DNA of 64,000 nucleotides from an uncultured Flavobacteriaceae bacterium (GTDB taxonomy: Bacteria; Bacteroidota; Bacteroidia; Flavobacteriales; Flavobacteriaceae), in the NCBI GenBank assembly GCA_947488435.1, contig CANKZG010000001.1, positions 186,001-250,000 on the forward strand, read 5' to 3'. Position numbers and translations under genes: made by a program. The notes below the pieces were generated by a model. It was not told where the DNA came from. It made no database searches and saw nothing but the letters and a program-made list of their open reading frames with translations. This document shows, piece after piece, positions 1 to 64,000 of this stretch (the first letter of the stretch is position 1; each line of letters begins with the position of its first letter).

Positions 1-1
1 T

Positions 2-625
2 ACGGAAAACAAGATTTTGTTAGACGAAAATAAGCGCTTGCGTTATATTTTATTTAATACGAATAGATCAGATAGTACAGCAATAGATACTGCACAAGTT
101 AACTATGCTATTATATCAGGAAGCGTAATCAAAAACAACTTTAACTCCCCCAGAAATTACATTACCATAAATAAAGGTGCTAAACATGGTATTCGGCAAG
201 ATATGGGTGTAATTACTTCTCAAGGGATCTTGGGCATTGTTGAAGATACCTCTTCGAAATTTGCGATGGTGCAGAGTATTCTGAATACCAAATCCAATAT
301 AAACGCCAAAATACAAAACACCAATTTCTTCGGTTCATTAATATGGGATGGGAAATCATATACAACCGTGCAATTGATTGATATTCCCAGATTGGTTCCG
401 TTAAAAGTTGGAGATACCATTGTTACAGGTGCTATGTCTAGCATTTTTCCTGAGAATATTCCTATTGGTACCATTAAAGCTTTTGATTTAAATACATCAC
501 AGAGCTTTTATCAAATAGACGTTACTCTTTTTAACAATATGGCGGATATTAAAAGTATATATGTTATTTCGAATAAGGATAAAGCTGAGATTCTGGAATT
601 GCAATCTCGTATTACGGATGAATAG
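2..625 (+). CDS. mreC: Rod shape-determining protein MreC, C-terminal part
   Basis: The reading frame is open from the window edge, so the start and the N-terminal membrane anchor lie upstream. What remains starts in the coiled-coil end (an EN..L..EN..L heptad-like stretch) and continues into the two beta-barrel lobes of MreC; 'INKGAKHGI' and 'GDTIVTGAMSSIFPENIPIG' are typical of the family. MreC is a periplasmic scaffold that links MreB filaments to PBP2/RodA during sidewall growth. The stop overlaps the mreD start by 8 bases, and mreC, mreD, mrdA and rodA follow in the standard order, which makes the assignment secure. mreB is expected just upstream but is not visible. Confidence 0.95.
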   Translation, partial: TENKILLDENKRLRYILFNTNRSDSTAIDTAQVNYAIISGSVIKNNFNSPRNYITINKGAKHGIRQDMGVITSQGILGIVEDTSSKFAMVQSILNTKSNINAKIQNTNFFGSLIWDGKSYTTVQLIDIPRLVPLKVGDTIVTGAMSSIFPENIPIGTIKAFDLNTSQSFYQIDVTLFNNMADIKSIYVISNKDKAEILELQSRITDE

Positions 626-1127
626 AAATACGAACCTTATTAATATACTAAGATTTGTGCTATTAGCTATGGCTCAGATTTTTGTATTTAATAATTTCAA
701 TTTTTTCGGTTTTATTAACCCAATGATTTATGTTCTCTTTTTGTATTGGTATCCCATTAAAGAGAATAAAGCAATTTTTATACTTCTGAGTTTTTTATTG
801 GGTTTAACCATAGATATTTTTTCAGATACACTAGCTATCCATACTACAGCAACAGTATCGATTGCATATTTTCGCCCTACGATAATGCGCTTTTGTTTTG
901 GTGTAAATTATGAGTTTCAAAGTTTTAAATTATCCAATACTACCCGAGCACAACAAATTACCTTTTTAGCGTTATTAATTATAGTGCATCATCTTATTTT
1001 CTTTATGCTTGAAATTTTCAGTTTTGCAAATTTCCTCTTAATTTTAAAGAAAGTTTTTGCAGTAGGAAGTATTAGTTTCGTACTTTGTTTATTATTTAGT
1101 TCGCTTTTTAGCGTGAGAAGGCCATGA
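618..1127 (+). CDS. mreD: Rod shape-determining membrane protein MreD
   Basis: About 169 residues, strongly hydrophobic, with five or so membrane segments (for example around 'IYVLFLYWYPI' and 'FILLSFLLGLTIDIFSD', which carries the Gly-x-x-x-Asp typical of MreD). It belongs to the elongasome membrane complex with MreC, PBP2 and RodA. The frame can be extended upstream to 561, but the ATG at 618 overlaps the mreC stop and gives a normal-length MreD starting MNRNTNLIN, so the longer form is rejected. The stop overlaps the mrdA ATG (ATGA), implying translational coupling. Confidence 0.93.
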   Translation: MNRNTNLINILRFVLLAMAQIFVFNNFNFFGFINPMIYVLFLYWYPIKENKAIFILLSFLLGLTIDIFSDTLAIHTTATVSIAYFRPTIMRFCFGVNYEFQSFKLSNTTRAQQITFLALLIIVHHLIFFMLEIFSFANFLLILKKVFAVGSISFVLCLLFSSLFSVRRP

Positions 1128-2992
1128 AGAAATTTCTATTATCCTCCATTATTGTTATTATCGGAATCACCTTTATCGGTAGGCTTTCTTATTTGCAATT
1201 ATTTAATTCATCATCGGAGAATGTACTCGAGGATACAGCAATTAAAGCTATTTATGACTACCCTGAACGCGGCTATATTTATGATCGCAATGGAGAACTT
1301 ATGGTGGCCAACCAACCTGCTTACGATGTAATGGTAATCCCTAGAGAGGTAAAACCCCTGGACACTCTAGAGTTTTGTGGACTTTTAGGTATTGATAAAG
1401 ACCGGTTCATTAAAAAAATGAAGAAGGCCAGAGTGTATTCACCTAGATTACCTTCAGTTCTAGTAGCACAATTGTCTAAGGAAGATTATGCCCGTCTACA
1501 GGAAAAAATGCGTAAATATGAAGGGTTTTACATTCAAAAACGATCTTTGCGCTACTATGACACCCCCAGTAGTGCTAGTGTATTAGGTTTTATTAGTGAG
1601 GTAAATGAACGCGATCTTAGAAAAAATGAAAATTATGTAGCCGGCGAACTTACGGGAAGGACAGGTATTGAAAAGGAATACGAAGAAATTTTAAGAGGAC
1701 GTAAAGGTATTCAATATATTCAAAAAGATCGATTCAATCGAGACATTGGACCATACAAAAACGGGAATTATGACATTCTACCGGAACAGGGTAAGGAAAT
1801 TCATATTTCCATCGACAAAAAATTGCAAGAATATGGCGAAACATTAATGCAGGGAAAACGCGGAGGCATCGTTGCCATAGAACCAGGGTCTGGTGAGATT
1901 TTGGCTTTAATTTCTGGTCCCACTTACGATCCTTCTCTTTTGGTGGGAAGAAAACGCTCTAAAAATTATACGGCATTATATTATGATTCTATAGCAAAAC
2001 CTACATGGAATCGCGCGCTTTCTGCGCAACCTTCTCCTGGTTCACCCTTTAAAGCGTTAAACGCTTTGGTTGGATTACAAGAAGGTGTTATCAAGCCGAG
2101 TACCAAATTTAAGTGCTACAATGGTTTCTATGTTGGAAATACCAAGAGAGGTTGTCATTGTGGGGGTGGTACTCGTGATATGACAAGTGGAATTTACAAA
2201 TCATGTAATGCCTATTTTGCAGGGACATTTCGAAAGATATTTGAAAAGTATACCACCAGCGATGAAGGCATGGATGTCTGGGAAAAGCATATTAAAAGCT
2301 TTGGTTTAGGCAATTATTTGGGCTATGATCTTCCAGATGGAAGAAAAGGACTTATCCCGGATAAAGCATATTTTGATAGAGCTTATGGCGATAACAGATG
2401 GTCATCGTCTTATTTTATTTCAATGGCAATTGGCCAGGGAGAAGTGGCAACCACTCCCATTCAATTGGCTAATATGACTGCCACTATTGCAAATAGAGGA
2501 TATTACTATACTCCACATGTTATTAAAAAAATTGGAAATAAAGAGATTACAGATCAAAAATATACGGTTCCTAAATACACAACCATTGATAAAGAACATT
2601 TCGAACCCGTAATACAAGGAATGGCGGATGTATATAACAAAGGAACCGCTAAATGGCTTCGAATAAAAGATATCGAAATCGCAGGAAAAACAGGAACAGT
2701 TGAGAATTTTACCGTTATTGATAGTGTAAAAACACAACTTACCGATCATTCCGTTTTTGTAGCTTTTGCCCCCGTAGATAACCCAAAAATTGCACTTGCC
2801 GTTTATATAGAACATGGCTACTATGGAGCGCGATATGCAGGGCATATTGCTTCTTTACTTATTGAGAAATACCTTAAAGGTGAAATTACTCGAAAAGATC
2901 TAGAACAACGCATGCTTGAAAGAACCTTGGAGCACGAATACGCCAAACCCTATAGTGGAAAACCTTTTGCAATAAACGAATATGAGTGGTAA
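1124..2992 (+). CDS. mrdA: Penicillin-binding protein 2 (peptidoglycan transpeptidase)
   Basis: 622 residues: N-terminal membrane anchor (about 4-24), PBP dimerisation region (about 45-220) and transpeptidase domain (about 245-590). The three active-site motifs are visible: Ser-Pro-Phe-Lys with nucleophile Ser307 and Lys310, Ser-Cys-Asn at 360-362, and Lys-Thr-Gly at 522-524. This is the class B transpeptidase that crosslinks side-wall peptidoglycan together with RodA. The SxxK motif is SPFK where most relatives have STFK, a mild variant. The start overlaps mreD by 4 bases and the end overlaps rodA by 11, consistent with a coupled elongasome operon. Confidence 0.96.
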   Translation: MKKFLLSSIIVIIGITFIGRLSYLQLFNSSSENVLEDTAIKAIYDYPERGYIYDRNGELMVANQPAYDVMVIPREVKPLDTLEFCGLLGIDKDRFIKKMKKARVYSPRLPSVLVAQLSKEDYARLQEKMRKYEGFYIQKRSLRYYDTPSSASVLGFISEVNERDLRKNENYVAGELTGRTGIEKEYEEILRGRKGIQYIQKDRFNRDIGPYKNGNYDILPEQGKEIHISIDKKLQEYGETLMQGKRGGIVAIEPGSGEILALISGPTYDPSLLVGRKRSKNYTALYYDSIAKPTWNRALSAQPSPGSPFKALNALVGLQEGVIKPSTKFKCYNGFYVGNTKRGCHCGGGTRDMTSGIYKSCNAYFAGTFRKIFEKYTTSDEGMDVWEKHIKSFGLGNYLGYDLPDGRKGLIPDKAYFDRAYGDNRWSSSYFISMAIGQGEVATTPIQLANMTATIANRGYYYTPHVIKKIGNKEITDQKYTVPKYTTIDKEHFEPVIQGMADVYNKGTAKWLRIKDIEIAGKTGTVENFTVIDSVKTQLTDHSVFVAFAPVDNPKIALAVYIEHGYYGARYAGHIASLLIEKYLKGEITRKDLEQRMLERTLEHEYAKPYSGKPFAINEYEW

Positions 2993-4265
2993 TAGCCTCT
3001 TAAAACGCGTAGATTGGGTTGTTGTCTTACTCTATATATTACTTGTTACAATTGGATGGGTTAACATATATTCCAGTACTTTTTCTGAAGAAAGCACCTC
3101 TATTTTTGATTTTTCTTATTCCTACGGTAAACAATTATTTTTTATTGGAGTTAGTTTTGTGGTAATCATTGTAATCATGAGCTTGGAAGCTGGTTTTTAT
3201 GAACGATTTTCAAGTTTATTTTATCTAGTAGCTATATTACTATTAATAGGGCTTTACCCCTTCGGAAAAACTATTGCTGGCGCTACTTCCTGGTATGGTA
3301 TGTATTTTTTTAATCTCCAACCGTCAGAGTTTACAAAAGTTGCTACGGCCCTCGCTCTTGCCAAATATTTAAGCGACATACAAACCGATATAAAAAAAAT
3401 AAAGCATCAATTGTATGCATTTCTTGTTATACTGATTCCCGCCGTGCTTATCGTTCCACAACCCGATCCGGGAAGTGCACTCATATTTTTTGCTTTGATT
3501 TTCGTTTTATTTCGAGAGGGTCTTTCCCTGCTCTATTTGGGTATCGGGCTCTTATTGGTTCTGTTGTTTGTGACCACCTTAAAATTTGGAACCATATGGG
3601 TAGGCATTGGTATCGGATTGTTGCTTGTGATTTTCTTCTTGTTAAAACGATCATCTTTCAAAGTTCCGGTATTTCCGTTAGTAGCTTTGGTTATCGGTGC
3701 AATTGCTTTTTCATTATCTGTAAACTTTGTTTTTAATTCTGTTTTTGAACAACGGCATCGGGATCGTTTTGGATTATGGTTGCGACTGGAAAAAGATCCG
3801 GAAAAATTAGAGCAAATACAGAAGAGCATTGGGTATAATACCTATCAATCCGAAAAAGCCATAGAATCAGGAGGTTTTTTTGGAAAAGGGTTTTTAGAAG
3901 GTACCCGTACTAAAGGAGATTTTGTCCCTGAACAGCATACTGATTATATTTTTAGTACCGTAGGTGAAGAATGGGGGTTTTTAGGAACGGCAACGGTAAT
4001 TATTCTTTTTACTTTATTATTTCTTAGATTGATTGCCTTAGCCGAGCGACAAAAAAATGCCTTTAGTCGCATGTACGGTTATGGTGTAATTTCGATCTTA
4101 TTGATCCATTATTTTATTAATATTGGTATGGTTATAGGTGTTCTTCCTACGGTTGGCATACCTCTTCCTTTTATTAGTTATGGAGGATCTGGAATGTTAG
4201 GTTTTACTATACTCCTATTCATTTTCGTTCGCTTAGATGCAAATCGATTAAACGAGTGGACTTAA
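2982..4265 (+). CDS. rodA: RodA, SEDS-family peptidoglycan glycosyltransferase
   Basis: 427 residues with about ten membrane segments and SEDS hallmarks: 'NLQPSEFTKVATALALAKYL', 'PQPDPGSALIFF' and the C-terminal 'PLPFISYGGSGM'. SEDS proteins polymerise lipid II into glycan strands in the inner membrane; RodA works with the PBP2 encoded just upstream. The large extracellular loop (about residues 250-310, 'RHRDRFGLWLRLEKDPEK') carries the region where catalytic acidic residues lie in other SEDS proteins. The ATG lies inside the end of mrdA. The stop overlaps by 4 bases the stop of the convergent nuclease gene. Confidence 0.95.
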   Translation: MSGNSLLKRVDWVVVLLYILLVTIGWVNIYSSTFSEESTSIFDFSYSYGKQLFFIGVSFVVIIVIMSLEAGFYERFSSLFYLVAILLLIGLYPFGKTIAGATSWYGMYFFNLQPSEFTKVATALALAKYLSDIQTDIKKIKHQLYAFLVILIPAVLIVPQPDPGSALIFFALIFVLFREGLSLLYLGIGLLLVLLFVTTLKFGTIWVGIGIGLLLVIFFLLKRSSFKVPVFPLVALVIGAIAFSLSVNFVFNSVFEQRHRDRFGLWLRLEKDPEKLEQIQKSIGYNTYQSEKAIESGGFFGKGFLEGTRTKGDFVPEQHTDYIFSTVGEEWGFLGTATVIILFTLLFLRLIALAERQKNAFSRMYGYGVISILLIHYFINIGMVIGVLPTVGIPLPFISYGGSGMLGFTILLFIFVRLDANRLNEWT

Positions 4266-5059
4266 AATTTCCAGTTGAAAACGTCGATTCCTTTTTCGAG
4301 TGTATTTTCTTCTGACTCGGGAAGGTTCTCAAAAAAGTCGATCCCCGTTCGTACTTCTATCAGATCCACAGGCACTAAAAAGTTCCGTAAGGCTGCAGAA
4401 CTTTCTTCATGCGGAAATAAAAAGGCTAATACTTCCACCTTATCTCCATTCATTCGTACAACAATTTTATAATACCATTGAGGTACACTTACATCCTCAT
4501 CTCCGATATCATATAAATTATCTTCCAAAACACCTCCTGTGATCACATAAATAGTTCGATATCGCTTTGCCCATTGCCGGACTTGTTGCTCTAACCGATT
4601 CCAAATTCCTGCATTAAAATCATTTTTCTGAGGTGAAATATTACTAGTGTAAAAAGTTTCATTATAAGCTTGTTCAGAAAACCTTCGATCTCCAGCGGGG
4701 CATAGGTGCCCTCTATCGTAACCGGAACCTTTATAATTTCTCCAATCTGCGGATTTCGTCTTTACCTTAGGGTCTTCAATAAAATAGGGTCGCTTTCGAT
4801 CATCATAGGTAAGGTGACTTTTTTCCAACTTATATAGCACCCATTCCGCCTGTTCATGAGCCTCACTGTACGAAAGCATATAATGGGAGTGTTGTATCTT
4901 TTCACCTCCGCTTTGAGGTATAATTGCTTTAGGAATTTGCGTTAAAACTGCCGATCCCTCGGTACCTGAATAAGTTGCTGGGGTATAAAAATTCTCAAAG
5001 ATCCAAAAACCTACAATACAAATTATGGTCAAAAGTGTATAGATTGTTCTTTTCTTCAT
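4262..5059 (-). CDS. Exported DNA/RNA non-specific endonuclease (NUC1 family)
   Basis: 265 residues with an N-terminal hydrophobic segment (about 5-24) that acts as a signal peptide or membrane anchor, so the enzyme faces the periplasm or outside. The beta-beta-alpha-metal nuclease motif is clear: Asp-Arg-Gly-His at 115-118 with His118 as general base, then 'NDFNAGIWNRLE' with the metal-binding Asn near 154. Family members cut DNA and RNA without sequence preference and serve nutrient scavenging or removal of extracellular DNA. It is monocistronic, overlaps the rodA stop tail to tail, and diverges from the cupin gene. Confidence 0.9.
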   Translation of the reverse strand: MKKRTIYTLLTIICIVGFWIFENFYTPATYSGTEGSAVLTQIPKAIIPQSGGEKIQHSHYMLSYSEAHEQAEWVLYKLEKSHLTYDDRKRPYFIEDPKVKTKSADWRNYKGSGYDRGHLCPAGDRRFSEQAYNETFYTSNISPQKNDFNAGIWNRLEQQVRQWAKRYRTIYVITGGVLEDNLYDIGDEDVSVPQWYYKIVVRMNGDKVEVLAFLFPHEESSAALRNFLVPVDLIEVRTGIDFFENLPESEENTLEKGIDVFNWKF

Positions 5060-5182
5060 CCGACATCCATTTTTAACATCCGTTAAAAGTAAAGTTTTTG
5101 TCGTAAAACATAACTCCCGATTTAGATTAACAACTTCAATCGAAAAATAATGTATTTTGCTTAGTGAATTAAATGCAACTTT

Positions 5183-5578
5183 ATGAAAACCATTGCGCTT
5201 ACTTGTATTATATTTTCAATTGCCCTATTGGCGAAGGCACAGGAAGAAAGCCCCAAAAAAGATCCCAATATAGCCGTATTTCAAACCGACGCTTTGCAGC
5301 AACAATTAGAAACTACCAAAAGTCCTTGGTTACCATTTTTTAAAGGGGAAAATCTTTTATCCGGGATATATCAACTTAAAGTGGGTGCTATTGATAAACA
5401 GACGCCTCACGCTACAGATGAAATGTATTACATCATTTCAGGGGAAGGAAAATTTAAGGCTGATGATCAGGAAATCAAGGTGACCGCTGGCAGCATATTG
5501 TTCGTAAAAGCAAATATTGCGCATCAATTTTTCGATATTACCGAAGATCTTAATGTGCTTGTATTTTTTGATCGATAA
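5183..5578 (+). CDS. Exported single-domain cupin protein
   Basis: 131 residues: a signal peptide (residues 1 to about 20, ending Ala-Lys-Ala-Gln) and a small cupin barrel. The first cupin motif is 'HATDEMYYIISGEG' and the second is around 'ANIAHQFF', with His and Glu suited to bind one metal ion. Cupins of this size include isomerases, dioxygenases and sensor proteins, and nothing here fixes a reaction. It lies 9 bases from the convergent arylsulfotransferase-like gene and diverges from the nuclease gene, so it is probably transcribed alone. Confidence 0.8.
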   Translation: MKTIALTCIIFSIALLAKAQEESPKKDPNIAVFQTDALQQQLETTKSPWLPFFKGENLLSGIYQLKVGAIDKQTPHATDEMYYIISGEGKFKADDQEIKVTAGSILFVKANIAHQFFDITEDLNVLVFFDR

Positions 5579-5587
5579 GTTGTTATT

Positions 5588-7135
5588 CTAATTTGATGGA
5601 TAAAGTGTCAACCGTTCAGTTCGATGCAATGTTATCGGTCCTATTGTTAGCGGAGCAAACATCGTAGCCTCAAAAATCACATCCCCGCTGCTATAATCTA
5701 CTTCAATAGACTTACCAAAACTTAGTCCATTAAATAAAACTGCTCCAGGAGACATCAACACATGATCTTCGGTTTCTAAATAATCAACATCCGAAACAAT
5801 TCTGGAATAGGTCTCCGCACCTCTATTTTTACCATATTCCCAAACTTGTTGAATTGTTTTATTTGCAGTATCTATTTTGTATTCTACCGCTCTACTATAA
5901 GTATTACCAACAAAGTTTCGGTTATCTCCATTATCAAAGAGTATAACATTGCCATTTGGCATTACCTCTGGCGCATGTTGATACCAATTCCATTCAAAAT
6001 CCGGATGATTCTCATCTCCTTCCAGAACAGCTACATCTGTAATTGGAGCTCCGGAAATATCTAGAGGTTGTAATAAAAATTGGTTTAAATCTAATCCATT
6101 TCCAGATAAAGCCCAATCTTTATGCGAGCCCATAATCCAGACAACTTCATTAGCGTTAGTTAGCTTAATTAATCCTTGAGTGCGCCCTGAAAGAATAATA
6201 GTATCATCATTGAGATCGTATGTAATTGCATTCACATGCACCCAATCTACAGGATCATCGGTAAATGTAGTTCGCTTATTATCAAGCGATTCATTAAGAT
6301 TCCATTCGCGAATGATTTGTTTTGTATCTCGATCAATTTCAATAATATAGTCCTCTACAGTATTAGCACCCTCTTTATCAACAGTTACTAAAAAATTTCC
6401 ATTAGGTTTTTCAGAAACTTCATGATGAAATAAAAATCCAGGAAATAACCATTGATTTACAATAGTTCCATAAAGATCAATTTCATAAATAGCGTCACTG
6501 TTACGATCGCCAAAATAAAAGTTACCGTTAGCTAAACGCTCAATGCCATCATCATAAAAAAGATTCCCGAGAGGGTTACTACCACTATAATTTAAATACC
6601 AACGAATTGCGCCAAAAGCATCAAACATAAAAGGACGCTGTGGGAAAAAATCTCCAGTATGCCCAAAATAACTAACCAAGGTCATTCCCGGAGCCATGGC
6701 ATCACGATCGGCAGTATCAATATTTATTTGTGGTAGTTCAGGGATCAAGGGTTCTGTTTGCAATTGAAAGTTTTCCATTCCCAAATTATCGCCGTTGGTG
6801 TTAAAAAAAGTAAGCTCTATGGTATTATTAAAATCAGCGTATAAACCATGAACCGGAATTTCTAAATTTGAACCTAAAGTTGGAAACTCTTGAACAACAT
6901 CAGATGCCGCTCCATTCTGCCCTACAACTCGCATATTTACCCGAACCGCTTCGGATGTTTCGAGAACTATCTCAGCAGAAAGTGGTGCAAAGCCAGAGGG
7001 ATTAAGAAAAATAGTACTGCTTGTAATAAGATTCGGCGGAGTTGGAGGTGCAACTGGTTCAGGGTTGGAATCATTCTCGCATGCCCATATAATTAGTACT
7101 ATCACAATGATAAAAGTAATTCTCCTAAAATACAT
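5588..7135 (-). CDS. Arylsulfotransferase (ASST)-like lipoprotein
   Basis: 515 residues with a lipoprotein signal (lipobox 'IIWAC', Cys near 19) followed by an acidic-Pro linker, an Ig-like segment (about 35-125) and a beta-propeller. Propeller-blade signatures of bacterial aryl sulfotransferases are present: 'FHHEVSEKPNGNFLV' and 'QHAPEVMPNGNVILFDNGDN', which contain candidate catalytic histidines. ASST enzymes transfer sulfate between phenolic compounds in the periplasm without PAPS. Here the protein is probably lipid-anchored. The family is also annotated in flavobacteria without proven activity, so the reaction is inferred. It appears to be a single-gene unit. Confidence 0.75.
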   Translation of the reverse strand: MYFRRITFIIVIVLIIWACENDSNPEPVAPPTPPNLITSSTIFLNPSGFAPLSAEIVLETSEAVRVNMRVVGQNGAASDVVQEFPTLGSNLEIPVHGLYADFNNTIELTFFNTNGDNLGMENFQLQTEPLIPELPQINIDTADRDAMAPGMTLVSYFGHTGDFFPQRPFMFDAFGAIRWYLNYSGSNPLGNLFYDDGIERLANGNFYFGDRNSDAIYEIDLYGTIVNQWLFPGFLFHHEVSEKPNGNFLVTVDKEGANTVEDYIIEIDRDTKQIIREWNLNESLDNKRTTFTDDPVDWVHVNAITYDLNDDTIILSGRTQGLIKLTNANEVVWIMGSHKDWALSGNGLDLNQFLLQPLDISGAPITDVAVLEGDENHPDFEWNWYQHAPEVMPNGNVILFDNGDNRNFVGNTYSRAVEYKIDTANKTIQQVWEYGKNRGAETYSRIVSDVDYLETEDHVLMSPGAVLFNGLSFGKSIEVDYSSGDVIFEATMFAPLTIGPITLHRTERLTLYPSN

Positions 7136-7193
7136 AAAGCTTATTTTGATTCCTTCTAAAGGTACTAAATATGTCTTTAAGTGTTTCTCTAAT

Positions 7194-7224
7194 AAAAAAA
7201 GCCTTTCATAAAATTATGAAAGGC
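7194..7224 (-). terminator. Intrinsic terminator of the tail-specific protease gene
   Basis: A perfect hairpin lies at 7201-7224 (10-11 bp stem beginning GCCTTTCATA, tiny AT loop). On the minus strand it is followed by seven T residues (A-run at 7194-7200). It sits 24 bases past the stop of the minus-strand protease gene and upstream of the arylsulfotransferase-like gene, so it separates two transcription units. Confidence 0.88.
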
Positions 7225-7248
7225 TTTCTCTAATATATGTTTTAAAAA

Positions 7249-9384
7249 CTATCCTTTTACACTAGCTAGTTTTCCTTGTTTTAACGTATTTGCTTTAAGA
7301 TCTTGCAACACATTAATAGCTTCTTCTATATACACATCTTTGGCTAAATCTTTATGCCATCTATTTCGTTTTTCTCTTAATACAGAATCCTTTGTAAATA
7401 ATTCCTCCTCATAAGGCAAAGATTTAAAGCTTAAATGTGAGTCATAATCCGAAAGCTTTTTGAAATAATCGGCTTTTTTGCGACTCTTTGCTTCTTCTTT
7501 TTTATAACTTTCATAGTTAAGAGAAACTACGGTCTGATCTTGCTGTCCTTTCAACCATTGCGCATTTTCCTCAATCAATTTAATTTGAGGATTAGCAGCC
7601 ATACGTGCAGCACTATTGGAAACAGTTTGTTCATAATCAATATATCCATTCCAAGGTTGATAATCTGCAGGAGATATCTTGTCCCAGGCTAACGGATTTT
7701 CTTGATCTCTTTCTCCCAAATCAATATAGCTATAACGATCTGGAACAACAACATCGCTTTTTACACCTTCCAGCTGGGTTGAACCTCCATTAATTCTATA
7801 AAATTTCTGCGTTGTTAATTTTATTGCTCCCAAATCTCCATAATCATTACTGCGAACAATATTGTCTAGTGGTATAATGTTTTGAACCGTACCTTTACCA
7901 AAAGTCTGCTTACTTCCAATTACCACTGCTCTTTTATAGTCTTGCATCGCAGCTGCTAAAATTTCTGATGCAGATGCCGACAGTTCATTTACTAATATTA
8001 CAAGTGGTCCATCCCACTGTACACGTTCATCTTTATCTTCGTGAACTTCTTTCTTTTTACCTGCTGACCGCACCTGAACGATAGGACCATCCTTGATAAA
8101 AAGACCTGCCATTTCCACTACAGTTTTCAAAGATCCTCCGCCATTATCACGTAAATCCAAAATTAAACCCTCTGCTCCATTTTCTTTTAAGCGAGCTACT
8201 TCTTTGGCCACATCAGAGGCAGCGTTTCGTTTGCTATAATCATTGAAATCTACATAGAATTTGGGCAAATTAATTAAGCCAAAATTGCGGTCATCTTTAA
8301 TGATTTTTGCAGATTTTGCATAAGATTCTTCCAATTCTACTTGATCTCTTGTAATCGCCACGGTTTCAATACTTCCGTCAACACGTTTTACGGTAAGTTT
8401 TACGGTAGTTCCTTTCGGTCCCTTTATCATTTTAATAGCATCATCTAATCGCATTCCTACGATATCTACAGGCTGCTCATCTTCTTGACCTACCTTTAAA
8501 ATCTCATCTCCAACTTCCAAAGATTGGGCTCTCCATACTGGTCCTCCAGAAATAACTTCTACAATTTTGGTTTGATCTTTTCGTTTTTGCAATCGAGCAC
8601 CAATACCATCGTACTTTCCAGAAATACTAGCGTCGAATTTATCTTTATCATCTGGTGCAAAATAAAATGTATGTGGATCAAATTCGTCTACAATGGTATT
8701 AATATATTGTACAAACCAATCTTTACGCTCCAAATCATCTATAAAGTCAAAATACTCATCCAACGTACTTTTTGTAGTTTCACGAGCTGCGATCTCTATC
8801 TCTTCAATACTCTTAGGACCATCTTCTTTAGCATCTTTACGTTCAGATCCTTCTTTAAAATCTGCTACTCTATTACCATAGGAACCAATTGTTGCATATT
8901 TTAATTGCAATCTCCAACGCTCCTTCAAATCCTTTTTGGATGCTGAAAAAGGTTGATCTTCGTAATCAATATTTATAGTTTCCTTTCTATTGTAATCAAA
9001 TGGTTTTGCTAAAACATCAACATAGATGTCTTTGGCTTCTTCAATACGCTGTATCAACTTATCGTGAACCAACTTAAAAAAAGTAATTTCCGTATTCTTA
9101 ATCTGATCATCAATTTGATATTTATATTTCTCAAATTCCTGAATATCTTTTGCAAGAAAATAACGTTTGGTTGGATCTAAAACATCAATAAAATCTTCAA
9201 AAACTTCTGCAGAAAACTTATCATTGATATCCTTTGGTTCATAATGTCCGCGTTCTAGAACATACGTGATTAAGTCCAATAGTAATTTATCTTTATCTGA
9301 AGTTTCAAAAGATTTATTCGTAAAACTGCATGAAGCTACTGCAACAAGCGTTACCAATAAGGCGTAGGCTAAATTTCTTTTCAT
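7249..9384 (-). CDS. prc: Tail-specific (C-terminal processing) protease, S41 family
   Basis: 711 residues, with a lipoprotein-type signal ('VAVASC', Cys near 19). An N-terminal helical region is followed by a PDZ domain (about 235-330), the S41 catalytic domain and a long C-terminal region as in E. coli Prc/Tsp. The catalytic site shows the Ser-rich motif 'SASASEI' (the middle Ser matches Prc Ser430) and the general-base Lys in 'FGKGTVQ'. The family degrades periplasmic proteins from their C-termini and trims lipoproteins and murein hydrolases. In relatives this gene commonly precedes surE and lpxB; here a long non-coding gap follows instead. Confidence 0.93.
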   Translation of the reverse strand: MKRNLAYALLVTLVAVASCSFTNKSFETSDKDKLLLDLITYVLERGHYEPKDINDKFSAEVFEDFIDVLDPTKRYFLAKDIQEFEKYKYQIDDQIKNTEITFFKLVHDKLIQRIEEAKDIYVDVLAKPFDYNRKETINIDYEDQPFSASKKDLKERWRLQLKYATIGSYGNRVADFKEGSERKDAKEDGPKSIEEIEIAARETTKSTLDEYFDFIDDLERKDWFVQYINTIVDEFDPHTFYFAPDDKDKFDASISGKYDGIGARLQKRKDQTKIVEVISGGPVWRAQSLEVGDEILKVGQEDEQPVDIVGMRLDDAIKMIKGPKGTTVKLTVKRVDGSIETVAITRDQVELEESYAKSAKIIKDDRNFGLINLPKFYVDFNDYSKRNAASDVAKEVARLKENGAEGLILDLRDNGGGSLKTVVEMAGLFIKDGPIVQVRSAGKKKEVHEDKDERVQWDGPLVILVNELSASASEILAAAMQDYKRAVVIGSKQTFGKGTVQNIIPLDNIVRSNDYGDLGAIKLTTQKFYRINGGSTQLEGVKSDVVVPDRYSYIDLGERDQENPLAWDKISPADYQPWNGYIDYEQTVSNSAARMAANPQIKLIEENAQWLKGQQDQTVVSLNYESYKKEEAKSRKKADYFKKLSDYDSHLSFKSLPYEEELFTKDSVLREKRNRWHKDLAKDVYIEEAINVLQDLKANTLKQGKLASVKG

Positions 9385-9683
9385 GTATTACTTTTTAATT
9401 TTGGTTTTTAAACTTTAAAATTGGTATTCCAAAGTTATTTTACCGCTAATCGTATTGAATTCTCTAAGATAATGAAAAAACCATGCCATGCTAGCGCAAG
9501 GAAATTAATTTTTTGTTAAACGGCTAGGGGCGTAAATGATTATATATGCAAGATTCCGCCATAATTTCGAGGCGAAATTTCCTTGTATATATTTCATTTT
9601 TGCTTCTCAATACCTCCAGAATTTAAATGGGGTCAACATTAAAAACGTATTTTTACATTATAAATTATATAGCGTGAAAAACA
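9385..9683. other. Non-coding gap upstream of the protease gene, with inverted repeats
   Basis: No plausible gene is seen on either strand. The stretch must contain the protease promoter (reading left) and is rich in small inverted repeats: CAAGGAAATT at 9497-9506 pairs with AATTTCCTTG at 9576-9585. Inside, CGCC (9557-9560) can pair with GGCG (9571-9574), or alternatively AATTTCG (9563-9569) with CGAAATT (9573-9579). There is no T-tract to make these a terminator. It could be a remnant of a lost gene, an operator region or nothing functional. Confidence 0.4.
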
Positions 9684-9715
9684 ATTGATTTTACATAGGG
9701 ACAATACTAGTTTTG
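9684..9715 (+). promoter_or_regulatory. Bacteroidota-type promoter for the candidate RNA / lpxB unit
   Basis: ATTG at 9684-9687 (consensus TTTG), a 20-base spacer, then TAGTTTTG at 9708-9715, an exact match to TAnnTTTG. The predicted start of transcription is about 9720-9724, immediately before the first arm of a paired structure at 9725. This promoter could serve both the candidate RNA and the downstream membrane protein-lpxB genes. Confidence 0.55.
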
Positions 9716-9721
9716 TAATTG

Positions 9722-9865
9722 CGCATAGTTCCCTGTTTAGTATTTGCTATAAAACAAAATCAACAGCTCTTTGTAGGTGAAAAATTTACGCTTAACAATC
9801 CATACAAGGGCATACCAACACCATGGTTAAGGGGAACTATTCAGATAACCAGCTGTTGATTGGAA
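9722..9865 (+). ncRNA. Candidate structured RNA or 5' leader with a pseudoknot
   Basis: Paired segments seen by eye: P1 ATAGTTCCC (9725-9733) with GGGAACTAT (9832-9840); P3 9768-9777 with 9800-9810 (8-10 bp, one bulged A); a weaker hairpin at about 9735-9755; and a possible ACCA/TGGT hairpin near 9813-9828. In addition, AATCAACAGCT (9758-9768) inside P1 is exactly complementary to AGCTGTTGATT (9851-9861) outside it. The order is therefore A-B-A'-B', which is an H-type pseudoknot or a two-state switch. A good promoter places the transcript start at the P1 arm. It ends about 30 bases before the next ORF, so it could be a cis-acting leader or a separate small RNA. The family is not recognised. 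Confidence 0.4.
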
Positions 9866-9890
9866 GAGAGGTTTAACAACAGAAATTAAC

Positions 9891-10172
9891 ATGATTAGAA
9901 AAGAGGTTTTTATAGGATTAATTGTTGGCATCATAGCAAACACTTTTGGCACTTTGCTATACATTTTGTTGTTTTCAAAACACGGCATTCAGGAAACGTA
10001 CAACATTGCCGTAAGCGAAGGATATATTGGAAGTCTCCTAGCATTAGGAGCAATTTTAAACTTGATTGCTTTTTTTATTTTTTTACGTTTAAAGAGAGAT
10101 TATAGAGCACGAGGGGTATTAATCGCAACAGTGCTTACGGCATTACTTATCATGTATTACAAAATTTTTTAG
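9891..10172 (+). CDS. Small membrane protein upstream of lpxB, function unknown
   Basis: 93 residues with three predicted membrane segments (about 5-27, 43-64 and 72-91) and a basic loop (RLKRDYRARG). No functional motif is recognised. The stop abuts the lpxB ATG with no spacing, so the two are co-translated and the protein may be linked to envelope lipid synthesis. Its position directly before lpxB is, as far as I recall, conserved in flavobacteria, which supports a real gene. The start ATG follows a purine-rich AT stretch without a clear Shine-Dalgarno sequence. Confidence 0.75.
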   Translation: MIRKEVFIGLIVGIIANTFGTLLYILLFSKHGIQETYNIAVSEGYIGSLLALGAILNLIAFFIFLRLKRDYRARGVLIATVLTALLIMYYKIF

Positions 10173-11285
10173 ATGCGATATTATATCATTGCTGGAGAAG
10201 CATCAGGAGACCTCCATGGGTCCAATTTAATCAAGGCATTAAAAGTCAAAGATACGGCGGCTGATATACGTTGTTGGGGTGGTGATTTAATGCAGCAGGC
10301 TGGTGGAGTGCTTGTAAAGCATTATAAAGAAATGGCTTTTATGGGGTTTATCGAAGTTGTTCGAAATCTTCCTACAGTTTTTAAAAATATACGCTTTTGT
10401 AAATCGGATATTCAAAAGTTTCGTCCAGATGTGCTCATTTTCATTGATTTTTCAGGCTTTAATTTAAGAATTGCGGAGTGGGCCAAACAACAATCCATCA
10501 AAACCAATTATTATATTTCCCCTCAAATATGGGCATCTAGGGAAGGAAGAATTAAAAAAATTAAAAGAGACATCGATGCGATGCATGTGATTTTACCTTT
10601 TGAAAAGGATTTTTATGAAAAAAAGCATAATTATCCTGTACATTTTGTAGGTCATCCACTTATTGATGCCATTGAAAATAGTCCAGCATTAGATGAACCA
10701 TCTTTCCGAGCTGCAAACGGATTGCACATAGATAAACCTATAATTGCCTTACTTCCAGGTAGTAGAAGACAAGAAGTGCAAAAAATGTTGTCTGTCATGC
10801 TATCTGTTACTTCTGATTTTCCCAACTATCAATTTGTTATTGCGGGCGCGCCGAGTTTAGAGAATAGTTTTTACACGTCTTTCTTAGAACATTCAGATAT
10901 TAAATTTGTATCCAATCAGACCTATAATCTTTTAAAGATTTCACATGCAGCTTTGGTAACCAGCGGAACTGCCACCCTAGAAACGGCATTGTATAAAGTT
11001 CCTCAAGTGGTATGCTATCGAGCAAACTGGTTATCCTATCAAATTGCCAAACGGATCATTACATTAGACTATATTTCTTTAGTAAATCTTATCATGGAGA
11101 AGGAAGTAGTTAAAGAGCTCATTCAAGATGAACTAAATACTAAAAATTTAAAAACAGCCTTGTCTTTAATTATAGATGGGGCGCAACGAGAGCAATTATT
11201 GAACGATTACGATTTGCTCTTAAAAAAGCTTGGTGGAAAAGGCGCAAGCGAAAAAACTGCCGCTTTAATTGTGGAAAATGTTTAA
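10173..11285 (+). CDS. lpxB: Lipid-A-disaccharide synthase
   Basis: 370 residues, the normal LpxB length. Hallmarks are the N-terminal 'GEASGDLHGSNLIKAL', 'FIDFSGFNLRIAEWAKQ', 'YYISPQIWASREGRIKKIK', 'VGHPLID' and 'LLPGSRRQEVQKML'. LpxB (GT19) joins UDP-diacylglucosamine and lipid X to make the lipid A disaccharide on the inner face of the inner membrane. The gene begins immediately after the small membrane protein and is followed after 33 bases by the C40 peptidase gene. Confidence 0.96.
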   Translation: MRYYIIAGEASGDLHGSNLIKALKVKDTAADIRCWGGDLMQQAGGVLVKHYKEMAFMGFIEVVRNLPTVFKNIRFCKSDIQKFRPDVLIFIDFSGFNLRIAEWAKQQSIKTNYYISPQIWASREGRIKKIKRDIDAMHVILPFEKDFYEKKHNYPVHFVGHPLIDAIENSPALDEPSFRAANGLHIDKPIIALLPGSRRQEVQKMLSVMLSVTSDFPNYQFVIAGAPSLENSFYTSFLEHSDIKFVSNQTYNLLKISHAALVTSGTATLETALYKVPQVVCYRANWLSYQIAKRIITLDYISLVNLIMEKEVVKELIQDELNTKNLKTALSLIIDGAQREQLLNDYDLLLKKLGGKGASEKTAALIVENV

Positions 11286-11318
11286 ATTTGATATCCAAGA
11301 ATATTCTCATTTGCTTGG

Positions 11319-11861
11319 ATGCTTCGAAAAATACCTTATTTACTGCTTTTTTTATGTATTACTAGCTGTATAGTTAAGAAGAAAACTACCTATGGTAAAG
11401 AACGTAAAGTTCGGGTTGCGGCATCTGAAGAAATAAGCAAGGATAAACCTTCAGCAACAACTGAATCAACTACGTTTTCCACAGCAGATAATATTATTAG
11501 TACTGCTCTTACTTTTTCGGGAGTGCGTTACAAATATGGTGGCAGTTCAAAAAAAGGAATGGATTGTTCTGGTCTTCTATATGTCTCTTTTCAAAAACAC
11601 GAAGTTCCTTTGCCTCGCGTATCTTATGACATGGCCAAACAAGGAAAAAACATTAAAATAAAGCAAGTAACCAAAGGGGATTTACTTTTTTTTAAAACAG
11701 AAAAAACGGCAAAGCGAATAAATCATGTTGGGCTAGTCGTTTCAGTAGATGGGGATGACATTAAATTTATTCATGCCACTTCTTCTCGCGGAGTTATTGT
11801 CTCTTCTTTAAAAGAAGGGTATTGGAATTACGCTTTTGTAAAAGCTACTCGGGTTTTGTAA
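11319..11861 (+). CDS. NlpC/P60 (C40) cell-wall peptidase, lipoprotein
   Basis: 180 residues: lipoprotein signal ('LCITSC', Cys near 17), a short charged linker (about 20-60) and an NlpC/P60 domain. Catalytic residues are visible: Cys in 'GMDCSGLLYVSF', His in 'NHVGLVVS' and a third polar residue in 'FIHATSSRGV'. These enzymes cut peptide stems of peptidoglycan, typically gamma-D-Glu-diaminopimelate bonds, and this one should sit in the envelope as a lipoprotein. It lies between lpxB and comEC, probably in one transcript. Confidence 0.88.
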   Translation: MLRKIPYLLLFLCITSCIVKKKTTYGKERKVRVAASEEISKDKPSATTESTTFSTADNIISTALTFSGVRYKYGGSSKKGMDCSGLLYVSFQKHEVPLPRVSYDMAKQGKNIKIKQVTKGDLLFFKTEKTAKRINHVGLVVSVDGDDIKFIHATSSRGVIVSSLKEGYWNYAFVKATRVL

Positions 11862-11863
11862 CT

Positions 11864-13897
11864 ATGGGATTGTTACGATTTTTACCTATTCAGTTAGCGT
11901 TTTGCCTAATTTTTGGAATACTAATGGGGAAATATATTGCTCTAGACTACCTAGTTTCGGGCTACCTTATTCTTTTGGGTCTGATAGTTTTAGGACTGTT
12001 TTTATATTTCAAAAAAAACTTAAAATCTATCTTTTTTGGGATTGTAACATGGACCACCATGTGTCTTATCGGGATGTTTGTTGTTTCACTTTCTCAGCCA
12101 CAAAACAATCCCAATCATTATACACAAAAGAGTTTTGAAAAAGAAGCCGTTTGGACTGTTAAAATAAAGGCTAAATTAAAATCAAACTCCTATTCAGATC
12201 GATATATTGTTTGGGTTAAATCTCTTGTCAACCAACCGGTAACGGGAAAAATGCTGCTTAGTGTTACCAAAGACACTTCACAACTGCAATTTCGTGTTGA
12301 TGAGGAATTCATGATCTATAGCCAAGTTCAAGAACTGAACGCCGCACTAAATCCCCATGAATTTGATTACAAAAGGTATATGGAAAACCTTGGAGTTTTC
12401 CACCAATTATCAATTTCTAAAAACCGGTATAAAAAGCGGTTGAAAACCAACAGAACTATATATGGAATAGCTGCTTCCTTTCGAAAAAAAATCGTAAATA
12501 CCCTCAAAAACAACGGAATTCAAGGAGAAGCTTTAGCTATTATTCAAGCCCTACTTTTAGGACAACGTAATGATATTGATATAAATACGTATAACAACTA
12601 TAAGGAAGCTGGTGCTATCCATATTCTAGCGGTTTCAGGACTACACATTGGTGTTTTATTATTAATCTTACAGTTCTTATTCAAACCTTTAGAAAGGGTT
12701 CCTAAAGGACAAACTTTTAAACTCGTTATCATTCTCCTGTTATTGTGGGGTTTTGCCGTAATTGCAGGCCTTTCACCATCGGTAGTGCGAGCAGTAACTA
12801 TGTTTTCTTTTATAGCATATGCACAACATTTAAATAGACCCACCAATACAGTTAACATTTTAGCCCTATCATTGATGGCTATACTACTGCTAAAACCTTC
12901 ATTTCTTTTTGAAGTAGGTTTTCAGATGAGTTATGCCGCGGTATTTGCAATTGTATGGGTCTACCCGATACTTCAAAGATTATGGTATCCAACAAACTGG
13001 ATGGTAAAACAACTATGGCAACTACTTTCTATAAGTTTAGCCGCACAATTGGGCGTTCTTCCTCTAGGTCTTTTCTATTTTCATCAATTTCCTGGACTGT
13101 TTTTTGTTTCTAATCTTATTGTAGTTCCATTTCTTGGTTTTCTTTTGATTATGGGCATATTGCTAATTAGTCTGGCTTTAGCAAATCTTTTACCAAACTT
13201 TTTAGGTGTTATTTATACCTACTTAATTGATTTAATGAACGCTATTATCGCGTGGATAGCAAATCAAGAAGCTTTTATTTTACGTGAAATCTCATTTGAC
13301 GCCATACAATTGGGTTTAAGTTATATTCTAATCTTTGGAGTAATACTAACATTATCGCATAGATCATTTAAGCATATTTCCCTATTGCTTTTTGGAATTA
13401 TAAGTCTTCAAGGATATGGCTTAATCACTCTTTATCAAACCCAGCATAAAAGGGAGTTTTTGGTAGTACATAAAAGTAGAAACACGGTACTGTTTGATCG
13501 GAATGGACAAAATTTAAATATTATTACTGCAGATAGCGCATCTTTGGGCACTCTAGTTTCAAACTACAAGATTGGGGAACGTATTGCAAATATAACTTAT
13601 GCTACAATGCAGCATAACTATATATTGATGGACAAAAGAATTGTAATACTAGATAGCAGCGGTGTTTATCTTCCCACTACAAAGAATGCTGACGTGTTGC
13701 TACTAACACAATCCCCAAAAATTCATTTAGAACAACTTATTTCCGAACTGCAACCAAAATTAGTTATTGCAGATGGAAGTAATTATCCGAGCTTTGTTAC
13801 CCGTTGGAAAACTACATGTTTAGCTAAAAAAATCCCTTTTCACGATACTCGTAAAAAGGGAGCTTATCAACTAAATGTTTTAAAACAAATTCAATAA
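11864..13897 (+). CDS. comEC: ComEC/Rec2-family DNA uptake channel, without the metallo-hydrolase domain
   Basis: 677 residues from the ATG at 11864. An in-frame start at 11822 lies inside the C40 gene and would add 14 residues before MGLLRFLPIQLAF, so it is rejected. Order: two or three N-terminal membrane segments, an extracellular DUF4131-like domain (about 60-190), then the multi-pass ComEC 'competence' domain, including 'AGAIHILAVSGLHIGVLLLI' and 'GLSPSVVRAVTMF'. ComEC forms the inner-membrane channel for single-stranded DNA in natural transformation. The C-terminal 150 residues look like a reduced beta fold, and I see no HxHxDH metal site. Confidence 0.88.
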   Translation: MGLLRFLPIQLAFCLIFGILMGKYIALDYLVSGYLILLGLIVLGLFLYFKKNLKSIFFGIVTWTTMCLIGMFVVSLSQPQNNPNHYTQKSFEKEAVWTVKIKAKLKSNSYSDRYIVWVKSLVNQPVTGKMLLSVTKDTSQLQFRVDEEFMIYSQVQELNAALNPHEFDYKRYMENLGVFHQLSISKNRYKKRLKTNRTIYGIAASFRKKIVNTLKNNGIQGEALAIIQALLLGQRNDIDINTYNNYKEAGAIHILAVSGLHIGVLLLILQFLFKPLERVPKGQTFKLVIILLLLWGFAVIAGLSPSVVRAVTMFSFIAYAQHLNRPTNTVNILALSLMAILLLKPSFLFEVGFQMSYAAVFAIVWVYPILQRLWYPTNWMVKQLWQLLSISLAAQLGVLPLGLFYFHQFPGLFFVSNLIVVPFLGFLLIMGILLISLALANLLPNFLGVIYTYLIDLMNAIIAWIANQEAFILREISFDAIQLGLSYILIFGVILTLSHRSFKHISLLLFGIISLQGYGLITLYQTQHKREFLVVHKSRNTVLFDRNGQNLNIITADSASLGTLVSNYKIGERIANITYATMQHNYILMDKRIVILDSSGVYLPTTKNADVLLLTQSPKIHLEQLISELQPKLVIADGSNYPSFVTRWKTTCLAKKIPFHDTRKKGAYQLNVLKQIQ

Positions 13898-13900
13898 ATC

Positions 13901-15436
13901 TTAGTCTTTTTCTATTAACACTTCTCCATCTTCAGCACCATGAGTTAATCTTTTTAGCGGCTTAATAAGTAATACTACCAACAATCCAAATAAGGTTGCA
14001 AAAATAAATAATCCTCCAAATATTTTGAGTTCCCCAGCTTTTGATGCACTTTCTCCAACGATACCAGCTACTTTATTACCGAGTCCTGTTGCAGCCCAAT
14101 ATACGCCCATCATTAATGCCATATATCTTGCTGGTGCTAATTTGGTGAAAAATGATAAGGATACTGGAGAAAGTGAAAGCTCTCCTATCGTATGAAAAAG
14201 ATAAGCCAAAACCAACCAATACATCGCAGAACTACCATTACTTTCATATTCCATAGAAGCCAAAACCATATAAACAAAACCAACCCCCATAATTATGGTT
14301 CCAATTCCCATTTTAAATAGCGAAGAAGCTTCGCCTCCTTTGAGTTTTCTTTTAGCCCAAATATTTGCTACCAAAACCGCAAACAGAATAATAAATCCTG
14401 CATTTGCCCCTTGAAACCAGGCAGCAGGAACTTCCCAACCCCATAAAATACGGTCTGTTTTTTGTTGCGCATACAAGTTCATTAGACCTCCCATTTGCTC
14501 AAAACATCCCCAAAAAACTATTACGATTAATAAGGAAAGTAACAAAACAATATACCTGTCTTTTTCAACTTTACCATTGAGGTTTTTGTAAATCATCATC
14601 ATCATACCCGTGGTAAGAGAAATAAATATAAAAAGTGCTCCATACCCCCAATGATCTGCACCTTCGAAAGTGAAACCAGCATAAACCGACAATGCCAACA
14701 GTACTACAACAATGCTCAATTGTAAAGGCGATCTTAACAATTGACTAAACAAGCTTCCCAAACTAATATCTGAAGACTTCTCTTCAACAGTTGGCGCATT
14801 TCCTACATGAACAAGATAACGTTGTCCATAGAGGTATACAAAAAAGCCTAGTAACATTCCTATTCCGGCCAATCCAAAACCATAATGCCATCCGTAAAAC
14901 TTGGCTACCAAACCTACAGATAAAGAAGCCAAAAACGAACCTAAATTTATTCCAACATAAAAAATACTAAACCCCTTATCACGGCGAATGTCTTTATCTT
15001 TATATAGACCTCCTACCATAGTTGAGATATTTGGCTTTAACATTCCAACACCTAAAATCACTAATCCTAGACCTGAAAAATAAGCCCAAAGCGCATCAAT
15101 TGCCAAAGTTCCATGACCTGCTACTAATAAAAGTGCTCCTATCATAACCGCTTTTTTCTGGCCAATCAGGCGATCTGCAATTAACCCTCCAGGAATACTC
15201 ATTACATAGACCAACATGGTATACCAGCCATATAGCGCAAGTGCTTCTCCTTCAAGCCACCCTAATCCACTTTGCACGTCATTTTCTAAAGTTCTAGCCG
15301 TCATGTAAAGTACCAGCAACGCTCGCATGCCATAATAGGAAAAACGTTCCCACATTTCTGTGAAAAATAGAACATACAATCCTACCGGATGTCCAAAAAG
15401 TTCTTTTTGATGTACTGGTTTTGTTGAATCAGTCAT
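13901..15436 (-). CDS. POT/PTR-family proton-coupled oligopeptide transporter
   Basis: 511 residues with 12-14 membrane segments. Family signatures: the proton-coupling ExxER motif in 'FTEMWERFSYYGMRALLVL' near the N-terminus, the MFS loop 'GGLIADRLIGQKKA', and 'FSIFYVGINLGSF'. POT transporters import di- and tripeptides with protons across the inner membrane. The DPP-IV gene lies 13 bases upstream on the same strand, so an extracytoplasmic dipeptidyl peptidase and its dipeptide importer are made together. The gene ends 3 bases from the convergent comEC stop. Confidence 0.93.
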   Translation of the reverse strand: MTDSTKPVHQKELFGHPVGLYVLFFTEMWERFSYYGMRALLVLYMTARTLENDVQSGLGWLEGEALALYGWYTMLVYVMSIPGGLIADRLIGQKKAVMIGALLLVAGHGTLAIDALWAYFSGLGLVILGVGMLKPNISTMVGGLYKDKDIRRDKGFSIFYVGINLGSFLASLSVGLVAKFYGWHYGFGLAGIGMLLGFFVYLYGQRYLVHVGNAPTVEEKSSDISLGSLFSQLLRSPLQLSIVVVLLALSVYAGFTFEGADHWGYGALFIFISLTTGMMMMIYKNLNGKVEKDRYIVLLLSLLIVIVFWGCFEQMGGLMNLYAQQKTDRILWGWEVPAAWFQGANAGFIILFAVLVANIWAKRKLKGGEASSLFKMGIGTIIMGVGFVYMVLASMEYESNGSSAMYWLVLAYLFHTIGELSLSPVSLSFFTKLAPARYMALMMGVYWAATGLGNKVAGIVGESASKAGELKIFGGLFIFATLFGLLVVLLIKPLKRLTHGAEDGEVLIEKD

Positions 15437-15449
15437 AATAGTTGGTTTA

Positions 15450-17612
15450 TTATAAATTAGCTTTAATAAAATTGGTCATTTTGGTATACAACTGCAATCT
15501 TGTATTTCCACCACGAATGCTGTGACTTTTATCGGGATAAATCGCCATATCAAATTCTTTATTCGCCTGTACAAGTGCTTCAACCATTCTCATGGTATTT
15601 TGTACATGCACGTTATCGTCTCCAGAACCATGAATTAAAAGGTATTTTCCTTTCAACAATTCAGGATAATTAAAAGGGGAATTATCATCATATCCACTGG
15701 CATTTTCCTGAGGCGTTTGCATATATCGTTCCGTATATACCGTATCGTAGAAGCGCCAACTGGTTACTGGAGCAACGGCAATCGCCATTTCAAAAACGTC
15801 ATTCCCTTTTAAAATACAATTCGTTGACATAAAACCACCATAACTCCAACCCCATATTCCAGTTCTTTCAGCATCAATAAATGGCAACTTACTCAACTCT
15901 TTTGCAGCTGTAATTTGATCTTCAACTTCATATTTTCCCAATTCTTTCTGGGTAACTTTTTTAAAATCTCGTCCTTTTAAACCTGTTCCTCTACCGTCAA
16001 CACAAGCAATAACATAGCCTTCCGATGCTAATAGCTGATACCAATAGTCATTGGAATTATGCCAATTATTAGATACCATTTGAGATCCTGGTCCGCTATA
16101 TTGGAACATAAAAAGCGGGTATTTTTTAGATGGATCAAAATCTTTAGGTTTGATCATCCACATATTTAAATTATTCCCATTTATGTTTATTGAAGAAAAT
16201 TCCTTAGGGCTTATTTCATAACCGGACAATTTATTTAGCAGCGCCTGATTATTTTTAATCTCCTTTAGTTTAGTTCCGCTAGAAGCATCATGCAAACTAA
16301 ACGTTGGCGGCGTAGTTGCGTTTGAAAAAGTATTGATAAAATAGGTAAAATCAGCACTGAAAGCTCCACGATTAGTTCCTTCGCTCGTCGTTAAACGCTT
16401 CTTCCTCTTACCCGTTTTGCTAATACTGTAAACATTCCTATTGATTGCGCCATTTTCCGAAGATTGATAATAGATACTACCTCTCTTTTTATCATATCCA
16501 TAATAACGTGTTACTTCCCATGCACCCTTGGTTATCTGACGCTTCAGTTCTCCTGAATTTGAATGCAGATAGATATGATTATATCCGTCTTTTTCACTGG
16601 TCCAAATAAAACTATCATCTGCTAAGAAGGTAAGATCATTCGTTACATCTACATATGCTGCATCTTGCTCTTCCAAAAGTAAAGTGACCGTATTATTACT
16701 TGCATCTATTCGCTGTAATTTCAAAAGATTTTGGTGTCTATTTAGGGTTTGAACACTAAGATGATTGCTCGCATTCATCCATTGTATCCTTGGAATATAA
16801 TAAGGGTTTCCTAAATCGACTTTAGTTATCTCCGAAGAGGCTACATTAATTAAATGTAAAGACACTTTGGCATTCTCCTCTCCCGCTTTAGGGTATTTAA
16901 AAACATTTTGTTTCTGGTATAGTTCTTTCCCATAAATATCCATAGAGAACTCGGGGACGTTGGTCTCATCAAAACGCAAAAATGCTATTTTACTTCCATC
17001 ACTATTCCAAGCAAAGGCTTTTACAAAGCCAAACTCCTCTTCATAAACCCAGTCCGTAACACCATTAATTATGCTATTTTTCTTTCCATCATTAGTAAGT
17101 TGCTGTGTATTTTCGGTAGCGATATTGAAGATATATATATTATTTTCCCATACATAAGCCACCTGTTTCCCATCTGGAGAAAATGAAGGTTCTTGTATTT
17201 TATGTTCAGAGATTTTAGTGGTGCTTTTGTTACTAAGATCATAGACGTAATAAATACCAAGTCTTGATCTACGAAAAATAGGTTCTACTTCTGTGGCTAA
17301 TAACAATCTAGATTCGTCTTCACTGAAGGTATAGGATGAAAAATCTGAAATATCATCTAAATCAGCCGAAGAAACAATTGTTTCTAATTGCTGTTGTGTA
17401 TCATAGGAATACTTATCTAAAGTTCGTGTACCATCTTCAGCAAGATTTAGCACTGCATATTCTTTTCCATTGCTCAAAGATCGTAATACATCTAGTCCTT
17501 CCGTAGCAAAAGTACCGTTCCATATTTCTGCTAACTCGATTGGTTTCTCTTGAGCCCTTAATACGCTAATACTTCCAATAAGAAAAAGTACTGCAACTGT
17601 TATTTGTTTCAT
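15450..17612 (-). CDS. Dipeptidyl peptidase IV (S9B prolyl oligopeptidase family)
   Basis: 720 residues from the ATG at 17612, which begins MKQITVAVLFLIG and gives a clean signal peptide ending Leu-Arg-Ala-Gln. An in-frame start at 17693 would add a second hydrophobic stretch and is disfavoured. N-terminal eight-bladed propeller (about 30-450), then the alpha/beta-hydrolase domain with nucleophile Ser590 in 'GWSYGG', the Asp in 'HGSGDDNVH' and the His in 'PDKSHSI'. It releases dipeptides (X-Pro or X-Ala) from peptide N-termini in the periplasm, feeding the POT transporter encoded just downstream. Confidence 0.92.
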   Translation of the reverse strand: MKQITVAVLFLIGSISVLRAQEKPIELAEIWNGTFATEGLDVLRSLSNGKEYAVLNLAEDGTRTLDKYSYDTQQQLETIVSSADLDDISDFSSYTFSEDESRLLLATEVEPIFRRSRLGIYYVYDLSNKSTTKISEHKIQEPSFSPDGKQVAYVWENNIYIFNIATENTQQLTNDGKKNSIINGVTDWVYEEEFGFVKAFAWNSDGSKIAFLRFDETNVPEFSMDIYGKELYQKQNVFKYPKAGEENAKVSLHLINVASSEITKVDLGNPYYIPRIQWMNASNHLSVQTLNRHQNLLKLQRIDASNNTVTLLLEEQDAAYVDVTNDLTFLADDSFIWTSEKDGYNHIYLHSNSGELKRQITKGAWEVTRYYGYDKKRGSIYYQSSENGAINRNVYSISKTGKRKKRLTTSEGTNRGAFSADFTYFINTFSNATTPPTFSLHDASSGTKLKEIKNNQALLNKLSGYEISPKEFSSININGNNLNMWMIKPKDFDPSKKYPLFMFQYSGPGSQMVSNNWHNSNDYWYQLLASEGYVIACVDGRGTGLKGRDFKKVTQKELGKYEVEDQITAAKELSKLPFIDAERTGIWGWSYGGFMSTNCILKGNDVFEMAIAVAPVTSWRFYDTVYTERYMQTPQENASGYDDNSPFNYPELLKGKYLLIHGSGDDNVHVQNTMRMVEALVQANKEFDMAIYPDKSHSIRGGNTRLQLYTKMTNFIKANL

Positions 17613-17751
17613 AAAATGCAAAAAATGTTTAAAATATGCCAAGTTTACTAATAATTTCATTAAAAAAGCAAGCTTTAAACTTAAAATATGCAAAGATTGA
17701 TCATTTGCTAGGTTTGGTTCGCTCGTGTTAACAGTTTATTAGGGTAATGTG

Positions 17752-17759
17752 TATCTTTG
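17752..17759 (+). promoter_or_regulatory. -7 promoter element of the HMG-CoA reductase gene
   Basis: TATCTTTG is an exact match to TAnnTTTG, 21 bases before the chosen ATG at 17780. The -33 element is weak (GTTA near 17727-17730). If used, transcription begins near 17765, downstream of the in-frame ATG at 17747, which supports the shorter protein start. Confidence 0.5.
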
Positions 17760-17779
17760 AAATTACTAAACCATGCTAC

Positions 17780-19099
17780 ATGACCGCTTCCGTAAAGGGA
17801 TTCTCCAAACTTTCAAAAACTCAAAAAATTGATTGGATTGCGCAACACTACACACATGATCCAGAAGCAACTAAAACTATTTTAAGGCAATATTGGAATT
17901 CAGATCTTGAATTGCAGCGCTTACATGATGAATTTATTGAAAATACACTAACAAACTACTATTTACCACTGGGTATAGCTCCTAACTTTTTAATCAACAA
18001 TAGTTATTACGCTATTCCTATGGCTATTGAAGAAAGTTCCGTAGTAGCTGCAGCCAGTAAAGCTGCAAAATTTTGGGAAACAAGAGGTGGGTTTAAAACT
18101 AAAATTATTGGTACCGAAAAAGTGGGGCAAGTACATTTTATATTTCCAGGTAGCTATCAAAAATTAACTGCTTTTTTTACTACAATAAAGGGGAATCTTG
18201 TTTCTGCTGCTAAGACAATCACACAAAATATGGAAAAACGCGGTGGTGGGATTACCGCTATCGAATTAAGAGATAAAACTCATTTAATAGCAAATTACTA
18301 CCAACTGCATTGCACTTTTGAAACTCAGGATGCAATGGGAGCAAATTTTATTAATTCCTGTTTAGAGCAATTTGCAGAAACATTAAAAGCTGAAGCACAG
18401 CAGTATTCACTTTTCAGTGCGGAAGAAAAGGAGATTGATGTGGTAATGAGCATCTTATCCAATTATGTACCCAGATGTTTGGTTCGCGCTGAAGTCTCAT
18501 GTCCAATAGCAAATTTACAGGAAGATACTGCGATTTCACCTGAAGAATTTGCACAAAAAATGATTCAAGCCGTTCAAATCGCTCAAGTGGAACCTTTTAG
18601 AGCAGTGACACATAATAAAGGTATTATGAATGGCATTGATGCGGTAATTCTAGCTACCGGTAATGATTTTAGGGCTGTAGAAGCAGGAGTACATGCATAT
18701 GCAGCAAGAAACGGATCTTATCGCAGTCTTACGGATGCAAGTGTTGAAAATGGTATTTTTAAATTTTGGCTGGAACTGCCGCTGGCGTTAGGAACTGTAG
18801 GAGGGTTAACAAGGCTTCATCCTTTAGTTAAACTCGCTTTGGAGATCTTACAAAAACCTTCAGCTAAAGAACTTATGGAAATTGTTGCTGTTGCGGGACT
18901 CGCGCAAAACTTTGCCGCTCTGCGATCATTGGTAACAACGGGTATACAACAAGGTCATATGAAAATGCACTTGCTAAACATTCTTAATCAGTTGGGAGCC
19001 TCAACAGCAGAAAAAGAGGTATTGATTAATCATTTTAAAACAAACACTGTGTCACATAATGCAGCTTTAGAGGCCCTACATCAATTACGAAGTTCATAA
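17780..19099 (+). CDS. Class II (degradative-type) hydroxymethylglutaryl-CoA reductase
   Basis: 439 residues from the ATG at 17780 (MTASVKGFSKLSKTQK), a family-like N-terminus. The in-frame ATG at 17747 lies upstream of the likely transcription start. Class II features: 'NNSYYAIPMAIEESSVVAAAS' region with the catalytic Glu, 'ATGNDFRAVEAGVHAYA' and 'LPLALGTVGGLTRLHPL'. The enzyme interconverts HMG-CoA and mevalonate. In flavobacteria the class II form serves isoprenoid synthesis through the mevalonate route despite the 'degradative' name. The stop overlaps the GHMP kinase ATG by one base. Confidence 0.93.
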   Translation: MTASVKGFSKLSKTQKIDWIAQHYTHDPEATKTILRQYWNSDLELQRLHDEFIENTLTNYYLPLGIAPNFLINNSYYAIPMAIEESSVVAAASKAAKFWETRGGFKTKIIGTEKVGQVHFIFPGSYQKLTAFFTTIKGNLVSAAKTITQNMEKRGGGITAIELRDKTHLIANYYQLHCTFETQDAMGANFINSCLEQFAETLKAEAQQYSLFSAEEKEIDVVMSILSNYVPRCLVRAEVSCPIANLQEDTAISPEEFAQKMIQAVQIAQVEPFRAVTHNKGIMNGIDAVILATGNDFRAVEAGVHAYAARNGSYRSLTDASVENGIFKFWLELPLALGTVGGLTRLHPLVKLALEILQKPSAKELMEIVAVAGLAQNFAALRSLVTTGIQQGHMKMHLLNILNQLGASTAEKEVLINHFKTNTVSHNAALEALHQLRSS

Positions 19100-20016
19100 T
19101 GCATAAAAAATTTTATAGCAACGGAAAGTTATTAATTACCGGAGAATATCTAATTCTTGATGGCGCAAAAGGTCTTGCCGTACCTACAAAGTTCGGACAA
19201 TACTTAAAAATAACTCCGATTTCAGAGGGTAAATTGGTGTGGAAAAGTTTGGATGAAAAAAATAATGTATGGTTTGAATCGAGTATTCAACTTGAATTTT
19301 TCCAATCGAAAAAAAATACCGCCAATTCGGCCAATACCATATTAAATACCCTCTTGAAAATATTACAGGAGGCAAAAAAGATGAATCCTTCTTTTTTATC
19401 TGATTCAAATGGCTATACTGTAGAAACAACACTTACGTTTCCTCGAAACTGGGGATTGGGTTCTTCTTCTACCTTAATTAATAATATCGCACAATGGGCT
19501 GAGGTAGATGCTTATCAATTACTTTGGAATTCGATGTCGGGAAGTGGTTATGATATTGCATGTGCGAAACATAACACCCCAATTACGTATCATTTGGAGC
19601 ATCATACCCCTGCGGTAGTCTCAACAAATTTTGATCCCCCATTTAAAAATAATCTTTACTTTATTTATCGCAACCAAAAACAGGATAGTAGAGAAGGTAT
19701 TGCAAATTATAGAAAACGCAACTTTGACTTAGAAACGGCGAAAGCGAAAATTTCAACACTTACCACCCAAATCTCAGCGTGCAAAGCATTAAAAGAGTTT
19801 GAACACTTGTTAGATATGCATGAATCAATATTATCGGACATCATTCAAATACCTACTCTAAAGGAAAGCCTGTTTTCTGATTATGATGGAGGTATCAAAA
19901 GTTTAGGAGCATGGGGAGGAGACTTTATATTAGCAACAGGTTCCCCTGAGCATATGCATTATTTTAGAGAAAAAGGCTACCCTACTATTGTTCCATACAC
20001 TCATATGGTTCTATAA
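19099..20016 (+). CDS. GYDIA-family GHMP kinase, probable mevalonate-pathway kinase
   Basis: 305 residues with a GHMP kinase fold: an N-terminal substrate region 'GKLLITGEYLILDGAKGLAV', the ATP-binding glycine/serine loop 'NWGLGSSSTLINN' (about 116-128) and the name-giving motif 'SGSGYDIACAKH'. Family substrate is not settled to my knowledge. Coupling by one base to HMG-CoA reductase argues for mevalonate or a phosphomevalonate as substrate. A bidirectional hairpin ends the transcript directly after the stop. Confidence 0.85.
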   Translation: MHKKFYSNGKLLITGEYLILDGAKGLAVPTKFGQYLKITPISEGKLVWKSLDEKNNVWFESSIQLEFFQSKKNTANSANTILNTLLKILQEAKKMNPSFLSDSNGYTVETTLTFPRNWGLGSSSTLINNIAQWAEVDAYQLLWNSMSGSGYDIACAKHNTPITYHLEHHTPAVVSTNFDPPFKNNLYFIYRNQKQDSREGIANYRKRNFDLETAKAKISTLTTQISACKALKEFEHLLDMHESILSDIIQIPTLKESLFSDYDGGIKSLGAWGGDFILATGSPEHMHYFREKGYPTIVPYTHMVL

Positions 20017-20044
20017 AAAAGCCCTCTAATAAGAAGGCTTTTTT
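20015..20044. terminator. Bidirectional terminator between GHMP kinase and ppiD
   Basis: AAAAAAGCC (20015-20023) pairs with GGCTTTTTT (20036-20044) around a 12-base loop. A and T tracts on both sides let it stop transcription from both directions. It lies exactly between the stops of two convergent genes and overlaps the last two bases of the kinase stop codon. Confidence 0.82.
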
Positions 20045-20066
20045 ATGATGATAATAATTTTATTTC

Positions 20067-22190
20067 TTAATAAAAAGTAGCTCTATTATCTTCTATTTTA
20101 GATGCTTCTTTTAGCGCATTGTATACCGCAGTATTAACTTTACTTGCCGTTGATGTTTTCAGTGTATTTGCGTACGTACTGTAATTATCTAGTTTTGCCG
20201 CTTCTTCTTTTTTAGTAACGGAGATCATGAAAACTCCTGTTTCTCCTTCTATAAGTTGCGATGTTTCTCCTTCATTTAAAGAAAATGCAGTACCGATAAC
20301 TAGGGGTTCTCTTCCCGCTCCTGGAATGGTAGGACTCTTCATTGTAATCGCTGAAGCTGAGGATTGGGTTACATTATTTTCTGATGCAAGCGTTTGCATA
20401 GACTTACTATTATTAAGACTCATGATTTGAGCTGCTTTACGCTTTTTTCTCAAAATTGGAAGAACTCGTGCAGAGGCTTCCTCTGTAGACATAAGTCCTT
20501 TTTTGTATTTTCTTGTAACTTGCACAATAGCGTAGCCATCGTTAATATTAAAACGCTTTATAGCACCTATTTCCGTGTCGCTATTAAAAGCCCATTGTAC
20601 AATATTTCGTTGCGATGAAAGACCAGGTAGGTTTTCATCCAACGCCTTGATCTTATTAACTGGTCGCACTAGATATTCGCTTTCTTTAGCTAAATCTGTA
20701 AACTGCTGATCTCCATCAATAGCTCCCATTTCAAATTTTGTCGCTTCTGTGAATAACGAATTAACGGTTTCTTCTGAAGCTTCCACTTCTCGAGCTAAAG
20801 TTGCAATTTGAACAATGTCCTGCTTATCATCAACGCGAACAATATGAAATCCAAAATCGGTTTCTACAAGACCTATATGCTCTACCGGATTTCCAAATAC
20901 AAAATCGTTAAACTTTGCAGTCATCTCTCCTTCTGTAAAGTATCCTAAATCTCCACCTCTTGGTGCCGAAGGTCCATCAGAGTTTTCTCGAGCTAATTCT
21001 GTAAAAACAGCATCCGCTTTTCTTGCTTCTATAAGTAATTCTCCAGCTATTTTTTCTGCTTCTTCTTTGGTTCTTGTAATATCAGGATTTGCTCGTTCCG
21101 CACCTGCATAAGTAACTAAAATATGACTTGCCTTGGCTGAACCGTTTGGCTTTTTACCCATCATTCGGAACACTTTGAAGTAATCTCCATCTCGGTAGGG
21201 CCCGTACATTTCATTGATATCCAAGGTCATCAATGTATCTGCCAAAATAGTTGGCGTAATATTTCTTTTGGCTTTATAGATGGTATCAAATTTTATGTCA
21301 GAGTTTAAATCCAAAAATTCCGCAACATCCTTGGTATTTCTAAAGCCTAATATGCTATCATTTTCTTCCGTATCCTCATTGTATCGAATACCGTCATTCA
21401 ACAATTTGGTTATTTCGTCTTTGACTGCAGTTTCATCAGAAAGAGAAGGCTTTTCATTAAAGTACACGAACTGTATATCTCTAGACGCCTCCTGAGTGTA
21501 CTCATCTTCATGTGCATTAATGTAATCTGCTATCTCCTTTTTAGTAACAACTATAGTACTATCAGGAATTGATGTATACGGCACGCGAACATATTGAATG
21601 TCTACTTTATCATTTGCCAATTTATAATCTAACTCTCCTTCTTTTAAGGTTGCTCCTACTCCAGCTTTAATAAGATTAAAATAGGTTTGTGCTTTGGCTT
21701 GCTCTATAATTGCTTCCTCCGTTTGAAGCCAAAAGGCATATTGTGTTGGGTCATTTACACTCCAATCTAAAACAGCTTCTCTAAAAATATATTCATCGAA
21801 AACTCCATTTTCATTTTGAAACTCTGGGTTTTGAGCATACGGAGTAAACTTTAAGAAATTTATGATTTGATCTTTTTCAATATCAATTCCTAAATCCTCA
21901 AATTGTTGACCTAAGATTTTATTACGCAATTCTCTATCCCAAACCTGATTCATTGTTTGCAATGATGAAGACCCTGGGCCAACATTTCTTGAAGCCACTT
22001 CTACCTTTCTACGAAAATCTTCTACTGAAATCTCATCTCCGTTGATTTCCGCTAATGCAGATCCGGTTTTAAAAGTTCCAGAACCGGTACCACCATCAAT
22101 TGCTTGAGAAATTACGAATGCAAAAAGCGCCAACCCTATGATCAAAATCAATACCGTTGTTCGTTTTCTTATATTTCCTAAAATTGCCAT
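20067..22190 (-). CDS. PpiD-like membrane-anchored periplasmic peptidyl-prolyl isomerase
   Basis: 707 residues: an N-terminal inner-membrane anchor (about 12-30), a SurA-N-like chaperone region (about 35-230) and a parvulin-type rotamase domain (about 345-455), with 'KASHILVTYAG', 'GGDLGYFTEGEM' and 'FGFHIVRVDD'. A further, degenerate parvulin-like segment follows (about 510-600). The family helps outer-membrane proteins fold as they leave the Sec translocon. It is the last gene of a minus-strand envelope cluster, 126 bases after the CNNM/CorC gene, and ends at the shared terminator. Confidence 0.9.
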   Translation of the reverse strand: MAILGNIRKRTTVLILIIGLALFAFVISQAIDGGTGSGTFKTGSALAEINGDEISVEDFRRKVEVASRNVGPGSSSLQTMNQVWDRELRNKILGQQFEDLGIDIEKDQIINFLKFTPYAQNPEFQNENGVFDEYIFREAVLDWSVNDPTQYAFWLQTEEAIIEQAKAQTYFNLIKAGVGATLKEGELDYKLANDKVDIQYVRVPYTSIPDSTIVVTKKEIADYINAHEDEYTQEASRDIQFVYFNEKPSLSDETAVKDEITKLLNDGIRYNEDTEENDSILGFRNTKDVAEFLDLNSDIKFDTIYKAKRNITPTILADTLMTLDINEMYGPYRDGDYFKVFRMMGKKPNGSAKASHILVTYAGAERANPDITRTKEEAEKIAGELLIEARKADAVFTELARENSDGPSAPRGGDLGYFTEGEMTAKFNDFVFGNPVEHIGLVETDFGFHIVRVDDKQDIVQIATLAREVEASEETVNSLFTEATKFEMGAIDGDQQFTDLAKESEYLVRPVNKIKALDENLPGLSSQRNIVQWAFNSDTEIGAIKRFNINDGYAIVQVTRKYKKGLMSTEEASARVLPILRKKRKAAQIMSLNNSKSMQTLASENNVTQSSASAITMKSPTIPGAGREPLVIGTAFSLNEGETSQLIEGETGVFMISVTKKEEAAKLDNYSTYANTLKTSTASKVNTAVYNALKEASKIEDNRATFY

Positions 22191-22316
22191 TATTCAGAAT
22201 ATTTTAAATCAGTTTGCGAAATTACCATTTTCTTTGGTGTATTTAAAATTTTTATGCCCTTCAAATACAAGAAAATGAATCAAATAGTATTGTTTTGCTT
22301 CTGTAATCTCTAATGT

Positions 22317-23606
22317 CTAGTCCTCATTAACCACTTCAAGAGCAATAAGGTCTATTTTGGTGTTAGAAACCTCCAGAACTGTAAAATGAAAACCTTCAAT
22401 TTTAATTTCGGAATCTTGCTCAGGGATATCTCCTGTATAATGCACAATAAGACCTCCTAATGTTTCGTATTCATCTCCTTCCGGTAGTTCTAACTTATAA
22501 TTCTCATTCAGATAATCCACTTCCAAACGTGCTGAAAACTTAAACTGGGTCTCGCTAAGCTGTTCTTCATGCAAATCGGTCGTATCATGTTCATCTTCAA
22601 TTTCACCAAAGAGCTCCTCTACAATATCTTCTACTGTAATAATCCCCGAAGTGCCACCATACTCGTCTAACACCACTGCGATACTTTTACGCTTTTTTGT
22701 AAGCACATTCAAAATGTCGTGAATTAGCATTGTTTCCGGCACAAATTCTACGGGTAGTAAAATACTTTTTACCGTTTTTGGCTTTTTAAATAATTCAAAA
22801 GAATGTACATAACCTATAATATCATCGATACTTTCTTTAAAAACTAAAATCTTAGAATACCCTGTTTGCGTAAATCTTTTTACTAAACTCTTAGGAGTAT
22901 CATGCAATTCTACTGCTTCGATTTCTGTTCTAGGCACCATTACTTCTCTGGCCTTTACTTCTGAAAATTCTAAAGCATTTTGAAAGATTTGAATTTCGGA
23001 ATCTAATTCATCTTCCTCTTCTACAGTTTCCATTTGTTCCGTAATGTAATCTCCCAGCTCAATTTTACTAAAAACCAATTGAACATCATCACTTTTGGTT
23101 CTAAAAAGCACACGAAGTATAAAATCCGATATCTTAATTACAAAATCAGAAATTACAGAAAATAATAGGTAAAAAAAGTACGCTGGAATCGCCAGCGTTT
23201 TTAATAAAGTATTCGCATATATTTGAAAGAATACTTTGGGCAAAAATTCGGCAGTAAATAAAATTACCAATGTAGAAATCAGGGTTTGACTTAAGAGGTT
23301 GAAATCTGTTAAAAGCGTATAAACAAAACCATCTGCAGATGGTATCAAGCTTAAAAACCATGCCACTAATAAATCTCCCATGAAAAGTCCATAGATTACT
23401 AAGGCAATATTATTACCTATAAGCATCGTTGCAATAAACTTGGAAGGCTTATGGGTTAGTCTTTGCAGTACTTTGGCTAAAAATCCTTCTTGTTTTTTTT
23501 CAATTTCAATATGAATCTTGTTAGCTGATATAAAGGCAATCTCCATTCCTGAAAAGAATGCTGACAGCACCAAACAAGTAATAATGATTAGTATTGAAGT
23601 TTCCAC
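22317..23606 (-). CDS. CNNM/CorC-type membrane protein with CBS domains ('hemolysin' family)
   Basis: 429 residues: an N-terminal CNNM (DUF21) membrane domain (about 1-180), starting 'LSAFFSGMEIAFISANK', then a CBS pair (about 200-325, 'AREVMVPRTEIEAVEL' and 'YGGTSGIITVEDIVEELFG') and a C-terminal CorC/HlyC transporter-associated domain (about 340-425). Relatives are implicated in magnesium or cobalt efflux and, as GldE, in gliding. The context here (no gldD or ssb) favours the general family. It starts 2 bases after the small membrane protein gene. Confidence 0.88.
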   Translation of the reverse strand: METSILIIITCLVLSAFFSGMEIAFISANKIHIEIEKKQEGFLAKVLQRLTHKPSKFIATMLIGNNIALVIYGLFMGDLLVAWFLSLIPSADGFVYTLLTDFNLLSQTLISTLVILFTAEFLPKVFFQIYANTLLKTLAIPAYFFYLLFSVISDFVIKISDFILRVLFRTKSDDVQLVFSKIELGDYITEQMETVEEEDELDSEIQIFQNALEFSEVKAREVMVPRTEIEAVELHDTPKSLVKRFTQTGYSKILVFKESIDDIIGYVHSFELFKKPKTVKSILLPVEFVPETMLIHDILNVLTKKRKSIAVVLDEYGGTSGIITVEDIVEELFGEIEDEHDTTDLHEEQLSETQFKFSARLEVDYLNENYKLELPEGDEYETLGGLIVHYTGDIPEQDSEIKIEGFHFTVLEVSNTKIDLIALEVVNED

Positions 23607-23608
23607 AA

Positions 23609-23812
23609 TTAGTTCGGGTTATCCCGCTTACGTTTTTCAAACTTTTTTCGGTAGTTTCTACGAAAAAAAAACATCCCCAAAGATACCGCAGCGAAGAACA
23701 TAAAAATATAGGTTCCTTGCCTTTCAATATTCCAAAGACTTATTATTTTGTATATGGAGACCACTGCTACAATCAAATATAAGTATTCTGTGTACTTTAA
23801 AACTTTGATCAT
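23609..23812 (-). CDS. Small two-segment membrane protein, function unknown
   Basis: 67 residues with two hydrophobic helices (about 8-27 and 33-50) and a strongly basic C-terminus (RRNYRKKFEKRKRDNPN) that should lie in the cytoplasm. The ATG overlaps the lptC stop by 4 bases and the stop is 2 bases before the CNNM/CorC gene, so it is embedded in a tight operon. That packing is the main reason to accept so short an ORF. No family function is known to me. Confidence 0.75.
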   Translation of the reverse strand: MIKVLKYTEYLYLIVAVVSIYKIISLWNIERQGTYIFMFFAAVSLGMFFFRRNYRKKFEKRKRDNPN

Positions 23813-24411
23813 TTTTGTTCTTCTTTAATTGCGATTAATCCTGTTGTTTTATGGGCATTTAGGAAATTAAAATCCTTATCGAAGTCCATCCCTACTCCAC
23901 TCATTACTGTTCCTTCTTCAGGGTTGGTATAGGTAAACTCATTTTGCGTAAAGATCCATTCATTAATTCTATCATAATACAGTTGTGGCGTTTCTAGTAT
24001 TTTACCATCATGTGTATGCACAACAACATTCCCTCTTAATTCTATTAATTTTGTTCTTGAATAACTTATACCATAATCGGCGGTAACCGTGCTTTTTTGC
24101 TCTTTTTCATCAAAGAAAACCACTTGCAATCCATCTGGAAAGGTCTGATGAGGAAACCTTTGATTTCCAAAATCCTCGCTCGTTGGTCCCGTTAGTACAA
24201 TTATTTTTTTTGAAGTATCAGAATCTTCACTCTTCAACTCTTTGGTTCCTTCTGTATAGGTAAGCTCAAAGTTCTGTGCTACTCCTTTAGGATAAACCAC
24301 TGAGGTAGCCTCGGTGCCTACTTTTTTATAGGTATCTGCGCATGAAAAAAAAAGCATTGCTATAATTCCTATAGCAATGCTCTTAAAGTTATTTTTTAAG
24401 ACAATCCTCAT
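23809..24411 (-). CDS. lptC: LPS export protein LptC
   Basis: 200 residues with a lipoprotein-like N-terminus ('AMLFFSCADTYK', Cys near 24) and a beta-jellyroll of the OstA/LptC type: 'TVTADYGISYSRTKLIELRG', 'VVVHTHDGKILETPQLYYD'. LptC passes lipopolysaccharide from the LptBFG transporter to LptA across the periplasm. The gene begins directly after the stop of the TPR protein gene and overlaps the next gene by 4 bases. Confidence 0.88.
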   Translation of the reverse strand: MRIVLKNNFKSIAIGIIAMLFFSCADTYKKVGTEATSVVYPKGVAQNFELTYTEGTKELKSEDSDTSKKIIVLTGPTSEDFGNQRFPHQTFPDGLQVVFFDEKEQKSTVTADYGISYSRTKLIELRGNVVVHTHDGKILETPQLYYDRINEWIFTQNEFTYTNPEEGTVMSGVGMDFDKDFNFLNAHKTTGLIAIKEEQK

Positions 24412-25782
24412 TTATAATGCAGGCACTTTTACGCTACCTCCAACCCAACAGCTAAAGGAAATCGTTTGACCCGCTTTTCCAGAATTGAAAATATCGGTTT
24501 TGTTAGGAGCTTTAGCATTGTAACTTTTAGCCGCTTGAGCTGCTCTACCGCTTAATGATGGATCAACACGTCCAGCTCTTGATGCAGTATTAGCCGCTTT
24601 CCAATAGATAGCTCTTTTTGTAAATACATCATCTCCACATTGATTAGCACTACTTGCATATAAACTAGCTATAAGCAAATACGCTTTTCCATTTGCCGGA
24701 TTCGCATCAATAGCACGTTGTGCATAACTTCTTGCTGTAGATTTGCTGCCTCTTCTATAAATCGTTGCAACCTTATATAAAATATTAGATTTTTTGTACG
24801 CATCTGTTTCCAATTCTACTGCTTTATTAAAGTCAGCAACTGCTCCTTTAGTATCTCCTGCTTTTTGCTTCAATGTACCTCCGTAAACGTAAGCATCTGC
24901 AGAAGGATCCAACGCCAACTGAGCTTCAAATAATTTTTGAAACAATGGATCGTCTGTACATTCTTTATTAAACATTCTTCCTACAGCACGTTTTACCCAA
25001 GTAACGTCTCCCTTTTTCTCTTCGAAATTCTTTTCGTATAAAGGAATTAGATTCTCACAATCCGCCAGTTTACCCAATTTAGAGTCAATACTTCCTGCAA
25101 TTTGACCGTAAGATTTAGAGTTTACAGTAGCAACTCTTAATTGACGTTTTTCTTTTGTAGTCAACGTACCTGCCTCTTCTTTAGGTAACAACCTTGTTAC
25201 TACTCCAGTAAGTTTTTTGTTTTCTTCTTCAATTTTTTCTCCTACCTCATCGTACAAATCAAAAACATCTTGCAACTCTCTATTTCCTTTTTCAAATTCA
25301 TCTACTAGATTTGAGAAAAGTGTATAAATCGCCTTTGGATCTTTAAAATTCGTTCTATCTTTTTCAAAAGACTCGCTCAACATATTAAGAACTTCTGCTG
25401 GTGAAGCCATATTATGATCTCTCATCAACATTGCCTCTTTCGTGTGAGCGGAACCAAATGGATATCTTTTGGGGAAATATTTCATTCCATCTTTATAAAG
25501 TGTTAAGAGATCTTTTACAAAACCTTCTTTTTCTGCACCAGATGATTTTTCAATCTTATCTTTTAAAATTCGTTCTCCATATAAGAAATTAGCCCTGTTA
25601 ATATCGGGGCAATTATCATAAACCATTTTCCATGGTCCATAAGCCGCATCATAATTTTTAACTTTTACGTGCTCTGAATATATAGAAAGATTGGTCATAC
25701 ATTCGGGGTTTTGAGCCTGAGCATTGCCAAAACTCACAACACCCAAAACTGCAATCACTATGTAGTAGAGTTCCTTTTTCAT
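24412..25782 (-). CDS. Exported tetratricopeptide-repeat protein
   Basis: 456 residues: a signal peptide (ending near residue 24, 'GNAQAQ'), then an all-helical protein. TPR-like repeats are clearest at about 300-385 ('GDTKGAVADFNKAVELETDA', 'KSTARSYAQRAIDANPANGK'). TPR proteins mediate protein-protein contacts, and the location suggests a role in envelope assembly beside lptC. The enzymatic role, if any, is unknown. The stop directly abuts the lptC start. Confidence 0.78.
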   Translation of the reverse strand: MKKELYYIVIAVLGVVSFGNAQAQNPECMTNLSIYSEHVKVKNYDAAYGPWKMVYDNCPDINRANFLYGERILKDKIEKSSGAEKEGFVKDLLTLYKDGMKYFPKRYPFGSAHTKEAMLMRDHNMASPAEVLNMLSESFEKDRTNFKDPKAIYTLFSNLVDEFEKGNRELQDVFDLYDEVGEKIEEENKKLTGVVTRLLPKEEAGTLTTKEKRQLRVATVNSKSYGQIAGSIDSKLGKLADCENLIPLYEKNFEEKKGDVTWVKRAVGRMFNKECTDDPLFQKLFEAQLALDPSADAYVYGGTLKQKAGDTKGAVADFNKAVELETDAYKKSNILYKVATIYRRGSKSTARSYAQRAIDANPANGKAYLLIASLYASSANQCGDDVFTKRAIYWKAANTASRAGRVDPSLSGRAAQAAKSYNAKAPNKTDIFNSGKAGQTISFSCWVGGSVKVPAL

Positions 25783-25823
25783 CTTGTTATGTGTTTTAAA
25801 GGGGTTAATTTACTAATTTTTTA

Positions 25824-27107
25824 TCAATTTATTTTTCTCTTCTTGAACCATCTATCGTTTAAAGACAGACTAATATTTACTTGAAAATAGTTTTCTTCGA
25901 CCAGATTAGCGTCTGTTGTTCCTCTTTTTCCGATTTCAAAACCAATATTTACATTAGACGTGTTATTGCCGAGTGGTAAACCAAAACCAAAAGTTATGCC
26001 AAAGTCATCTATTTCTTCATTATTCACTACCAATCCACTTTGTGCATATCGTATTCCTGCTCTGTAAGTAACCCGCTTTAGGTAACCAGAAAAGGAGCTG
26101 TAATCCGGTATAAAAAACCCTCCAACGCTAATATTTGATGCATTTTGGTAGACTACATTGCTTACAGGCAAAAAATCATTTGAAAAACCTTCTAATTCCT
26201 GAAAACTATATTCTGCTCCAAAAAACCATTTGTTAATTTCCCCAAGCCCGAGCCCCAAAGCATATGTTGTTGGCAGCTTAATATCTGTTCTTCTTAATCC
26301 AACTGCTTCCAAATCTACTTCCGAAACTTCTACGTCGGCACCATTTGTTAGTAAAAAAGAGCCTAATTCTGCCGTATTATCTGAACTTAAGTTGTCTTGA
26401 AGATCGGCAGTAAATGATGTTAGCAATTGTAATTTCTCACTTATTTTTGGTGTATAAAGCGCAGAAAAGCTAAAGCCCAAACCATTAATTCTTGAAGATC
26501 TTCTATCTAGAGTACCAAATTGAACATCTTCTACACTTTGCAGTCTTCTGTATTCTAAGGTTCCGAAATTAAAACTTGCGCTACCCCCAATACTGATATT
26601 TTTTGCTATTTGGTATCCTATGGCAAAGTATACATTATTAATACCACCTTCTCCTGAGAATACATTATTTACCAATTCTCCGTTGCTATTTTCAACAGTA
26701 GAAGAAAAATTGTACCCTACATCAGAAAAAGGAGTAATCCCAAATCCGATGCCTAATCCTTTACCTAACGGTAAGCCAATTGCCAAGTAATCTACATCCG
26801 TAATACTTGAATTTTCCTCCGCAGCTGAAGTTTCTAACGATATTTCCTGATGTGACGCTCCAATAGCATAGGTAGTTAGTAAAAGTTTGCCGTATGCCGC
26901 AGGGTTTTTTAGGTTTATCCGAATACTATCAGGAAAAATACTAAGTCCTCCCATCATCTGGTTTTCAACCGTTCTTCCTCTATTTAAATCGCCAATTCCA
27001 AAAAAAGAATAAGGAGAAACCGTACCTGTCTGAGGGGCCGGGGGGGCTTGAGCACATAAACCATAGGTCATCATACCCACCACTGCCATTAAAACTCGTT
27101 TTATCAT
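25824..27107 (-). CDS. Outer-membrane beta-barrel protein (FadL/PorV-like), function unknown
   Basis: 427 residues: a signal peptide ending near residue 20, then 'PYSFFGIGDLNRGRTVENQM', the usual opening of a flavobacterial barrel family in which an early 'SYYSRYGLG'-like segment precedes alternating beta strands. Many Gly-rich amphipathic strands follow, consistent with a barrel of 12-14 strands. The start lies one base past the coaX stop. A run of seven C on the coding strand (27040-27046) falls just behind the signal peptide and is a possible slippage site. Confidence 0.72.
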   Translation of the reverse strand: MIKRVLMAVVGMMTYGLCAQAPPAPQTGTVSPYSFFGIGDLNRGRTVENQMMGGLSIFPDSIRINLKNPAAYGKLLLTTYAIGASHQEISLETSAAEENSSITDVDYLAIGLPLGKGLGIGFGITPFSDVGYNFSSTVENSNGELVNNVFSGEGGINNVYFAIGYQIAKNISIGGSASFNFGTLEYRRLQSVEDVQFGTLDRRSSRINGLGFSFSALYTPKISEKLQLLTSFTADLQDNLSSDNTAELGSFLLTNGADVEVSEVDLEAVGLRRTDIKLPTTYALGLGLGEINKWFFGAEYSFQELEGFSNDFLPVSNVVYQNASNISVGGFFIPDYSSFSGYLKRVTYRAGIRYAQSGLVVNNEEIDDFGITFGFGLPLGNNTSNVNIGFEIGKRGTTDANLVEENYFQVNISLSLNDRWFKKRKIN

Positions 27108-27836
27108 TTACTGTTTATTGTATTCTAACAAATAATTAAGCCCCTGTAGAAGGAAATTAGAATTCGCAAATATGGTATTTTTTAGTCGTTTTGACAAAAA
27201 TTGCGCGTCGCCGCCTGTTAAAATAACTGTTAAATCTTGAAACCGAGATTGATATTGTTCAATTACACCATCAATTTCCATACAAATTCCATTAATGACA
27301 CCGCTATGCATACTACTTGCTGTAGAATTTCCGATAAAATCTATAACCTCATCTTTTTCCAATAATGGAAGACCGGAGGTTTGATTATGTAGGGCCTTAT
27401 ACCTCATATACAAGCCTGGAGCGATAGCACCACCTAAGTATTCTCCATAATCATTAACAATATCATAAGTAAGACAGGTTCCTGCATCGATTACCAAAGT
27501 ATTTCGCTTTGGGTTTACATAAAATGCTGCCGTTGCCAAAGCAATACGATCTACACCTAAAGTTTGTGGTGTAGCATAAGAATTCTTAAAAGGAACTTTA
27601 GAAGTGTGTTTTAAAATATGAGTTTTGCAAAAAATAGAAAGTACTGCTATGCACTTTTGATCCAAATGCACTACCGAAGAAATAATGGCTTGATTGATAT
27701 TCGGAAGTTTTTCGAAAAGTTTTTTGATGGTCCTTGAAAAATTAGCTGCTACAGTCTCTTCCCGAAAGACAATGCTATCTTTCTCAAAAACAGCTAGTTT
27801 GATAGTTGTATTTCCGGCATCAACAATTAAGTTCAT
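27108..27836 (-). CDS. coaX: Type III pantothenate kinase
   Basis: 242 residues of the ASKHA fold. Motifs: 'VDAGNTTIKLAVFE' (phosphate 1), 'GVDRIALATAAF' and 'VIDAGTCLTYDIV' (phosphate 2), plus 'GGAIAPGLYMRYKAL'. CoaX phosphorylates pantothenate in the first step of coenzyme A synthesis and is insensitive to CoA feedback. It heads the seven-gene minus-strand cluster that runs to ppiD, although the lipid and envelope genes behind it have no obvious metabolic link. Confidence 0.95.
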   Translation of the reverse strand: MNLIVDAGNTTIKLAVFEKDSIVFREETVAANFSRTIKKLFEKLPNINQAIISSVVHLDQKCIAVLSIFCKTHILKHTSKVPFKNSYATPQTLGVDRIALATAAFYVNPKRNTLVIDAGTCLTYDIVNDYGEYLGGAIAPGLYMRYKALHNQTSGLPLLEKDEVIDFIGNSTASSMHSGVINGICMEIDGVIEQYQSRFQDLTVILTGGDAQFLSKRLKNTIFANSNFLLQGLNYLLEYNKQ

Positions 27837-27885
27837 GCTACAAAGGTGAGAAAATAAAAAAACAAATACCTTTTTTTACTTTTTT

Positions 27886-27917
27886 GTTGGTATATCCTAA
27901 ATTTGAAATTATATTTG
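27886..27917 (+). promoter_or_regulatory. Promoter of tRNA-Phe
   Basis: GTTG at 27886-27889, a 20-base spacer, then TATATTTG at 27910-27917 (exact TAnnTTTG). Predicted transcription start is about 27922-27924, some 14 bases before the mature tRNA. Confidence 0.65.
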
Positions 27918-27936
27918 CTCCCGCTTTCAAAAGCTT

Positions 27937-28009
<73 letters not shown>

Positions 28010-28012
28010 CTT

Positions 28013-28043
28013 AAAAACCCAAGTCAAATGACTTGGGTTTTTT
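28013..28043 (+). terminator. Intrinsic terminator of tRNA-Phe
   Basis: CCCAAGTCA (28018-28026) pairs perfectly with TGACTTGGG (28029-28037), followed by six T residues. The preceding A-run also makes it able to act on the opposite strand. It begins four bases after the tRNA. Confidence 0.9.
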
Positions 28044-28108
28044 GTTTTATTCACTGTGTTTTTAAATATGCTCATTAGCCTTAAGCTAATTTTATTGTGC
28101 GTTTTAAT

Positions 28109-28444
28109 CTAACCTGATTTTTTAAAGCTTCTCATATCGCCAACACTTTCTAATTTGTGCAGAATAAGACGAATTAAAAACATACATAACTTACAATTAT
28201 GTTCTCTTACAACTTCTTGAAGCTTATCGATAACAAGCAGTGCCCGATCCCTATACTGCACCGCATGCTGTTTTAACGGAACTTCTTCCGTATATAGATT
28301 GAGCAGATACATTTTTAAAGTTCTAAAAATGTGTTTATCCTCCTCCTTTACCGATTTGATCAGAATATCCATTCCGTTAGAAAATTCGGTTCGGCCCCCG
28401 GTGTAGTCGTCAATCATGACGAGCATTTCTTCTTGTAGTGTCAT
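28109..28444 (-). CDS. Hypothetical helical protein, no recognised family
   Basis: 111 residues, predicted mostly alpha-helical, no signal peptide or membrane helix, with two closely spaced Cys (HNCKLCMFLIR). I do not recognise the family. It stands alone between the tRNA-Phe terminator and a divergent exported nucleoside hydrolase, with AT-rich gaps of 65 and 243 bases. The codon use looks like normal coding sequence and the frame is uninterrupted, but without a homologue the call remains tentative. Confidence 0.55.
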   Translation of the reverse strand: MTLQEEMLVMIDDYTGGRTEFSNGMDILIKSVKEEDKHIFRTLKMYLLNLYTEEVPLKQHAVQYRDRALLVIDKLQEVVREHNCKLCMFLIRLILHKLESVGDMRSFKKSG

Positions 28445-28687
28445 ATTTTAAATTTTGGTGTTGATCTCTAATTTACCTATAATTCAGGTGCAATTTCTGA
28501 ACCACTCATAGGCAACCTCTATACACCAATAAGTTTTTTCGATATTAATTTAAAGAAAGTTCTGATATTCAAAAAAATACGATATCTAGTTGTTCATAGC
28601 CAAAATCTTAAACTTTAACATAAAATCCCGTTAACAATTTAAAATTACCCTTTTCTAATCTTTACTTTTAATCTATTAAGTATATTC

Positions 28688-29635
28688 ATGAATAACCCTA
28701 TACAACTATTTCGAGCGCTTGCCTGGTTATTTTTCCTCATATTTTTTTCGTGCCCTATCGCATCGTATTCACAATCTCCAAATCCAAAGGTTTCATTGAT
28801 TATTGATGCAGATACTGCAAACGAAGTAGATGACTTATTTGCGATAGTGCGAGCAGTGGTAGAGCCAAAATTTAGGCTTTTGGGTATTACGTCTGCACAA
28901 TTCCACACCTCTCCTTTGGCTAGTGACAACACTGTTTTAGAAAGTCAACACATTAATGAAGAAATTTTAAAATTAATGGACCGTCCTGGCATTGCATTAC
29001 CTTTAGGGAGCAACACCCCAATTAACGATCGTAGTACACCTGCTAAATCAGAAGCATCAGACTTTATAGTTAAGACGGCACATCAAATGCCTCCTAAGCA
29101 AAAACTGCACCTTATTATTTTAGGGTCATGCACCAATGTAGCCTCCGCTATTCTTCAGGATCCATCAATCATACCTAAAATAAAGGTATATTATTTAGGA
29201 TTTTGGCATGATGTAACCACAAATACGTATAATAAAAAAGAATTTAATTCTGGAAACGATCCTATTGCGGTAGAAGTATTGCTAAACACAGAAGACTTAT
29301 TTTTTTCTGTAATGACGGCAACCACTAGTCAACATTTGACTTTTAAGAAAGCTAAAGTGGACCAATTTCTTAAGAAAAAAGGAGGTATTGCCGATTATCT
29401 GGTGTCTCGATGGGAGACATACCATCGTTGGTGGACCAAGGAAGATCCTCAAAAAAAGTCATGGATTATGTGGGATCTTGCCTTAATAGAAGCTCTAGCC
29501 CGTCCAGAATTGGCAACAACAAAGCACTTTAGTACTCCTGAAGAAAATGTAAAACGCTTCATTACCATTTATACCACCATTAATGTTTCTAAAATGAAAG
29601 CAGATTTTTGGCAAAGCATCTCAGAAATTTACTAA
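28688..29635 (+). CDS. Exported nucleoside hydrolase (IUNH family)
   Basis: 315 residues with a signal peptide (residues 1 to about 29, ending 'ASYSQ'). The calcium-binding Asp cluster typical of the inosine-uridine nucleoside hydrolase family is present: 'LIIDADTANEVDDLFAI'; a later Asp is in 'GNDPIAVEVLL'. These enzymes hydrolyse N-ribosides to base plus ribose. Export to the periplasm is unusual but known in Bacteroidota. It is followed after 26 bases by a sugar-kinase-like gene and then an ADP-ribosylglycohydrolase-fold gene, suggesting one pathway. The true substrate is unknown. Confidence 0.83.
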   Translation: MNNPIQLFRALAWLFFLIFFSCPIASYSQSPNPKVSLIIDADTANEVDDLFAIVRAVVEPKFRLLGITSAQFHTSPLASDNTVLESQHINEEILKLMDRPGIALPLGSNTPINDRSTPAKSEASDFIVKTAHQMPPKQKLHLIILGSCTNVASAILQDPSIIPKIKVYYLGFWHDVTTNTYNKKEFNSGNDPIAVEVLLNTEDLFFSVMTATTSQHLTFKKAKVDQFLKKKGGIADYLVSRWETYHRWWTKEDPQKKSWIMWDLALIEALARPELATTKHFSTPEENVKRFITIYTTINVSKMKADFWQSISEIY

Positions 29636-29661
29636 CCAAAGTTTTTAATTAATACGTTATT

Positions 29662-30630
29662 GTGACCTATATTGATCTTACTACCACCCCAACAGATTTA
29701 CAGATTTATTTAAGTAAAAAAAAGTGGCTCTTGGCGGAAGAGGACGTTATACATATTGAAAAACCTGGGGAAGGAAATATGAACGTAGTGCTCCGAGTAA
29801 AAACCAATCAAAGATCTTTCATTTTAAAACAGTCAAGACCTTTTGTTCAGAAATATCAGCAATTAGAAGCTCCCATAGCACGTATTGTTACGGAATATAG
29901 TTTTTACAGCACTATTACCAATACCACCTTTGCCACCTATTTCCCAAAGATTCTAGCATTCGATGAAACGGAATATCTCTTAATGCAGGAAGATTTAGGT
30001 CAGTGCGAGGATATGAGCTATTTGTATAATAACTCCTCATTTGAAGTAGAGCAGATGATTACCCTTACCCAAATTCTTCAGAACATTCATCAAACGAAAC
30101 CCACTTTCGATTATCCAGAAAACAATGCTCTAAAATTATTAAATCATCAACATATTTTTATTTTACCCTTTTTAGAACAAAATGGTTTTGAATTGGATGA
30201 TATCCAACTTGGATTGCAACGCGTCGCAAATCCCTTTAAAAAAGATAGTAACCTTAAAGCTGTGATAGCTAGTATTGGAAATAAATATTTACAAACCGGA
30301 AATGTATTGCTGCATGGGGATTACTATCCAGGCAGTTGGATGATCGCACAACAACAGTTATTTGTAATTGATCCAGAATTTAGTTTTATGGGGTTCGCTG
30401 AGTTCGATATAGGTGTAATGATAGCCCACAGTATTATGATCACCATGGAGGAGAATATTTCAACGACCATTTTCAATGCTTATACGGCCTCTTTAAACCA
30501 TAAATTGACCCTACAAATAGCCGGAATAGAAATTATGAGACGTATAATTGGATTGGCACAACTCCCATTAACCCGAACCTTAGAAGAAAAAACGTATCTT
30601 TTACAAATTGCTAAAAAAATGATTTTATAG
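29662..30630 (+). CDS. Methylthioribose kinase-like sugar phosphotransferase
   Basis: 322 residues, GTG start, no signal peptide, so cytoplasmic. It has the aminoglycoside-phosphotransferase/choline-kinase fold with features closest to 5-methylthioribose kinase: 'GEGNMNVVLRV' then 'FILKQSRPFVQKY' near the N-terminus, the catalytic 'HGDYYPGSWM' (His218, Asp220) and 'IDPEFSFMGFAEFDIG' (metal Asp237). MTR kinase phosphorylates C1 of 5-substituted ribose. The substrate here could be another furanose released by the neighbouring hydrolases. The gene ends 15 bases before the ADP-ribosylglycohydrolase-fold gene. Confidence 0.75.
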   Translation: MTYIDLTTTPTDLQIYLSKKKWLLAEEDVIHIEKPGEGNMNVVLRVKTNQRSFILKQSRPFVQKYQQLEAPIARIVTEYSFYSTITNTTFATYFPKILAFDETEYLLMQEDLGQCEDMSYLYNNSSFEVEQMITLTQILQNIHQTKPTFDYPENNALKLLNHQHIFILPFLEQNGFELDDIQLGLQRVANPFKKDSNLKAVIASIGNKYLQTGNVLLHGDYYPGSWMIAQQQLFVIDPEFSFMGFAEFDIGVMIAHSIMITMEENISTTIFNAYTASLNHKLTLQIAGIEIMRRIIGLAQLPLTRTLEEKTYLLQIAKKMIL

Positions 30631-30645
30631 CACAGAAATATTCAT

Positions 30646-32016
30646 ATGCATAGAAGCACTATATATATAACTTTCTTTTTCGGGCTTACCCTTTTTTTAA
30701 GCATTTCTTGCAAAGAAACCAGCACTTCAGTAGTTTTAGTTGAACCCCAAACTTCCTCCTACGGTGTTGAAAATGTTGATTTAACCAAGGAAGAATATTA
30801 TGACAAAGTTCTAGGAGCTCTTGTAGGTTCTGCAATAGGAGATGCAATGGGCTCCTCGACCGAAATGTGGAACAGAGATGCCATACAACTACGTTACGGA
30901 TATATTCTTGGGCTTACAGATAACCTTCGTGAGCAATCTCCTGAAGGCCCATGGCAACATAACTTGCCAGCTGGCACTACCACAGATGATACCCGCTGGA
31001 AGTATTTAATGACACAATATATTGTAAATCATGGTAGGGAGATGAACGCTGCTAATTTTGCCAATTTTATCACCTCTTATTATACAAATAGTGTAAAAAA
31101 TTTAGCTACCAATGACATTTTACGACAAACGGATGCTTTGGATACAAAAATCAAAAAGATTTATTGGATTAAAGAATGGGCTCGAGTAGCATTTGCGTTT
31201 CAAAAGGATCCAAAAGCATATCACGAAGCAAAAGATCGTTTTTATGGTGGTGAAATGTCTTGCGCAGGCTTGTTATACACTCCTATGCTTGGTTTGTTAG
31301 CGCAAAATGCAACTACTGCCTATACACTTGCTCATGACCACACTATGTTTGATATAGGCTACGCTAGAGATATTTCAAGTATTGCAGCAGCACTTTGTAA
31401 TGTTGCGCTGCAAACAGATAGTATTGATGAAATCTTAAAAACCGTTCCCTTTGTAGATCCAGTCGGATATCAAGATAGTAGATTGGTGGGGCGCATTCCC
31501 CTAAATATAGCCAATGCAGCTGAAAACACGGTACTTACCGCATGGGAAATAGACGAAATCCCCCTTTTGGAATCACTGATACAAAATGATAGTCTATTAC
31601 TCTTAAATTCTCCTAAAGGATTAAAAGTTAAGGTTCATAGGGATTCCCTACAACTTAAAATTCCATCTGGATTTCCGGAAAGTACCTTAGCTTGGTTTCA
31701 GCAAGAAAAAGTGTACCAAGCACTCGAAAAAGATCAAAAAACCATCGCTTTTCATTCAGGGGAAATTTGGCAAATTCTGTATACTGCATTAAAATTTGGT
31801 CGTGGAAATTTTACAAAGACCATGCAATTCATAATTAATTATGGGCGTGACAATGATACCGTTGCCGCGGTAGCAGGAATGATTTTAGGCGCTAAAGATG
31901 GTTATTCTGCTTTACCAGAGGAATTGAAAGTAACCGTACTTCAAATTAATCAAGAAAATTTAGGGATAGACCTAGAGGCTATGGCCACTGCTATTACCAA
32001 TGTCAAATATCCCTAA
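30646..32016 (+). CDS. Lipoprotein of the ADP-ribosylglycohydrolase fold
   Basis: 456 residues: a lipoprotein signal ('FLSISCKET', Cys near 23) and the all-helical ADP-ribosylglycohydrolase fold. Metal ligands are visible: 'GSAIGDAMGSSTEM', the 'TTTDDTRW' motif, and the C-terminal 'NYGRDNDTVAAVAGMILG'. Cytoplasmic members remove ADP-ribose from proteins or split ADP-ribose derivatives. An extracytoplasmic lipoprotein with these ligands probably acts on a small N- or O-riboside instead. It is convergent with the GH32 gene, 10 bases apart, with no clear terminator between them. Confidence 0.83.
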   Translation: MHRSTIYITFFFGLTLFLSISCKETSTSVVLVEPQTSSYGVENVDLTKEEYYDKVLGALVGSAIGDAMGSSTEMWNRDAIQLRYGYILGLTDNLREQSPEGPWQHNLPAGTTTDDTRWKYLMTQYIVNHGREMNAANFANFITSYYTNSVKNLATNDILRQTDALDTKIKKIYWIKEWARVAFAFQKDPKAYHEAKDRFYGGEMSCAGLLYTPMLGLLAQNATTAYTLAHDHTMFDIGYARDISSIAAALCNVALQTDSIDEILKTVPFVDPVGYQDSRLVGRIPLNIANAAENTVLTAWEIDEIPLLESLIQNDSLLLLNSPKGLKVKVHRDSLQLKIPSGFPESTLAWFQQEKVYQALEKDQKTIAFHSGEIWQILYTALKFGRGNFTKTMQFIINYGRDNDTVAAVAGMILGAKDGYSALPEELKVTVLQINQENLGIDLEAMATAITNVKYP

Positions 32017-32026
32017 TTTAAAAAAT

Positions 32027-33589
32027 TTAGGGTTTCCAGATCGATTTAACCTTAGCAATCTCAAAATCTTTCAATACCATTTCTTGTTCAGATTTGTTGG
32101 TGATTTCGATCGTATTATATGGTTCCTTAGGAAAAATAAGATCAGTCATAACATATTGCCCTTTGTTTAAGAAAACTTCGATAGAAGACCAATCTATAAA
32201 TATACGCACCTCAAACGCTTTATCACCAAAATTATTTATAGGCATATAATGTACTTTGTTACCAAAAGCTTCATTAAAATCTGTTTCCCCTGAAGCGCTT
32301 CGATCCAGGGTAAATTTCCCTTCTGTTACATCGCATAGAAGCGACAATTTCTCTCCTAAACTATTTTTGAGCACTATTGTAAAGTTAGTCGAAGATGTTT
32401 TGAATCGTAATTCTCCTTGACTAATATCATCGGAAGGTAGCGTCATCTTTAGTTTTGGCGCTAATCGCACAACGTTTTTCTTTTTTGTTTCAAGCAGTTT
32501 TTCAATTTCCAAAACAGGATAATTTAATAAGGCATATTCGTTGTTGTTTTTGGATAGTGTTAAATTTCTTGGGAGCGTCATGGCACTCCGCCAACTTTTG
32601 GTAGGTGTATCGCGAGCATAATCCCAGTTACTCATCCAACCGATAAAAACGCGATCTGTATCAGGCAAATTGTTATAGGTAACGCCGGCATAATTATCAG
32701 TACCCCAATCCAGCCATTTTGGCTCTTTTTGATCCGAAACAAAGGAAGTTCCATCAAAATCGCCCACAAAATACTGAGTGCCACTACCTCCATTAGGAGC
32801 TCCTGGGTTTATACTTATAAGCAACACCCACTTGGTCTCATCTGTTCCTTCAACCTTTAGTTGAAATAAGTCTGGACATTCCCACACCCCTCCATGAGCT
32901 CCTTGCTCTTTTCCAAAATCACTCAAATATTCCCAATCAACAAGGTTTTTTGAACGGTAAATTTGCGCATGATCTCCTGCAACCAATGTAAGTATCCAAG
33001 AATTGGTTTTTTCATGCCAAAAAACTTTAGGATCCCTAAAGTCTTTCACTCCTTCATTTTTAATAACAGGATTGTCAATGTACTTTGTCCAATGTTCTCC
33101 ATTGTCTAAACTATATGCAATTCCCTGAGTTTGAAAATCAGTTCTACCTGTTTGCTCACCTTCCATTAGATGATAAGTATAAATTGCAACCAGCGGAGGA
33201 TTATCTATAGTTCCAAATCCTGAAGAATTCTGAGTATCAACCACAGCACTTCCTGAAAAAATTAATCCATGACTATCGGGATAAAGCGCAATAGGTTTAT
33301 GCTTCCAATGCATTAAATCTGAACTTGTTGCATGCCCCCAATGCATTGGTCCCCAGACGATTTCTTCAGGATAATATTGATAAAATAAATGATAAACCCC
33401 CTTGTGATATACCAATCCATTAGGGTCATTCATCCACTTTTCTTTAGGAGAAAAATGGTATTGCGGGCGATAATTTTCTTGATGCCAGGCGATAGGATCT
33501 AGTTCCTTTTCGTTATTATGAATGATCTTATTTTTTTTGCATCCAAAAAAAATCACTCCAATAATTGCGATAATTATCCATTTAGCCAT
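32027..33589 (-). CDS. Glycoside hydrolase family 32 lipoprotein (levanase/invertase type)
   Basis: 520 residues: a lipoprotein signal ('GVIFFGC', Cys near 17), a five-bladed propeller and a C-terminal beta-sandwich (about 370-510). All three GH32 catalytic motifs are present: nucleophile Asp in 'WMNDPNG', transition-state stabiliser in 'FRDPKV' and acid/base Glu in 'WECPDLF'. It cuts beta-fructosides such as sucrose, inulin or levan outside the inner membrane. No SusC/SusD pair, fructokinase or transporter is adjacent, so it is not part of a complete utilisation locus in this window. Confidence 0.92.
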   Translation of the reverse strand: MAKWIIIAIIGVIFFGCKKNKIIHNNEKELDPIAWHQENYRPQYHFSPKEKWMNDPNGLVYHKGVYHLFYQYYPEEIVWGPMHWGHATSSDLMHWKHKPIALYPDSHGLIFSGSAVVDTQNSSGFGTIDNPPLVAIYTYHLMEGEQTGRTDFQTQGIAYSLDNGEHWTKYIDNPVIKNEGVKDFRDPKVFWHEKTNSWILTLVAGDHAQIYRSKNLVDWEYLSDFGKEQGAHGGVWECPDLFQLKVEGTDETKWVLLISINPGAPNGGSGTQYFVGDFDGTSFVSDQKEPKWLDWGTDNYAGVTYNNLPDTDRVFIGWMSNWDYARDTPTKSWRSAMTLPRNLTLSKNNNEYALLNYPVLEIEKLLETKKKNVVRLAPKLKMTLPSDDISQGELRFKTSSTNFTIVLKNSLGEKLSLLCDVTEGKFTLDRSASGETDFNEAFGNKVHYMPINNFGDKAFEVRIFIDWSSIEVFLNKGQYVMTDLIFPKEPYNTIEITNKSEQEMVLKDFEIAKVKSIWKP

Positions 33590-33662
33590 ATCTATAATTT
33601 TTGATATTCGCTAAGATAACTCAATATATGCTTTCATAAAATTGTGTTATCAAAAGTATCAA

Positions 33663-33696
33663 TTTGGAAGGTTATTCTCATAAAATGGTATCTTTA
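33663..33696 (+). promoter_or_regulatory. Probable promoter of the arsenosugar-like operon
   Basis: TTTG at 33663-33666, a 22-base spacer, then TATCTTTA at 33689-33696 (one mismatch to TAnnTTTG). It lies 22 bases before the rhodanese ATG in the gap between divergent genes. The spacer is slightly long, so confidence is moderate. Confidence 0.4.
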
Positions 33697-33718
33697 CCTT
33701 CTGATTTTTATTTTATAA

Positions 33719-34213
33719 ATGAAATTTTTTACCACTTTTATTGCTGTCTTTATTACCACATTATCTGTGTATGGGCAACGATCTATTGCCCAAACCTTGG
33801 ACCAGTTTAATCGCAATAGTATTCCATATGCGCAGGCAGAAGAGTTAAGTTCGAATACAAAAATAATATTGCTCGATGCCAGAGAATTAAAGGAGTACCA
33901 GATAAGCCATTTACCAAATGCTATTTGGGTAGGTTATAACACTTTTGATATTACTAAAGTAGTGTCGAAACTCCCGAATAAGAAGCAAGAAATTGTTGTA
34001 TATTGTTCAGTTGGCGTGCGATCTGAAGATATTGCGGAAAACCTTAAAACAAAGGGTTACAGCAATGTCAAAAACTTGTATGGCGGAATCTTCGAGTGGA
34101 AGAACAAAGGAAACATCGTTGTTGACACTTTAGGGAACCCTACTGAAAAAGTACATGCTTACAGTAAGCAATGGGCTAGATTATTGACCAATGGCGAAAA
34201 AATATTGAACTAA
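33719..34213 (+). CDS. Exported rhodanese-like protein
   Basis: 164 residues: a signal peptide (about 1-19, 'LSVYGQ') and one rhodanese domain (about 40-135) with 'LLDARELKEYQISHLPNA', 'IVVYCSVGVRSEDIA' and 'GYSNVKNLYGGIFEW'. The active-site Cys is in the loop 'CSVGVRS'. Rhodaneses move sulfur or bind thiol-reactive oxyanions, including arsenate in some relatives. It heads a cluster with an ArsM-like methyltransferase and two arsenosugar-type transferases. The stop is 4 bases before the next start, so they are co-transcribed. Confidence 0.85.
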   Translation: MKFFTTFIAVFITTLSVYGQRSIAQTLDQFNRNSIPYAQAEELSSNTKIILLDARELKEYQISHLPNAIWVGYNTFDITKVVSKLPNKKQEIVVYCSVGVRSEDIAENLKTKGYSNVKNLYGGIFEWKNKGNIVVDTLGNPTEKVHAYSKQWARLLTNGEKILN

Positions 34214-34217
34214 GATT

Positions 34218-34841
34218 GTGAATCATAAAAAAGAAAACCTACTTCTAATTTTTACTAGGAATCCAGAGTTGGGGAAATGTAAAACACGTTTAGCTGCAAC
34301 CGTAGGTGACACATCGGCTTTGGAGATTTATAAATTTCTTTTAACGCATACAGTGAAATTCACAAAAAATTTGGAGGCAACCAAGCGGGTATATTACTCC
34401 GAATATATATGGGAAAATGATATATGGGATAATACAGTTTATGAAAAAAGGCTTCAAGAAGGTAGGGATTTAGGAATTCGAATGGCCAAAGCTTTTAAAA
34501 CAGGATTTGAAGAAGGTTTTAAGAAAATCATAGTTATTGGAAGTGACATGTACGACCTAAGCACTCAAGATCTTCAGGAGGCTTATAATGCCTTGGATAC
34601 GAATGATTTTGTAATTGGTCCTGCGGAAGATGGTGGGTATTATTTTTTAGGAATGACGGTTTTTACTCCTAGTCTTTTTGAACAAAAAGAATGGGGAACA
34701 GCAACAGTTTATGTAGATAGTTTAAAAAATATATCGGCTAAAAAAGTGAAAAAATTTCCAATAAAAAATGACGTTGATCTCTATGAAGACGTAAAAGATA
34801 TAGCTGCATTTCAACCCTTTTTAGAACACATAAAATTATGA
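34218..34841 (+). CDS. TIGR04282-type (arsenosugar-associated) transferase, DUF2064
   Basis: 207 residues with the nucleotide-sugar-like fold: 'LLIFTRNPELGKCKTRLAAT', 'IIVIGSDMYDLSTQDLQEAY', 'DFVIGPAEDGGYYFLGM'. This family, formerly 'rSAM/selenodomain-associated transferase 1', is now linked to arsenosugar biosynthesis in NCBI naming. The start is GTG at 34218, 4 bases after the rhodanese stop; no in-frame ATG gives a complete N-terminal motif. The stop overlaps the phosphorylase ATG (ATGA). Confidence 0.85.
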   Translation: MNHKKENLLLIFTRNPELGKCKTRLAATVGDTSALEIYKFLLTHTVKFTKNLEATKRVYYSEYIWENDIWDNTVYEKRLQEGRDLGIRMAKAFKTGFEEGFKKIIVIGSDMYDLSTQDLQEAYNALDTNDFVIGPAEDGGYYFLGMTVFTPSLFEQKEWGTATVYVDSLKNISAKKVKKFPIKNDVDLYEDVKDIAAFQPFLEHIKL

Positions 34842-35653
34842 CGGTTAAACAATTAGAAGAATCTACAACCTATCTCAAAAACAAAGGTTTTGATAGCCCA
34901 GAAATCGGTATTGTTTTAGGCACAGGTTTGGGGAAATTGGTTGATGAAATAGAAAATCCAATTGAAGCACACTACAATCATATTCCCTTCTTTCCACTTG
35001 CAACGGTAGAATTTCATACTGGCAAGTTAATTTATGGCAGTATTGCGAATAAAAAAGTGGTGGTCATGCAAGGAAGGTTTCACCTCTATGAAGGTTATGA
35101 CCTCCTCGACGTAACATATCCTATTCGTGTAATGCACCAATTGGGTATAAAAAAACTATTTATCTCTAATGCGGCAGGAGCTATAAACTTAGATTATCGC
35201 AAGGGAGATATTATGCTTATTGAAGATCATATTAACTTACAGGGAGGCTCCCCGCTAGCATTTAAAAATGTTAGTGAATTTGGAGATCGTTTTGTTGACA
35301 TGTGTGAACCTTATGATCTGGAAATGCGCCGAAAATTAGAAAACATTGCAACAAGAGAAGGTATTACACTGCAAAAAGGTGTTTACATCTCTGTTGTAGG
35401 ACCACAACTTGAAACTAAGGCCGAATACCGAATGCTTAAAATCATGGGTGCCGATGCTGTAGGAATGAGTACTGTACCTGAAGTAATTGTCGCTAATCAT
35501 TTACGACTACCTATCGTAGCTGTTTCAGTTTTAACCGATGAATGTGATCCTGACAATTTAAAACCTGTTGATATTCAGGAAATTATTTCCATAGCAGGCA
35601 ACACAGAACCAAAAATGATTGTCTTATTTAAAGAATTAATAAAAGAATTATGA
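34838..35653 (+). CDS. Purine nucleoside phosphorylase with Asp at the base-specificity position
   Basis: 271 residues of the trimeric PNP/MTAP family: 'IGIVLGTGLGKLVDEI', 'VVVMQGRFHLYEGY', 'LFISNAAGAINLDYRKGD', 'GADAVGMSTVPEVIVANH'. The purine-binding Glu is in 'GPQLETKAEYR'. The position matching human PNP Asn243 is Asp234 (Thr-Asp-Glu-Cys-Asp); an Asp there favours 6-aminopurines, as in MTA phosphorylase. In this cluster it may remove adenine from an arsenic-containing 5'-deoxyadenosine or from 5'-deoxyadenosine itself. It is coupled by 4-base overlaps on both sides. Confidence 0.9.
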   Translation: MTVKQLEESTTYLKNKGFDSPEIGIVLGTGLGKLVDEIENPIEAHYNHIPFFPLATVEFHTGKLIYGSIANKKVVVMQGRFHLYEGYDLLDVTYPIRVMHQLGIKKLFISNAAGAINLDYRKGDIMLIEDHINLQGGSPLAFKNVSEFGDRFVDMCEPYDLEMRRKLENIATREGITLQKGVYISVVGPQLETKAEYRMLKIMGADAVGMSTVPEVIVANHLRLPIVAVSVLTDECDPDNLKPVDIQEIISIAGNTEPKMIVLFKELIKEL

Positions 35654-36615
35654 GCTATTTAGATGCAACCACAGATTTATATAAAGACGCAGCCTTAACT
35701 CCAGATGTTGGATTATGCTGTACTACCAACCCTATTTGGCAGTTTCCTGGATTGTCGATCCCGACAATTATGCAAGAGATGAATTATGGGTGTGGCAGTA
35801 CGGTATCTGCCCAAGACTTAGTGAACAACCCTAAAGTATTATACGTAGGTGTAGGTGGCGGAATGGAACTGCTTCAATTTGCTTATTTCTCTCGTCAAAA
35901 GGGAGGAGTTACTGGGGTTGATGTAGTAGATGAAATGTTGGAAGCCTCTCGACAAAATTTTAAAATTGCCGAAGAGGAAAACGATTGGTTTAGTAGTGAT
36001 TTTGTTAATCTAGTAAAAGGAGATGCTTTAAACCTTCCAATCGAAGATGAAAGTATTGACGTAGCAGCGCAGAATTGCTTATTCAATATTTTTAAAGCCG
36101 AAGATCTTAAAAAAGCAATTGCAGAAATGTACCGTGTATTAAAACCTCATGGTCGATTGGTAATGAGTGATCCAACCTGTGAACAACCCATGAATGAGAC
36201 ACTTAGAAATGATGATCGCTTGAGAGCGTTATGTCTTAGTGGTAGTATTTCAATAAAAGAATATGTAAAAGCTTTAACTGATGCAGGTTTTGGAACTATT
36301 GAAATAAGAGCTCGAAAATCATACCGTGTGTTAGCACCCAATCAATATCCAACTGAAGAGTTAATTTTTATTGAATCGATTGAGGTGGCAGCGATTAAAG
36401 ATCCTATGCCAGCAGACGGACCTTGTGTTTTTACAGGTAAAACCGCAATTTACTACGGGGACGAAGAATACTTCGATGATCAAAACGGACATGTGTTATT
36501 GCAAAATCAACCGCTAGCTGTCTGTGATAAAACAGCTGATGCATTGGCCAAAGCAAACAATCAGATTCACGTAAGTGATAGTACCTGGCATTACGATGGT
36601 GGAGGGTGTTGCTAA
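35650..36615 (+). CDS. arsM: ArsM-like arsenite methyltransferase of the arsenosugar type
   Basis: 321 residues: a Rossmann SAM-binding domain ('VLYVGVGGGMELLQFAYF', 'GVDVVDEMLEASRQN') flanked by Cys-bearing segments: 'VGLCCTTNPIW' and 'EMNYGCGS' near the N-terminus, Cys in 'QNCLFNIF' and 'LRALCLSGS', and a C-terminal tail ending Gly-Gly-Gly-Cys-Cys. ArsM enzymes methylate As(III) bound through cysteines. The extended C-terminus and the neighbours (TIGR04282 transferase, PNP, TIGR04283 transferase) match the arsenosugar-associated subgroup. Its usual partner, the radical SAM enzyme ArsS, is not encoded next to it here. Confidence 0.82.
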   Translation: MSYLDATTDLYKDAALTPDVGLCCTTNPIWQFPGLSIPTIMQEMNYGCGSTVSAQDLVNNPKVLYVGVGGGMELLQFAYFSRQKGGVTGVDVVDEMLEASRQNFKIAEEENDWFSSDFVNLVKGDALNLPIEDESIDVAAQNCLFNIFKAEDLKKAIAEMYRVLKPHGRLVMSDPTCEQPMNETLRNDDRLRALCLSGSISIKEYVKALTDAGFGTIEIRARKSYRVLAPNQYPTEELIFIESIEVAAIKDPMPADGPCVFTGKTAIYYGDEEYFDDQNGHVLLQNQPLAVCDKTADALAKANNQIHVSDSTWHYDGGGCC

Positions 36616-36633
36616 ACAACGCAATCCTAGATT

Positions 36634-36717
36634 CGAGTTTAACATATTAACTTGGTAAGCAATTTACATTACGTACGTCCAATGTATTGAAATTGGTAAG
36701 TATGTTAATGCAACTCG
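36634..36717. repeat. Imperfect 84-base inverted repeat between arsM and the DUF547 gene
   Basis: CGAGTT (36634-36639) and ATTAAC (36646-36651) on the left are matched by GTTAAT (36704-36709) and AACTCG (36712-36717) on the right. The centre has ACATT (36665-36669) facing AATGT (36681-36685) around ACGTACGT, and two direct TTGGTAAG copies (36652-36659, 36693-36700). It has no T-tract. It could be a MITE-like remnant, an operator pair or a structured RNA. Confidence 0.45.
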
Positions 36718-36791
36718 TATTCCTTTAATTCATGCAATTTATGGTACATACTTTGTATTCTAAAAACTATAAACTTCAAATTCTATCCAAA

Positions 36792-37862
36792 ATGAATATC
36801 CTACTGATAAGTCTATCGGCCATTTTGATGTGGTCATGTGGCGATATAAAAACGAAAAAAGATACCGCTACGGAAAGCAATGCTCCTACTGAAGAAGTTG
36901 CCCCCGAAAAGGTTCATATAGTAGAAGATGATGTTCAAGATCATCTTGCGGAAAGCATTAAACGTGAAGAAAATATTGAAACAAATAAGGAGGATAATTC
37001 TGAGGAGGATGATATAGGACAATCTTCAAAAGATACAACGGAAAATTTAGAGATATCCGATGTTATTGAAAACACTCCAGAAACTTCCACCACCCCTAAA
37101 ATTGCCGAAGAAACAGAGAAAATAGAAGTTGTTGAAGAAACTCCCGAGGAGGTAACAACGAATGCGGAAGGGGAACAAATTGAGAATATAGAAAAAAAGA
37201 TCGTTAAAACAATTGATCATACGGCGTGGAATACGCTTTTAACCAAATATGTGCAAAATAACGGAGATGTTGATTATAAGGGATTTGCCAAAGATGTTGA
37301 TGCCCTAAATTCGTATTTAACATTGCTAGCAAACAATAAGCCACAGGATGATTGGAGTAAAAATGAAAAACTTGCTTTTTATATCAACTTATATAATGCC
37401 GCCACGGTAAAATTAATTGTGGACAACTATCCCGTAAAAAGTATTAAAAATATTAAACGCCCTTGGGGATCAAAAGTAGTAACTTTGGGTGACGAATTAA
37501 TTTCATTGGGAGATATTGAACATAAAATTTTAAGAAAAATGAATGAACCTCGAATTCATTTCGCTATCAATTGTGCATCTTTTTCTTGTCCTAAATTAAT
37601 TAACGTTGCTTTTACTGCCCAAAATATGGAACAGCAATTAGAAGCAGCAACCAAGGATTTTATAAACGATCCTACCCGCAACAAAATAGCTACAGAAAGA
37701 GCTCAACTATCCGAAATATTTAAATGGTACAAAAAAGATTTTATAACTTCAAATAGTGCAACCGTATTAGAATACATTGATCCGTATACCGATGTATCTT
37801 TACAAGCGAAAACCAAAGTTGATTATTTAAAATACGACTGGAATTTGAATGAGGCAAAATAA
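36792..37862 (+). CDS. DUF547 lipoprotein with a long acidic linker
   Basis: 356 residues from the ATG at 36792, which begins MNILLISLSAILMWSC and gives a lipoprotein signal with Cys at 16. The in-frame ATG at 36732 would bury that signal and is rejected. After the lipid site come about 120 residues rich in Glu, Thr and Asp (low-complexity spacer), then the DUF547 domain (about 145-345): 'AFYINLYNAATVKLIVD', 'HFAINCASFSCPKL' and 'LSEIFKWYKKDF'. The function of DUF547 is unknown; the paired Cys in CASFSC are conserved in the second copy in this window. The stop lies inside the start of the next gene. Confidence 0.85.
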   Translation: MNILLISLSAILMWSCGDIKTKKDTATESNAPTEEVAPEKVHIVEDDVQDHLAESIKREENIETNKEDNSEEDDIGQSSKDTTENLEISDVIENTPETSTTPKIAEETEKIEVVEETPEEVTTNAEGEQIENIEKKIVKTIDHTAWNTLLTKYVQNNGDVDYKGFAKDVDALNSYLTLLANNKPQDDWSKNEKLAFYINLYNAATVKLIVDNYPVKSIKNIKRPWGSKVVTLGDELISLGDIEHKILRKMNEPRIHFAINCASFSCPKLINVAFTAQNMEQQLEAATKDFINDPTRNKIATERAQLSEIFKWYKKDFITSNSATVLEYIDPYTDVSLQAKTKVDYLKYDWNLNEAK

Positions 37863-38553
37863 AAGCCAAACTATTAGTATCATCATTCCGGTGTTGAATG
37901 AGGAAAATTGTATTGGAGACTTGCTAAAGTATCTAAACAAACACGCAACTCCTAACATTCTTGAAATCCTTGTGGTAGATGGAGGCAGTACCGACAAAAC
38001 TGTACAAATAGCTTCAGAACATGGTGCTATAGTATTGCATTCAGATAAGGGAAGGGCTAAACAAATGAATTTTGGTGCCCAGCACGCCAAAGGCAGTATC
38101 TATTATTTTTTGCATGGAGATACGTATCCTCCTGATAAATTTGACATTGCTATTGTTAAAGCGGTGGAAAATAACATTCCAACCGGTTGTTTTCAAATGA
38201 AGTTTGATAGCAATAATTTGTCTCTATATTTATTAGGGTGGCTCACCAAAATAAATCACCCTATATGCCGGGGGGGTGACCAATCTTTGTTTATTACCTC
38301 AGATTTATATGGAAATAGTGGTGGATTTAATGAAGCATATATTATTTATGAAGACAACGAGTATATTAGCAGATTGTATAAAATAGCTCCTTTTAAAATA
38401 TTACCTCTAAAAGTACTTACCTCTGCACGAAGGTTCGAGCATATTGGAATACTTCGACTACAATACCACTTTGGAGTATTGCATTTAAAAAGTTTTTTTG
38501 GTGCCACTCCGCAAGAACTTTACAACTATTATGACAAGAAGATTTCTACCTAG
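37849..38553 (+). CDS. TIGR04283-type (arsenosugar-associated) glycosyltransferase, GT2
   Basis: 234 residues of the GT-A fold: 'ISIIIPVLNEENCIGDLLKY', 'EILVVDGGSTDKTVQIAS', the 'FLHGDTYPP' metal-binding region and 'CRGGDQSLFI', typical of this family. Family members are found with ArsM and ArsS in arsenosugar loci and are thought to elaborate the dimethylarsinoyl-ribose core. The ATG overlaps the DUF547 gene by 14 bases. A run of seven G (38270-38276) within the CRGGD codons could be slip-prone but is probably just codon choice. Confidence 0.85.
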   Translation: MRQNKSQTISIIIPVLNEENCIGDLLKYLNKHATPNILEILVVDGGSTDKTVQIASEHGAIVLHSDKGRAKQMNFGAQHAKGSIYYFLHGDTYPPDKFDIAIVKAVENNIPTGCFQMKFDSNNLSLYLLGWLTKINHPICRGGDQSLFITSDLYGNSGGFNEAYIIYEDNEYISRLYKIAPFKILPLKVLTSARRFEHIGILRLQYHFGVLHLKSFFGATPQELYNYYDKKIST

Positions 38554-38584
38554 AAACCAACAATCGCTGCTTCCAAAGAATTCC

Positions 38585-38592
38585 TATCTTTG
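38585..38592 (+). promoter_or_regulatory. -7 promoter element upstream of the 38613 lipoprotein gene
   Basis: TATCTTTG, an exact TAnnTTTG match, 20 bases before the ATG at 38613. No good -33 element is seen at the usual spacing. It separates the lipoprotein gene from the arsenosugar-like cluster. Confidence 0.45.
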
Positions 38593-38612
38593 AATAGTTT
38601 AATAGATTTCCC

Positions 38613-39521
38613 ATGAAAACCAAAAAAATCCTAATTACATTTTTGTTTCTTTCGGTTCTAATATCGTGTAAAAACACTCCTGAAAGAAAAACATTAGAAT
38701 CTAGCAACGAAGAACCAATTACCACTGATCTGGCAAAGGTTCCCGACAGTTGGATCAACAAACGTGTAAAAAATGCAAAATTAAAACTCGAAAAAAGCGA
38801 AGCTGGCAGTATCGTATGGAATGCTATGGAAGCTCATGGTGGTCTAGATACATGGTATAAAAATGGCCCCGTTTCTTTTCAGTTCTATTACAATCCCTTG
38901 GATGGCGGAACACCAAGAAATACGCATCAGATTGTTGATACATGGAGCAGTCGTGCACGTCATAAGAAAGTTGTAGATACTACCGCTCAATATGGTTGGG
39001 ATGGGAAAGCTGCATGGGTACGTGCCGCAGATAGTACCGCTTTTCCGTATAACACTCGATTTTGGGCTTTAACACCCTATTTTTTCATGGCACAACCTTT
39101 TGTACTTGATGGCCAAGGAACAAACTTAGAAGTGTTACCCCAAGAAATATATAAAGAAACAAATTATGATGTTGTTAAGGTTACCTTTAATGAAGGTACT
39201 GGTGATGCTCCTGACGACTATTACGTTTTGTATTTTAATACAGAAACGCATCTTCTAGGTGTTATTCGATATGTGGTTTCGTATCCAAAATATTTTAAGA
39301 AAGGAGAACATACTCCGGAAAAATTTATGGAATTATATGGGAAGCAGACCGTTGAAGGGATTGTCCTTCCAGAACGTTATCAAACGCATTGGTTATTAGA
39401 AAATAACATGCCCGGAGAATATATTACAGAAATCACATTATCAAATGTAGGCTTTAAACCCAATACGGTAGATACTTTTTTTAATGTTCCCGAAGGTGCT
39501 ACTGTACTAGAAGGTTTGTAA
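38613..39521 (+). CDS. Lipoprotein, probably DUF6503/LolA-like fold
   Basis: 302 residues with a lipoprotein signal ('LSVLISCKNT', Cys near 19). The body alternates beta strands: 'AHGGLDTWYKNGPVSFQFYY', 'QYGWDGKAAWVR', 'YYVLYFNTETHLLGVIRYVV', as in LolA/LppX-like half-barrels that bind lipids. I associate this pattern with the flavobacterial DUF6503 family, but this rests on memory of the sequence pattern. It has its own probable promoter and appears monocistronic. Confidence 0.65.
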   Translation: MKTKKILITFLFLSVLISCKNTPERKTLESSNEEPITTDLAKVPDSWINKRVKNAKLKLEKSEAGSIVWNAMEAHGGLDTWYKNGPVSFQFYYNPLDGGTPRNTHQIVDTWSSRARHKKVVDTTAQYGWDGKAAWVRAADSTAFPYNTRFWALTPYFFMAQPFVLDGQGTNLEVLPQEIYKETNYDVVKVTFNEGTGDAPDDYYVLYFNTETHLLGVIRYVVSYPKYFKKGEHTPEKFMELYGKQTVEGIVLPERYQTHWLLENNMPGEYITEITLSNVGFKPNTVDTFFNVPEGATVLEGL

Positions 39522-39573
39522 CATAGGCTTTTTCACCAAAGAAAAACATGACGCTCTTGAGCTCCTTTCGGGT

Positions 39574-40626
39574 TTATTTTTTTGGTTTCTCCTGATTTTC
39601 AAAATCCAACAATAGTCCTTGGGCAATCCAATTCGCCAATGCTTGTCGATTATCAGGATTTAAAATTCGCTTCTGGTCTTTTTTGCTTTTAATATTTCCC
39701 AATTCAATATAAGCCATGGGTGCTAATGTGTTTTTAACTAAATACAAATCACTTCGATCCGAAAACGTACCGGTATAGTTCCGATTAGGCTGAAACTTCT
39801 TATACTTTGTCTTAAAAGTCTGATGTATACTTTCTGCTAATTTTTTACCATTTTTACTTTTCTCATGATGGTAAAAAAATACGTCAATATTTTCGCCCTT
39901 ACTGCGACTATCTACGTGAGTAACTAAGAGTCTTTGGTAGCTTTTCGAATGTTGCAAATACAACTTATTTACAACTTCCACACGCTGCTGTAATCGTTTA
40001 AGCTGATTTCTAGGTATCACTTTATCTGGATAAACAACCTCATCGTAATCAGTCACCAAAGCCTTTTCGTCTCGAATTCCATCATCTCCATCTCTAACAA
40101 TAATATACACTTTAGCTCCATGAGATAACAATTCTTTCGCCAACCGTAGGGTGACATCATAGGCGTATTCATCTTCGGCTATTATTTTATCCTTATACAC
40201 TTCAATTGCTCCAGGATCAGGACCGCCATGTCCCGAGATAAGATAGTAAACAGTCCCATCTAACCGTTTGCTTTTTGGAACAACGAAGGCGAAGTCTTCT
40301 CCAAAAATTGGATATTCCTCACCAGTTGCCAATGTTATTTCTCTTCCCATTTTCGAGGTAGCATCGGGTGCATCCGGGAGCACATACGACTTTCCCTCAA
40401 TCAACAAACTGCTATTCTTAATATTGTCTTGATTGAGCGACACAAAATCTTCATAGTACTTTACAGGATCTATTCCTTGCTTTCTTAAAATTGAGTAAAT
40501 TCCATCTCCACGCTCTGCTACAACGGTAAGTAACGAGTCTTGAGCATTCAATGAACCCGATATAACGCCAATAACCCAGAGTAGTAAAAAACAACCTCTT
40601 TTTGTTAATATTACCATCATATTCAA
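39574..40626 (-). CDS. N-acetylmuramoyl-L-alanine amidase (Amidase_3) with LysM-like N-terminus
   Basis: 350 residues: a signal peptide ending near residue 29 ('SLNAQ'), a LysM-like segment (about 33-85, 'AERGDGIYSILRKQG') and a zinc amidase domain (about 125-345). Ligands and catalytic residues are recognisable: His in 'ISGHGGPDPGA', Glu in 'AEDEYAYDV', His in 'VTHVDSRS' and Glu in 'YIELGNIKSKKDQ'. It cleaves the bond between MurNAc and the peptide stem during cell separation or envelope remodelling. A second in-frame ATG three codons in would serve equally well. Confidence 0.88.
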   Translation of the reverse strand: MNMMVILTKRGCFLLLWVIGVISGSLNAQDSLLTVVAERGDGIYSILRKQGIDPVKYYEDFVSLNQDNIKNSSLLIEGKSYVLPDAPDATSKMGREITLATGEEYPIFGEDFAFVVPKSKRLDGTVYYLISGHGGPDPGAIEVYKDKIIAEDEYAYDVTLRLAKELLSHGAKVYIIVRDGDDGIRDEKALVTDYDEVVYPDKVIPRNQLKRLQQRVEVVNKLYLQHSKSYQRLLVTHVDSRSKGENIDVFFYHHEKSKNGKKLAESIHQTFKTKYKKFQPNRNYTGTFSDRSDLYLVKNTLAPMAYIELGNIKSKKDQKRILNPDNRQALANWIAQGLLLDFENQEKPKK

Positions 40627-40803
40627 GAAATTACTGGTTTAGAAATACCGTAAACACTTACAGTATTACAAAATTAAACAACTCTCAAGGTCATATAATT
40701 ATCCCCAATAATTTATTTAACTAAGTTTTCAACAATTTGGGACATTTTTATTTCATCTAAACTATCTTGTGATAAGCAATAGAAACCCTAACTTAAGTTC
40801 ATA

Positions 40804-42687
40804 ATGGCTGGAAAAATACAAACCAATGGCATGGTATTTACCGATATTCATGGAAGAGAAATGATACTCCGAGGAATTAATTTAGGAGGGTCATCTAAAA
40901 TGCCTTTCTCGCCTTATACTGTTTCCCATATTAAAAAGGGTTTTTATGAAGCTCAAAAGGTATCCTTTATCGGAAGACCTTTCCCTCTAGCTGAAGCAGA
41001 TGAGCATTTTAAACGTTTAAAAACCTGGGGGTTTCATTGCCTTCGTTTTTTGGTTACTTGGGAAGCTATTGAGCACGAGGGACCAGGAATTTATGACGAG
41101 GATTACCTCGATTATCTCCACGCTCTAATACACAAGGCGAATACTTATGATATAAACATTTTTATAGATCCTCATCAGGATGTTTGGAGCAGATTTACTG
41201 GAGGTGATGGTGCTCCTTTATGGACTTTAGAAAAGGTAGGTTTTATTCCAGAAAATTTTGACGCTTCGGGGGTTTCTTTTACCCATAATATCATGGGAGA
41301 TCCTTATCCTAGAATGGAATGGTACACGAATAACTTTAAATTTGCCGCTGGAACCATGTTTACATTATTTTGGGGCGGAAGTAAATTCGCGCCTAAAACA
41401 TTTATACAAGGTATTCCTGTACAAGAATATCTCCAGTCCCATTATATAAATGCTTTTAAGCATCTGGCTAAAAAGTTGGTTGACTTACCCAATGTTATTG
41501 GTTATGAAACCATGAATGAACCTGCTACAGGATTCATTGAAGCGGAAGACATTAATTCATGGATTGGAGAATATGGAATAGGCTATACACCTACCCTTTG
41601 GCAATCCATGCAATTGGCTTCCGGTGTACCACAAGAAGTTGAACTTTGGGAATATACTGCCGCCTCCGGAATACGACCAAAGTCTGAAAAAATATGGAAA
41701 AATCTCAAAAAGGTAAAGGTATGGAAAGATGGGTATACCGATATATGGAGGGAAAACAAGGTTTGGGAGTTCGATGCAAAAGGCACTCCCAAATTATTAG
41801 ACGCGCATTATTTCAAAACCGTTAAAGGAGCATTTCTTGAAGATCATTTTAAACCTTTTGCACAGCGGTTTATCAATGCGATACGAGAAGTATCTCCAGA
41901 AGCCATAATCTTTATTGAACCACCTATCGGCATGCCGCTGCCCAATTGGAAGGAAAACAAACCTCAAAACGTAGTTGATGCTAGTCATTGGTATGATATT
42001 CACGCACTGTTTTCTAAAGAATATGATCCTGAGTTTACCATTAACCACTATACCAAACAACCTTATTATGGTCTGGAAGCAGTTGAGCAATCTTTTGAAA
42101 CCCAATTAAACCAGATCAAAGCAAAAACGGAAGATCGCATGGGTGCAATTCCAACATTAATTGGTGAATTTGGTATTCCTATGGATTTGGCACAGGGAAA
42201 GGCATATGATACAGGAGAATTCAACATTCATATTAAGGCGCTGGATGCTTATTTCAGAGGGATGGAAAAAAATCTTTTAAATTACACACTGTGGAATTAT
42301 ACTGCAGACAATACAAATGCCAGAGGAGATCAATGGAATGGAGAAGATCTCTCAATTTTTAGTAAAGACCAACAAAAAAATCCTTCCGATATACATTCGG
42401 GAGGAAGGGCATTAGCTGCGGTTGTAAGACCCTACCCTATGAAGATTGCGGGAAAATTACTTTCATATCATTTTAATCTAAAAAAGAAATACTTCACTAT
42501 GAAATTTGTATCAAATCCTTCGATCGAAGCACCTACGGAAGTTTTCATTCCTAGCTATCAATTTCCTGATTACAAAGTAAGTATCTCCAAGGGTACATTT
42601 CGAAAAGACAAGACGCAAGAACGATTATTAATTTACCCCACAACTACTGCAGAAACACTTGAAATATCAGTATACGAAAAGCGTTAA
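40804..42687 (+). CDS. GH5 glycoside hydrolase resembling subfamily 12 (steryl-glucosidase/glucosylceramidase type)
   Basis: 627 residues, no signal peptide, so probably cytoplasmic. A TIM barrel fills about 1-500 and a beta-sandwich the C-terminus (about 530-625). The catalytic acid/base is Glu239 in 'YETMNEP' and the nucleophile Glu455 in 'LIGEFGIPMDL'. The 'DPHQDVWSRFTGGDGAP' segment and 'LRGINLGGSSKMP' match GH5_12, known from fungal enzymes that remove glucose from ergosterol glucoside or glucosylceramide. The family call is from motif memory. The stop overlaps the convergent Omp85 gene by 4 bases. Confidence 0.78.
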   Translation: MAGKIQTNGMVFTDIHGREMILRGINLGGSSKMPFSPYTVSHIKKGFYEAQKVSFIGRPFPLAEADEHFKRLKTWGFHCLRFLVTWEAIEHEGPGIYDEDYLDYLHALIHKANTYDINIFIDPHQDVWSRFTGGDGAPLWTLEKVGFIPENFDASGVSFTHNIMGDPYPRMEWYTNNFKFAAGTMFTLFWGGSKFAPKTFIQGIPVQEYLQSHYINAFKHLAKKLVDLPNVIGYETMNEPATGFIEAEDINSWIGEYGIGYTPTLWQSMQLASGVPQEVELWEYTAASGIRPKSEKIWKNLKKVKVWKDGYTDIWRENKVWEFDAKGTPKLLDAHYFKTVKGAFLEDHFKPFAQRFINAIREVSPEAIIFIEPPIGMPLPNWKENKPQNVVDASHWYDIHALFSKEYDPEFTINHYTKQPYYGLEAVEQSFETQLNQIKAKTEDRMGAIPTLIGEFGIPMDLAQGKAYDTGEFNIHIKALDAYFRGMEKNLLNYTLWNYTADNTNARGDQWNGEDLSIFSKDQQKNPSDIHSGGRALAAVVRPYPMKIAGKLLSYHFNLKKKYFTMKFVSNPSIEAPTEVFIPSYQFPDYKVSISKGTFRKDKTQERLLIYPTTTAETLEISVYEKR

Positions 42688-43949
42688 AAATATTGCCCAA
42701 TTCCAAACACAATGCCCCGTTCCGCATCTTGTGTTATTCCATAACCATAATCAACTCTAAGAATAGCATTAAAAATCCGTTTGTGAATAAATCGCAAACC
42801 AACGCCAGGGTATATTCTTAGGTTTTGCGAATCTCCAAAATCCCCAAAGTCACCTCCCGGATTTCGCCATGTACCACCATCTACAAATACATTTCCCTGT
42901 AATACAAACCAATCTTTATCTACGAATGTATGTCGGTATTCCGTATTCAATACAATAGCCGCTGTTCCCCGATCTATAGTATTTCCTACCCCTCTTATGT
43001 TCAAGTTATTATCTACAGCGAAGGGTGCAAAAGGTGAATCACTATTTGTAGCAAATCCTACGTGAAGTCTATTTGCCCAATTGCCTCTTTCTCCAACGCG
43101 TTTAAAATGCTTAAATGTATTGAACCAAATAAAGAATGTAGGCAATCGTTCGTCAGAACTTTCAACATATTGAGTGTTCAAGGTACTTTGAAAACCCTCT
43201 AAATAATGATAGTAGTATTTGATATTATCAAATTGGTAAATAAACTTATATAAATATTTGTCAACCACAAGAGCCAAGGGAACATCCTCGCTTGTTGCAC
43301 CAAAAAGAAACTCATAATCCTCTGTAAAAAACGTTGCTCCTAGCTCGATTCTATGATTAAAATTAAATTCATACAATCCAAGTAACTCATAAGAGGTGTT
43401 GTTGTATTTATACTCGGCCGTGGCATTTTCAAAAAAAACAGGTTCTTGGGTGGTGAGATCTTGATAACTTAAGGATAGTCCTAGTTTTTTTCCTAACAAA
43501 TAGGGAGCCCTAATATTTATACCATACGAATCAAAAATATCATGTTGATAGAATCCTCCCAAAGTAATATTTCTTCCCAGCAAATTAAATTCCTGTAAGC
43601 CTAACCTAAAGGCTATTTCCTCATTGGTAGAACTGTAAACGTTAGCAAATGGGATTAATGTAAAATTCTCCTCAATGTTATAAAATACGTTATAGCTATT
43701 TTCTTCATTTGCAGGGAATACCTGAAAATACGCATGTGCTACAGAAGGTAGTCGTTGTAACCGCGCAATGTCTTGTTCAAGAGCAAGGGAATCTAATACA
43801 TCACCAGGTTTTACTCTTGCAATTTGTCTAACAAAAGAGGCTTTTGTTCGCTTATTCCCTTGTACTTTTATATCTATAACTACGGGCTTTTGGGCGTACC
43901 CAAAAGTTGCCATAAATATAAATAGCAAAGCAAAACAACCCGATTTCAT
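42684..43949 (-). CDS. Omp85-superfamily outer-membrane barrel with a single POTRA domain
   Basis: 421 residues: a signal peptide (about 1-19, 'FGYAQ'), one POTRA domain (about 22-95, 'VVIDIKVQGNKRTKASFVRQ', 'LDSLALEQDIARLQRLPSV') and a 16-strand-like barrel ending in an aromatic Phe, as in BamA substrates and BamA itself. Full BamA has five POTRA domains and TamA three, so this is a short Omp85 of unknown cargo, possibly lipid or protein transport. The usual RGF tripeptide of strand L6 may be represented by 'NIRGVGN'. It is convergent with the GH5 gene. Confidence 0.8.
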   Translation of the reverse strand: MKSGCFALLFIFMATFGYAQKPVVIDIKVQGNKRTKASFVRQIARVKPGDVLDSLALEQDIARLQRLPSVAHAYFQVFPANEENSYNVFYNIEENFTLIPFANVYSSTNEEIAFRLGLQEFNLLGRNITLGGFYQHDIFDSYGINIRAPYLLGKKLGLSLSYQDLTTQEPVFFENATAEYKYNNTSYELLGLYEFNFNHRIELGATFFTEDYEFLFGATSEDVPLALVVDKYLYKFIYQFDNIKYYYHYLEGFQSTLNTQYVESSDERLPTFFIWFNTFKHFKRVGERGNWANRLHVGFATNSDSPFAPFAVDNNLNIRGVGNTIDRGTAAIVLNTEYRHTFVDKDWFVLQGNVFVDGGTWRNPGGDFGDFGDSQNLRIYPGVGLRFIHKRIFNAILRVDYGYGITQDAERGIVFGIGQYF

Positions 43950-44040
43950 AGCATAGCTTCTTTTATGAAGGTTCTCAAAGATAGGTAACCCTTATCTAAA
44001 ATAGGCTTTTCGCTTTACTAAATTTAAAAGTGTCTAGAAT

Positions 44041-44781
44041 CTATAGTTCAAATGGAATTTCAGAAATTAGGTTTACCCAACTATCTTCCGTTACGCCAAG
44101 AAGTACAAAATTGTATGGGGTATTAAAGTCGAGATCAGGTGGTGTTTCTTCCGTAATATTCAAAACAACATTATCTAGTTTATAGTACTGAAAATTTCGT
44201 TCGAAAGTATAGGTCCCTGATAGTAGCTCTCCATTTTCTTCTGTAACTGCATGAAAATAAATCACAGAATCGGTAAAAGAACCATCCTCCCATTCAAAAG
44301 CTGGCATATTACCCATAGTATTATCTACCATAACGTTATCAGTTAAGTATTCCGTGGGTGCCGTAATTTGTTTCAATCGAACCGGGTTTGCAATATGAAT
44401 TTCTCCGTTTTCTTCAAAAATAGCTACTACCCATTTCTCCTGTGTGGGTCGAACCTCGTAACGTAATAAATAACCATTTAAAAAGTCGTCTAAAGGCGGA
44501 CTATTGATTTCTGTATAATTATTAAAATCATTTTTATCCTGCGTTATATTTTCCGTACCAAATATTCGAATATTAGTAACACCAGGCCTTGGATACAAAT
44601 AAATACTCACAACATTTGGGTCTCTGTTACTGGCGGCGCAGGCAATTACATTATCAATAACAACTTCACGGTCTAACAATAGATTAGCTAAAACAACTGT
44701 TTCTTGAACTTCTTCTGCTGTTTCTTCAGAGGAACAACTGAGCAGAAAAAAAACGCTTAATACAAATACAATCTTTCTCAC
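44041..44781 (-). CDS. Hypothetical lipoprotein
   Basis: 246 residues with a lipoprotein signal ('VFFLLSCSSEETAEE', Cys near 16). The rest is predicted beta-rich without a recognised domain; an early 'DNVIACAASNRDPNVVSIYL' segment recurs in flavobacterial lipoproteins as far as I can tell. Its start lies one base after the stop of the GH113-like gene, so the two are co-transcribed and may act on the same carbohydrate. Confidence 0.7.
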   Translation of the reverse strand: MRKIVFVLSVFFLLSCSSEETAEEVQETVVLANLLLDREVVIDNVIACAASNRDPNVVSIYLYPRPGVTNIRIFGTENITQDKNDFNNYTEINSPPLDDFLNGYLLRYEVRPTQEKWVVAIFEENGEIHIANPVRLKQITAPTEYLTDNVMVDNTMGNMPAFEWEDGSFTDSVIYFHAVTEENGELLSGTYTFERNFQYYKLDNVVLNITEETPPDLDFNTPYNFVLLGVTEDSWVNLISEIPFEL

Positions 44782-44782
44782 C

Positions 44783-45784
44783 TTAAAACAATTTATAATG
44801 ATCTCTTATCACCTTCTCCACTGGTTTATTTTGAGGGGTAAATCTATTATCATTTAAGCCTCCAGCATTTTCATGATGTATAAACCATTTCCAAATAAAA
44901 CCTCCTGCAAACCAATCTTCCTTCCAAAATTCTTCAAACAATGCCTTTGTAGCATTGGATTGAGCATCAAAATTAACCGCCACGTTATTCCGATCTGCTA
45001 ACCAGGGTTTCTTTGCGGTATAATCGGTACTCCGGTAACCAAATTCGGTAAAAAGAACTGGCTTTTTTAGTGTTCGACTGAGTTGTTCAATTTTTTCTTT
45101 GTGTGGTTGCCAACCTGCTTGCAGTTGCGATAGCGATGGGGTTTTTTCTTCAGATAATGGAAAGTAGGCATCTATGCCAATGTAATCTAGTTCTCCCCAA
45201 AACGGAGTTCTTGTAAATTCATCCCAGTTAGCGGCGTAGGTTAGTTTTCCTGAATAAACACTCTTTATTTTGCTAATAAGCTTTGTCCAAAACTCAGGTC
45301 TGTTTTTTGTAAATTGTTCCAATTCGGTGCCAATACAAAAATATTCGCTTTCCGTTTCCTCAGCTAACCTTGCATATACAAGGATAAAATTTTCATAAGA
45401 AGTTTCCAGTTTTTTCCAATCTTCTTCGGCTTCCATCTTTAAGTGGCCGGTAAATATCCCTCTCCAAATCCAAATTTGTGGCTTCACCATTACAGCAATG
45501 CCATTCTCATGCAACATTGTTATATACTGCCTAGCTCCAGATCTGGTTTCGCCATACCATTGACGCTGTGTATTGAATATTATTTCAGGAGAATTTACAT
45601 CTCTAATAAAACCAAATGGCATTACAGCAGCATGACTCGCATTAACTTCTAAAACTGGATTGATAGCTTTCTGGGTCACCTCTTCTCGGGAGCTTACAAA
45701 ACTTATTCCATTTACTTTTTTGTTTTCTTGACCACTACACGAAAGCTGAATTAAAAATAAAAAAAGGAGTCCTATTTTTTTCAT
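44783..45784 (-). CDS. Lipoprotein glycoside hydrolase, GH113-like TIM barrel
   Basis: 333 residues from the ATG at 45784 (MKKIGLLFLFLIQLSC, Cys at 16 as the lipid site); the in-frame ATG at 45817 would add 11 residues before the signal and is rejected. TIM-barrel signatures: 'VMVKPQIWIWRG', 'FCIGTELEQFTKN' (probable acid/base Glu), 'YIGIDAYFPL' and 'VLFTEFGYRS' (probable nucleophile Glu). GH113 enzymes are beta-mannanases. The lipid anchor places it on the cell surface or in the periplasm. It shares a transcript with the hypothetical lipoprotein. Confidence 0.75.
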   Translation of the reverse strand: MKKIGLLFLFLIQLSCSGQENKKVNGISFVSSREEVTQKAINPVLEVNASHAAVMPFGFIRDVNSPEIIFNTQRQWYGETRSGARQYITMLHENGIAVMVKPQIWIWRGIFTGHLKMEAEEDWKKLETSYENFILVYARLAEETESEYFCIGTELEQFTKNRPEFWTKLISKIKSVYSGKLTYAANWDEFTRTPFWGELDYIGIDAYFPLSEEKTPSLSQLQAGWQPHKEKIEQLSRTLKKPVLFTEFGYRSTDYTAKKPWLADRNNVAVNFDAQSNATKALFEEFWKEDWFAGGFIWKWFIHHENAGGLNDNRFTPQNKPVEKVIRDHYKLF

Positions 45785-45836
45785 ATATGAAAATATTATA
45801 AGACTCCTAAAATACATTATATGTCGTTATATTAGA

Positions 45837-46763
45837 TTACAAAATTGCTCTTAATCCTATATTATAACTTTCTCCTAAACCAGTATTATCTCCACGTACA
45901 AAATTGGTATACAAGAATTCTAAATTCAATTCTTTACTCAACTGAAACTTTACACCTCCACCAACGGCTGTAAAATTCTGTGTAAAATCATTTCCAAAAT
46001 CTAAAAGTTGAGAATGCTGCAATAATCCCGTAATCGTAAAGTTCGAACTTGGGAAATAACTGAACACTACCGCAGGGATTAAACGTAAACTGTTGTTCGC
46101 AAAACTTCCGTCAATCTGATTCCCGTTAGCATCAAATTCTGCCTCTGATCCAAAACTATATTCTGTATTAAGTTCTGCAAAAAACTGCCATTTATCTCCT
46201 GGAAAAACATAGTCAAAAAAGTATCTGTTCTGCCAGATAAAAGAATCCTGCGCTAAGAAGACTCCATTTTCAACTTCATTATCCAATAAAGGAATAAACA
46301 ACGCAGTTTGATACGATAAACTCTTTGATAGTTTCGGAAAAGGCACAATCCGTATAGAAGGTGCAATATGCGTTAACCCTGATCTAGAATTTTCATCTCC
46401 AGAAAAGTTAAACACATCAAATATCCCTTGATCACCAACGGTATTCGATCTAAATTGTGCAATTAAACCAATATTAATATCTCTTTCTCCTATGGCGCCA
46501 ACACCAAAAAAAGCTTCAAACGTAGTGGTAAAAAAGTTTTCTCTTGGAATATCTCCATCTACAAAAGTACTTTCTGTTTGGGTAAATAAATTATTGAAAA
46601 ATTTAAGATCAACTTGTCCTTTTCCTATTAATTTGGAAGGTGTGAATTTTTGAATGTTACTTCGTCCGTCATCCTGATCCGTATCCTGATCGTCTTGCGC
46701 CAATACTGGTGCTGTTATAAATAAGAAAAGTAATGCGTATACGTAATTTTTTAATGTTTTCAT
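45837..46763 (-). CDS. Outer-membrane beta-barrel protein, function unknown
   Basis: 308 residues: a signal peptide (about 1-22, 'APVLAQ'), an Asp/Gln-rich acidic stretch (about 23-33) and alternating amphipathic strands to a C-terminal 'YNIGLRAIL', as in small outer-membrane barrels. Phrases such as 'FVDGDIPRENFFTTTFEAFF' and 'AVVFSYFPSSNFTITGLLQH' suggest a barrel of about 12 strands. No functional motif is recognised. It lies 33 bases behind the DUF547 gene on the same strand. Confidence 0.68.
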   Translation of the reverse strand: MKTLKNYVYALLFLFITAPVLAQDDQDTDQDDGRSNIQKFTPSKLIGKGQVDLKFFNNLFTQTESTFVDGDIPRENFFTTTFEAFFGVGAIGERDINIGLIAQFRSNTVGDQGIFDVFNFSGDENSRSGLTHIAPSIRIVPFPKLSKSLSYQTALFIPLLDNEVENGVFLAQDSFIWQNRYFFDYVFPGDKWQFFAELNTEYSFGSEAEFDANGNQIDGSFANNSLRLIPAVVFSYFPSSNFTITGLLQHSQLLDFGNDFTQNFTAVGGGVKFQLSKELNLEFLYTNFVRGDNTGLGESYNIGLRAIL

Positions 46764-46796
46764 TTTAGATGTTGTTTTTAACTATTTTATTGTTTT

Positions 46797-47519
46797 TTAT
46801 TTTGAATCATTTAAAGTCCAGTCATAGGAATAGAAGGAAACTTTAGCTTTAGTCGGAATTTTTTCAGTTTTATACTGATTTACAAATTCTATATAGCTTT
46901 TTCCTCCTCTTTTGAAATCTTCTGGGTACCATTCGAAAATTTGAGATAACTGTACTCTGTTTTTATTTACCCTTATAAAATCTGAATTATTAAGTGCTAA
47001 TTTGGTTTGTTTCTCCAATTGAGCATCCAAGGATCCAGGCATATATGCGGTATTAATTATTGGTGGGCAACCCAAACCTGCGCATACCAAAACAAAATGA
47101 AAACGAGCTTCGTTGGGAAATTTTGCACGTAACAGTTTGTTTTCAATATCATTTAATACAATATTTTCTCCTCCTATACTATGCTTTGTTTTATCAAAAA
47201 AGCCTTTGATGTCCAGAGGACGTTTTACTGGATATTTATCAACTATACCCTTAATTACAGTCAAATTATAACCGTTAATCCAAAAAGCCTGATATTCTGC
47301 TTTGTTTGAAACGGAAACTCGTATCCCTTCGGCAAGTGTTATTAGTTCATTAAGTTCTTCGGGATTGTTTTTTATGTCTCCATAAGCTACCCTGCCGTTC
47401 TTGACATAATTTTTAAAGAAAGTGTCTGCTTTTGCAAAAAAACTTGCAGTATCTTGTCCATAAGAATTTGTAAAAACTAAGGTAAAAACGATTGCTATTT
47501 TTAAAATATTTGTTTTCAT
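46797..47519 (-). CDS. Exported DUF547 protein (second copy)
   Basis: 240 residues from the ATG at 47519 (MKTNILKIAIVFTLVFTNS), which gives a clean signal peptide ending 'SYGQ'; the in-frame ATG at 47561 is rejected since it runs through the conserved 5' element. DUF547 hallmarks: 'AFWINGYNLTVIKGIVD', 'DIENKLLR', 'HFVLVCAGLGCPPI' and 'LSQIFEWYPEDF'. The CxxxxC pair is shared with the copy at 36792. It diverges from the flavin oxidoreductase operon, with which it shares a 5' leader element, suggesting joint regulation. Confidence 0.85.
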   Translation of the reverse strand: MKTNILKIAIVFTLVFTNSYGQDTASFFAKADTFFKNYVKNGRVAYGDIKNNPEELNELITLAEGIRVSVSNKAEYQAFWINGYNLTVIKGIVDKYPVKRPLDIKGFFDKTKHSIGGENIVLNDIENKLLRAKFPNEARFHFVLVCAGLGCPPIINTAYMPGSLDAQLEKQTKLALNNSDFIRVNKNRVQLSQIFEWYPEDFKRGGKSYIEFVNQYKTEKIPTKAKVSFYSYDWTLNDSK

Positions 47520-47528
47520 TATTTTCGA

Positions 47529-47558
47529 TTTGTATGTGTTAGACTGTCGCTTAGGTCG
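47529..47558 (-). promoter_or_regulatory. 5' leader element, copy 1 (DUF547 side)
   Basis: On the minus strand this reads CGACCTAAGCGACAGTCTAA followed by CACATACAAA, ending 9 bases before the DUF547 ATG. It resembles the plus-strand copy at 47725-47752 over its full length, apart from small indels and substitutions. The two copies form a large inverted repeat across the divergent gap. It may be a regulator site or a transcribed leader element. Confidence 0.5.
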
Positions 47559-47712
47559 CAAGTAATCTTACTACCCTACAAAATGCAATTTTTTTTATGA
47601 TTTATTTAAGAATATCATAATCAGCGAGTTAGAAGTACGGTATATTCTAAAAACCTTACATTAATTTTTACTATTTAAAATACTTCTAAATAAAACATTT
47701 CGATTAAGTTAT

Positions 47713-47720
47713 TATATTTA
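47713..47720 (+). promoter_or_regulatory. -7 promoter element of the oxidoreductase operon
   Basis: TATATTTA, one mismatch to TAnnTTTG. The predicted transcription start, about 47725-47727, coincides with the beginning of the shared leader element. No strong -33 element is seen. Confidence 0.35.
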
Positions 47721-47724
47721 AGGG

Positions 47725-47752
47725 CGACCTATTCGCAGTCAACTGATACAAA
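47725..47752 (+). promoter_or_regulatory. 5' leader element, copy 2 (oxidoreductase side)
   Basis: CGACCTATTCGCAGTCAACT followed by GATACAAA, ending 3 bases before the oxidoreductase ATG. It matches the minus-strand copy at 47529-47558 in the same orientation relative to its gene, including the terminal ATACAAA. The conserved position next to two start codons suggests co-regulation at the promoter or in the 5' untranslated region. Confidence 0.5.
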
Positions 47753-47755
47753 CAA

Positions 47756-49102
47756 ATGGAGAATATTGTTATTATAGGAAACGGTGTTGCCGGTATATCT
47801 GCAGCACGCCATATTCGAAAACTTTCCGACAAAAGAATTATCATAATTTCTGCCGAGACCGACTACTTTTTTTCAAGAACAGCACTTATGTATGTGTATA
47901 TGGGACACATGAAATTTGAGCATATCCAACCTTATGAAAATTGGTTTTGGGAAAAAAATAGAATTGACCTTATTAGAGGTTATGTAACGGAAGTAAATCA
48001 CACTGAAAAGAAACTTAAAGTAGAAGGTTCTCGAGATATTCAGTATGATAAACTTATTATAGCCACAGGTTCTAAGCCCAATAAATTTGGATGGCCAGGA
48101 CAGGATTCGCATGGGGCCCAGGGCCTATATTCTAAACAAGATCTTGATTTACTCGAAATTAACGCCCCAAATGCAGACGTTTGTAAACGGGCAGTAATTG
48201 TTGGAGGAGGACTTATTGGTATCGAATTGGCAGAAATGCTACGTAGCCGTGATATCCCAGTAACTTTTCTTGTTCGCGAATCTAGTTTCTGGAACGGAGT
48301 ATTACCGAATGGGGAATCAGCCTTAATTAACGAGCATATTTTAGAACATCATATTGATTTAAGATTAGCCACCAATATGAATGAAATTATTGCTGATGAA
48401 AACGGAAGAGTAAAAGCAGTTACAACAGATAAAGGGGAAACCATTGCCTGTGATTTTGTAGGACTTACAGCCGGAGTATCTCCAAATGTAGACTTTCTGA
48501 AGGATTCTGGTATTGAAATAGGGAGAGGTGTAAAAGTAAATCGTTTTTTAGAAACCAATATCAAAGATGTTTATGCCATTGGAGATTGTGCAGAACAGCA
48601 TGAGCCAATAGGTAATCGAAGACCAATTGAAGCGGTATGGTATACCGGGCGTATGATGGGAGAAACGGTTGCGCAAACGATTTGCGGAAACCGGATCGAA
48701 TACAAACCAGGGCATTGGTTTAATTCTGCAAAGTTTCTAGATGTAGAATATCAGACCTATGGTTGGGTTTTTGCCGGCCGTGGCAGAAAAGATCATGAAG
48801 AACATTTTCATTGGAGACATGCTACAGAAAAAATATGTGTTACCGTAGCCTATCATAAGGATAGTAAGCTCTTTTTAGGGATCAATACCTTTGGTATTCG
48901 TATGCGCCATGAGATATTTGATCGATGGTTAACAGAAGCAAAGGATGTTAATTACGTGATGGAGCACTTAAAAGATGCCAATTTCGATCCTGAATTTTAT
49001 GCGCAATATGAGCATGAAATTGTTTCGAAATTCAATTCAGAAACCGGAACTCAAATAAAACCAAAGAAAAAAAGTTGGAAACGAATTTTTCAAACGACAT
49101 AA
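47756..49102 (+). CDS. FAD/NAD(P)-dependent pyridine nucleotide-disulfide oxidoreductase family protein
   Basis: 448 residues, cytoplasmic. Two dinucleotide-binding folds are visible: FAD motif 'IIGNGVAGISAARHI' at the N-terminus and NAD(P)H motif 'RAVIVGGGLIGIELAEML' near 145; the FAD-contacting 'DVYAIGDCAE' is at about 275. The C-terminal third (about 310-440) differs from rubredoxin reductase and nitrite reductase NirB. It probably passes electrons from NAD(P)H to a partner; the Fe-S membrane protein encoded 15 bases downstream is the natural candidate. It is the first gene of a six-gene operon. Confidence 0.85.
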   Translation: MENIVIIGNGVAGISAARHIRKLSDKRIIIISAETDYFFSRTALMYVYMGHMKFEHIQPYENWFWEKNRIDLIRGYVTEVNHTEKKLKVEGSRDIQYDKLIIATGSKPNKFGWPGQDSHGAQGLYSKQDLDLLEINAPNADVCKRAVIVGGGLIGIELAEMLRSRDIPVTFLVRESSFWNGVLPNGESALINEHILEHHIDLRLATNMNEIIADENGRVKAVTTDKGETIACDFVGLTAGVSPNVDFLKDSGIEIGRGVKVNRFLETNIKDVYAIGDCAEQHEPIGNRRPIEAVWYTGRMMGETVAQTICGNRIEYKPGHWFNSAKFLDVEYQTYGWVFAGRGRKDHEEHFHWRHATEKICVTVAYHKDSKLFLGINTFGIRMRHEIFDRWLTEAKDVNYVMEHLKDANFDPEFYAQYEHEIVSKFNSETGTQIKPKKKSWKRIFQTT

Positions 49103-49117
49103 AGATTTATAGAAAAT

Positions 49118-50710
49118 ATGAGTACTTACGATAGAAGTATGGCCTTAACGGGTCAGCCGCCAAAAAAACTAAATAAAGGACAAAAAATTTCAGCATTAAT
49201 TGGCACTGTAGGTTTGGGGATTATGCTCCTTGCCGCCTTTAATGTAGAATTTCCAAATAGAGCATTGTGGTTATTTATTGCACTCTCGTCAATTATGGGA
49301 GGTACTATTTGGTATGCTAAGGCGTCCTATGGACACAAGGTAAAGGGAATAAAGAATGATGGTGTTTGGTTTAAATCATTAAGCAACAAAGGTTTAATGG
49401 GTTGGCTAGCTGGAATTGCTTTAACAGGTTTCTACATCATCCTTTATTTTTATCCGGCTTATTTAGGTTTGGTAAAAGATGGTCCAAATAACGGTGTTAT
49501 AGCACTTTTCGATCCCTTTAGCAGACTCTTAAGTGGTAACCCAGCAAGTCAGTGGTTTGTTTACGGAACCTTATATACGGTGGCCGTTTTAGCCTTTGGC
49601 ATTAAATTCATGTGGAAATATCGACACAATAGATATGAGTTGGTGCGTACAGGTAGTGTAATGTTCTTTCAAACGGCATTTGCTTTCTTAATTCCAGAGT
49701 TTATGGCTCGTTTGAATAGTGATACATTTTCATTGCCATATTATAACTTCACAAAAATGTGGCCATTAGATAATTATCATTTTGAAGGGTATCGGGTAAA
49801 AAGCCTTGTTACAGCTGGAGATGTTGGATTGGGCTTATTAATTTTTGGGATCGCTTCTATTTTTATCATTTCGCCCATATTAACTTTTAAATATGGTAAG
49901 CGTTGGTACTGCTCATGGGTTTGTGGTTGTGGAGGGTTAGCCGAAACCATTGGAGATCCTTTTAGACAGTTAAGTGACAAAACGGTTAAAGCCTGGAATA
50001 TTGAGCGTTGGGTTGTGCATAGTGTAGTTGTATTTGTTACCTTAATGACTACAGCAGTGATTTATTCCTATTTAGGAAATGACACTTCAAAGTATTGGTT
50101 AACCAAAACTACTTTCCTACTAGGAGTGGGAGGTTTGCTTACTGCAGTTTTTGCTTGGGTCATGATTTTTAAAAGAAAGCAACTCCAAAAGGATGCTCAA
50201 TATGGGGCTATTGGATATTTTGTAATAATTATTGCGCTTATTGGTTTTCATTTTTTAAGTGGAGATGGACATATATTCTTATTTAAGTCAGGTACTTTAA
50301 GAAAAACATATGGTTTTTTAATTGGAAGTATTTTTTCTGGAGTAATTGGAACTGGGTTTTATCCTATTTTTGGAAATCGTGTATGGTGTAGGTTTGGTTG
50401 TCCAATGGCTGCTATCTTAGGATTTCAACAAAAGTTATTCTCAAAATTTAGAATATCAACAAATGGTGGTCAATGTATTTCCTGTGGCAACTGCTCTACC
50501 TATTGCGAAATGGGAATTGATGTTCGTGCATATGCGCAGAAAGGGGAAAACATCGTACGTTCCAGCTGTGTAGGATGTGGTATTTGTTCTGCTGTGTGTC
50601 CTAGAGGCGTACTAAAATTAGAAAATGGACCATTAGAAGGTCGTATTGATAGCAATCAAGTATTATTAGGAAACGATGTAGATTTGATGACCTTAGTAAA
50701 CAAAAAATAA
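49118..50710 (+). CDS. Polytopic membrane protein with two [4Fe-4S] ferredoxin motifs (NapH/NosR/CcoG-like)
   Basis: 530 residues with about ten membrane segments. Cys motifs occur in order: 'YCSWVCGCGG' and 'WCRFGCPMAA', the paired membrane-loop Cys of the NapH/NosR type, then two ferredoxin clusters, 'CISCGNCSTYC' and 'CVGCGICSAVCP', in a C-terminal cytoplasmic tail. Such proteins move electrons between cytoplasmic donors and quinones or periplasmic acceptors. The gene follows the flavin oxidoreductase by 15 bases. No nitrate, nitrous oxide or cytochrome oxidase genes are near, so the electron acceptor is unknown. Confidence 0.85.
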   Translation: MSTYDRSMALTGQPPKKLNKGQKISALIGTVGLGIMLLAAFNVEFPNRALWLFIALSSIMGGTIWYAKASYGHKVKGIKNDGVWFKSLSNKGLMGWLAGIALTGFYIILYFYPAYLGLVKDGPNNGVIALFDPFSRLLSGNPASQWFVYGTLYTVAVLAFGIKFMWKYRHNRYELVRTGSVMFFQTAFAFLIPEFMARLNSDTFSLPYYNFTKMWPLDNYHFEGYRVKSLVTAGDVGLGLLIFGIASIFIISPILTFKYGKRWYCSWVCGCGGLAETIGDPFRQLSDKTVKAWNIERWVVHSVVVFVTLMTTAVIYSYLGNDTSKYWLTKTTFLLGVGGLLTAVFAWVMIFKRKQLQKDAQYGAIGYFVIIIALIGFHFLSGDGHIFLFKSGTLRKTYGFLIGSIFSGVIGTGFYPIFGNRVWCRFGCPMAAILGFQQKLFSKFRISTNGGQCISCGNCSTYCEMGIDVRAYAQKGENIVRSSCVGCGICSAVCPRGVLKLENGPLEGRIDSNQVLLGNDVDLMTLVNKK

Positions 50711-50758
50711 ATTTGTTAAGCTTGACCTATTTTCACGACGAAATAAAAAAATAATCCC

Positions 50759-51244
50759 GTGATTGCGAAATTATCTGTTTTCCTAATATTATGTATCGGT
50801 TTGGTAGGATTCTCTCCCGTAAAGCGAATGTATAAAAAGGATTATTATAAAACAGGGAAATTAAAAGCGGAAGGCTGGGTTAAAGGAACTACTAAATCCG
50901 GTTATTGGAAATTTTATCATCCAAATGGTAAGATAGCTGAACAAGGACATTATACGAACAATAAGCGAACAAAGTATTGGTACTTTTACAATGAAAAAGG
51001 ATCGATAACCAAAGAAGGTCATTACAATAAAGGAAGTATGGCCAATTGGTGGTTGTATTATGATGCTACAGGAAAAATACAACATAAATGCCAGCTTATT
51101 AATGGTGTTAAAAATGGATATTGTTTAAAGTATAAGAAGGAAAAACTAGCTTCAGCAGAAAAATATAGTAATGGAAAGAAAATTAAAGAATGGTATAGCT
51201 TAAGCAGTTTTAAAAAAGAAAACAGTTTGTCCGATTTAAAATAA
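50759..51244 (+). CDS. Exported MORN-repeat (YwqK-like) protein
   Basis: 161 residues. The start is GTG at 50759, giving a signal peptide (MIAKLSVFLILCIGLVGFSP). MORN-like repeats follow, each about 23 residues with the pattern G-x-W-x-x-Y-x-x-x-G: 'GYWKFYHPNGKIAEQGHY', 'KYWYFYNEKGSITKEGHY', 'NWWLYYDATGKIQHK'. Such repeats bind proteins or membranes. Databases often label this type 'YwqK antitoxin', but no toxin gene is adjacent. The stop abuts the next start, placing it firmly in the operon. Confidence 0.78.
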   Translation: MIAKLSVFLILCIGLVGFSPVKRMYKKDYYKTGKLKAEGWVKGTTKSGYWKFYHPNGKIAEQGHYTNNKRTKYWYFYNEKGSITKEGHYNKGSMANWWLYYDATGKIQHKCQLINGVKNGYCLKYKKEKLASAEKYSNGKKIKEWYSLSSFKKENSLSDLK

Positions 51245-51934
51245 ATGGCGGATATTAAGGTAATCATTCCTGCATTCAATGAAGCGGATTCCATTGCAAA
51301 TGTAATTCATGAAATTCCAAGTGAGGTTTCAGAAATCATTGTGGTTAATAATAATTCAACTGATAATACCACCCGAAATGCAGAGAAAGCTGGAGCTACG
51401 GTCTTAAATGAAACGCAAAGAGGTTATGGTTTTGCATGCCTTTGCGGTATGAATTATATCGCCAAACAATCCAAACAACCCGATATCATCGTATTTATTG
51501 ACGGAGATTATTCTGATTACCCCGAAGAACTCTCTAAAATAGTTGCACCAATACTTAATGATAACATGGATTTTGTAGTTGGAGCCAGAGTTAAGACGCT
51601 CAGAGAACCAGGGTCTATGACACCTCAGCAAGTCTTTGGCAATAAATTGGCTACTGTTTTAATGAAATTATTATTCGGAGCTAAATTCACAGATTTAGGT
51701 CCATTTCGAGCGATTCGATATAAAAGCTTAATTGCCTTAGATATGCAGGATACTACTTATGGATGGACGGTAGAGATGCAACTAAAGGCAATTCGGCAAA
51801 AATTAGCATACATTGAGGTACCTGTACGGTACAAAAAAAGAATTGGGATTTCTAAAGTGTCAGGTACTTTAAAAGGTACTATATTTGCAGGCATAAAGAT
51901 CCTAGGGTGGATATTTAAATATAGTATCAAATAA
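51245..51934 (+). CDS. DPM1-like glycosyltransferase family 2 protein
   Basis: 229 residues of the GT-A fold without membrane helices: 'VIIPAFNEADSIANVIHE', 'IIVVNNNSTDNTTRNAEKAG', the metal site 'VFIDGDYSDYP' and 'FTDLGPFRAIRYKSL'. Relatives load mannose or glucose onto polyprenyl phosphate. The start is directly after the MORN gene stop. With the GT-C-like protein encoded two genes downstream, it could supply a lipid-linked sugar donor for transfer outside the inner membrane. Confidence 0.82.
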   Translation: MADIKVIIPAFNEADSIANVIHEIPSEVSEIIVVNNNSTDNTTRNAEKAGATVLNETQRGYGFACLCGMNYIAKQSKQPDIIVFIDGDYSDYPEELSKIVAPILNDNMDFVVGARVKTLREPGSMTPQQVFGNKLATVLMKLLFGAKFTDLGPFRAIRYKSLIALDMQDTTYGWTVEMQLKAIRQKLAYIEVPVRYKKRIGISKVSGTLKGTIFAGIKILGWIFKYSIK

Positions 51935-51936
51935 TT

Positions 51937-53421
51937 ATGGGACTTATAATAGCTTACATCATTATCGGTATTTACAGTATAGCATTGTTATTGATATTTT
52001 GTTATAGCCTTGCGCAACTCAATCTGTTAGTAAATTATTTAGGATACAAAAGGAGAAACAAAGAAGCTCCAAAATACAATCTACTAGATCCCAAAGAAAT
52101 TCCTTATGTCACCATTCAATTGCCAATTTACAATGAAGAGTATGTCATTGAGCGATTGTTAGACAATATTTCAAAAATAGAGTACCCTTCCAGCAAATTA
52201 GAAATTCAAGTTTTAGACGATTCAACAGATGATTCTGTGTCAGAAACCGCGGAGCGTATCAAAGCATTACAAAAAAAGGGGATCGATATTCAACATATCC
52301 GAAGAGCAAATAGGGTAGGCTTTAAGGCAGGTGCTTTAAAAGAAGGACTGGATATCGCCAAAGGAGATTTCATCGCTATTTTTGATGCCGATTTTCTTCC
52401 CAATAGTGATTGGCTAAAAAAAACCGTGATCTACTTCAAGGATCAGGAAATTGGAGTTGTTCAAACGCGATGGGGCCATATTAACAGAAATTATTCCACC
52501 CTAACCAGAATTCAAGCTTTTGCCTTGGATGCTCATTTCACCTTAGAACAGGTTGGTAGAAACGCTAAAGGACATTTCATTAATTTCAATGGTACCGCTG
52601 GTATTTGGCGCAAGCAATGCATTCTAGATGCAGGAAATTGGGAGGGAGATACTTTAACCGAAGATTTGGACCTTAGTTATAGAGCACAATTAAAGAATTG
52701 GAAATTTAAATATTTAGAAGATGTAGAAACTCCTGCAGAATTACCTGTTGTAATAAGTGCTGCTCGCTCACAACAGTTTCGCTGGAATAAGGGCGGTGCA
52801 GAGAATTTCAAAAAAACCGTCTGGAGTGTGGTAACCGCAAAAAATATTTCCTTCAAAACTAAGTTTCATGGGGTAATGCATTTATTAAATAGCTCTATGT
52901 TTTTATGTGTATTTATTGTTGCATTACTAAGTGTACCTACCATGTATATTAAGGAAACTTTTGAGCATTTGGATTGGGTTTTTAATATTTTAAGTTTCTT
53001 TATAGTCAGTACTATTATCTTATTCGTCTGCTATTGGTTTACTTATAAAAGTATTCAGGGTAGTAGTTTTGATAATTTTGTGGACTACATCAAATTGTTT
53101 TTCACCTTTTTTTCCGTTGCACTTGGATTTTCTTTACACAATAGTGTCGCTGTTTTAGAGGGACATATGGGGAAACGAAGTGAATTTGTAAGAACCCCAA
53201 AATTTAATATCAATAACCTAACCGACAGCTGGAAAGGAAATAAGTACCTGACTAAGAAATTATCGCCAAACATGATTTTAGAAGCGGCATTAATGGTTTA
53301 TTTTCTTTTTGGTATGTATAGTGCAATTCCATTAAATGATTATGGACTTTTCCCCTTTCATTTTATGTTATTTGTAGGTTTTGGATTTGTGTTCTTTAAA
53401 TCGCTTACTGCAAAGGCTTAG
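51937..53421 (+). CDS. Processive-type GT2 glycosyltransferase resembling CslA/CslC mannan/glucan synthases
   Basis: 494 residues: an N-terminal membrane segment (about 4-26), a large catalytic domain (about 55-310) and three or four C-terminal membrane helices (about 325-480). Active-site motifs: 'VLDDSTDDS', 'IFDADF' (DxD), 'TEDLDLSYRAQLKNWKF' (TED) and 'QQFRWNKG' (QxxRW). 'FNGTAGIWRKQC' and 'RVGFKAGALKEG' resemble plant CslA/CslC synthases more than bacterial BcsA. There is no PilZ domain. It probably makes or extends a beta-linked glycan using a nucleotide sugar. Confidence 0.8.
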   Translation: MGLIIAYIIIGIYSIALLLIFCYSLAQLNLLVNYLGYKRRNKEAPKYNLLDPKEIPYVTIQLPIYNEEYVIERLLDNISKIEYPSSKLEIQVLDDSTDDSVSETAERIKALQKKGIDIQHIRRANRVGFKAGALKEGLDIAKGDFIAIFDADFLPNSDWLKKTVIYFKDQEIGVVQTRWGHINRNYSTLTRIQAFALDAHFTLEQVGRNAKGHFINFNGTAGIWRKQCILDAGNWEGDTLTEDLDLSYRAQLKNWKFKYLEDVETPAELPVVISAARSQQFRWNKGGAENFKKTVWSVVTAKNISFKTKFHGVMHLLNSSMFLCVFIVALLSVPTMYIKETFEHLDWVFNILSFFIVSTIILFVCYWFTYKSIQGSSFDNFVDYIKLFFTFFSVALGFSLHNSVAVLEGHMGKRSEFVRTPKFNINNLTDSWKGNKYLTKKLSPNMILEAALMVYFLFGMYSAIPLNDYGLFPFHFMLFVGFGFVFFKSLTAKA

Positions 53422-53423
53422 AT

Positions 53424-54773
53424 ATGTACTCCTATTGGAAACTTCATAAATTTCCAATTCTTATGATACTTTTAAGTATCATATTGTACAGTAGTTTCGC
53501 TTACGATCTTGTTCGCACAGATTTCATTAAGCTGTTTGCCTTATTTATAGCGCTATTCTTTCTTACGTACAAACTTATACAATTCGAAAAATTTAATTTT
53601 AAACTTCTTCTAGGGGCTGGCGTATTGTTTCGATTGATTTTTATCATTGCCACGCCCAATTTATCGCAGGATTTCTATCGATTTATTTGGGATGGGGAAT
53701 TGGTAAGACATTTTTCCAATCCTTATTTATATACCCCTGACACTTTAATTGCTCAAGGGGATTTATTCATTGCCAATTCGGAGGTTTTACATCAGAAAAT
53801 GGGAACCTTAAGTGCACGACATTTCTCCAACTACCCTCCGCTTAATCAATTAATTTTTGCACTGTCAACGTTATTTGCAGGAAAGAGTATTCTTGGAGCA
53901 GTTATTAGTATGCGCATCTTTATAATACTTGCCGATATTGGGATTGTATATTACGGCAGAAAGTTACTCCAAAACCTTAATCTTTCAAGGCATCTTATTT
54001 TTTGGTATTTCCTAAATCCTCTAGTTTTGATTGAACTTACAGGAAATTTACATTTTGAAGGTGTGATGCTATTCTTTTTTGTTTGGTCTATCTACCTTCT
54101 TACTCAAAAAAAATGGGCATTTGCAGCCGTAGTATATGCGCTATCTATTTCCGTAAAACTTGTTCCTCTTTTGTTTTTACCACTGTTCCTACGCTATTTT
54201 GGATTTAAAAAAAGTATTCCTTTTTACCTTGTTGTGGGAGGTACCATAATAGCTTTATTGATTCCTTTTTTCTCATCAGAATTTATTCACAACTATTCCG
54301 AGACAATAGGACTCTGGTTTTCTAATTTTGAATTTAATGCAGGATTCTATAATCTTATCAAACAAATTGCTGTAACTTTTGATGTAAAGGGATATCAACT
54401 CATTAAAATTTTTGGAAAAATCTCCCCTTTTCTAGTAATAGCAGTTACTATACTATTTACATTTTTCCGTAAGAACAATGACCCAAAAGTATTATTAACG
54501 TCCATGCTTTGGATACTGACCCTATACTATTTACAGGCTACAACGGTGCATCCCTGGTACATTATATTTCTCGTATTACTTACACTTTTTACACCCTATC
54601 GTTTCGCGTTGGTGTGGTCTTCTGCTGTAATATTAAGTTATTGGGCCTATGCTAACAGTGATTATCGAGAAAACTTATGGCTCCTATTACTTGAATATAT
54701 CTTGGTATATGGTTTTATTTTTTATGAAATGTATAAAATTAGACAGCTTAAATTATCATTTACTAAAAAATAA
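53424..54773 (+). CDS. Polytopic GT-C-type glycosyltransferase (mannosyltransferase-like)
   Basis: 449 residues with ten or more membrane segments. 'ATPNLSQDFYRFIWDGELV' in the first large loop carries the acidic Asp typical of GT-C enzymes, and 'GNLHFEGVMLFFFVWSIYL' follows. Such enzymes take a sugar from a polyprenyl-phosphate donor on the outer face of the inner membrane; PIG-M/GT87-like mannosyltransferases are the nearest pattern. It starts 2 bases after the CslA-like gene and is the last gene of the operon. Confidence 0.75.
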   Translation: MYSYWKLHKFPILMILLSIILYSSFAYDLVRTDFIKLFALFIALFFLTYKLIQFEKFNFKLLLGAGVLFRLIFIIATPNLSQDFYRFIWDGELVRHFSNPYLYTPDTLIAQGDLFIANSEVLHQKMGTLSARHFSNYPPLNQLIFALSTLFAGKSILGAVISMRIFIILADIGIVYYGRKLLQNLNLSRHLIFWYFLNPLVLIELTGNLHFEGVMLFFFVWSIYLLTQKKWAFAAVVYALSISVKLVPLLFLPLFLRYFGFKKSIPFYLVVGGTIIALLIPFFSSEFIHNYSETIGLWFSNFEFNAGFYNLIKQIAVTFDVKGYQLIKIFGKISPFLVIAVTILFTFFRKNNDPKVLLTSMLWILTLYYLQATTVHPWYIIFLVLLTLFTPYRFALVWSSAVILSYWAYANSDYRENLWLLLLEYILVYGFIFYEMYKIRQLKLSFTKK

Positions 54774-54804
54774 AGAATTAACTTTTCGTATTCAGTTTAA
54801 TTTG

Positions 54805-54812
54805 TACATTTG
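54805..54812 (+). promoter_or_regulatory. -7 promoter element of the arginine/proline operon
   Basis: TACATTTG, an exact TAnnTTTG match. The -33 region is only TTTT (54783-54786). The predicted transcription start, about 54816-54819, lies just before the leader ATG at 54820, so the leader peptide would be read from a nearly leaderless RNA. Confidence 0.55.
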
Positions 54813-54819
54813 AAATGTA

Positions 54820-54906
54820 ATGAAAGACAATAAAAACATAGCAATCTTAAAAAGAGCATTCGCTTCAGCTAGTTTTTTTACGCCCGTACGTCGCCGTCGC
54901 CCGTAA
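54820..54906 (+). CDS. Arginine/proline-rich leader peptide (candidate attenuator)
   Basis: A 28-codon ORF beginning MKDNKNIAILKRAFASASFF and ending TPVRRRRP then TAA. Four consecutive Arg codons (CGT CGC CGT CGC, 54889-54900) are flanked by Pro codons CCC (54883-54885) and CCG (54901-54903). It directly follows the operon promoter and precedes an operon that makes both arginine and proline. The Arg, final Pro and stop codons lie in the 5' arm and loop of a GC-rich hairpin, so a ribosome stalled there would disrupt it. This is the classical layout of a ribosome-mediated attenuator; it is too short for routine gene finding. Confidence 0.78.
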   Translation: MKDNKNIAILKRAFASASFFTPVRRRRP

Positions 54907-54945
54907 GGGTGCTTCCAATTATTGGAAATAGGTGAGTCCATTTCC
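54898..54945 (+). promoter_or_regulatory. Alternative hairpins of the arg/pro leader
   Basis: Three hairpins: H1 CGCCC (54898-54902) with GGGTG (54907-54911), covering the last Arg, Pro and stop codons; H2 TTCCAA (54913-54918) with TTGGAA (54922-54927); H3 GGAAATAGG (54924-54932) with CCATTTCC (54938-54945), one bulged A and a five-base loop. H2 and H3 share GGAA and cannot form together. No T-tract directly follows H3, so whether termination is intrinsic, Rho-dependent or translational is open. Confidence 0.5.
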
Positions 54946-54996
54946 GCAGTATTCCATCACACATTATTTAGTTTTTATCGTTTTAAAAAAATAGCA

Positions 54997-55617
54997 ATGA
55001 AAATCACTATTGCTGACGAGTCACATTTTAAGTACGCGCAAATAATTTGCGATACTATAGCAGATTCCGCCAAAGTTCGCGGAACGGGCATCGCCAAGAG
55101 AACACCAGATTACATTATTAAAAAATTACAAAATGGCAATGGTGTTATTGCTCTTGAAGGCGAGAAGTTTGCTGGGTTTTGTTATATCGAAGTTTGGGGG
55201 CACGAAAACTTTGTCGCTAATTCAGGTTTAATTGTACATCCAGATTTCAGAAATCAAGGACTTGCAAAAAAAATTAAAAAAGCCGTTTTCGAGCTATCTA
55301 TACAGAAATTCCCTAATGCCAAAATTTTTGGGATTACAACTGGTCTCCCGGTAATGAAAATTAACTATGAGTTAGGGTATAAACCTGTTACCTTCTCTGA
55401 GCTCACCGACGACCCTGAATTTTGGAAAGGTTGCCAGACCTGTAAAAACTTCGATGTACTCACAAGAACTGAGCAGCAAATGTGTCTTTGCACTGGCATG
55501 CTCTATGATCCTAAAACGGCAAAAATCAAAAGACAAAATAAAGTAAATGGAAAAGCATTTAAGCGATTAAAAAGTATTAAAGAACAACTGTTTCTTAAAA
55601 AAAAGAAAGATGAATAA
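54997..55617 (+). CDS. GNAT acyltransferase, probable first enzyme of arginine synthesis
   Basis: 206 residues from the ATG at 54997 (MKITIADESHFKYAQ). The in-frame ATG at 54922 lies in the leader hairpin region and is rejected. GNAT fold with acyl-CoA loop 'HPDFRNQGLAKKIKKAV' and 'ANSGLIVHPDFR'. A Cys-rich C-terminal segment ('GCQTCKNFDV', 'QQMCLCTGM') is typical of the Bacteroidota enzyme that starts arg operons. It probably acylates glutamate (acetyl or succinyl) in place of a canonical ArgA. The stop overlaps the argG start by 8 bases. Confidence 0.78.
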   Translation: MKITIADESHFKYAQIICDTIADSAKVRGTGIAKRTPDYIIKKLQNGNGVIALEGEKFAGFCYIEVWGHENFVANSGLIVHPDFRNQGLAKKIKKAVFELSIQKFPNAKIFGITTGLPVMKINYELGYKPVTFSELTDDPEFWKGCQTCKNFDVLTRTEQQMCLCTGMLYDPKTAKIKRQNKVNGKAFKRLKSIKEQLFLKKKKDE

Positions 55618-56803
55618 AAAATTAGTCTTAGCATATAGCGGAGGATTGGACACTTCTTATTGTGCCAAATATTTATCTCAGGATCAAGGTTATGAAGTAC
55701 ACGCAGTAAGTGTAAATACCGGGGGCTTTGATCCAGATGAAATTCTTGATATAAAGCAAAAGGCCCTGGCATTAGGCGCGAAGACCTACACCTCAATTGA
55801 TGCAGTACAAACCTTTTACGATACGGTGGTAAAGTTTCTCATTTTCGGAAACGTACTTAAAAACAATACCTATCCACTATCCGTTAGTGCAGAACGTATT
55901 GTGCAGGCCATTGCCATTGTGCAACATGCTAAAAAAATTGGTGCAACTTATATTGCGCATGGAAGTACTGGTGCTGGTAACGACCAAGTACGTTTTGATA
56001 TGATTTTTCAGATCATAGCTCCGGAAATTAAAATTATTACCCCAATCCGAGATGCAAAATTATCACGTGAAGCGGAGATCGCATATCTCCAAAAAAATGG
56101 TGTTGCTTACGCTTGGGAAAAAGCTAAATATTCTATCAATAGAGGGCTTTGGGGAACTTCTGTTGGCGGTGATGAAACCCTCACGTCAAACTTATCTTTG
56201 CCAGATAGTGCGTACCCAAGTCAACTACAGGAAATAACCCCATCTACGGTAAAACTGAGTTTTACCAAAGGAGAGTTCACGGCAATTGATGGTCAACACA
56301 ATACTCCGGTAAACAACATTATCGCGCTTAACAAACTTGCTTCTGCTTATGCCATCGGCAGGGATATTCATGTAGGAGATACCATTATAGGTATTAAAGG
56401 CAGGGTGGGGTTTGAAGCTCCTGCACCTCTAATTTTGATAAAAGCACATCACCTTTTGGAAAAACACACCTTAAGTAAATGGCAACAATTCCAGAAGGAG
56501 CAATTGGGTAATTTTTATGGAATGTTATTGCATGAAGGGAATTATTTAGATGAAGTTATGCGAAACATTGAAGATTTTCTTACCAGTACGCAAGAAAACG
56601 TTTCAGGTGACGTATTTGTTCAATTGCACCCGTATCGATTTGAACTTCAAGGTATCTCTTCCGATCACGATCTTATGAATGCTGCTTTTGGAAGCTATGG
56701 AGAAATGAACAAAGGATGGACAGCAGAAGATGCCAAAGGGTTTATCAAAATTCTTTCCAATTCGGGAAAAATTCACAAACATATAAATCAGAATCATGAT
56801 TAA
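55610..56803 (+). CDS. argG: Argininosuccinate synthase
   Basis: 397 residues with the ATP pyrophosphatase loop 'LAYSGGLDTSYCAKYL' at the N-terminus, 'IAHGSTGAGNDQVRFDM' and 'ALNKLASAYAIGRDIHVGD'. It joins citrulline and aspartate using ATP to give argininosuccinate, the penultimate step of arginine synthesis. The gene overlaps both neighbours by 8 bases. argH, the next enzyme, is not in the window and may lie beyond argE. Confidence 0.95.
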   Translation: MNKKLVLAYSGGLDTSYCAKYLSQDQGYEVHAVSVNTGGFDPDEILDIKQKALALGAKTYTSIDAVQTFYDTVVKFLIFGNVLKNNTYPLSVSAERIVQAIAIVQHAKKIGATYIAHGSTGAGNDQVRFDMIFQIIAPEIKIITPIRDAKLSREAEIAYLQKNGVAYAWEKAKYSINRGLWGTSVGGDETLTSNLSLPDSAYPSQLQEITPSTVKLSFTKGEFTAIDGQHNTPVNNIIALNKLASAYAIGRDIHVGDTIIGIKGRVGFEAPAPLILIKAHHLLEKHTLSKWQQFQKEQLGNFYGMLLHEGNYLDEVMRNIEDFLTSTQENVSGDVFVQLHPYRFELQGISSDHDLMNAAFGSYGEMNKGWTAEDAKGFIKILSNSGKIHKHINQNHD

Positions 56804-57770
56804 AATTGGTATTATAGGCGGCTCAGGATATACAGGAGGAGAGCTTATCCGTTTATTATTACAGCATCCTCAGGCCCAGATAGATTTCATCTACAGCACT
56901 ACTAAGGCCGGTAAGAAAATTAGTGTTGCGCATCCTGATGTTACTGGAATCACAGATTTGAAATTTACCGATCGTGTAAACCTTGATGTTGACCTTGTAT
57001 TTCTGTGCTTAGGTCATGGGAATTCTAAACTTTTTCTGGAAGAAAATAATTTCGCCGATCATACTAAAATTATAGACCTAAGTAATGATTTTCGTTTAAA
57101 AGAGGCCGCCAACTTAAATGGAAAACAATTTGTGTATGGTTTGCCAGAATTGCAGGAAGATAAAATTAAAAAAACAAAATATATTGCCAATCCTGGTTGC
57201 TTTGCTACCGCAATACAACTCGCTTTACTTCCCTTGGCAAAAGCTGAGTTGTTAAAAAATGATGTACATATTAATGCCGTAACAGGCAGTACTGGTGCAG
57301 GTATAAGATTATCTGACACGACTCATTTTAGTTGGAGAACCAATAATGTTTCATGGTACAAGCCTTTTACTCATCAACATCTGGGTGAAATAAATGAAAG
57401 CCTGGAGTTATTTCAGAAGCAACATGGCGTATTGCATTTTTTACCCAATCGAGGGAATTTTACACGAGGTATTTTTGCCACTGCTTACCTGCAATTTGAT
57501 GAGGATATAGAAACTGCAATTGAGTTATACAAAAGCTTTTATCAGGATGCTCCTTTTACGCAGTTATGTGACGAACCGATTACCTTAAAACAGGTTGTAA
57601 ACACCAATCAATGTCATATCCATCTTCATAAGCATCATAACACGCTATTGATCACTTCTGCAATAGATAATTTGTTGAAAGGCGCATCAGGGCAAGCCAT
57701 TCAGAATATGAATTTAATTTTTGGATTGAATCCAACTACGGGATTACAATTAAAGGCGGGAGTATTTTAA
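56796..57770 (+). CDS. argC: N-acyl-gamma-glutamyl-phosphate reductase
   Basis: 324 residues. The NADP-binding start 'IGIIGGSGYTGGELIRLLL' is followed by the catalytic Cys in 'YIANPGCFATAIQLAL', and the C-terminal dimer-region motif 'HFLPNRGNFTRGIFATAYLQ'. It reduces the acyl-glutamyl phosphate produced by ArgB to the semialdehyde. It overlaps argG by 8 bases and is followed after 14 bases by proC. Confidence 0.95.
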   Translation: MIKIGIIGGSGYTGGELIRLLLQHPQAQIDFIYSTTKAGKKISVAHPDVTGITDLKFTDRVNLDVDLVFLCLGHGNSKLFLEENNFADHTKIIDLSNDFRLKEAANLNGKQFVYGLPELQEDKIKKTKYIANPGCFATAIQLALLPLAKAELLKNDVHINAVTGSTGAGIRLSDTTHFSWRTNNVSWYKPFTHQHLGEINESLELFQKQHGVLHFLPNRGNFTRGIFATAYLQFDEDIETAIELYKSFYQDAPFTQLCDEPITLKQVVNTNQCHIHLHKHHNTLLITSAIDNLLKGASGQAIQNMNLIFGLNPTTGLQLKAGVF

Positions 57771-57784
57771 TTAAAAAAATAAGC

Positions 57785-58579
57785 ATGAAAATAGCAATTA
57801 TAGGAGCAGGGAATTTAGGCGTAGCAATCGCCAAAGGTATTTTACACTCAAATGGTGCAACCTCAATGTACCTTACCAAACGTAATATTAGTAGCATAAA
57901 AGACTTTGAAAAATATGGAAATGTAACGGTCACAAGTGATAATAGAGCAGCAGTAGAACATACAAATATTCTAATTTTTGCAGTTCAACCAGGGCATTTT
58001 GCAAAAATACTACTTGAAATTAAAGACGTATTGACGGAAAATCATGTTATAATATCCACCATTACTGGATTCAATATCGACAAAATTGAAGCAATTATTG
58101 GAACCGCTTATCCCATAATTCGAAGTATGCCTAATACTGCTATTTCTGTAGGACAATCGATGACTTGCATGTGTAGTAACAATGAGGGAGGAAAAAGTAT
58201 TACCCTCGCAAAAGCTATTTTTAATCGTATGGGGCATTCTTTAGAAATTCCTGAAGAGCAAATGCAAGCGGCAACAGTAATCTGCGCTAGTGGTATTGCT
58301 TTCTGGATGCGACTCATTAGGGCTACCACCCAAGGTGCAATTCAGTTAGGTTTTGATGCCAAGGAGGCTCAAGAATTGGCAATGCATACCTGTAATGGCG
58401 CGGCAAGCTTACTCATTGAATCAGGGAATCATCCAGAACAAGAAATAGATCGTGTAACTACACCGAAAGGTTGCACCATTGAAGGTTTAAATGAAATGGA
58501 ACATCAAGGGCTCAGTTCCTCATTAATACAAGGTATTGTGAGTTCTTTTGATAAAATTAGTCAGATTAAAAACAAATAA
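57785..58579 (+). CDS. proC: Pyrroline-5-carboxylate reductase
   Basis: 264 residues: Rossmann start 'IAIIGAGNLGVAIAKGIL', 'PIIRSMPNTAISVGQSMTC' and C-terminal 'VTTPKGCTIEGLNEMEHQG', all P5CR signatures. It performs the last step of proline synthesis using NAD(P)H. Its insertion between argC and argD shows that arginine and proline genes are interleaved in one operon. Confidence 0.94.
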   Translation: MKIAIIGAGNLGVAIAKGILHSNGATSMYLTKRNISSIKDFEKYGNVTVTSDNRAAVEHTNILIFAVQPGHFAKILLEIKDVLTENHVIISTITGFNIDKIEAIIGTAYPIIRSMPNTAISVGQSMTCMCSNNEGGKSITLAKAIFNRMGHSLEIPEEQMQAATVICASGIAFWMRLIRATTQGAIQLGFDAKEAQELAMHTCNGAASLLIESGNHPEQEIDRVTTPKGCTIEGLNEMEHQGLSSSLIQGIVSSFDKISQIKNK

Positions 58580-58613
58580 ATTATCTCCGAGGTAAGGTTT
58601 AAAAAGCAATAAA

Positions 58614-59741
58614 ATGGAATTATTTAATGTATATCCGCTATACGATGTTACCCCAGTTTCCGCCAATGGAAGTACAATTATCGACGAAAATGGTAAAAAA
58701 TACCTAGATCTTTATGGTGGTCATGCTGTAATATCCATAGGACATGGGCATCCACATTATGTACATCGCTTAAAATCACAAGTAGACAAAATTGGCTTTT
58801 ACAGTAATGCAGTTAAAAATCCGCTGCAAAACGAGTTAGCACAAAAGCTTGGTAAATTATCCGGCTGCGAAAATTATAAGCTATTTCTATGTAACTCTGG
58901 TGCGGAAGCTAATGAAAATGCACTCAAACTAGCCTCTTTTCACACTGGTAAATCCAAAGTAGTTGCTTTTAAAAATGGTTTTCACGGGAGGACTTCCGCA
59001 GCGGTTGCAAGTACAGATAACGAAAAAATAAATGCTCCTTTAAACAAGCAACAAAAGGTTACTATTTTACCATTAAATGATCTGGCTGCGTTTAAAGCAG
59101 CAATCATTAAAGAAGATGTATGCGCAGTAATTATAGAAGCTATACAAGGAGTAGGCGGATTGGATGAGCCTACTTCAGCATTCTTTCAACAAATAGCAGC
59201 CTTGTGTAAGCTTTACAACGTGGTACTCATTGCAGATGAAGTACAGTGTGGTTTTGGAAGAAGCGGAAAATTCTTTGGTTTTCAACACCATGACGTAATT
59301 CCAGATATTATAAGTATCGCTAAAGGCATGGGTAATGGTTTTCCAGTTGGAGGTATTCTTATCCACGATAAAATTAAAGCCTCTTTCGGATTGCTGGGAA
59401 CAACTTTTGGTGGAAATCATTTGGCATGCGCCGCTTCCTTAGCAGTATTGGAAGTCTTAGAGCGAGAAAATCTCATTGAAAATGCAATAGAAACAGGCGT
59501 TTATTTTCAACAAAGAGCTTCAGAAATTCCTCAAATTAAGAGCACTAAAGGGAAAGGATTAATGTTAGGTCTTGTTTTTGATTTTGACGTTGCGCCGCTA
59601 CGAAAACGCTTAATCTATAATCAAAACATATTCACTGGGAGTGCTAAAGATAAAAATGTATTGCGTATCCTACCGGCTTTATCTATTACCAAAACCGCTA
59701 TTGATAATTTTTTTAACGCCCTAAAAACAGAATTACTATGA
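58614..59741 (+). CDS. argD: Acylornithine aminotransferase
   Basis: 375 residues of PLP fold type I: 'YLDLYGGHAVISIGHGHPHY', 'LFLCNSGAEANENALKLA', 'LIADEVQCGFGRSGKFF' and the PLP-binding Lys237 in 'ISIAKGMGNGFPVGG'. It transaminates the acylglutamate semialdehyde to acylornithine. The stop overlaps the proA start by 4 bases. The narrower database name (acetyl- versus succinylornithine) depends on the acyl group used, discussed with argF'. Confidence 0.94.
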   Translation: MELFNVYPLYDVTPVSANGSTIIDENGKKYLDLYGGHAVISIGHGHPHYVHRLKSQVDKIGFYSNAVKNPLQNELAQKLGKLSGCENYKLFLCNSGAEANENALKLASFHTGKSKVVAFKNGFHGRTSAAVASTDNEKINAPLNKQQKVTILPLNDLAAFKAAIIKEDVCAVIIEAIQGVGGLDEPTSAFFQQIAALCKLYNVVLIADEVQCGFGRSGKFFGFQHHDVIPDIISIAKGMGNGFPVGGILIHDKIKASFGLLGTTFGGNHLACAASLAVLEVLERENLIENAIETGVYFQQRASEIPQIKSTKGKGLMLGLVFDFDVAPLRKRLIYNQNIFTGSAKDKNVLRILPALSITKTAIDNFFNALKTELL

Positions 59742-60934
59742 GTGTTGTACTTACCATAAAGGAACGCAATTCGGTTTTAGAGACCATGGCAAAAAAGATC
59801 AATACCACGCGAAGCAAAATCATTGCAGCTAATCGTAAGGATATGATGGGGTATACCGGTAATGATATCGCTATGAGAGATCGATTAAAGGTAGATGAAG
59901 CCAAAGTTGATGGCATGATCGATGTGTTATTGCAATTGGTAAACATGGAGGATCCTTTGGGCGTTGAGCGTTTTAATTTTCTTCATGAAAATGGAATACA
60001 CATCACGAATAAAACCGCTCCTTTTGGTACCGTATTAATTATCTACGAATCTCGGCCCGATGTAACCATAGAAGCGGCCGGTATTGCTTTTAAATCAGGC
60101 AATCGTATTTTACTCAAAGGAGGGAAAGAATCCCTTCATAGTAATTTATTATTAGTTCAATTATGGCATAAGAGCCTAGAAGAACATCAGATTACGCATA
60201 AGTGGGTTAATTATCTTCAATTTGATAGGGAACAAACACAAAAATTTTTGGCAAAGCCTACCGAAAAAATTGATCTAATTGTGCCCCGAGGAGGAGAAAA
60301 ACTTATCACTTTTGTAAAAAAGAATGCAACCTGCCCAGTAATTGTAAGTGGTAGAGGGAATAATTTTGTGTATGTAGCTAAAGATGCTGATACATCTATG
60401 GCACTTCAGATTATTATTAATGCAAAGACAAGTAAAATATCGGCTTGTAATGCACTTGACAAAGTGTTGATTAATGCAAATCATCCGGACAAAGAAGGTT
60501 TTATAAAAACGCTTACTATAGGGCTTCAAAAACACAACGTAACTATTATAGGAGATCCTGTTTTGACAAAACAATTTGGCTTTAAGGAGATTGCGAACGA
60601 ACAACTATGGTACGAGGAGTTTTTAGATTTTAAAATTGTAATTGGGGAAGTGCCTTCCACGGAAGAAGCTATAGAAAAAATCAATACTTACGGTGGAGGT
60701 CATTCCGCCGCAATAGTTACTAAAAATTCGAAGGAAGCAGAAGCCTTTATGACTGGCGTAGACGCAGCTGCAGTTTACCATAATGCTTCTACACGCTTTA
60801 CGGATGGAGGGGAATTTGGACTTGGTGGAGAACTAGCAATCAGCACGGATAAATTACATCAAAGGGGCCCTATTGGATTACAACACCTAGTAACCAACAA
60901 ATGGTTCGTCCATGGAGAGGGACAAATACGATAA
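59738..60934 (+). CDS. proA: Glutamate-5-semialdehyde dehydrogenase
   Basis: 398 residues of the aldehyde dehydrogenase fold: 'FGTVLIIYESRPDVTIEAAG', 'LIVPRGGEKLITFVKKNATC', the catalytic Cys in 'KTSKISACNALDKVLI', and 'NASTRFTDGGEFGLGGE'. It reduces glutamyl-5-phosphate to the semialdehyde in proline synthesis. It pairs with proB, which follows after 22 bases in the opposite order to many operons. Confidence 0.95.
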   Translation: MSVVLTIKERNSVLETMAKKINTTRSKIIAANRKDMMGYTGNDIAMRDRLKVDEAKVDGMIDVLLQLVNMEDPLGVERFNFLHENGIHITNKTAPFGTVLIIYESRPDVTIEAAGIAFKSGNRILLKGGKESLHSNLLLVQLWHKSLEEHQITHKWVNYLQFDREQTQKFLAKPTEKIDLIVPRGGEKLITFVKKNATCPVIVSGRGNNFVYVAKDADTSMALQIIINAKTSKISACNALDKVLINANHPDKEGFIKTLTIGLQKHNVTIIGDPVLTKQFGFKEIANEQLWYEEFLDFKIVIGEVPSTEEAIEKINTYGGGHSAAIVTKNSKEAEAFMTGVDAAAVYHNASTRFTDGGEFGLGGELAISTDKLHQRGPIGLQHLVTNKWFVHGEGQIR

Positions 60935-60956
60935 AAAATATTTAGCGAAATAACTC

Positions 60957-61718
60957 ATGCATAAAAAGAGGATTTTATTAAAAATTGGTTCCAATACTTT
61001 AACAAAAGAAACCAATCAAATTTCCAGAGGGAAAGTTGAGGACATTGCGCGACAAATTGCGACGCTTCAAGATGCTTATGAATTTATAATTGTAAGTTCA
61101 GGTGCTATTGCAGCAGCTAAGCAATTTGTAAAGTTAGAACATAATGGGGCTGATATTGATGTAAAACAGGCTCTTGCTGCCATTGGTCAGCCACATCTCA
61201 TGCGGATTTTTCAAGAAAATTTTAGAGAGCTAGGTTTGTCTACGTCACAATGTTTATTGTCGTACTTGGATTTTGAAAACGCAGTGGCAAAGGCCAATAT
61301 TAAAACTACAATTAACGTACTGATTGCCAATAATTTTATCCCGATAATTAATGAAAATGATACCGTAGCTACAGATGAAATTCAATTTGGAGATAATGAT
61401 AAGCTAGCGGCCTTGACAGCCACTTTGCTTCAAGCAGACCTCCTAATTATTGCTACAAATACCAATGGAATTTATACTAAAGAATCATTAGCTCAAAATA
61501 CGCCCAGAACAATCCATAATATAACCGATATTAATATGCTTAAAAAAGAAGTAAGCAATACAACTTCTTCCCATGGTACGGGAGGTATGTCTTCTAAATT
61601 GGAAGCAGTAACTATAGCTCAGAAAGCTGCTATAGAGACTTGGGTTGTAAATGGGCTTCAGGACAATTTTATCGTTAATGCATTAAACAATCGAACTGCA
61701 TTTACCAAAATAATTTAA
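60957..61718 (+). CDS. proB: Glutamate 5-kinase, without PUA domain
   Basis: 253 residues of the amino-acid kinase fold: 'ILLKIGSNTLTKETNQISR', 'IIVSSGAIAAAKQFVKLE', 'NENDTVATDEIQFGDNDKLA' and 'GTGGMSSKLEAVTIAQKA'. It phosphorylates glutamate as the first step of proline synthesis. The C-terminal PUA domain of E. coli ProB (367 residues) is absent; that domain contributes to oligomer state and regulation, so feedback control may differ. Both neighbours are closely spaced. Confidence 0.94.
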   Translation: MHKKRILLKIGSNTLTKETNQISRGKVEDIARQIATLQDAYEFIIVSSGAIAAAKQFVKLEHNGADIDVKQALAAIGQPHLMRIFQENFRELGLSTSQCLLSYLDFENAVAKANIKTTINVLIANNFIPIINENDTVATDEIQFGDNDKLAALTATLLQADLLIIATNTNGIYTKESLAQNTPRTIHNITDINMLKKEVSNTTSSHGTGGMSSKLEAVTIAQKAAIETWVVNGLQDNFIVNALNNRTAFTKII

Positions 61719-61721
61719 CAC

Positions 61722-62663
61722 ATGAAACACTTTCTTTCTATAAACAATATTGATTCGCTTGCTGCGTGGGTAGATGAAGCAAGAAATTTAAAAGTCAATC
61801 CGCAAGCAGATAAACAACTCGGTTCAAATAAAACGATTGGACTATTGTTTTTTAATAATAGTTTAAGGACACGATTGAGCACTCAGAAGGCAGCTATGAA
61901 TTTAGGCATGGAAGTCATGGTCATGAATTTTGGCAATGAAGGATGGGCACTCGAATATGGGGACGGTACAATTATGAACGAAGGTACTTCCGAGCATATC
62001 AAAGAAGCCGCTCAAGTAGTATCTCAGTATTGCGATATTATCGCCATACGAGCATTTGCCTCTCTTAACAATAAAACACAGGATGAAGCGGAAGTGGTAT
62101 TGGAAAATTTTGCGAAGTATGCTACCGTTCCCATAGTGAATATGGAAAGTTCCACAGGACACCCACTGCAGGCATTTACCGATGCTATTACCCTTGCCGA
62201 ACATCACCAAAAATCACGTCCTAAAATAGTGTTATCCTGGGCGCCACATCCTAAAGCACTCCCACATGCCGTTGCAAATTCTTTTGTGCAAATGATGCAA
62301 CATCAAGAGGCCGAATTTATTATCACACATCCCGAGGGTTATGAACTAAATCCAGAAATCACTAAAGGTGTAACTATTGAATACGATCAGGCTAAAGCAC
62401 TTAAAGACGCCGATTTTGTATATGTTAAAAATTGGAGCAGCTACCATTCTTATGGACAAGTTCTTCATCAAAATCCTAAATGGACCATGACTACAGAGAA
62501 ATTGGGGGCAGCAAAATTCATGCATTGTCTGCCAGTTAGACGAAATGTTGTTGTTGCAGATGCCGTTTTAGATAGCTCCAACTCCTTGGTTATTGAACAG
62601 GCAAATAATAGAACTTATGCAGCGCAATTGGTGTTGAAAAAAATATTAGAAAAAGCACTATGA
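61722..62663 (+). CDS. argF': N-succinylornithine carbamoyltransferase (ArgF' type)
   Basis: 313 residues. The carbamoyl-phosphate loop is 'NNSLRTRLSTQKA' in place of the usual SxRT form, 'WAPHPKALPHAVANSF' matches the proline-rich region of the acylornithine-specific branch, and 'MHCLPVRRNVVVADAVL' is the C-terminal signature. The residue that sets acyl specificity is Ser90 in 'NEGTSEHIKE'. From the literature as I recall it, Glu here (Xanthomonas) selects acetylornithine, Pro (Bacteroides fragilis) succinylornithine, and Glu-to-Ser converts to succinyl. The stop overlaps argB by 4 bases. Confidence 0.88.
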   Translation: MKHFLSINNIDSLAAWVDEARNLKVNPQADKQLGSNKTIGLLFFNNSLRTRLSTQKAAMNLGMEVMVMNFGNEGWALEYGDGTIMNEGTSEHIKEAAQVVSQYCDIIAIRAFASLNNKTQDEAEVVLENFAKYATVPIVNMESSTGHPLQAFTDAITLAEHHQKSRPKIVLSWAPHPKALPHAVANSFVQMMQHQEAEFIITHPEGYELNPEITKGVTIEYDQAKALKDADFVYVKNWSSYHSYGQVLHQNPKWTMTTEKLGAAKFMHCLPVRRNVVVADAVLDSSNSLVIEQANNRTYAAQLVLKKILEKAL

Positions 62664-63439
62664 AACCAAAATTATCTGTTGTAAAAATAGGGGGTAATGT
62701 TATCGAAGATAAAACAGCGTTAGCAAACTTCTTAAACGCATTTTCTAAAATTAAAGGAGCAAAACTCTTGGTGCACGGTGGTGGAAAAAAAGCAACTTTA
62801 CTCAGTAAACAAATGGGCGTTGAACCTAAGCTCATAGATGGTAGGCGAATAACCAATGCTGCTACTCTAGAAATTATTACTATGGTTTACGCAGGTTTAG
62901 CAAATAAAAATATTGTTGCACAACTGCAAGCGAATGCATGTAATGCTATTGGTCTCAGCGGTGCTGACGGGAATACCATATTAGCACATAAACGACCTAT
63001 TACCACTATTGATTATGGGTATGTGGGTGATATAGATCGAATTAACCATAAAGCAATTAGTAGGCTTTTAAATGCCGCTTTTGTCCCTGTTTTTTGCGCC
63101 ATGAGTCACGATGGAAAAGGGCAACTCTTAAATACCAACGCAGATACTATCGCCGCTTCATTAGCTATAGGAATGAGCAATGAATTTGAAACTACCTTAT
63201 ATTATTGCTTTGAAAAAAATGGAGTATTGACCGATGTTTCGGATGAAAACTCCATCCTTACCCATATCACTTCTGAAACATATCAAGACCTCATACAAAA
63301 ACGTCTTATCTCTGATGGCATGCTTCCTAAATTAAAGAATTGTTTCCATGCACTTAAAAATGGTGTTAACAGCGTTTGTGTTGGTTCAATTTCCATGCTT
63401 AATAACCCTACAGATCCATTCACTAAAATTAGCTTATGA
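62660..63439 (+). CDS. argB: N-acylglutamate kinase
   Basis: 259 residues of the amino-acid kinase fold: 'VVKIGGNVIEDKTALANFL', 'LLVHGGGKKATLLSKQMG', 'AIGLSGADGNTILAHKR' and the nucleotide region 'NTNADTIAASLAI'. It phosphorylates N-acylglutamate. The N-terminal helix that gives arginine-sensitive hexamers in some bacteria is absent, so classical feedback inhibition by arginine may be missing; the leader attenuator could replace it. The ends overlap both neighbours by 4 bases. Confidence 0.94.
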   Translation: MKPKLSVVKIGGNVIEDKTALANFLNAFSKIKGAKLLVHGGGKKATLLSKQMGVEPKLIDGRRITNAATLEIITMVYAGLANKNIVAQLQANACNAIGLSGADGNTILAHKRPITTIDYGYVGDIDRINHKAISRLLNAAFVPVFCAMSHDGKGQLLNTNADTIAASLAIGMSNEFETTLYYCFEKNGVLTDVSDENSILTHITSETYQDLIQKRLISDGMLPKLKNCFHALKNGVNSVCVGSISMLNNPTDPFTKISL

Positions 63440-64000
63440 GCACCATAAAAGAACTACTTACTACTGAGGCTATCGAACTCTTAAAGGAGCTTATCATCTC
63501 CCCTTCTCTTTCAAAACAAGAAACAGAAACTGCATTAAAAATTGAAGCTTGGTTTAAAAAATATAATATTCCTTTTAAACGTCAACAAAACAACGTTTAT
63601 GCATTTAACAAGCACTTTGATGCAAATAAACCTACCCTATTATTAAACTCACACCATGACACGGTAAAACCAAATGCGGCATATACAAAAGACCCTTTTA
63701 ATGCTCATATTGAAAATGATAAATTATATGGGTTAGGTAGCAATGATGCCGGAGGCTGTCTAGTATCATTAATAGCTACTTTTACCTATTTTTATCCTTC
63801 TGAAGACTTAAATCATAATATTGTTTTAGTAGCTTCAGCCGAGGAGGAAACTTCAGGTCCTAATGGACTAAACAGTGTGCTCCCTAATCTACCTCCAATA
63901 GCTGTAGCGATCGTGGGAGAACCAACTTTGATGCAATTAGCTATTGCTGAAAAAGGACTTGTAGTTTTCGATGCTGAAGTATCTGGAACCCCGTCTCACG
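63436..64000 (+). CDS. argE: M20-family deacylase, probable acyl-ornithine/citrulline deacylase (partial)
   Basis: The first 188 residues are present and the gene runs off the window. Zinc-ligand motifs of M20 peptidases occur in order: 'NSHHDTVKP' (His, Asp), 'GLGSNDAGGCLVSL' (bridging Asp), 'ASAEEETSG' (catalytic Glu and ligand Glu) and 'IVGEPTLMQ'. With an ArgF' pathway the substrate is expected to be an N-acylcitrulline, released to citrulline for ArgG. The ATG overlaps the argB stop by 4 bases. Confidence 0.88.
   Translation, partial: MSTIKELLTTEAIELLKELIISPSLSKQETETALKIEAWFKKYNIPFKRQQNNVYAFNKHFDANKPTLLLNSHHDTVKPNAAYTKDPFNAHIENDKLYGLGSNDAGGCLVSLIATFTYFYPSEDLNHNIVLVASAEEETSGPNGLNSVLPNLPPIAVAIVGEPTLMQLAIAEKGLVVFDAEVSGTPSH

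Follow-up and report, generated by a model that had tools for sequence, protein, structure and literature searches.

The arginine and proline biosynthesis operon of an uncultured Flavobacteriaceae bacterium is preceded by a short open reading frame (ORF) that ends in a run of arginine codons, and the last of these codons lies in the first of two hairpins, H1 and H2, that covary across the family. The ORF is real and conserved and, judging by its coding signature in relatives, is probably translated into a leader peptide. The reading that we favour, and consider fairly probable, is that it forms an arginine-sensing attenuator, in which the position of the ribosome on the leader would report the level of charged tRNA-Arg. 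The features are listed in Table 1; positions refer to the window, which is the whole stretch of 64,000 nucleotides that was analysed.

Table 1. Features of the leader region and the operon that follows it, in window coordinates
Feature	Position	Strand	Basis and remarks
TACATTTG, -7 promoter element, Bacteroidota sigma-A type	54805..54812	+	Read directly; predicted transcription start 54817
Leader ORF, MKDNKNIAILKRAFASASFFTPVRRRRP-stop	54820..54906	+	28 codons and TAA; read directly; predicted 5′ UTR about 3 nt
Four Arg codons in a row, CGT CGC CGT CGC	54889..54900	+	Read directly
Hairpin H1, CGCCC-GTAA-GGGTG	54898..54911	+	93.5% of cells paired, 92 sequences
Alternative hairpin TTCCAA-TTA-TTGGAA, competing with H2	54913..54927	+	Predicted in the window species; not conserved in the family
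Hairpin H2, GGAAAT-A-GG-UGAGU-CC-ATTTCC	54924..54945	+	Helices 97.0 and 96.7% of cells paired, 92 sequences
GNAT-family acyltransferase, first gene of the operon	54997..55617	+	Pfam PF00583, E 5.1e-07
argG, argC, proC, argD, proA, proB, argF-type carbamoyltransferase, argB	55610..63439	+	NCBIfam matches

Results

The leader ORF and its predicted promoter

The leader gene is tiny and unannotated, and its product ends in PVRRRRP*. The original prediction had picked out a 28-codon ORF with this Pro-Val-Arg-Arg-Arg-Arg-Pro-stop ending, an exact TAnnTTTG element ahead of it, and a run of CGN codons that would be unlikely by chance. As an observation it was confirmed as a whole, with the support for the promoter element coming from its spacing and that for the codon run from the relatives described below.

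By itself the TAnnTTTG motif is no evidence for a promoter; there were 95 matches in the window, where 93.6 were expected. The box is meaningful because its spacing to the start codon is kept in relatives, not because the motif occurs: of 49 distinct related leaders that carry an exact TAnnTTTG at most 40 nt upstream, 36 have a gap of 7 nt between box and ATG. In the parts of the Flavobacterium psychrophilum study cited here, the box is located at -12 to -5 (PMC9723704), and transcription of the leader is therefore predicted to start 3 nt 5′ of the ATG. Within the Flavobacterium species of the cited papers, as far as the sections cited go, 5′ leaders as short as about 3 nt are uncommon: leaderless transcripts make up 5.5% of the mRNAs of F. 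psychrophilum (PMC9723704), and 5′ leaders exceed 10 nt in 87% of the predicted transcripts of F. johnsoniae (PMC6847099).

Coding signature in related genomes

Of 149 family genomes, 97 contained a GNAT homologue and the other 52 gave no GNAT match; the upstream regions of all 97 loci were taken for comparison. A simple H2 core pattern was present in 87 of them. In all but one of these 87 relatives (86) the frame that carries the Arg codons stayed open for 20 codons or more, against 22 and 27 for the other two frames, and an ATG, GTG or TTG lay at least 8 codons upstream in 86 (ATG in 49/87). In this comparison of the regions upstream of GNAT-argG operons, a check that the original prediction had proposed, the short ORF and its Arg codons are kept.

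Codon and substitution statistics were obtained from the 49 distinct leaders whose exact box lies within 40 nt, drawn from the 129 of 202 loci that have a suitable ATG. The ratio pN/pS was 0.63 in frame and 1.02 and 1.07 in the shifted frames, over 42 overlapping and non-independent pairs; without the last four codons the values were 0.62 in frame and 0.88 and 0.91 shifted. This is a modest signal. CGC or CGT accounted for 186 of the 205 leader Arg codons. In the GNAT genes of the 97 loci these two codons made up 168 of 753 Arg codons, and AGA was the commonest.

The Arg codons sit at the end of the leader in relatives too. RRP-stop is a frequent ending, although in the scan of named genomes reported below R-P-stop was fixed by the search pattern, so that its frequency there is not independent. 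A common RRP-stop ending would suit an arrest peptide resembling TnaC, in which the nascent RRRP-stop chain of the leader would itself bind arginine or stall at Pro-stop; but some relatives end in VRA, VRV, PLGV or PLGA and still keep H1, and the N-terminal parts of the leaders are poorly conserved. An arrest peptide seems highly improbable.

Two covarying hairpins at the end of the leader

The conserved RNA element overlaps the end of the leader ORF and then extends 3′ of it. The 5′ arm of H1 is made up of the final Arg codon plus two bases from the Pro codon, and in the window its loop contains the leader stop codon. On an alignment of 92 sequences (A2), H1 and H2 together paired in 95.6% of cells, with double changes at 9 of 13 pairs. 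None of 500 shuffled versions of A2 reached the observed values, and sliding the pairing partners against each other abolished the signal. H2 contributed double changes at 7 of its 8 pairs; H1 had changes on both sides in 2 of 5 pairs, and its outermost pair was unpaired in 26 of the 92 sequences. In two loci (L018 and L024) the H1 stem has become CGCAC/GTGCG by compensatory change, and there the peptide ends in VRA or VRV.

A2 had been fitted to a covariance model, but the MAFFT alignment (A1) agreed with it: 93.5% of cells were paired and 8 of 13 pairs were doubly changed. Run unaided on A1, RNAalifold recovered H2 together with the inner two pairs of H1. A third alignment, made on H2 only (A3), contained two stem types out of register, and no model was made from it. 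Folding of the whole leader in the window was unremarkable (z -0.78), so that the evidence here is the covariation and not the folding of a single sequence.

Parts of H2 are nearly invariant, namely the bulged A (84 of 92 sequences), the GG/CC pairs and the UGNGU loop, and this conservation of bulge and loop suggests that something binds it. Near-constant sequence is typical of a bound RNA element, and the nearly invariant bulge and loop would also suit a scheme in which the hairpins themselves do the sensing by binding a protein or small molecule, with the ORF as a passenger. Against such a scheme stand the Arg frame that is open in all but one of 87 relatives, the bias of the leader codons towards CGC and CGT, and the second, upstream Arg leader present in many relatives, and we give it very little weight.

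Distribution and specificity of the element

A covariance model (R1) was built from A1, whose 60 rows were hand-picked from the 86 loci listed, which are the 87 loci minus L041. It found the element in 92 of the 97 loci, including 32 of the 37 outside the training set; the loci without a match were L050, L091, L096, L097 and L098. The match in the window covers positions 54884-54960 with 64.6 bits, and the source genome gave this one match among the 150 candidates scored out of 1908. A survey of 395 genomes of the phylum yielded 19 matches at E ≤ 0.01, with 16 of them within Flavobacteriaceae. The other three, weak matches from different families of the phylum (L115-L117; E 0.0017-0.0086), look by eye like ordinary coding DNA and were counted as false. 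No member of the genus g127, which is probably Flavobacterium, was among the survey matches, and 19 g127 genomes were listed without one.

An exact-pattern scan of named public genomes returned at least 117 matching stretches. The 80 titles listed from it were all Bacteroidota, and most of their genus names are ones that we take to be Flavobacteriaceae. Among the 117 matches listed, GNAT starts 47-104 nt 3′ of the element in 113, and the distance from H2 to GNAT is 47-65 nt in 106 of these; three of the remaining four stretches end before GNAT, and the fourth (L128) has argG 731 nt on.

Two broader identities were set aside. The pattern TAGGTGNGTCC occurs four times in the source genome and only the arg copy has the H2 fold, which speaks against H2 being a module shared by many operons. 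A T-box or other Rfam riboswitch was dropped on finding no match to a curated covariance model: at the thresholds of Rfam 15 the window contained tRNA only, the element lay near three chance-level snoRNA/miRNA matches (E 4.4-5.4), and six related loci gave no match.

A competing hairpin in the window and the question of a terminator

H1 is followed in the window by TTCCAA (54913-54918), which can pair with TTGGAA (54922-54927), the latter overlapping H2. The predicted probability of H2 is 0.16 when the ribosome has been released and 0.90 when it is stalled. The downstream hairpins had been predicted to be mutually exclusive, and this holds for the present sequence but not for the family, since over 87 relatives the competing helix between linker and arm averaged 3.84 bp, compared with 3.87 bp in shuffled linkers. 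Partition-function folding of 202 sequences gave mean H2 probabilities of 0.65 released, 0.64 stalled and 0.69 with the ribosome at the stop codon; from released to stalled, the probability showed a rise of more than 0.3 in 22 sequences, a fall of more than 0.3 in 29, and smaller changes in 151. Among loci with the same type of H2 as the window, a competing helix of at least 5 bp was predicted in 9 of 18, where 5.3 were expected, which is faintly suggestive.

A classical attenuator of the trp type would have H2 as the intrinsic terminator and the competing hairpin permitted by stalling or release of the ribosome. The predicted switch in the window and the nine loci just mentioned are in line with this, as are the 7 of 87 relatives in which at least 6 T fall within 8 nt after H2. 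The window and most relatives have no such tract, however, and H2 was rejected as an intrinsic terminator for that reason. In addition, the competing helix is at chance level over the 87 loci and the changes over the 202 sequences go in either direction; formation of H2 on stalling, as predicted in the window, is the wrong direction for a terminator; and H2 shows more conservation in its loop and bulge than a terminator requires. No terminator-like site was found in 54500-55700, where 0.8 would be expected by chance, and no intrinsic terminator of the kind seen in trp, his and leu attenuators is evident before the first gene. We regard the trp-type scheme as unlikely.

Arginine as the probable signal

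The operon has the order GNAT-argG-argC-proC-argD-proA-proB-argF-argB. This is the fused arg/pro operon of the original prediction, with gene families identified by NCBIfam and Pfam matches, of which argG, argD and the carbamoyltransferase score under the curated cut-offs of their best NCBIfam models.

It had also been proposed that the leader senses proline along with arginine, a shortage of either stalling the ribosome and raising expression. With the last four codons set aside, proline makes up 9.6% of the leader residues, compared with 3.1% of those in GNAT, and proC follows in 42 of the 45 loci that have at least 5 kb of downstream sequence; both would suit dual sensing. The number of Pro codons does not, however, track proA/proB. 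Leaders averaged 1.78 Pro codons with these genes (n=18) and 2.22 without them (n=23), phylogeny not corrected. The comparison covered 41 of these 45 loci, themselves taken from 117 listed, and a locus was scored as lacking proA/proB when they did not appear in the stretch retrieved, where argD and argF were visible, so that pro genes further downstream would be missed. Moreover, the terminal Pro codon belongs to the H1 stem and is lost where the stem compensates, as in L018 and L024. The leader is therefore read as an arginine sensor, and joint sensing of the two amino acids, which these results leave unsupported, is most improbable. What stands of the earlier interpretation is a leader with an Arg run ahead of an arg/pro operon, overlapping a conserved RNA; the proline co-sensing does not.

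We also searched for ArgR (PF01316), which was found in none of 100 family genomes, the source genome included, and was detected in 9 of 14 controls, Bacteroides among them. Membership of an ArgR regulon was rejected on this result.

Tandem leaders and other lineages

A second short ORF, mostly Arg-ending, lies about 300 nt 5′ of GNAT in 38 of the 97 loci (found with a loose pattern; a few are doubtful); MKTLKNKIRCTIPGLPVRSRRR in L042 is an example. A TA..TTT box precedes its start by 3-7 nt, and 157 of the 185 Arg codons in the 38 promoter-proximal ORFs are CGC or CGT. In such tandem arrangements (L033, L042, L060 and others) the ORF lies at about -300 to -225 from GNAT, and downstream of it come a U-rich stretch and a covarying hairpin, H0. 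When the whole leader of 28 loci was aligned and folded with RNAalifold, H0 was placed between the Arg codons of both ORFs, with double changes at 6 of 7 pairs. In 27 of these 28 loci the downstream ORF reads NTG at the same alignment column, with G as first letter in 12, T in 12 and A in 3, as a start codon would. L050 retains the upstream leader ORF and has no match to H1/H2.

In g127 a different leader was seen in 8 of 9 loci (L243-L250), with TSPEVR(M/T)L in common, CGG codons, and a position directly after a TACTTTTG box; the ninth locus (L257) is without it, and L091, also a member of g127, has no H1/H2 match. Arg-rich ORFs precede GNAT in two other families of the order (L252; L255 and L261). 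Because Arg leaders or ORFs precede GNAT in these lineages as well, leader peptides ahead of the GNAT-arg operon may be older than H1/H2. Family f68 (L253, L254, L256) has a conserved ORF of 35 residues (MKQVN.YTP.ERPVLTIGIG...), and a GCGGGAATCCCTGCTTATGCC stretch that comes after it is conserved too. In family f69 (L258-L260, genomes of 0.6 Mb) the GNAT match is part of one uninterrupted frame, about 590-630 residues long, that may represent an ArgG fusion.

Discussion

In the attenuator that we favour, transcription would start about 3 nt ahead of the leader ATG, and with so short a distance the ribosome would load almost at the 5′ end of the transcript. When charged tRNA-Arg is ample, the ribosome would pass the CGY codons, reach the stop codon and release, after which H1 could form beside H2 and expression of the operon would be kept down. 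When arginine is short, the ribosome would stall on the CGY codons and cover the 5′ arm of H1; with H1 blocked, the operon would be expressed. A ribosome waiting at the stop codon would sit in the loop of H1, which could form only once it had left. This geometry is deduced from the sequence combined with a ribosome footprint of the usual size. With no evident terminator and no family-wide competing helix, the signal is more likely to be passed on through H1 and H2 as such, perhaps to a bound factor, to Rho or to translation of GNAT.

The trp, his and leu operons carry ribosome-mediated attenuators in which a leader ORF contains codons for the product of the operon. The flavobacterial leader resembles them in being a short ORF between promoter and operon, as its coding signature indicates and with translation predicted; in its run of codons for a product of the operon, arginine; in lying near its promoter; and in having regulatory codons that overlap a conserved hairpin, through the 5′ arm of H1. 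It differs from them in that no intrinsic terminator was found and the alternative helix predicted in the window is not conserved in the family.

By analogy, the nearest working precedent is orf34 of Salmonella speF-potE, a short upstream ORF whose consecutive Arg codons sense arginine via ribosome pausing, pausing at low arginine or at the stop codon selecting a downstream hairpin (PMC6386406). On the parts of that paper cited here, the likeness is one of ORF and codons, with no RNA structure known in common; the sensing Arg codons of orf34 are in mid-ORF, and orf34 controls ornithine decarboxylase, whereas the flavobacterial leader precedes arginine synthesis. The leader had no Pfam match up to an E of 10, and so none to DUF2618, the family of orf34, although very short queries are hard for HMMER. 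Arg codons in a leader peptide also sense arginine limitation in Staphylococcus aureus rbfL, as outlined in PMC13009471, but there the ribosome-binding site of a regulator gene is blocked and the codons are AGA/AGG. The LEU element upstream of leuA in Actinobacteria likewise joins a codon run in a leader peptide to a conserved RNA structure, its action being described as unclear in the sections cited (PMC1262725); phylum, amino acid and structure are all different.

Closer in ancestry is F. psychrophilum, of the same family as the source genome, where leader-peptide attenuation has been proposed ahead of amino-acid operons such as pheA and hisG; the sections in question name these and others, arg not being among them (PMC9723704). 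In searches of an open-access library we found no description of a leader peptide for arginine biosynthesis in Bacteroidota.

For a leader-peptide system, H1 and H2 are unusual in that neither a terminator nor a conserved competing helix was found. One possibility, which we put forward tentatively, is a compact two-hairpin read-out that does without a terminator/antiterminator switch, in which H2 would recruit a factor (a protein, the Rho machinery or RNA polymerase) in a lineage where no ArgR was found and sister genera have tandem Arg leaders. If true, it would represent a new class of read-out for attenuators. H1/H2 is in any case a strongly covarying RNA without a match in Rfam 15, preceding 92 of the 97 GNAT-arg loci. 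The leader system supplies a defined set of mutations for tests, and with leader, H1 and H2 in hand the control of arginine synthesis in Flavobacteriaceae, which have no recognisable ArgR, becomes testable.
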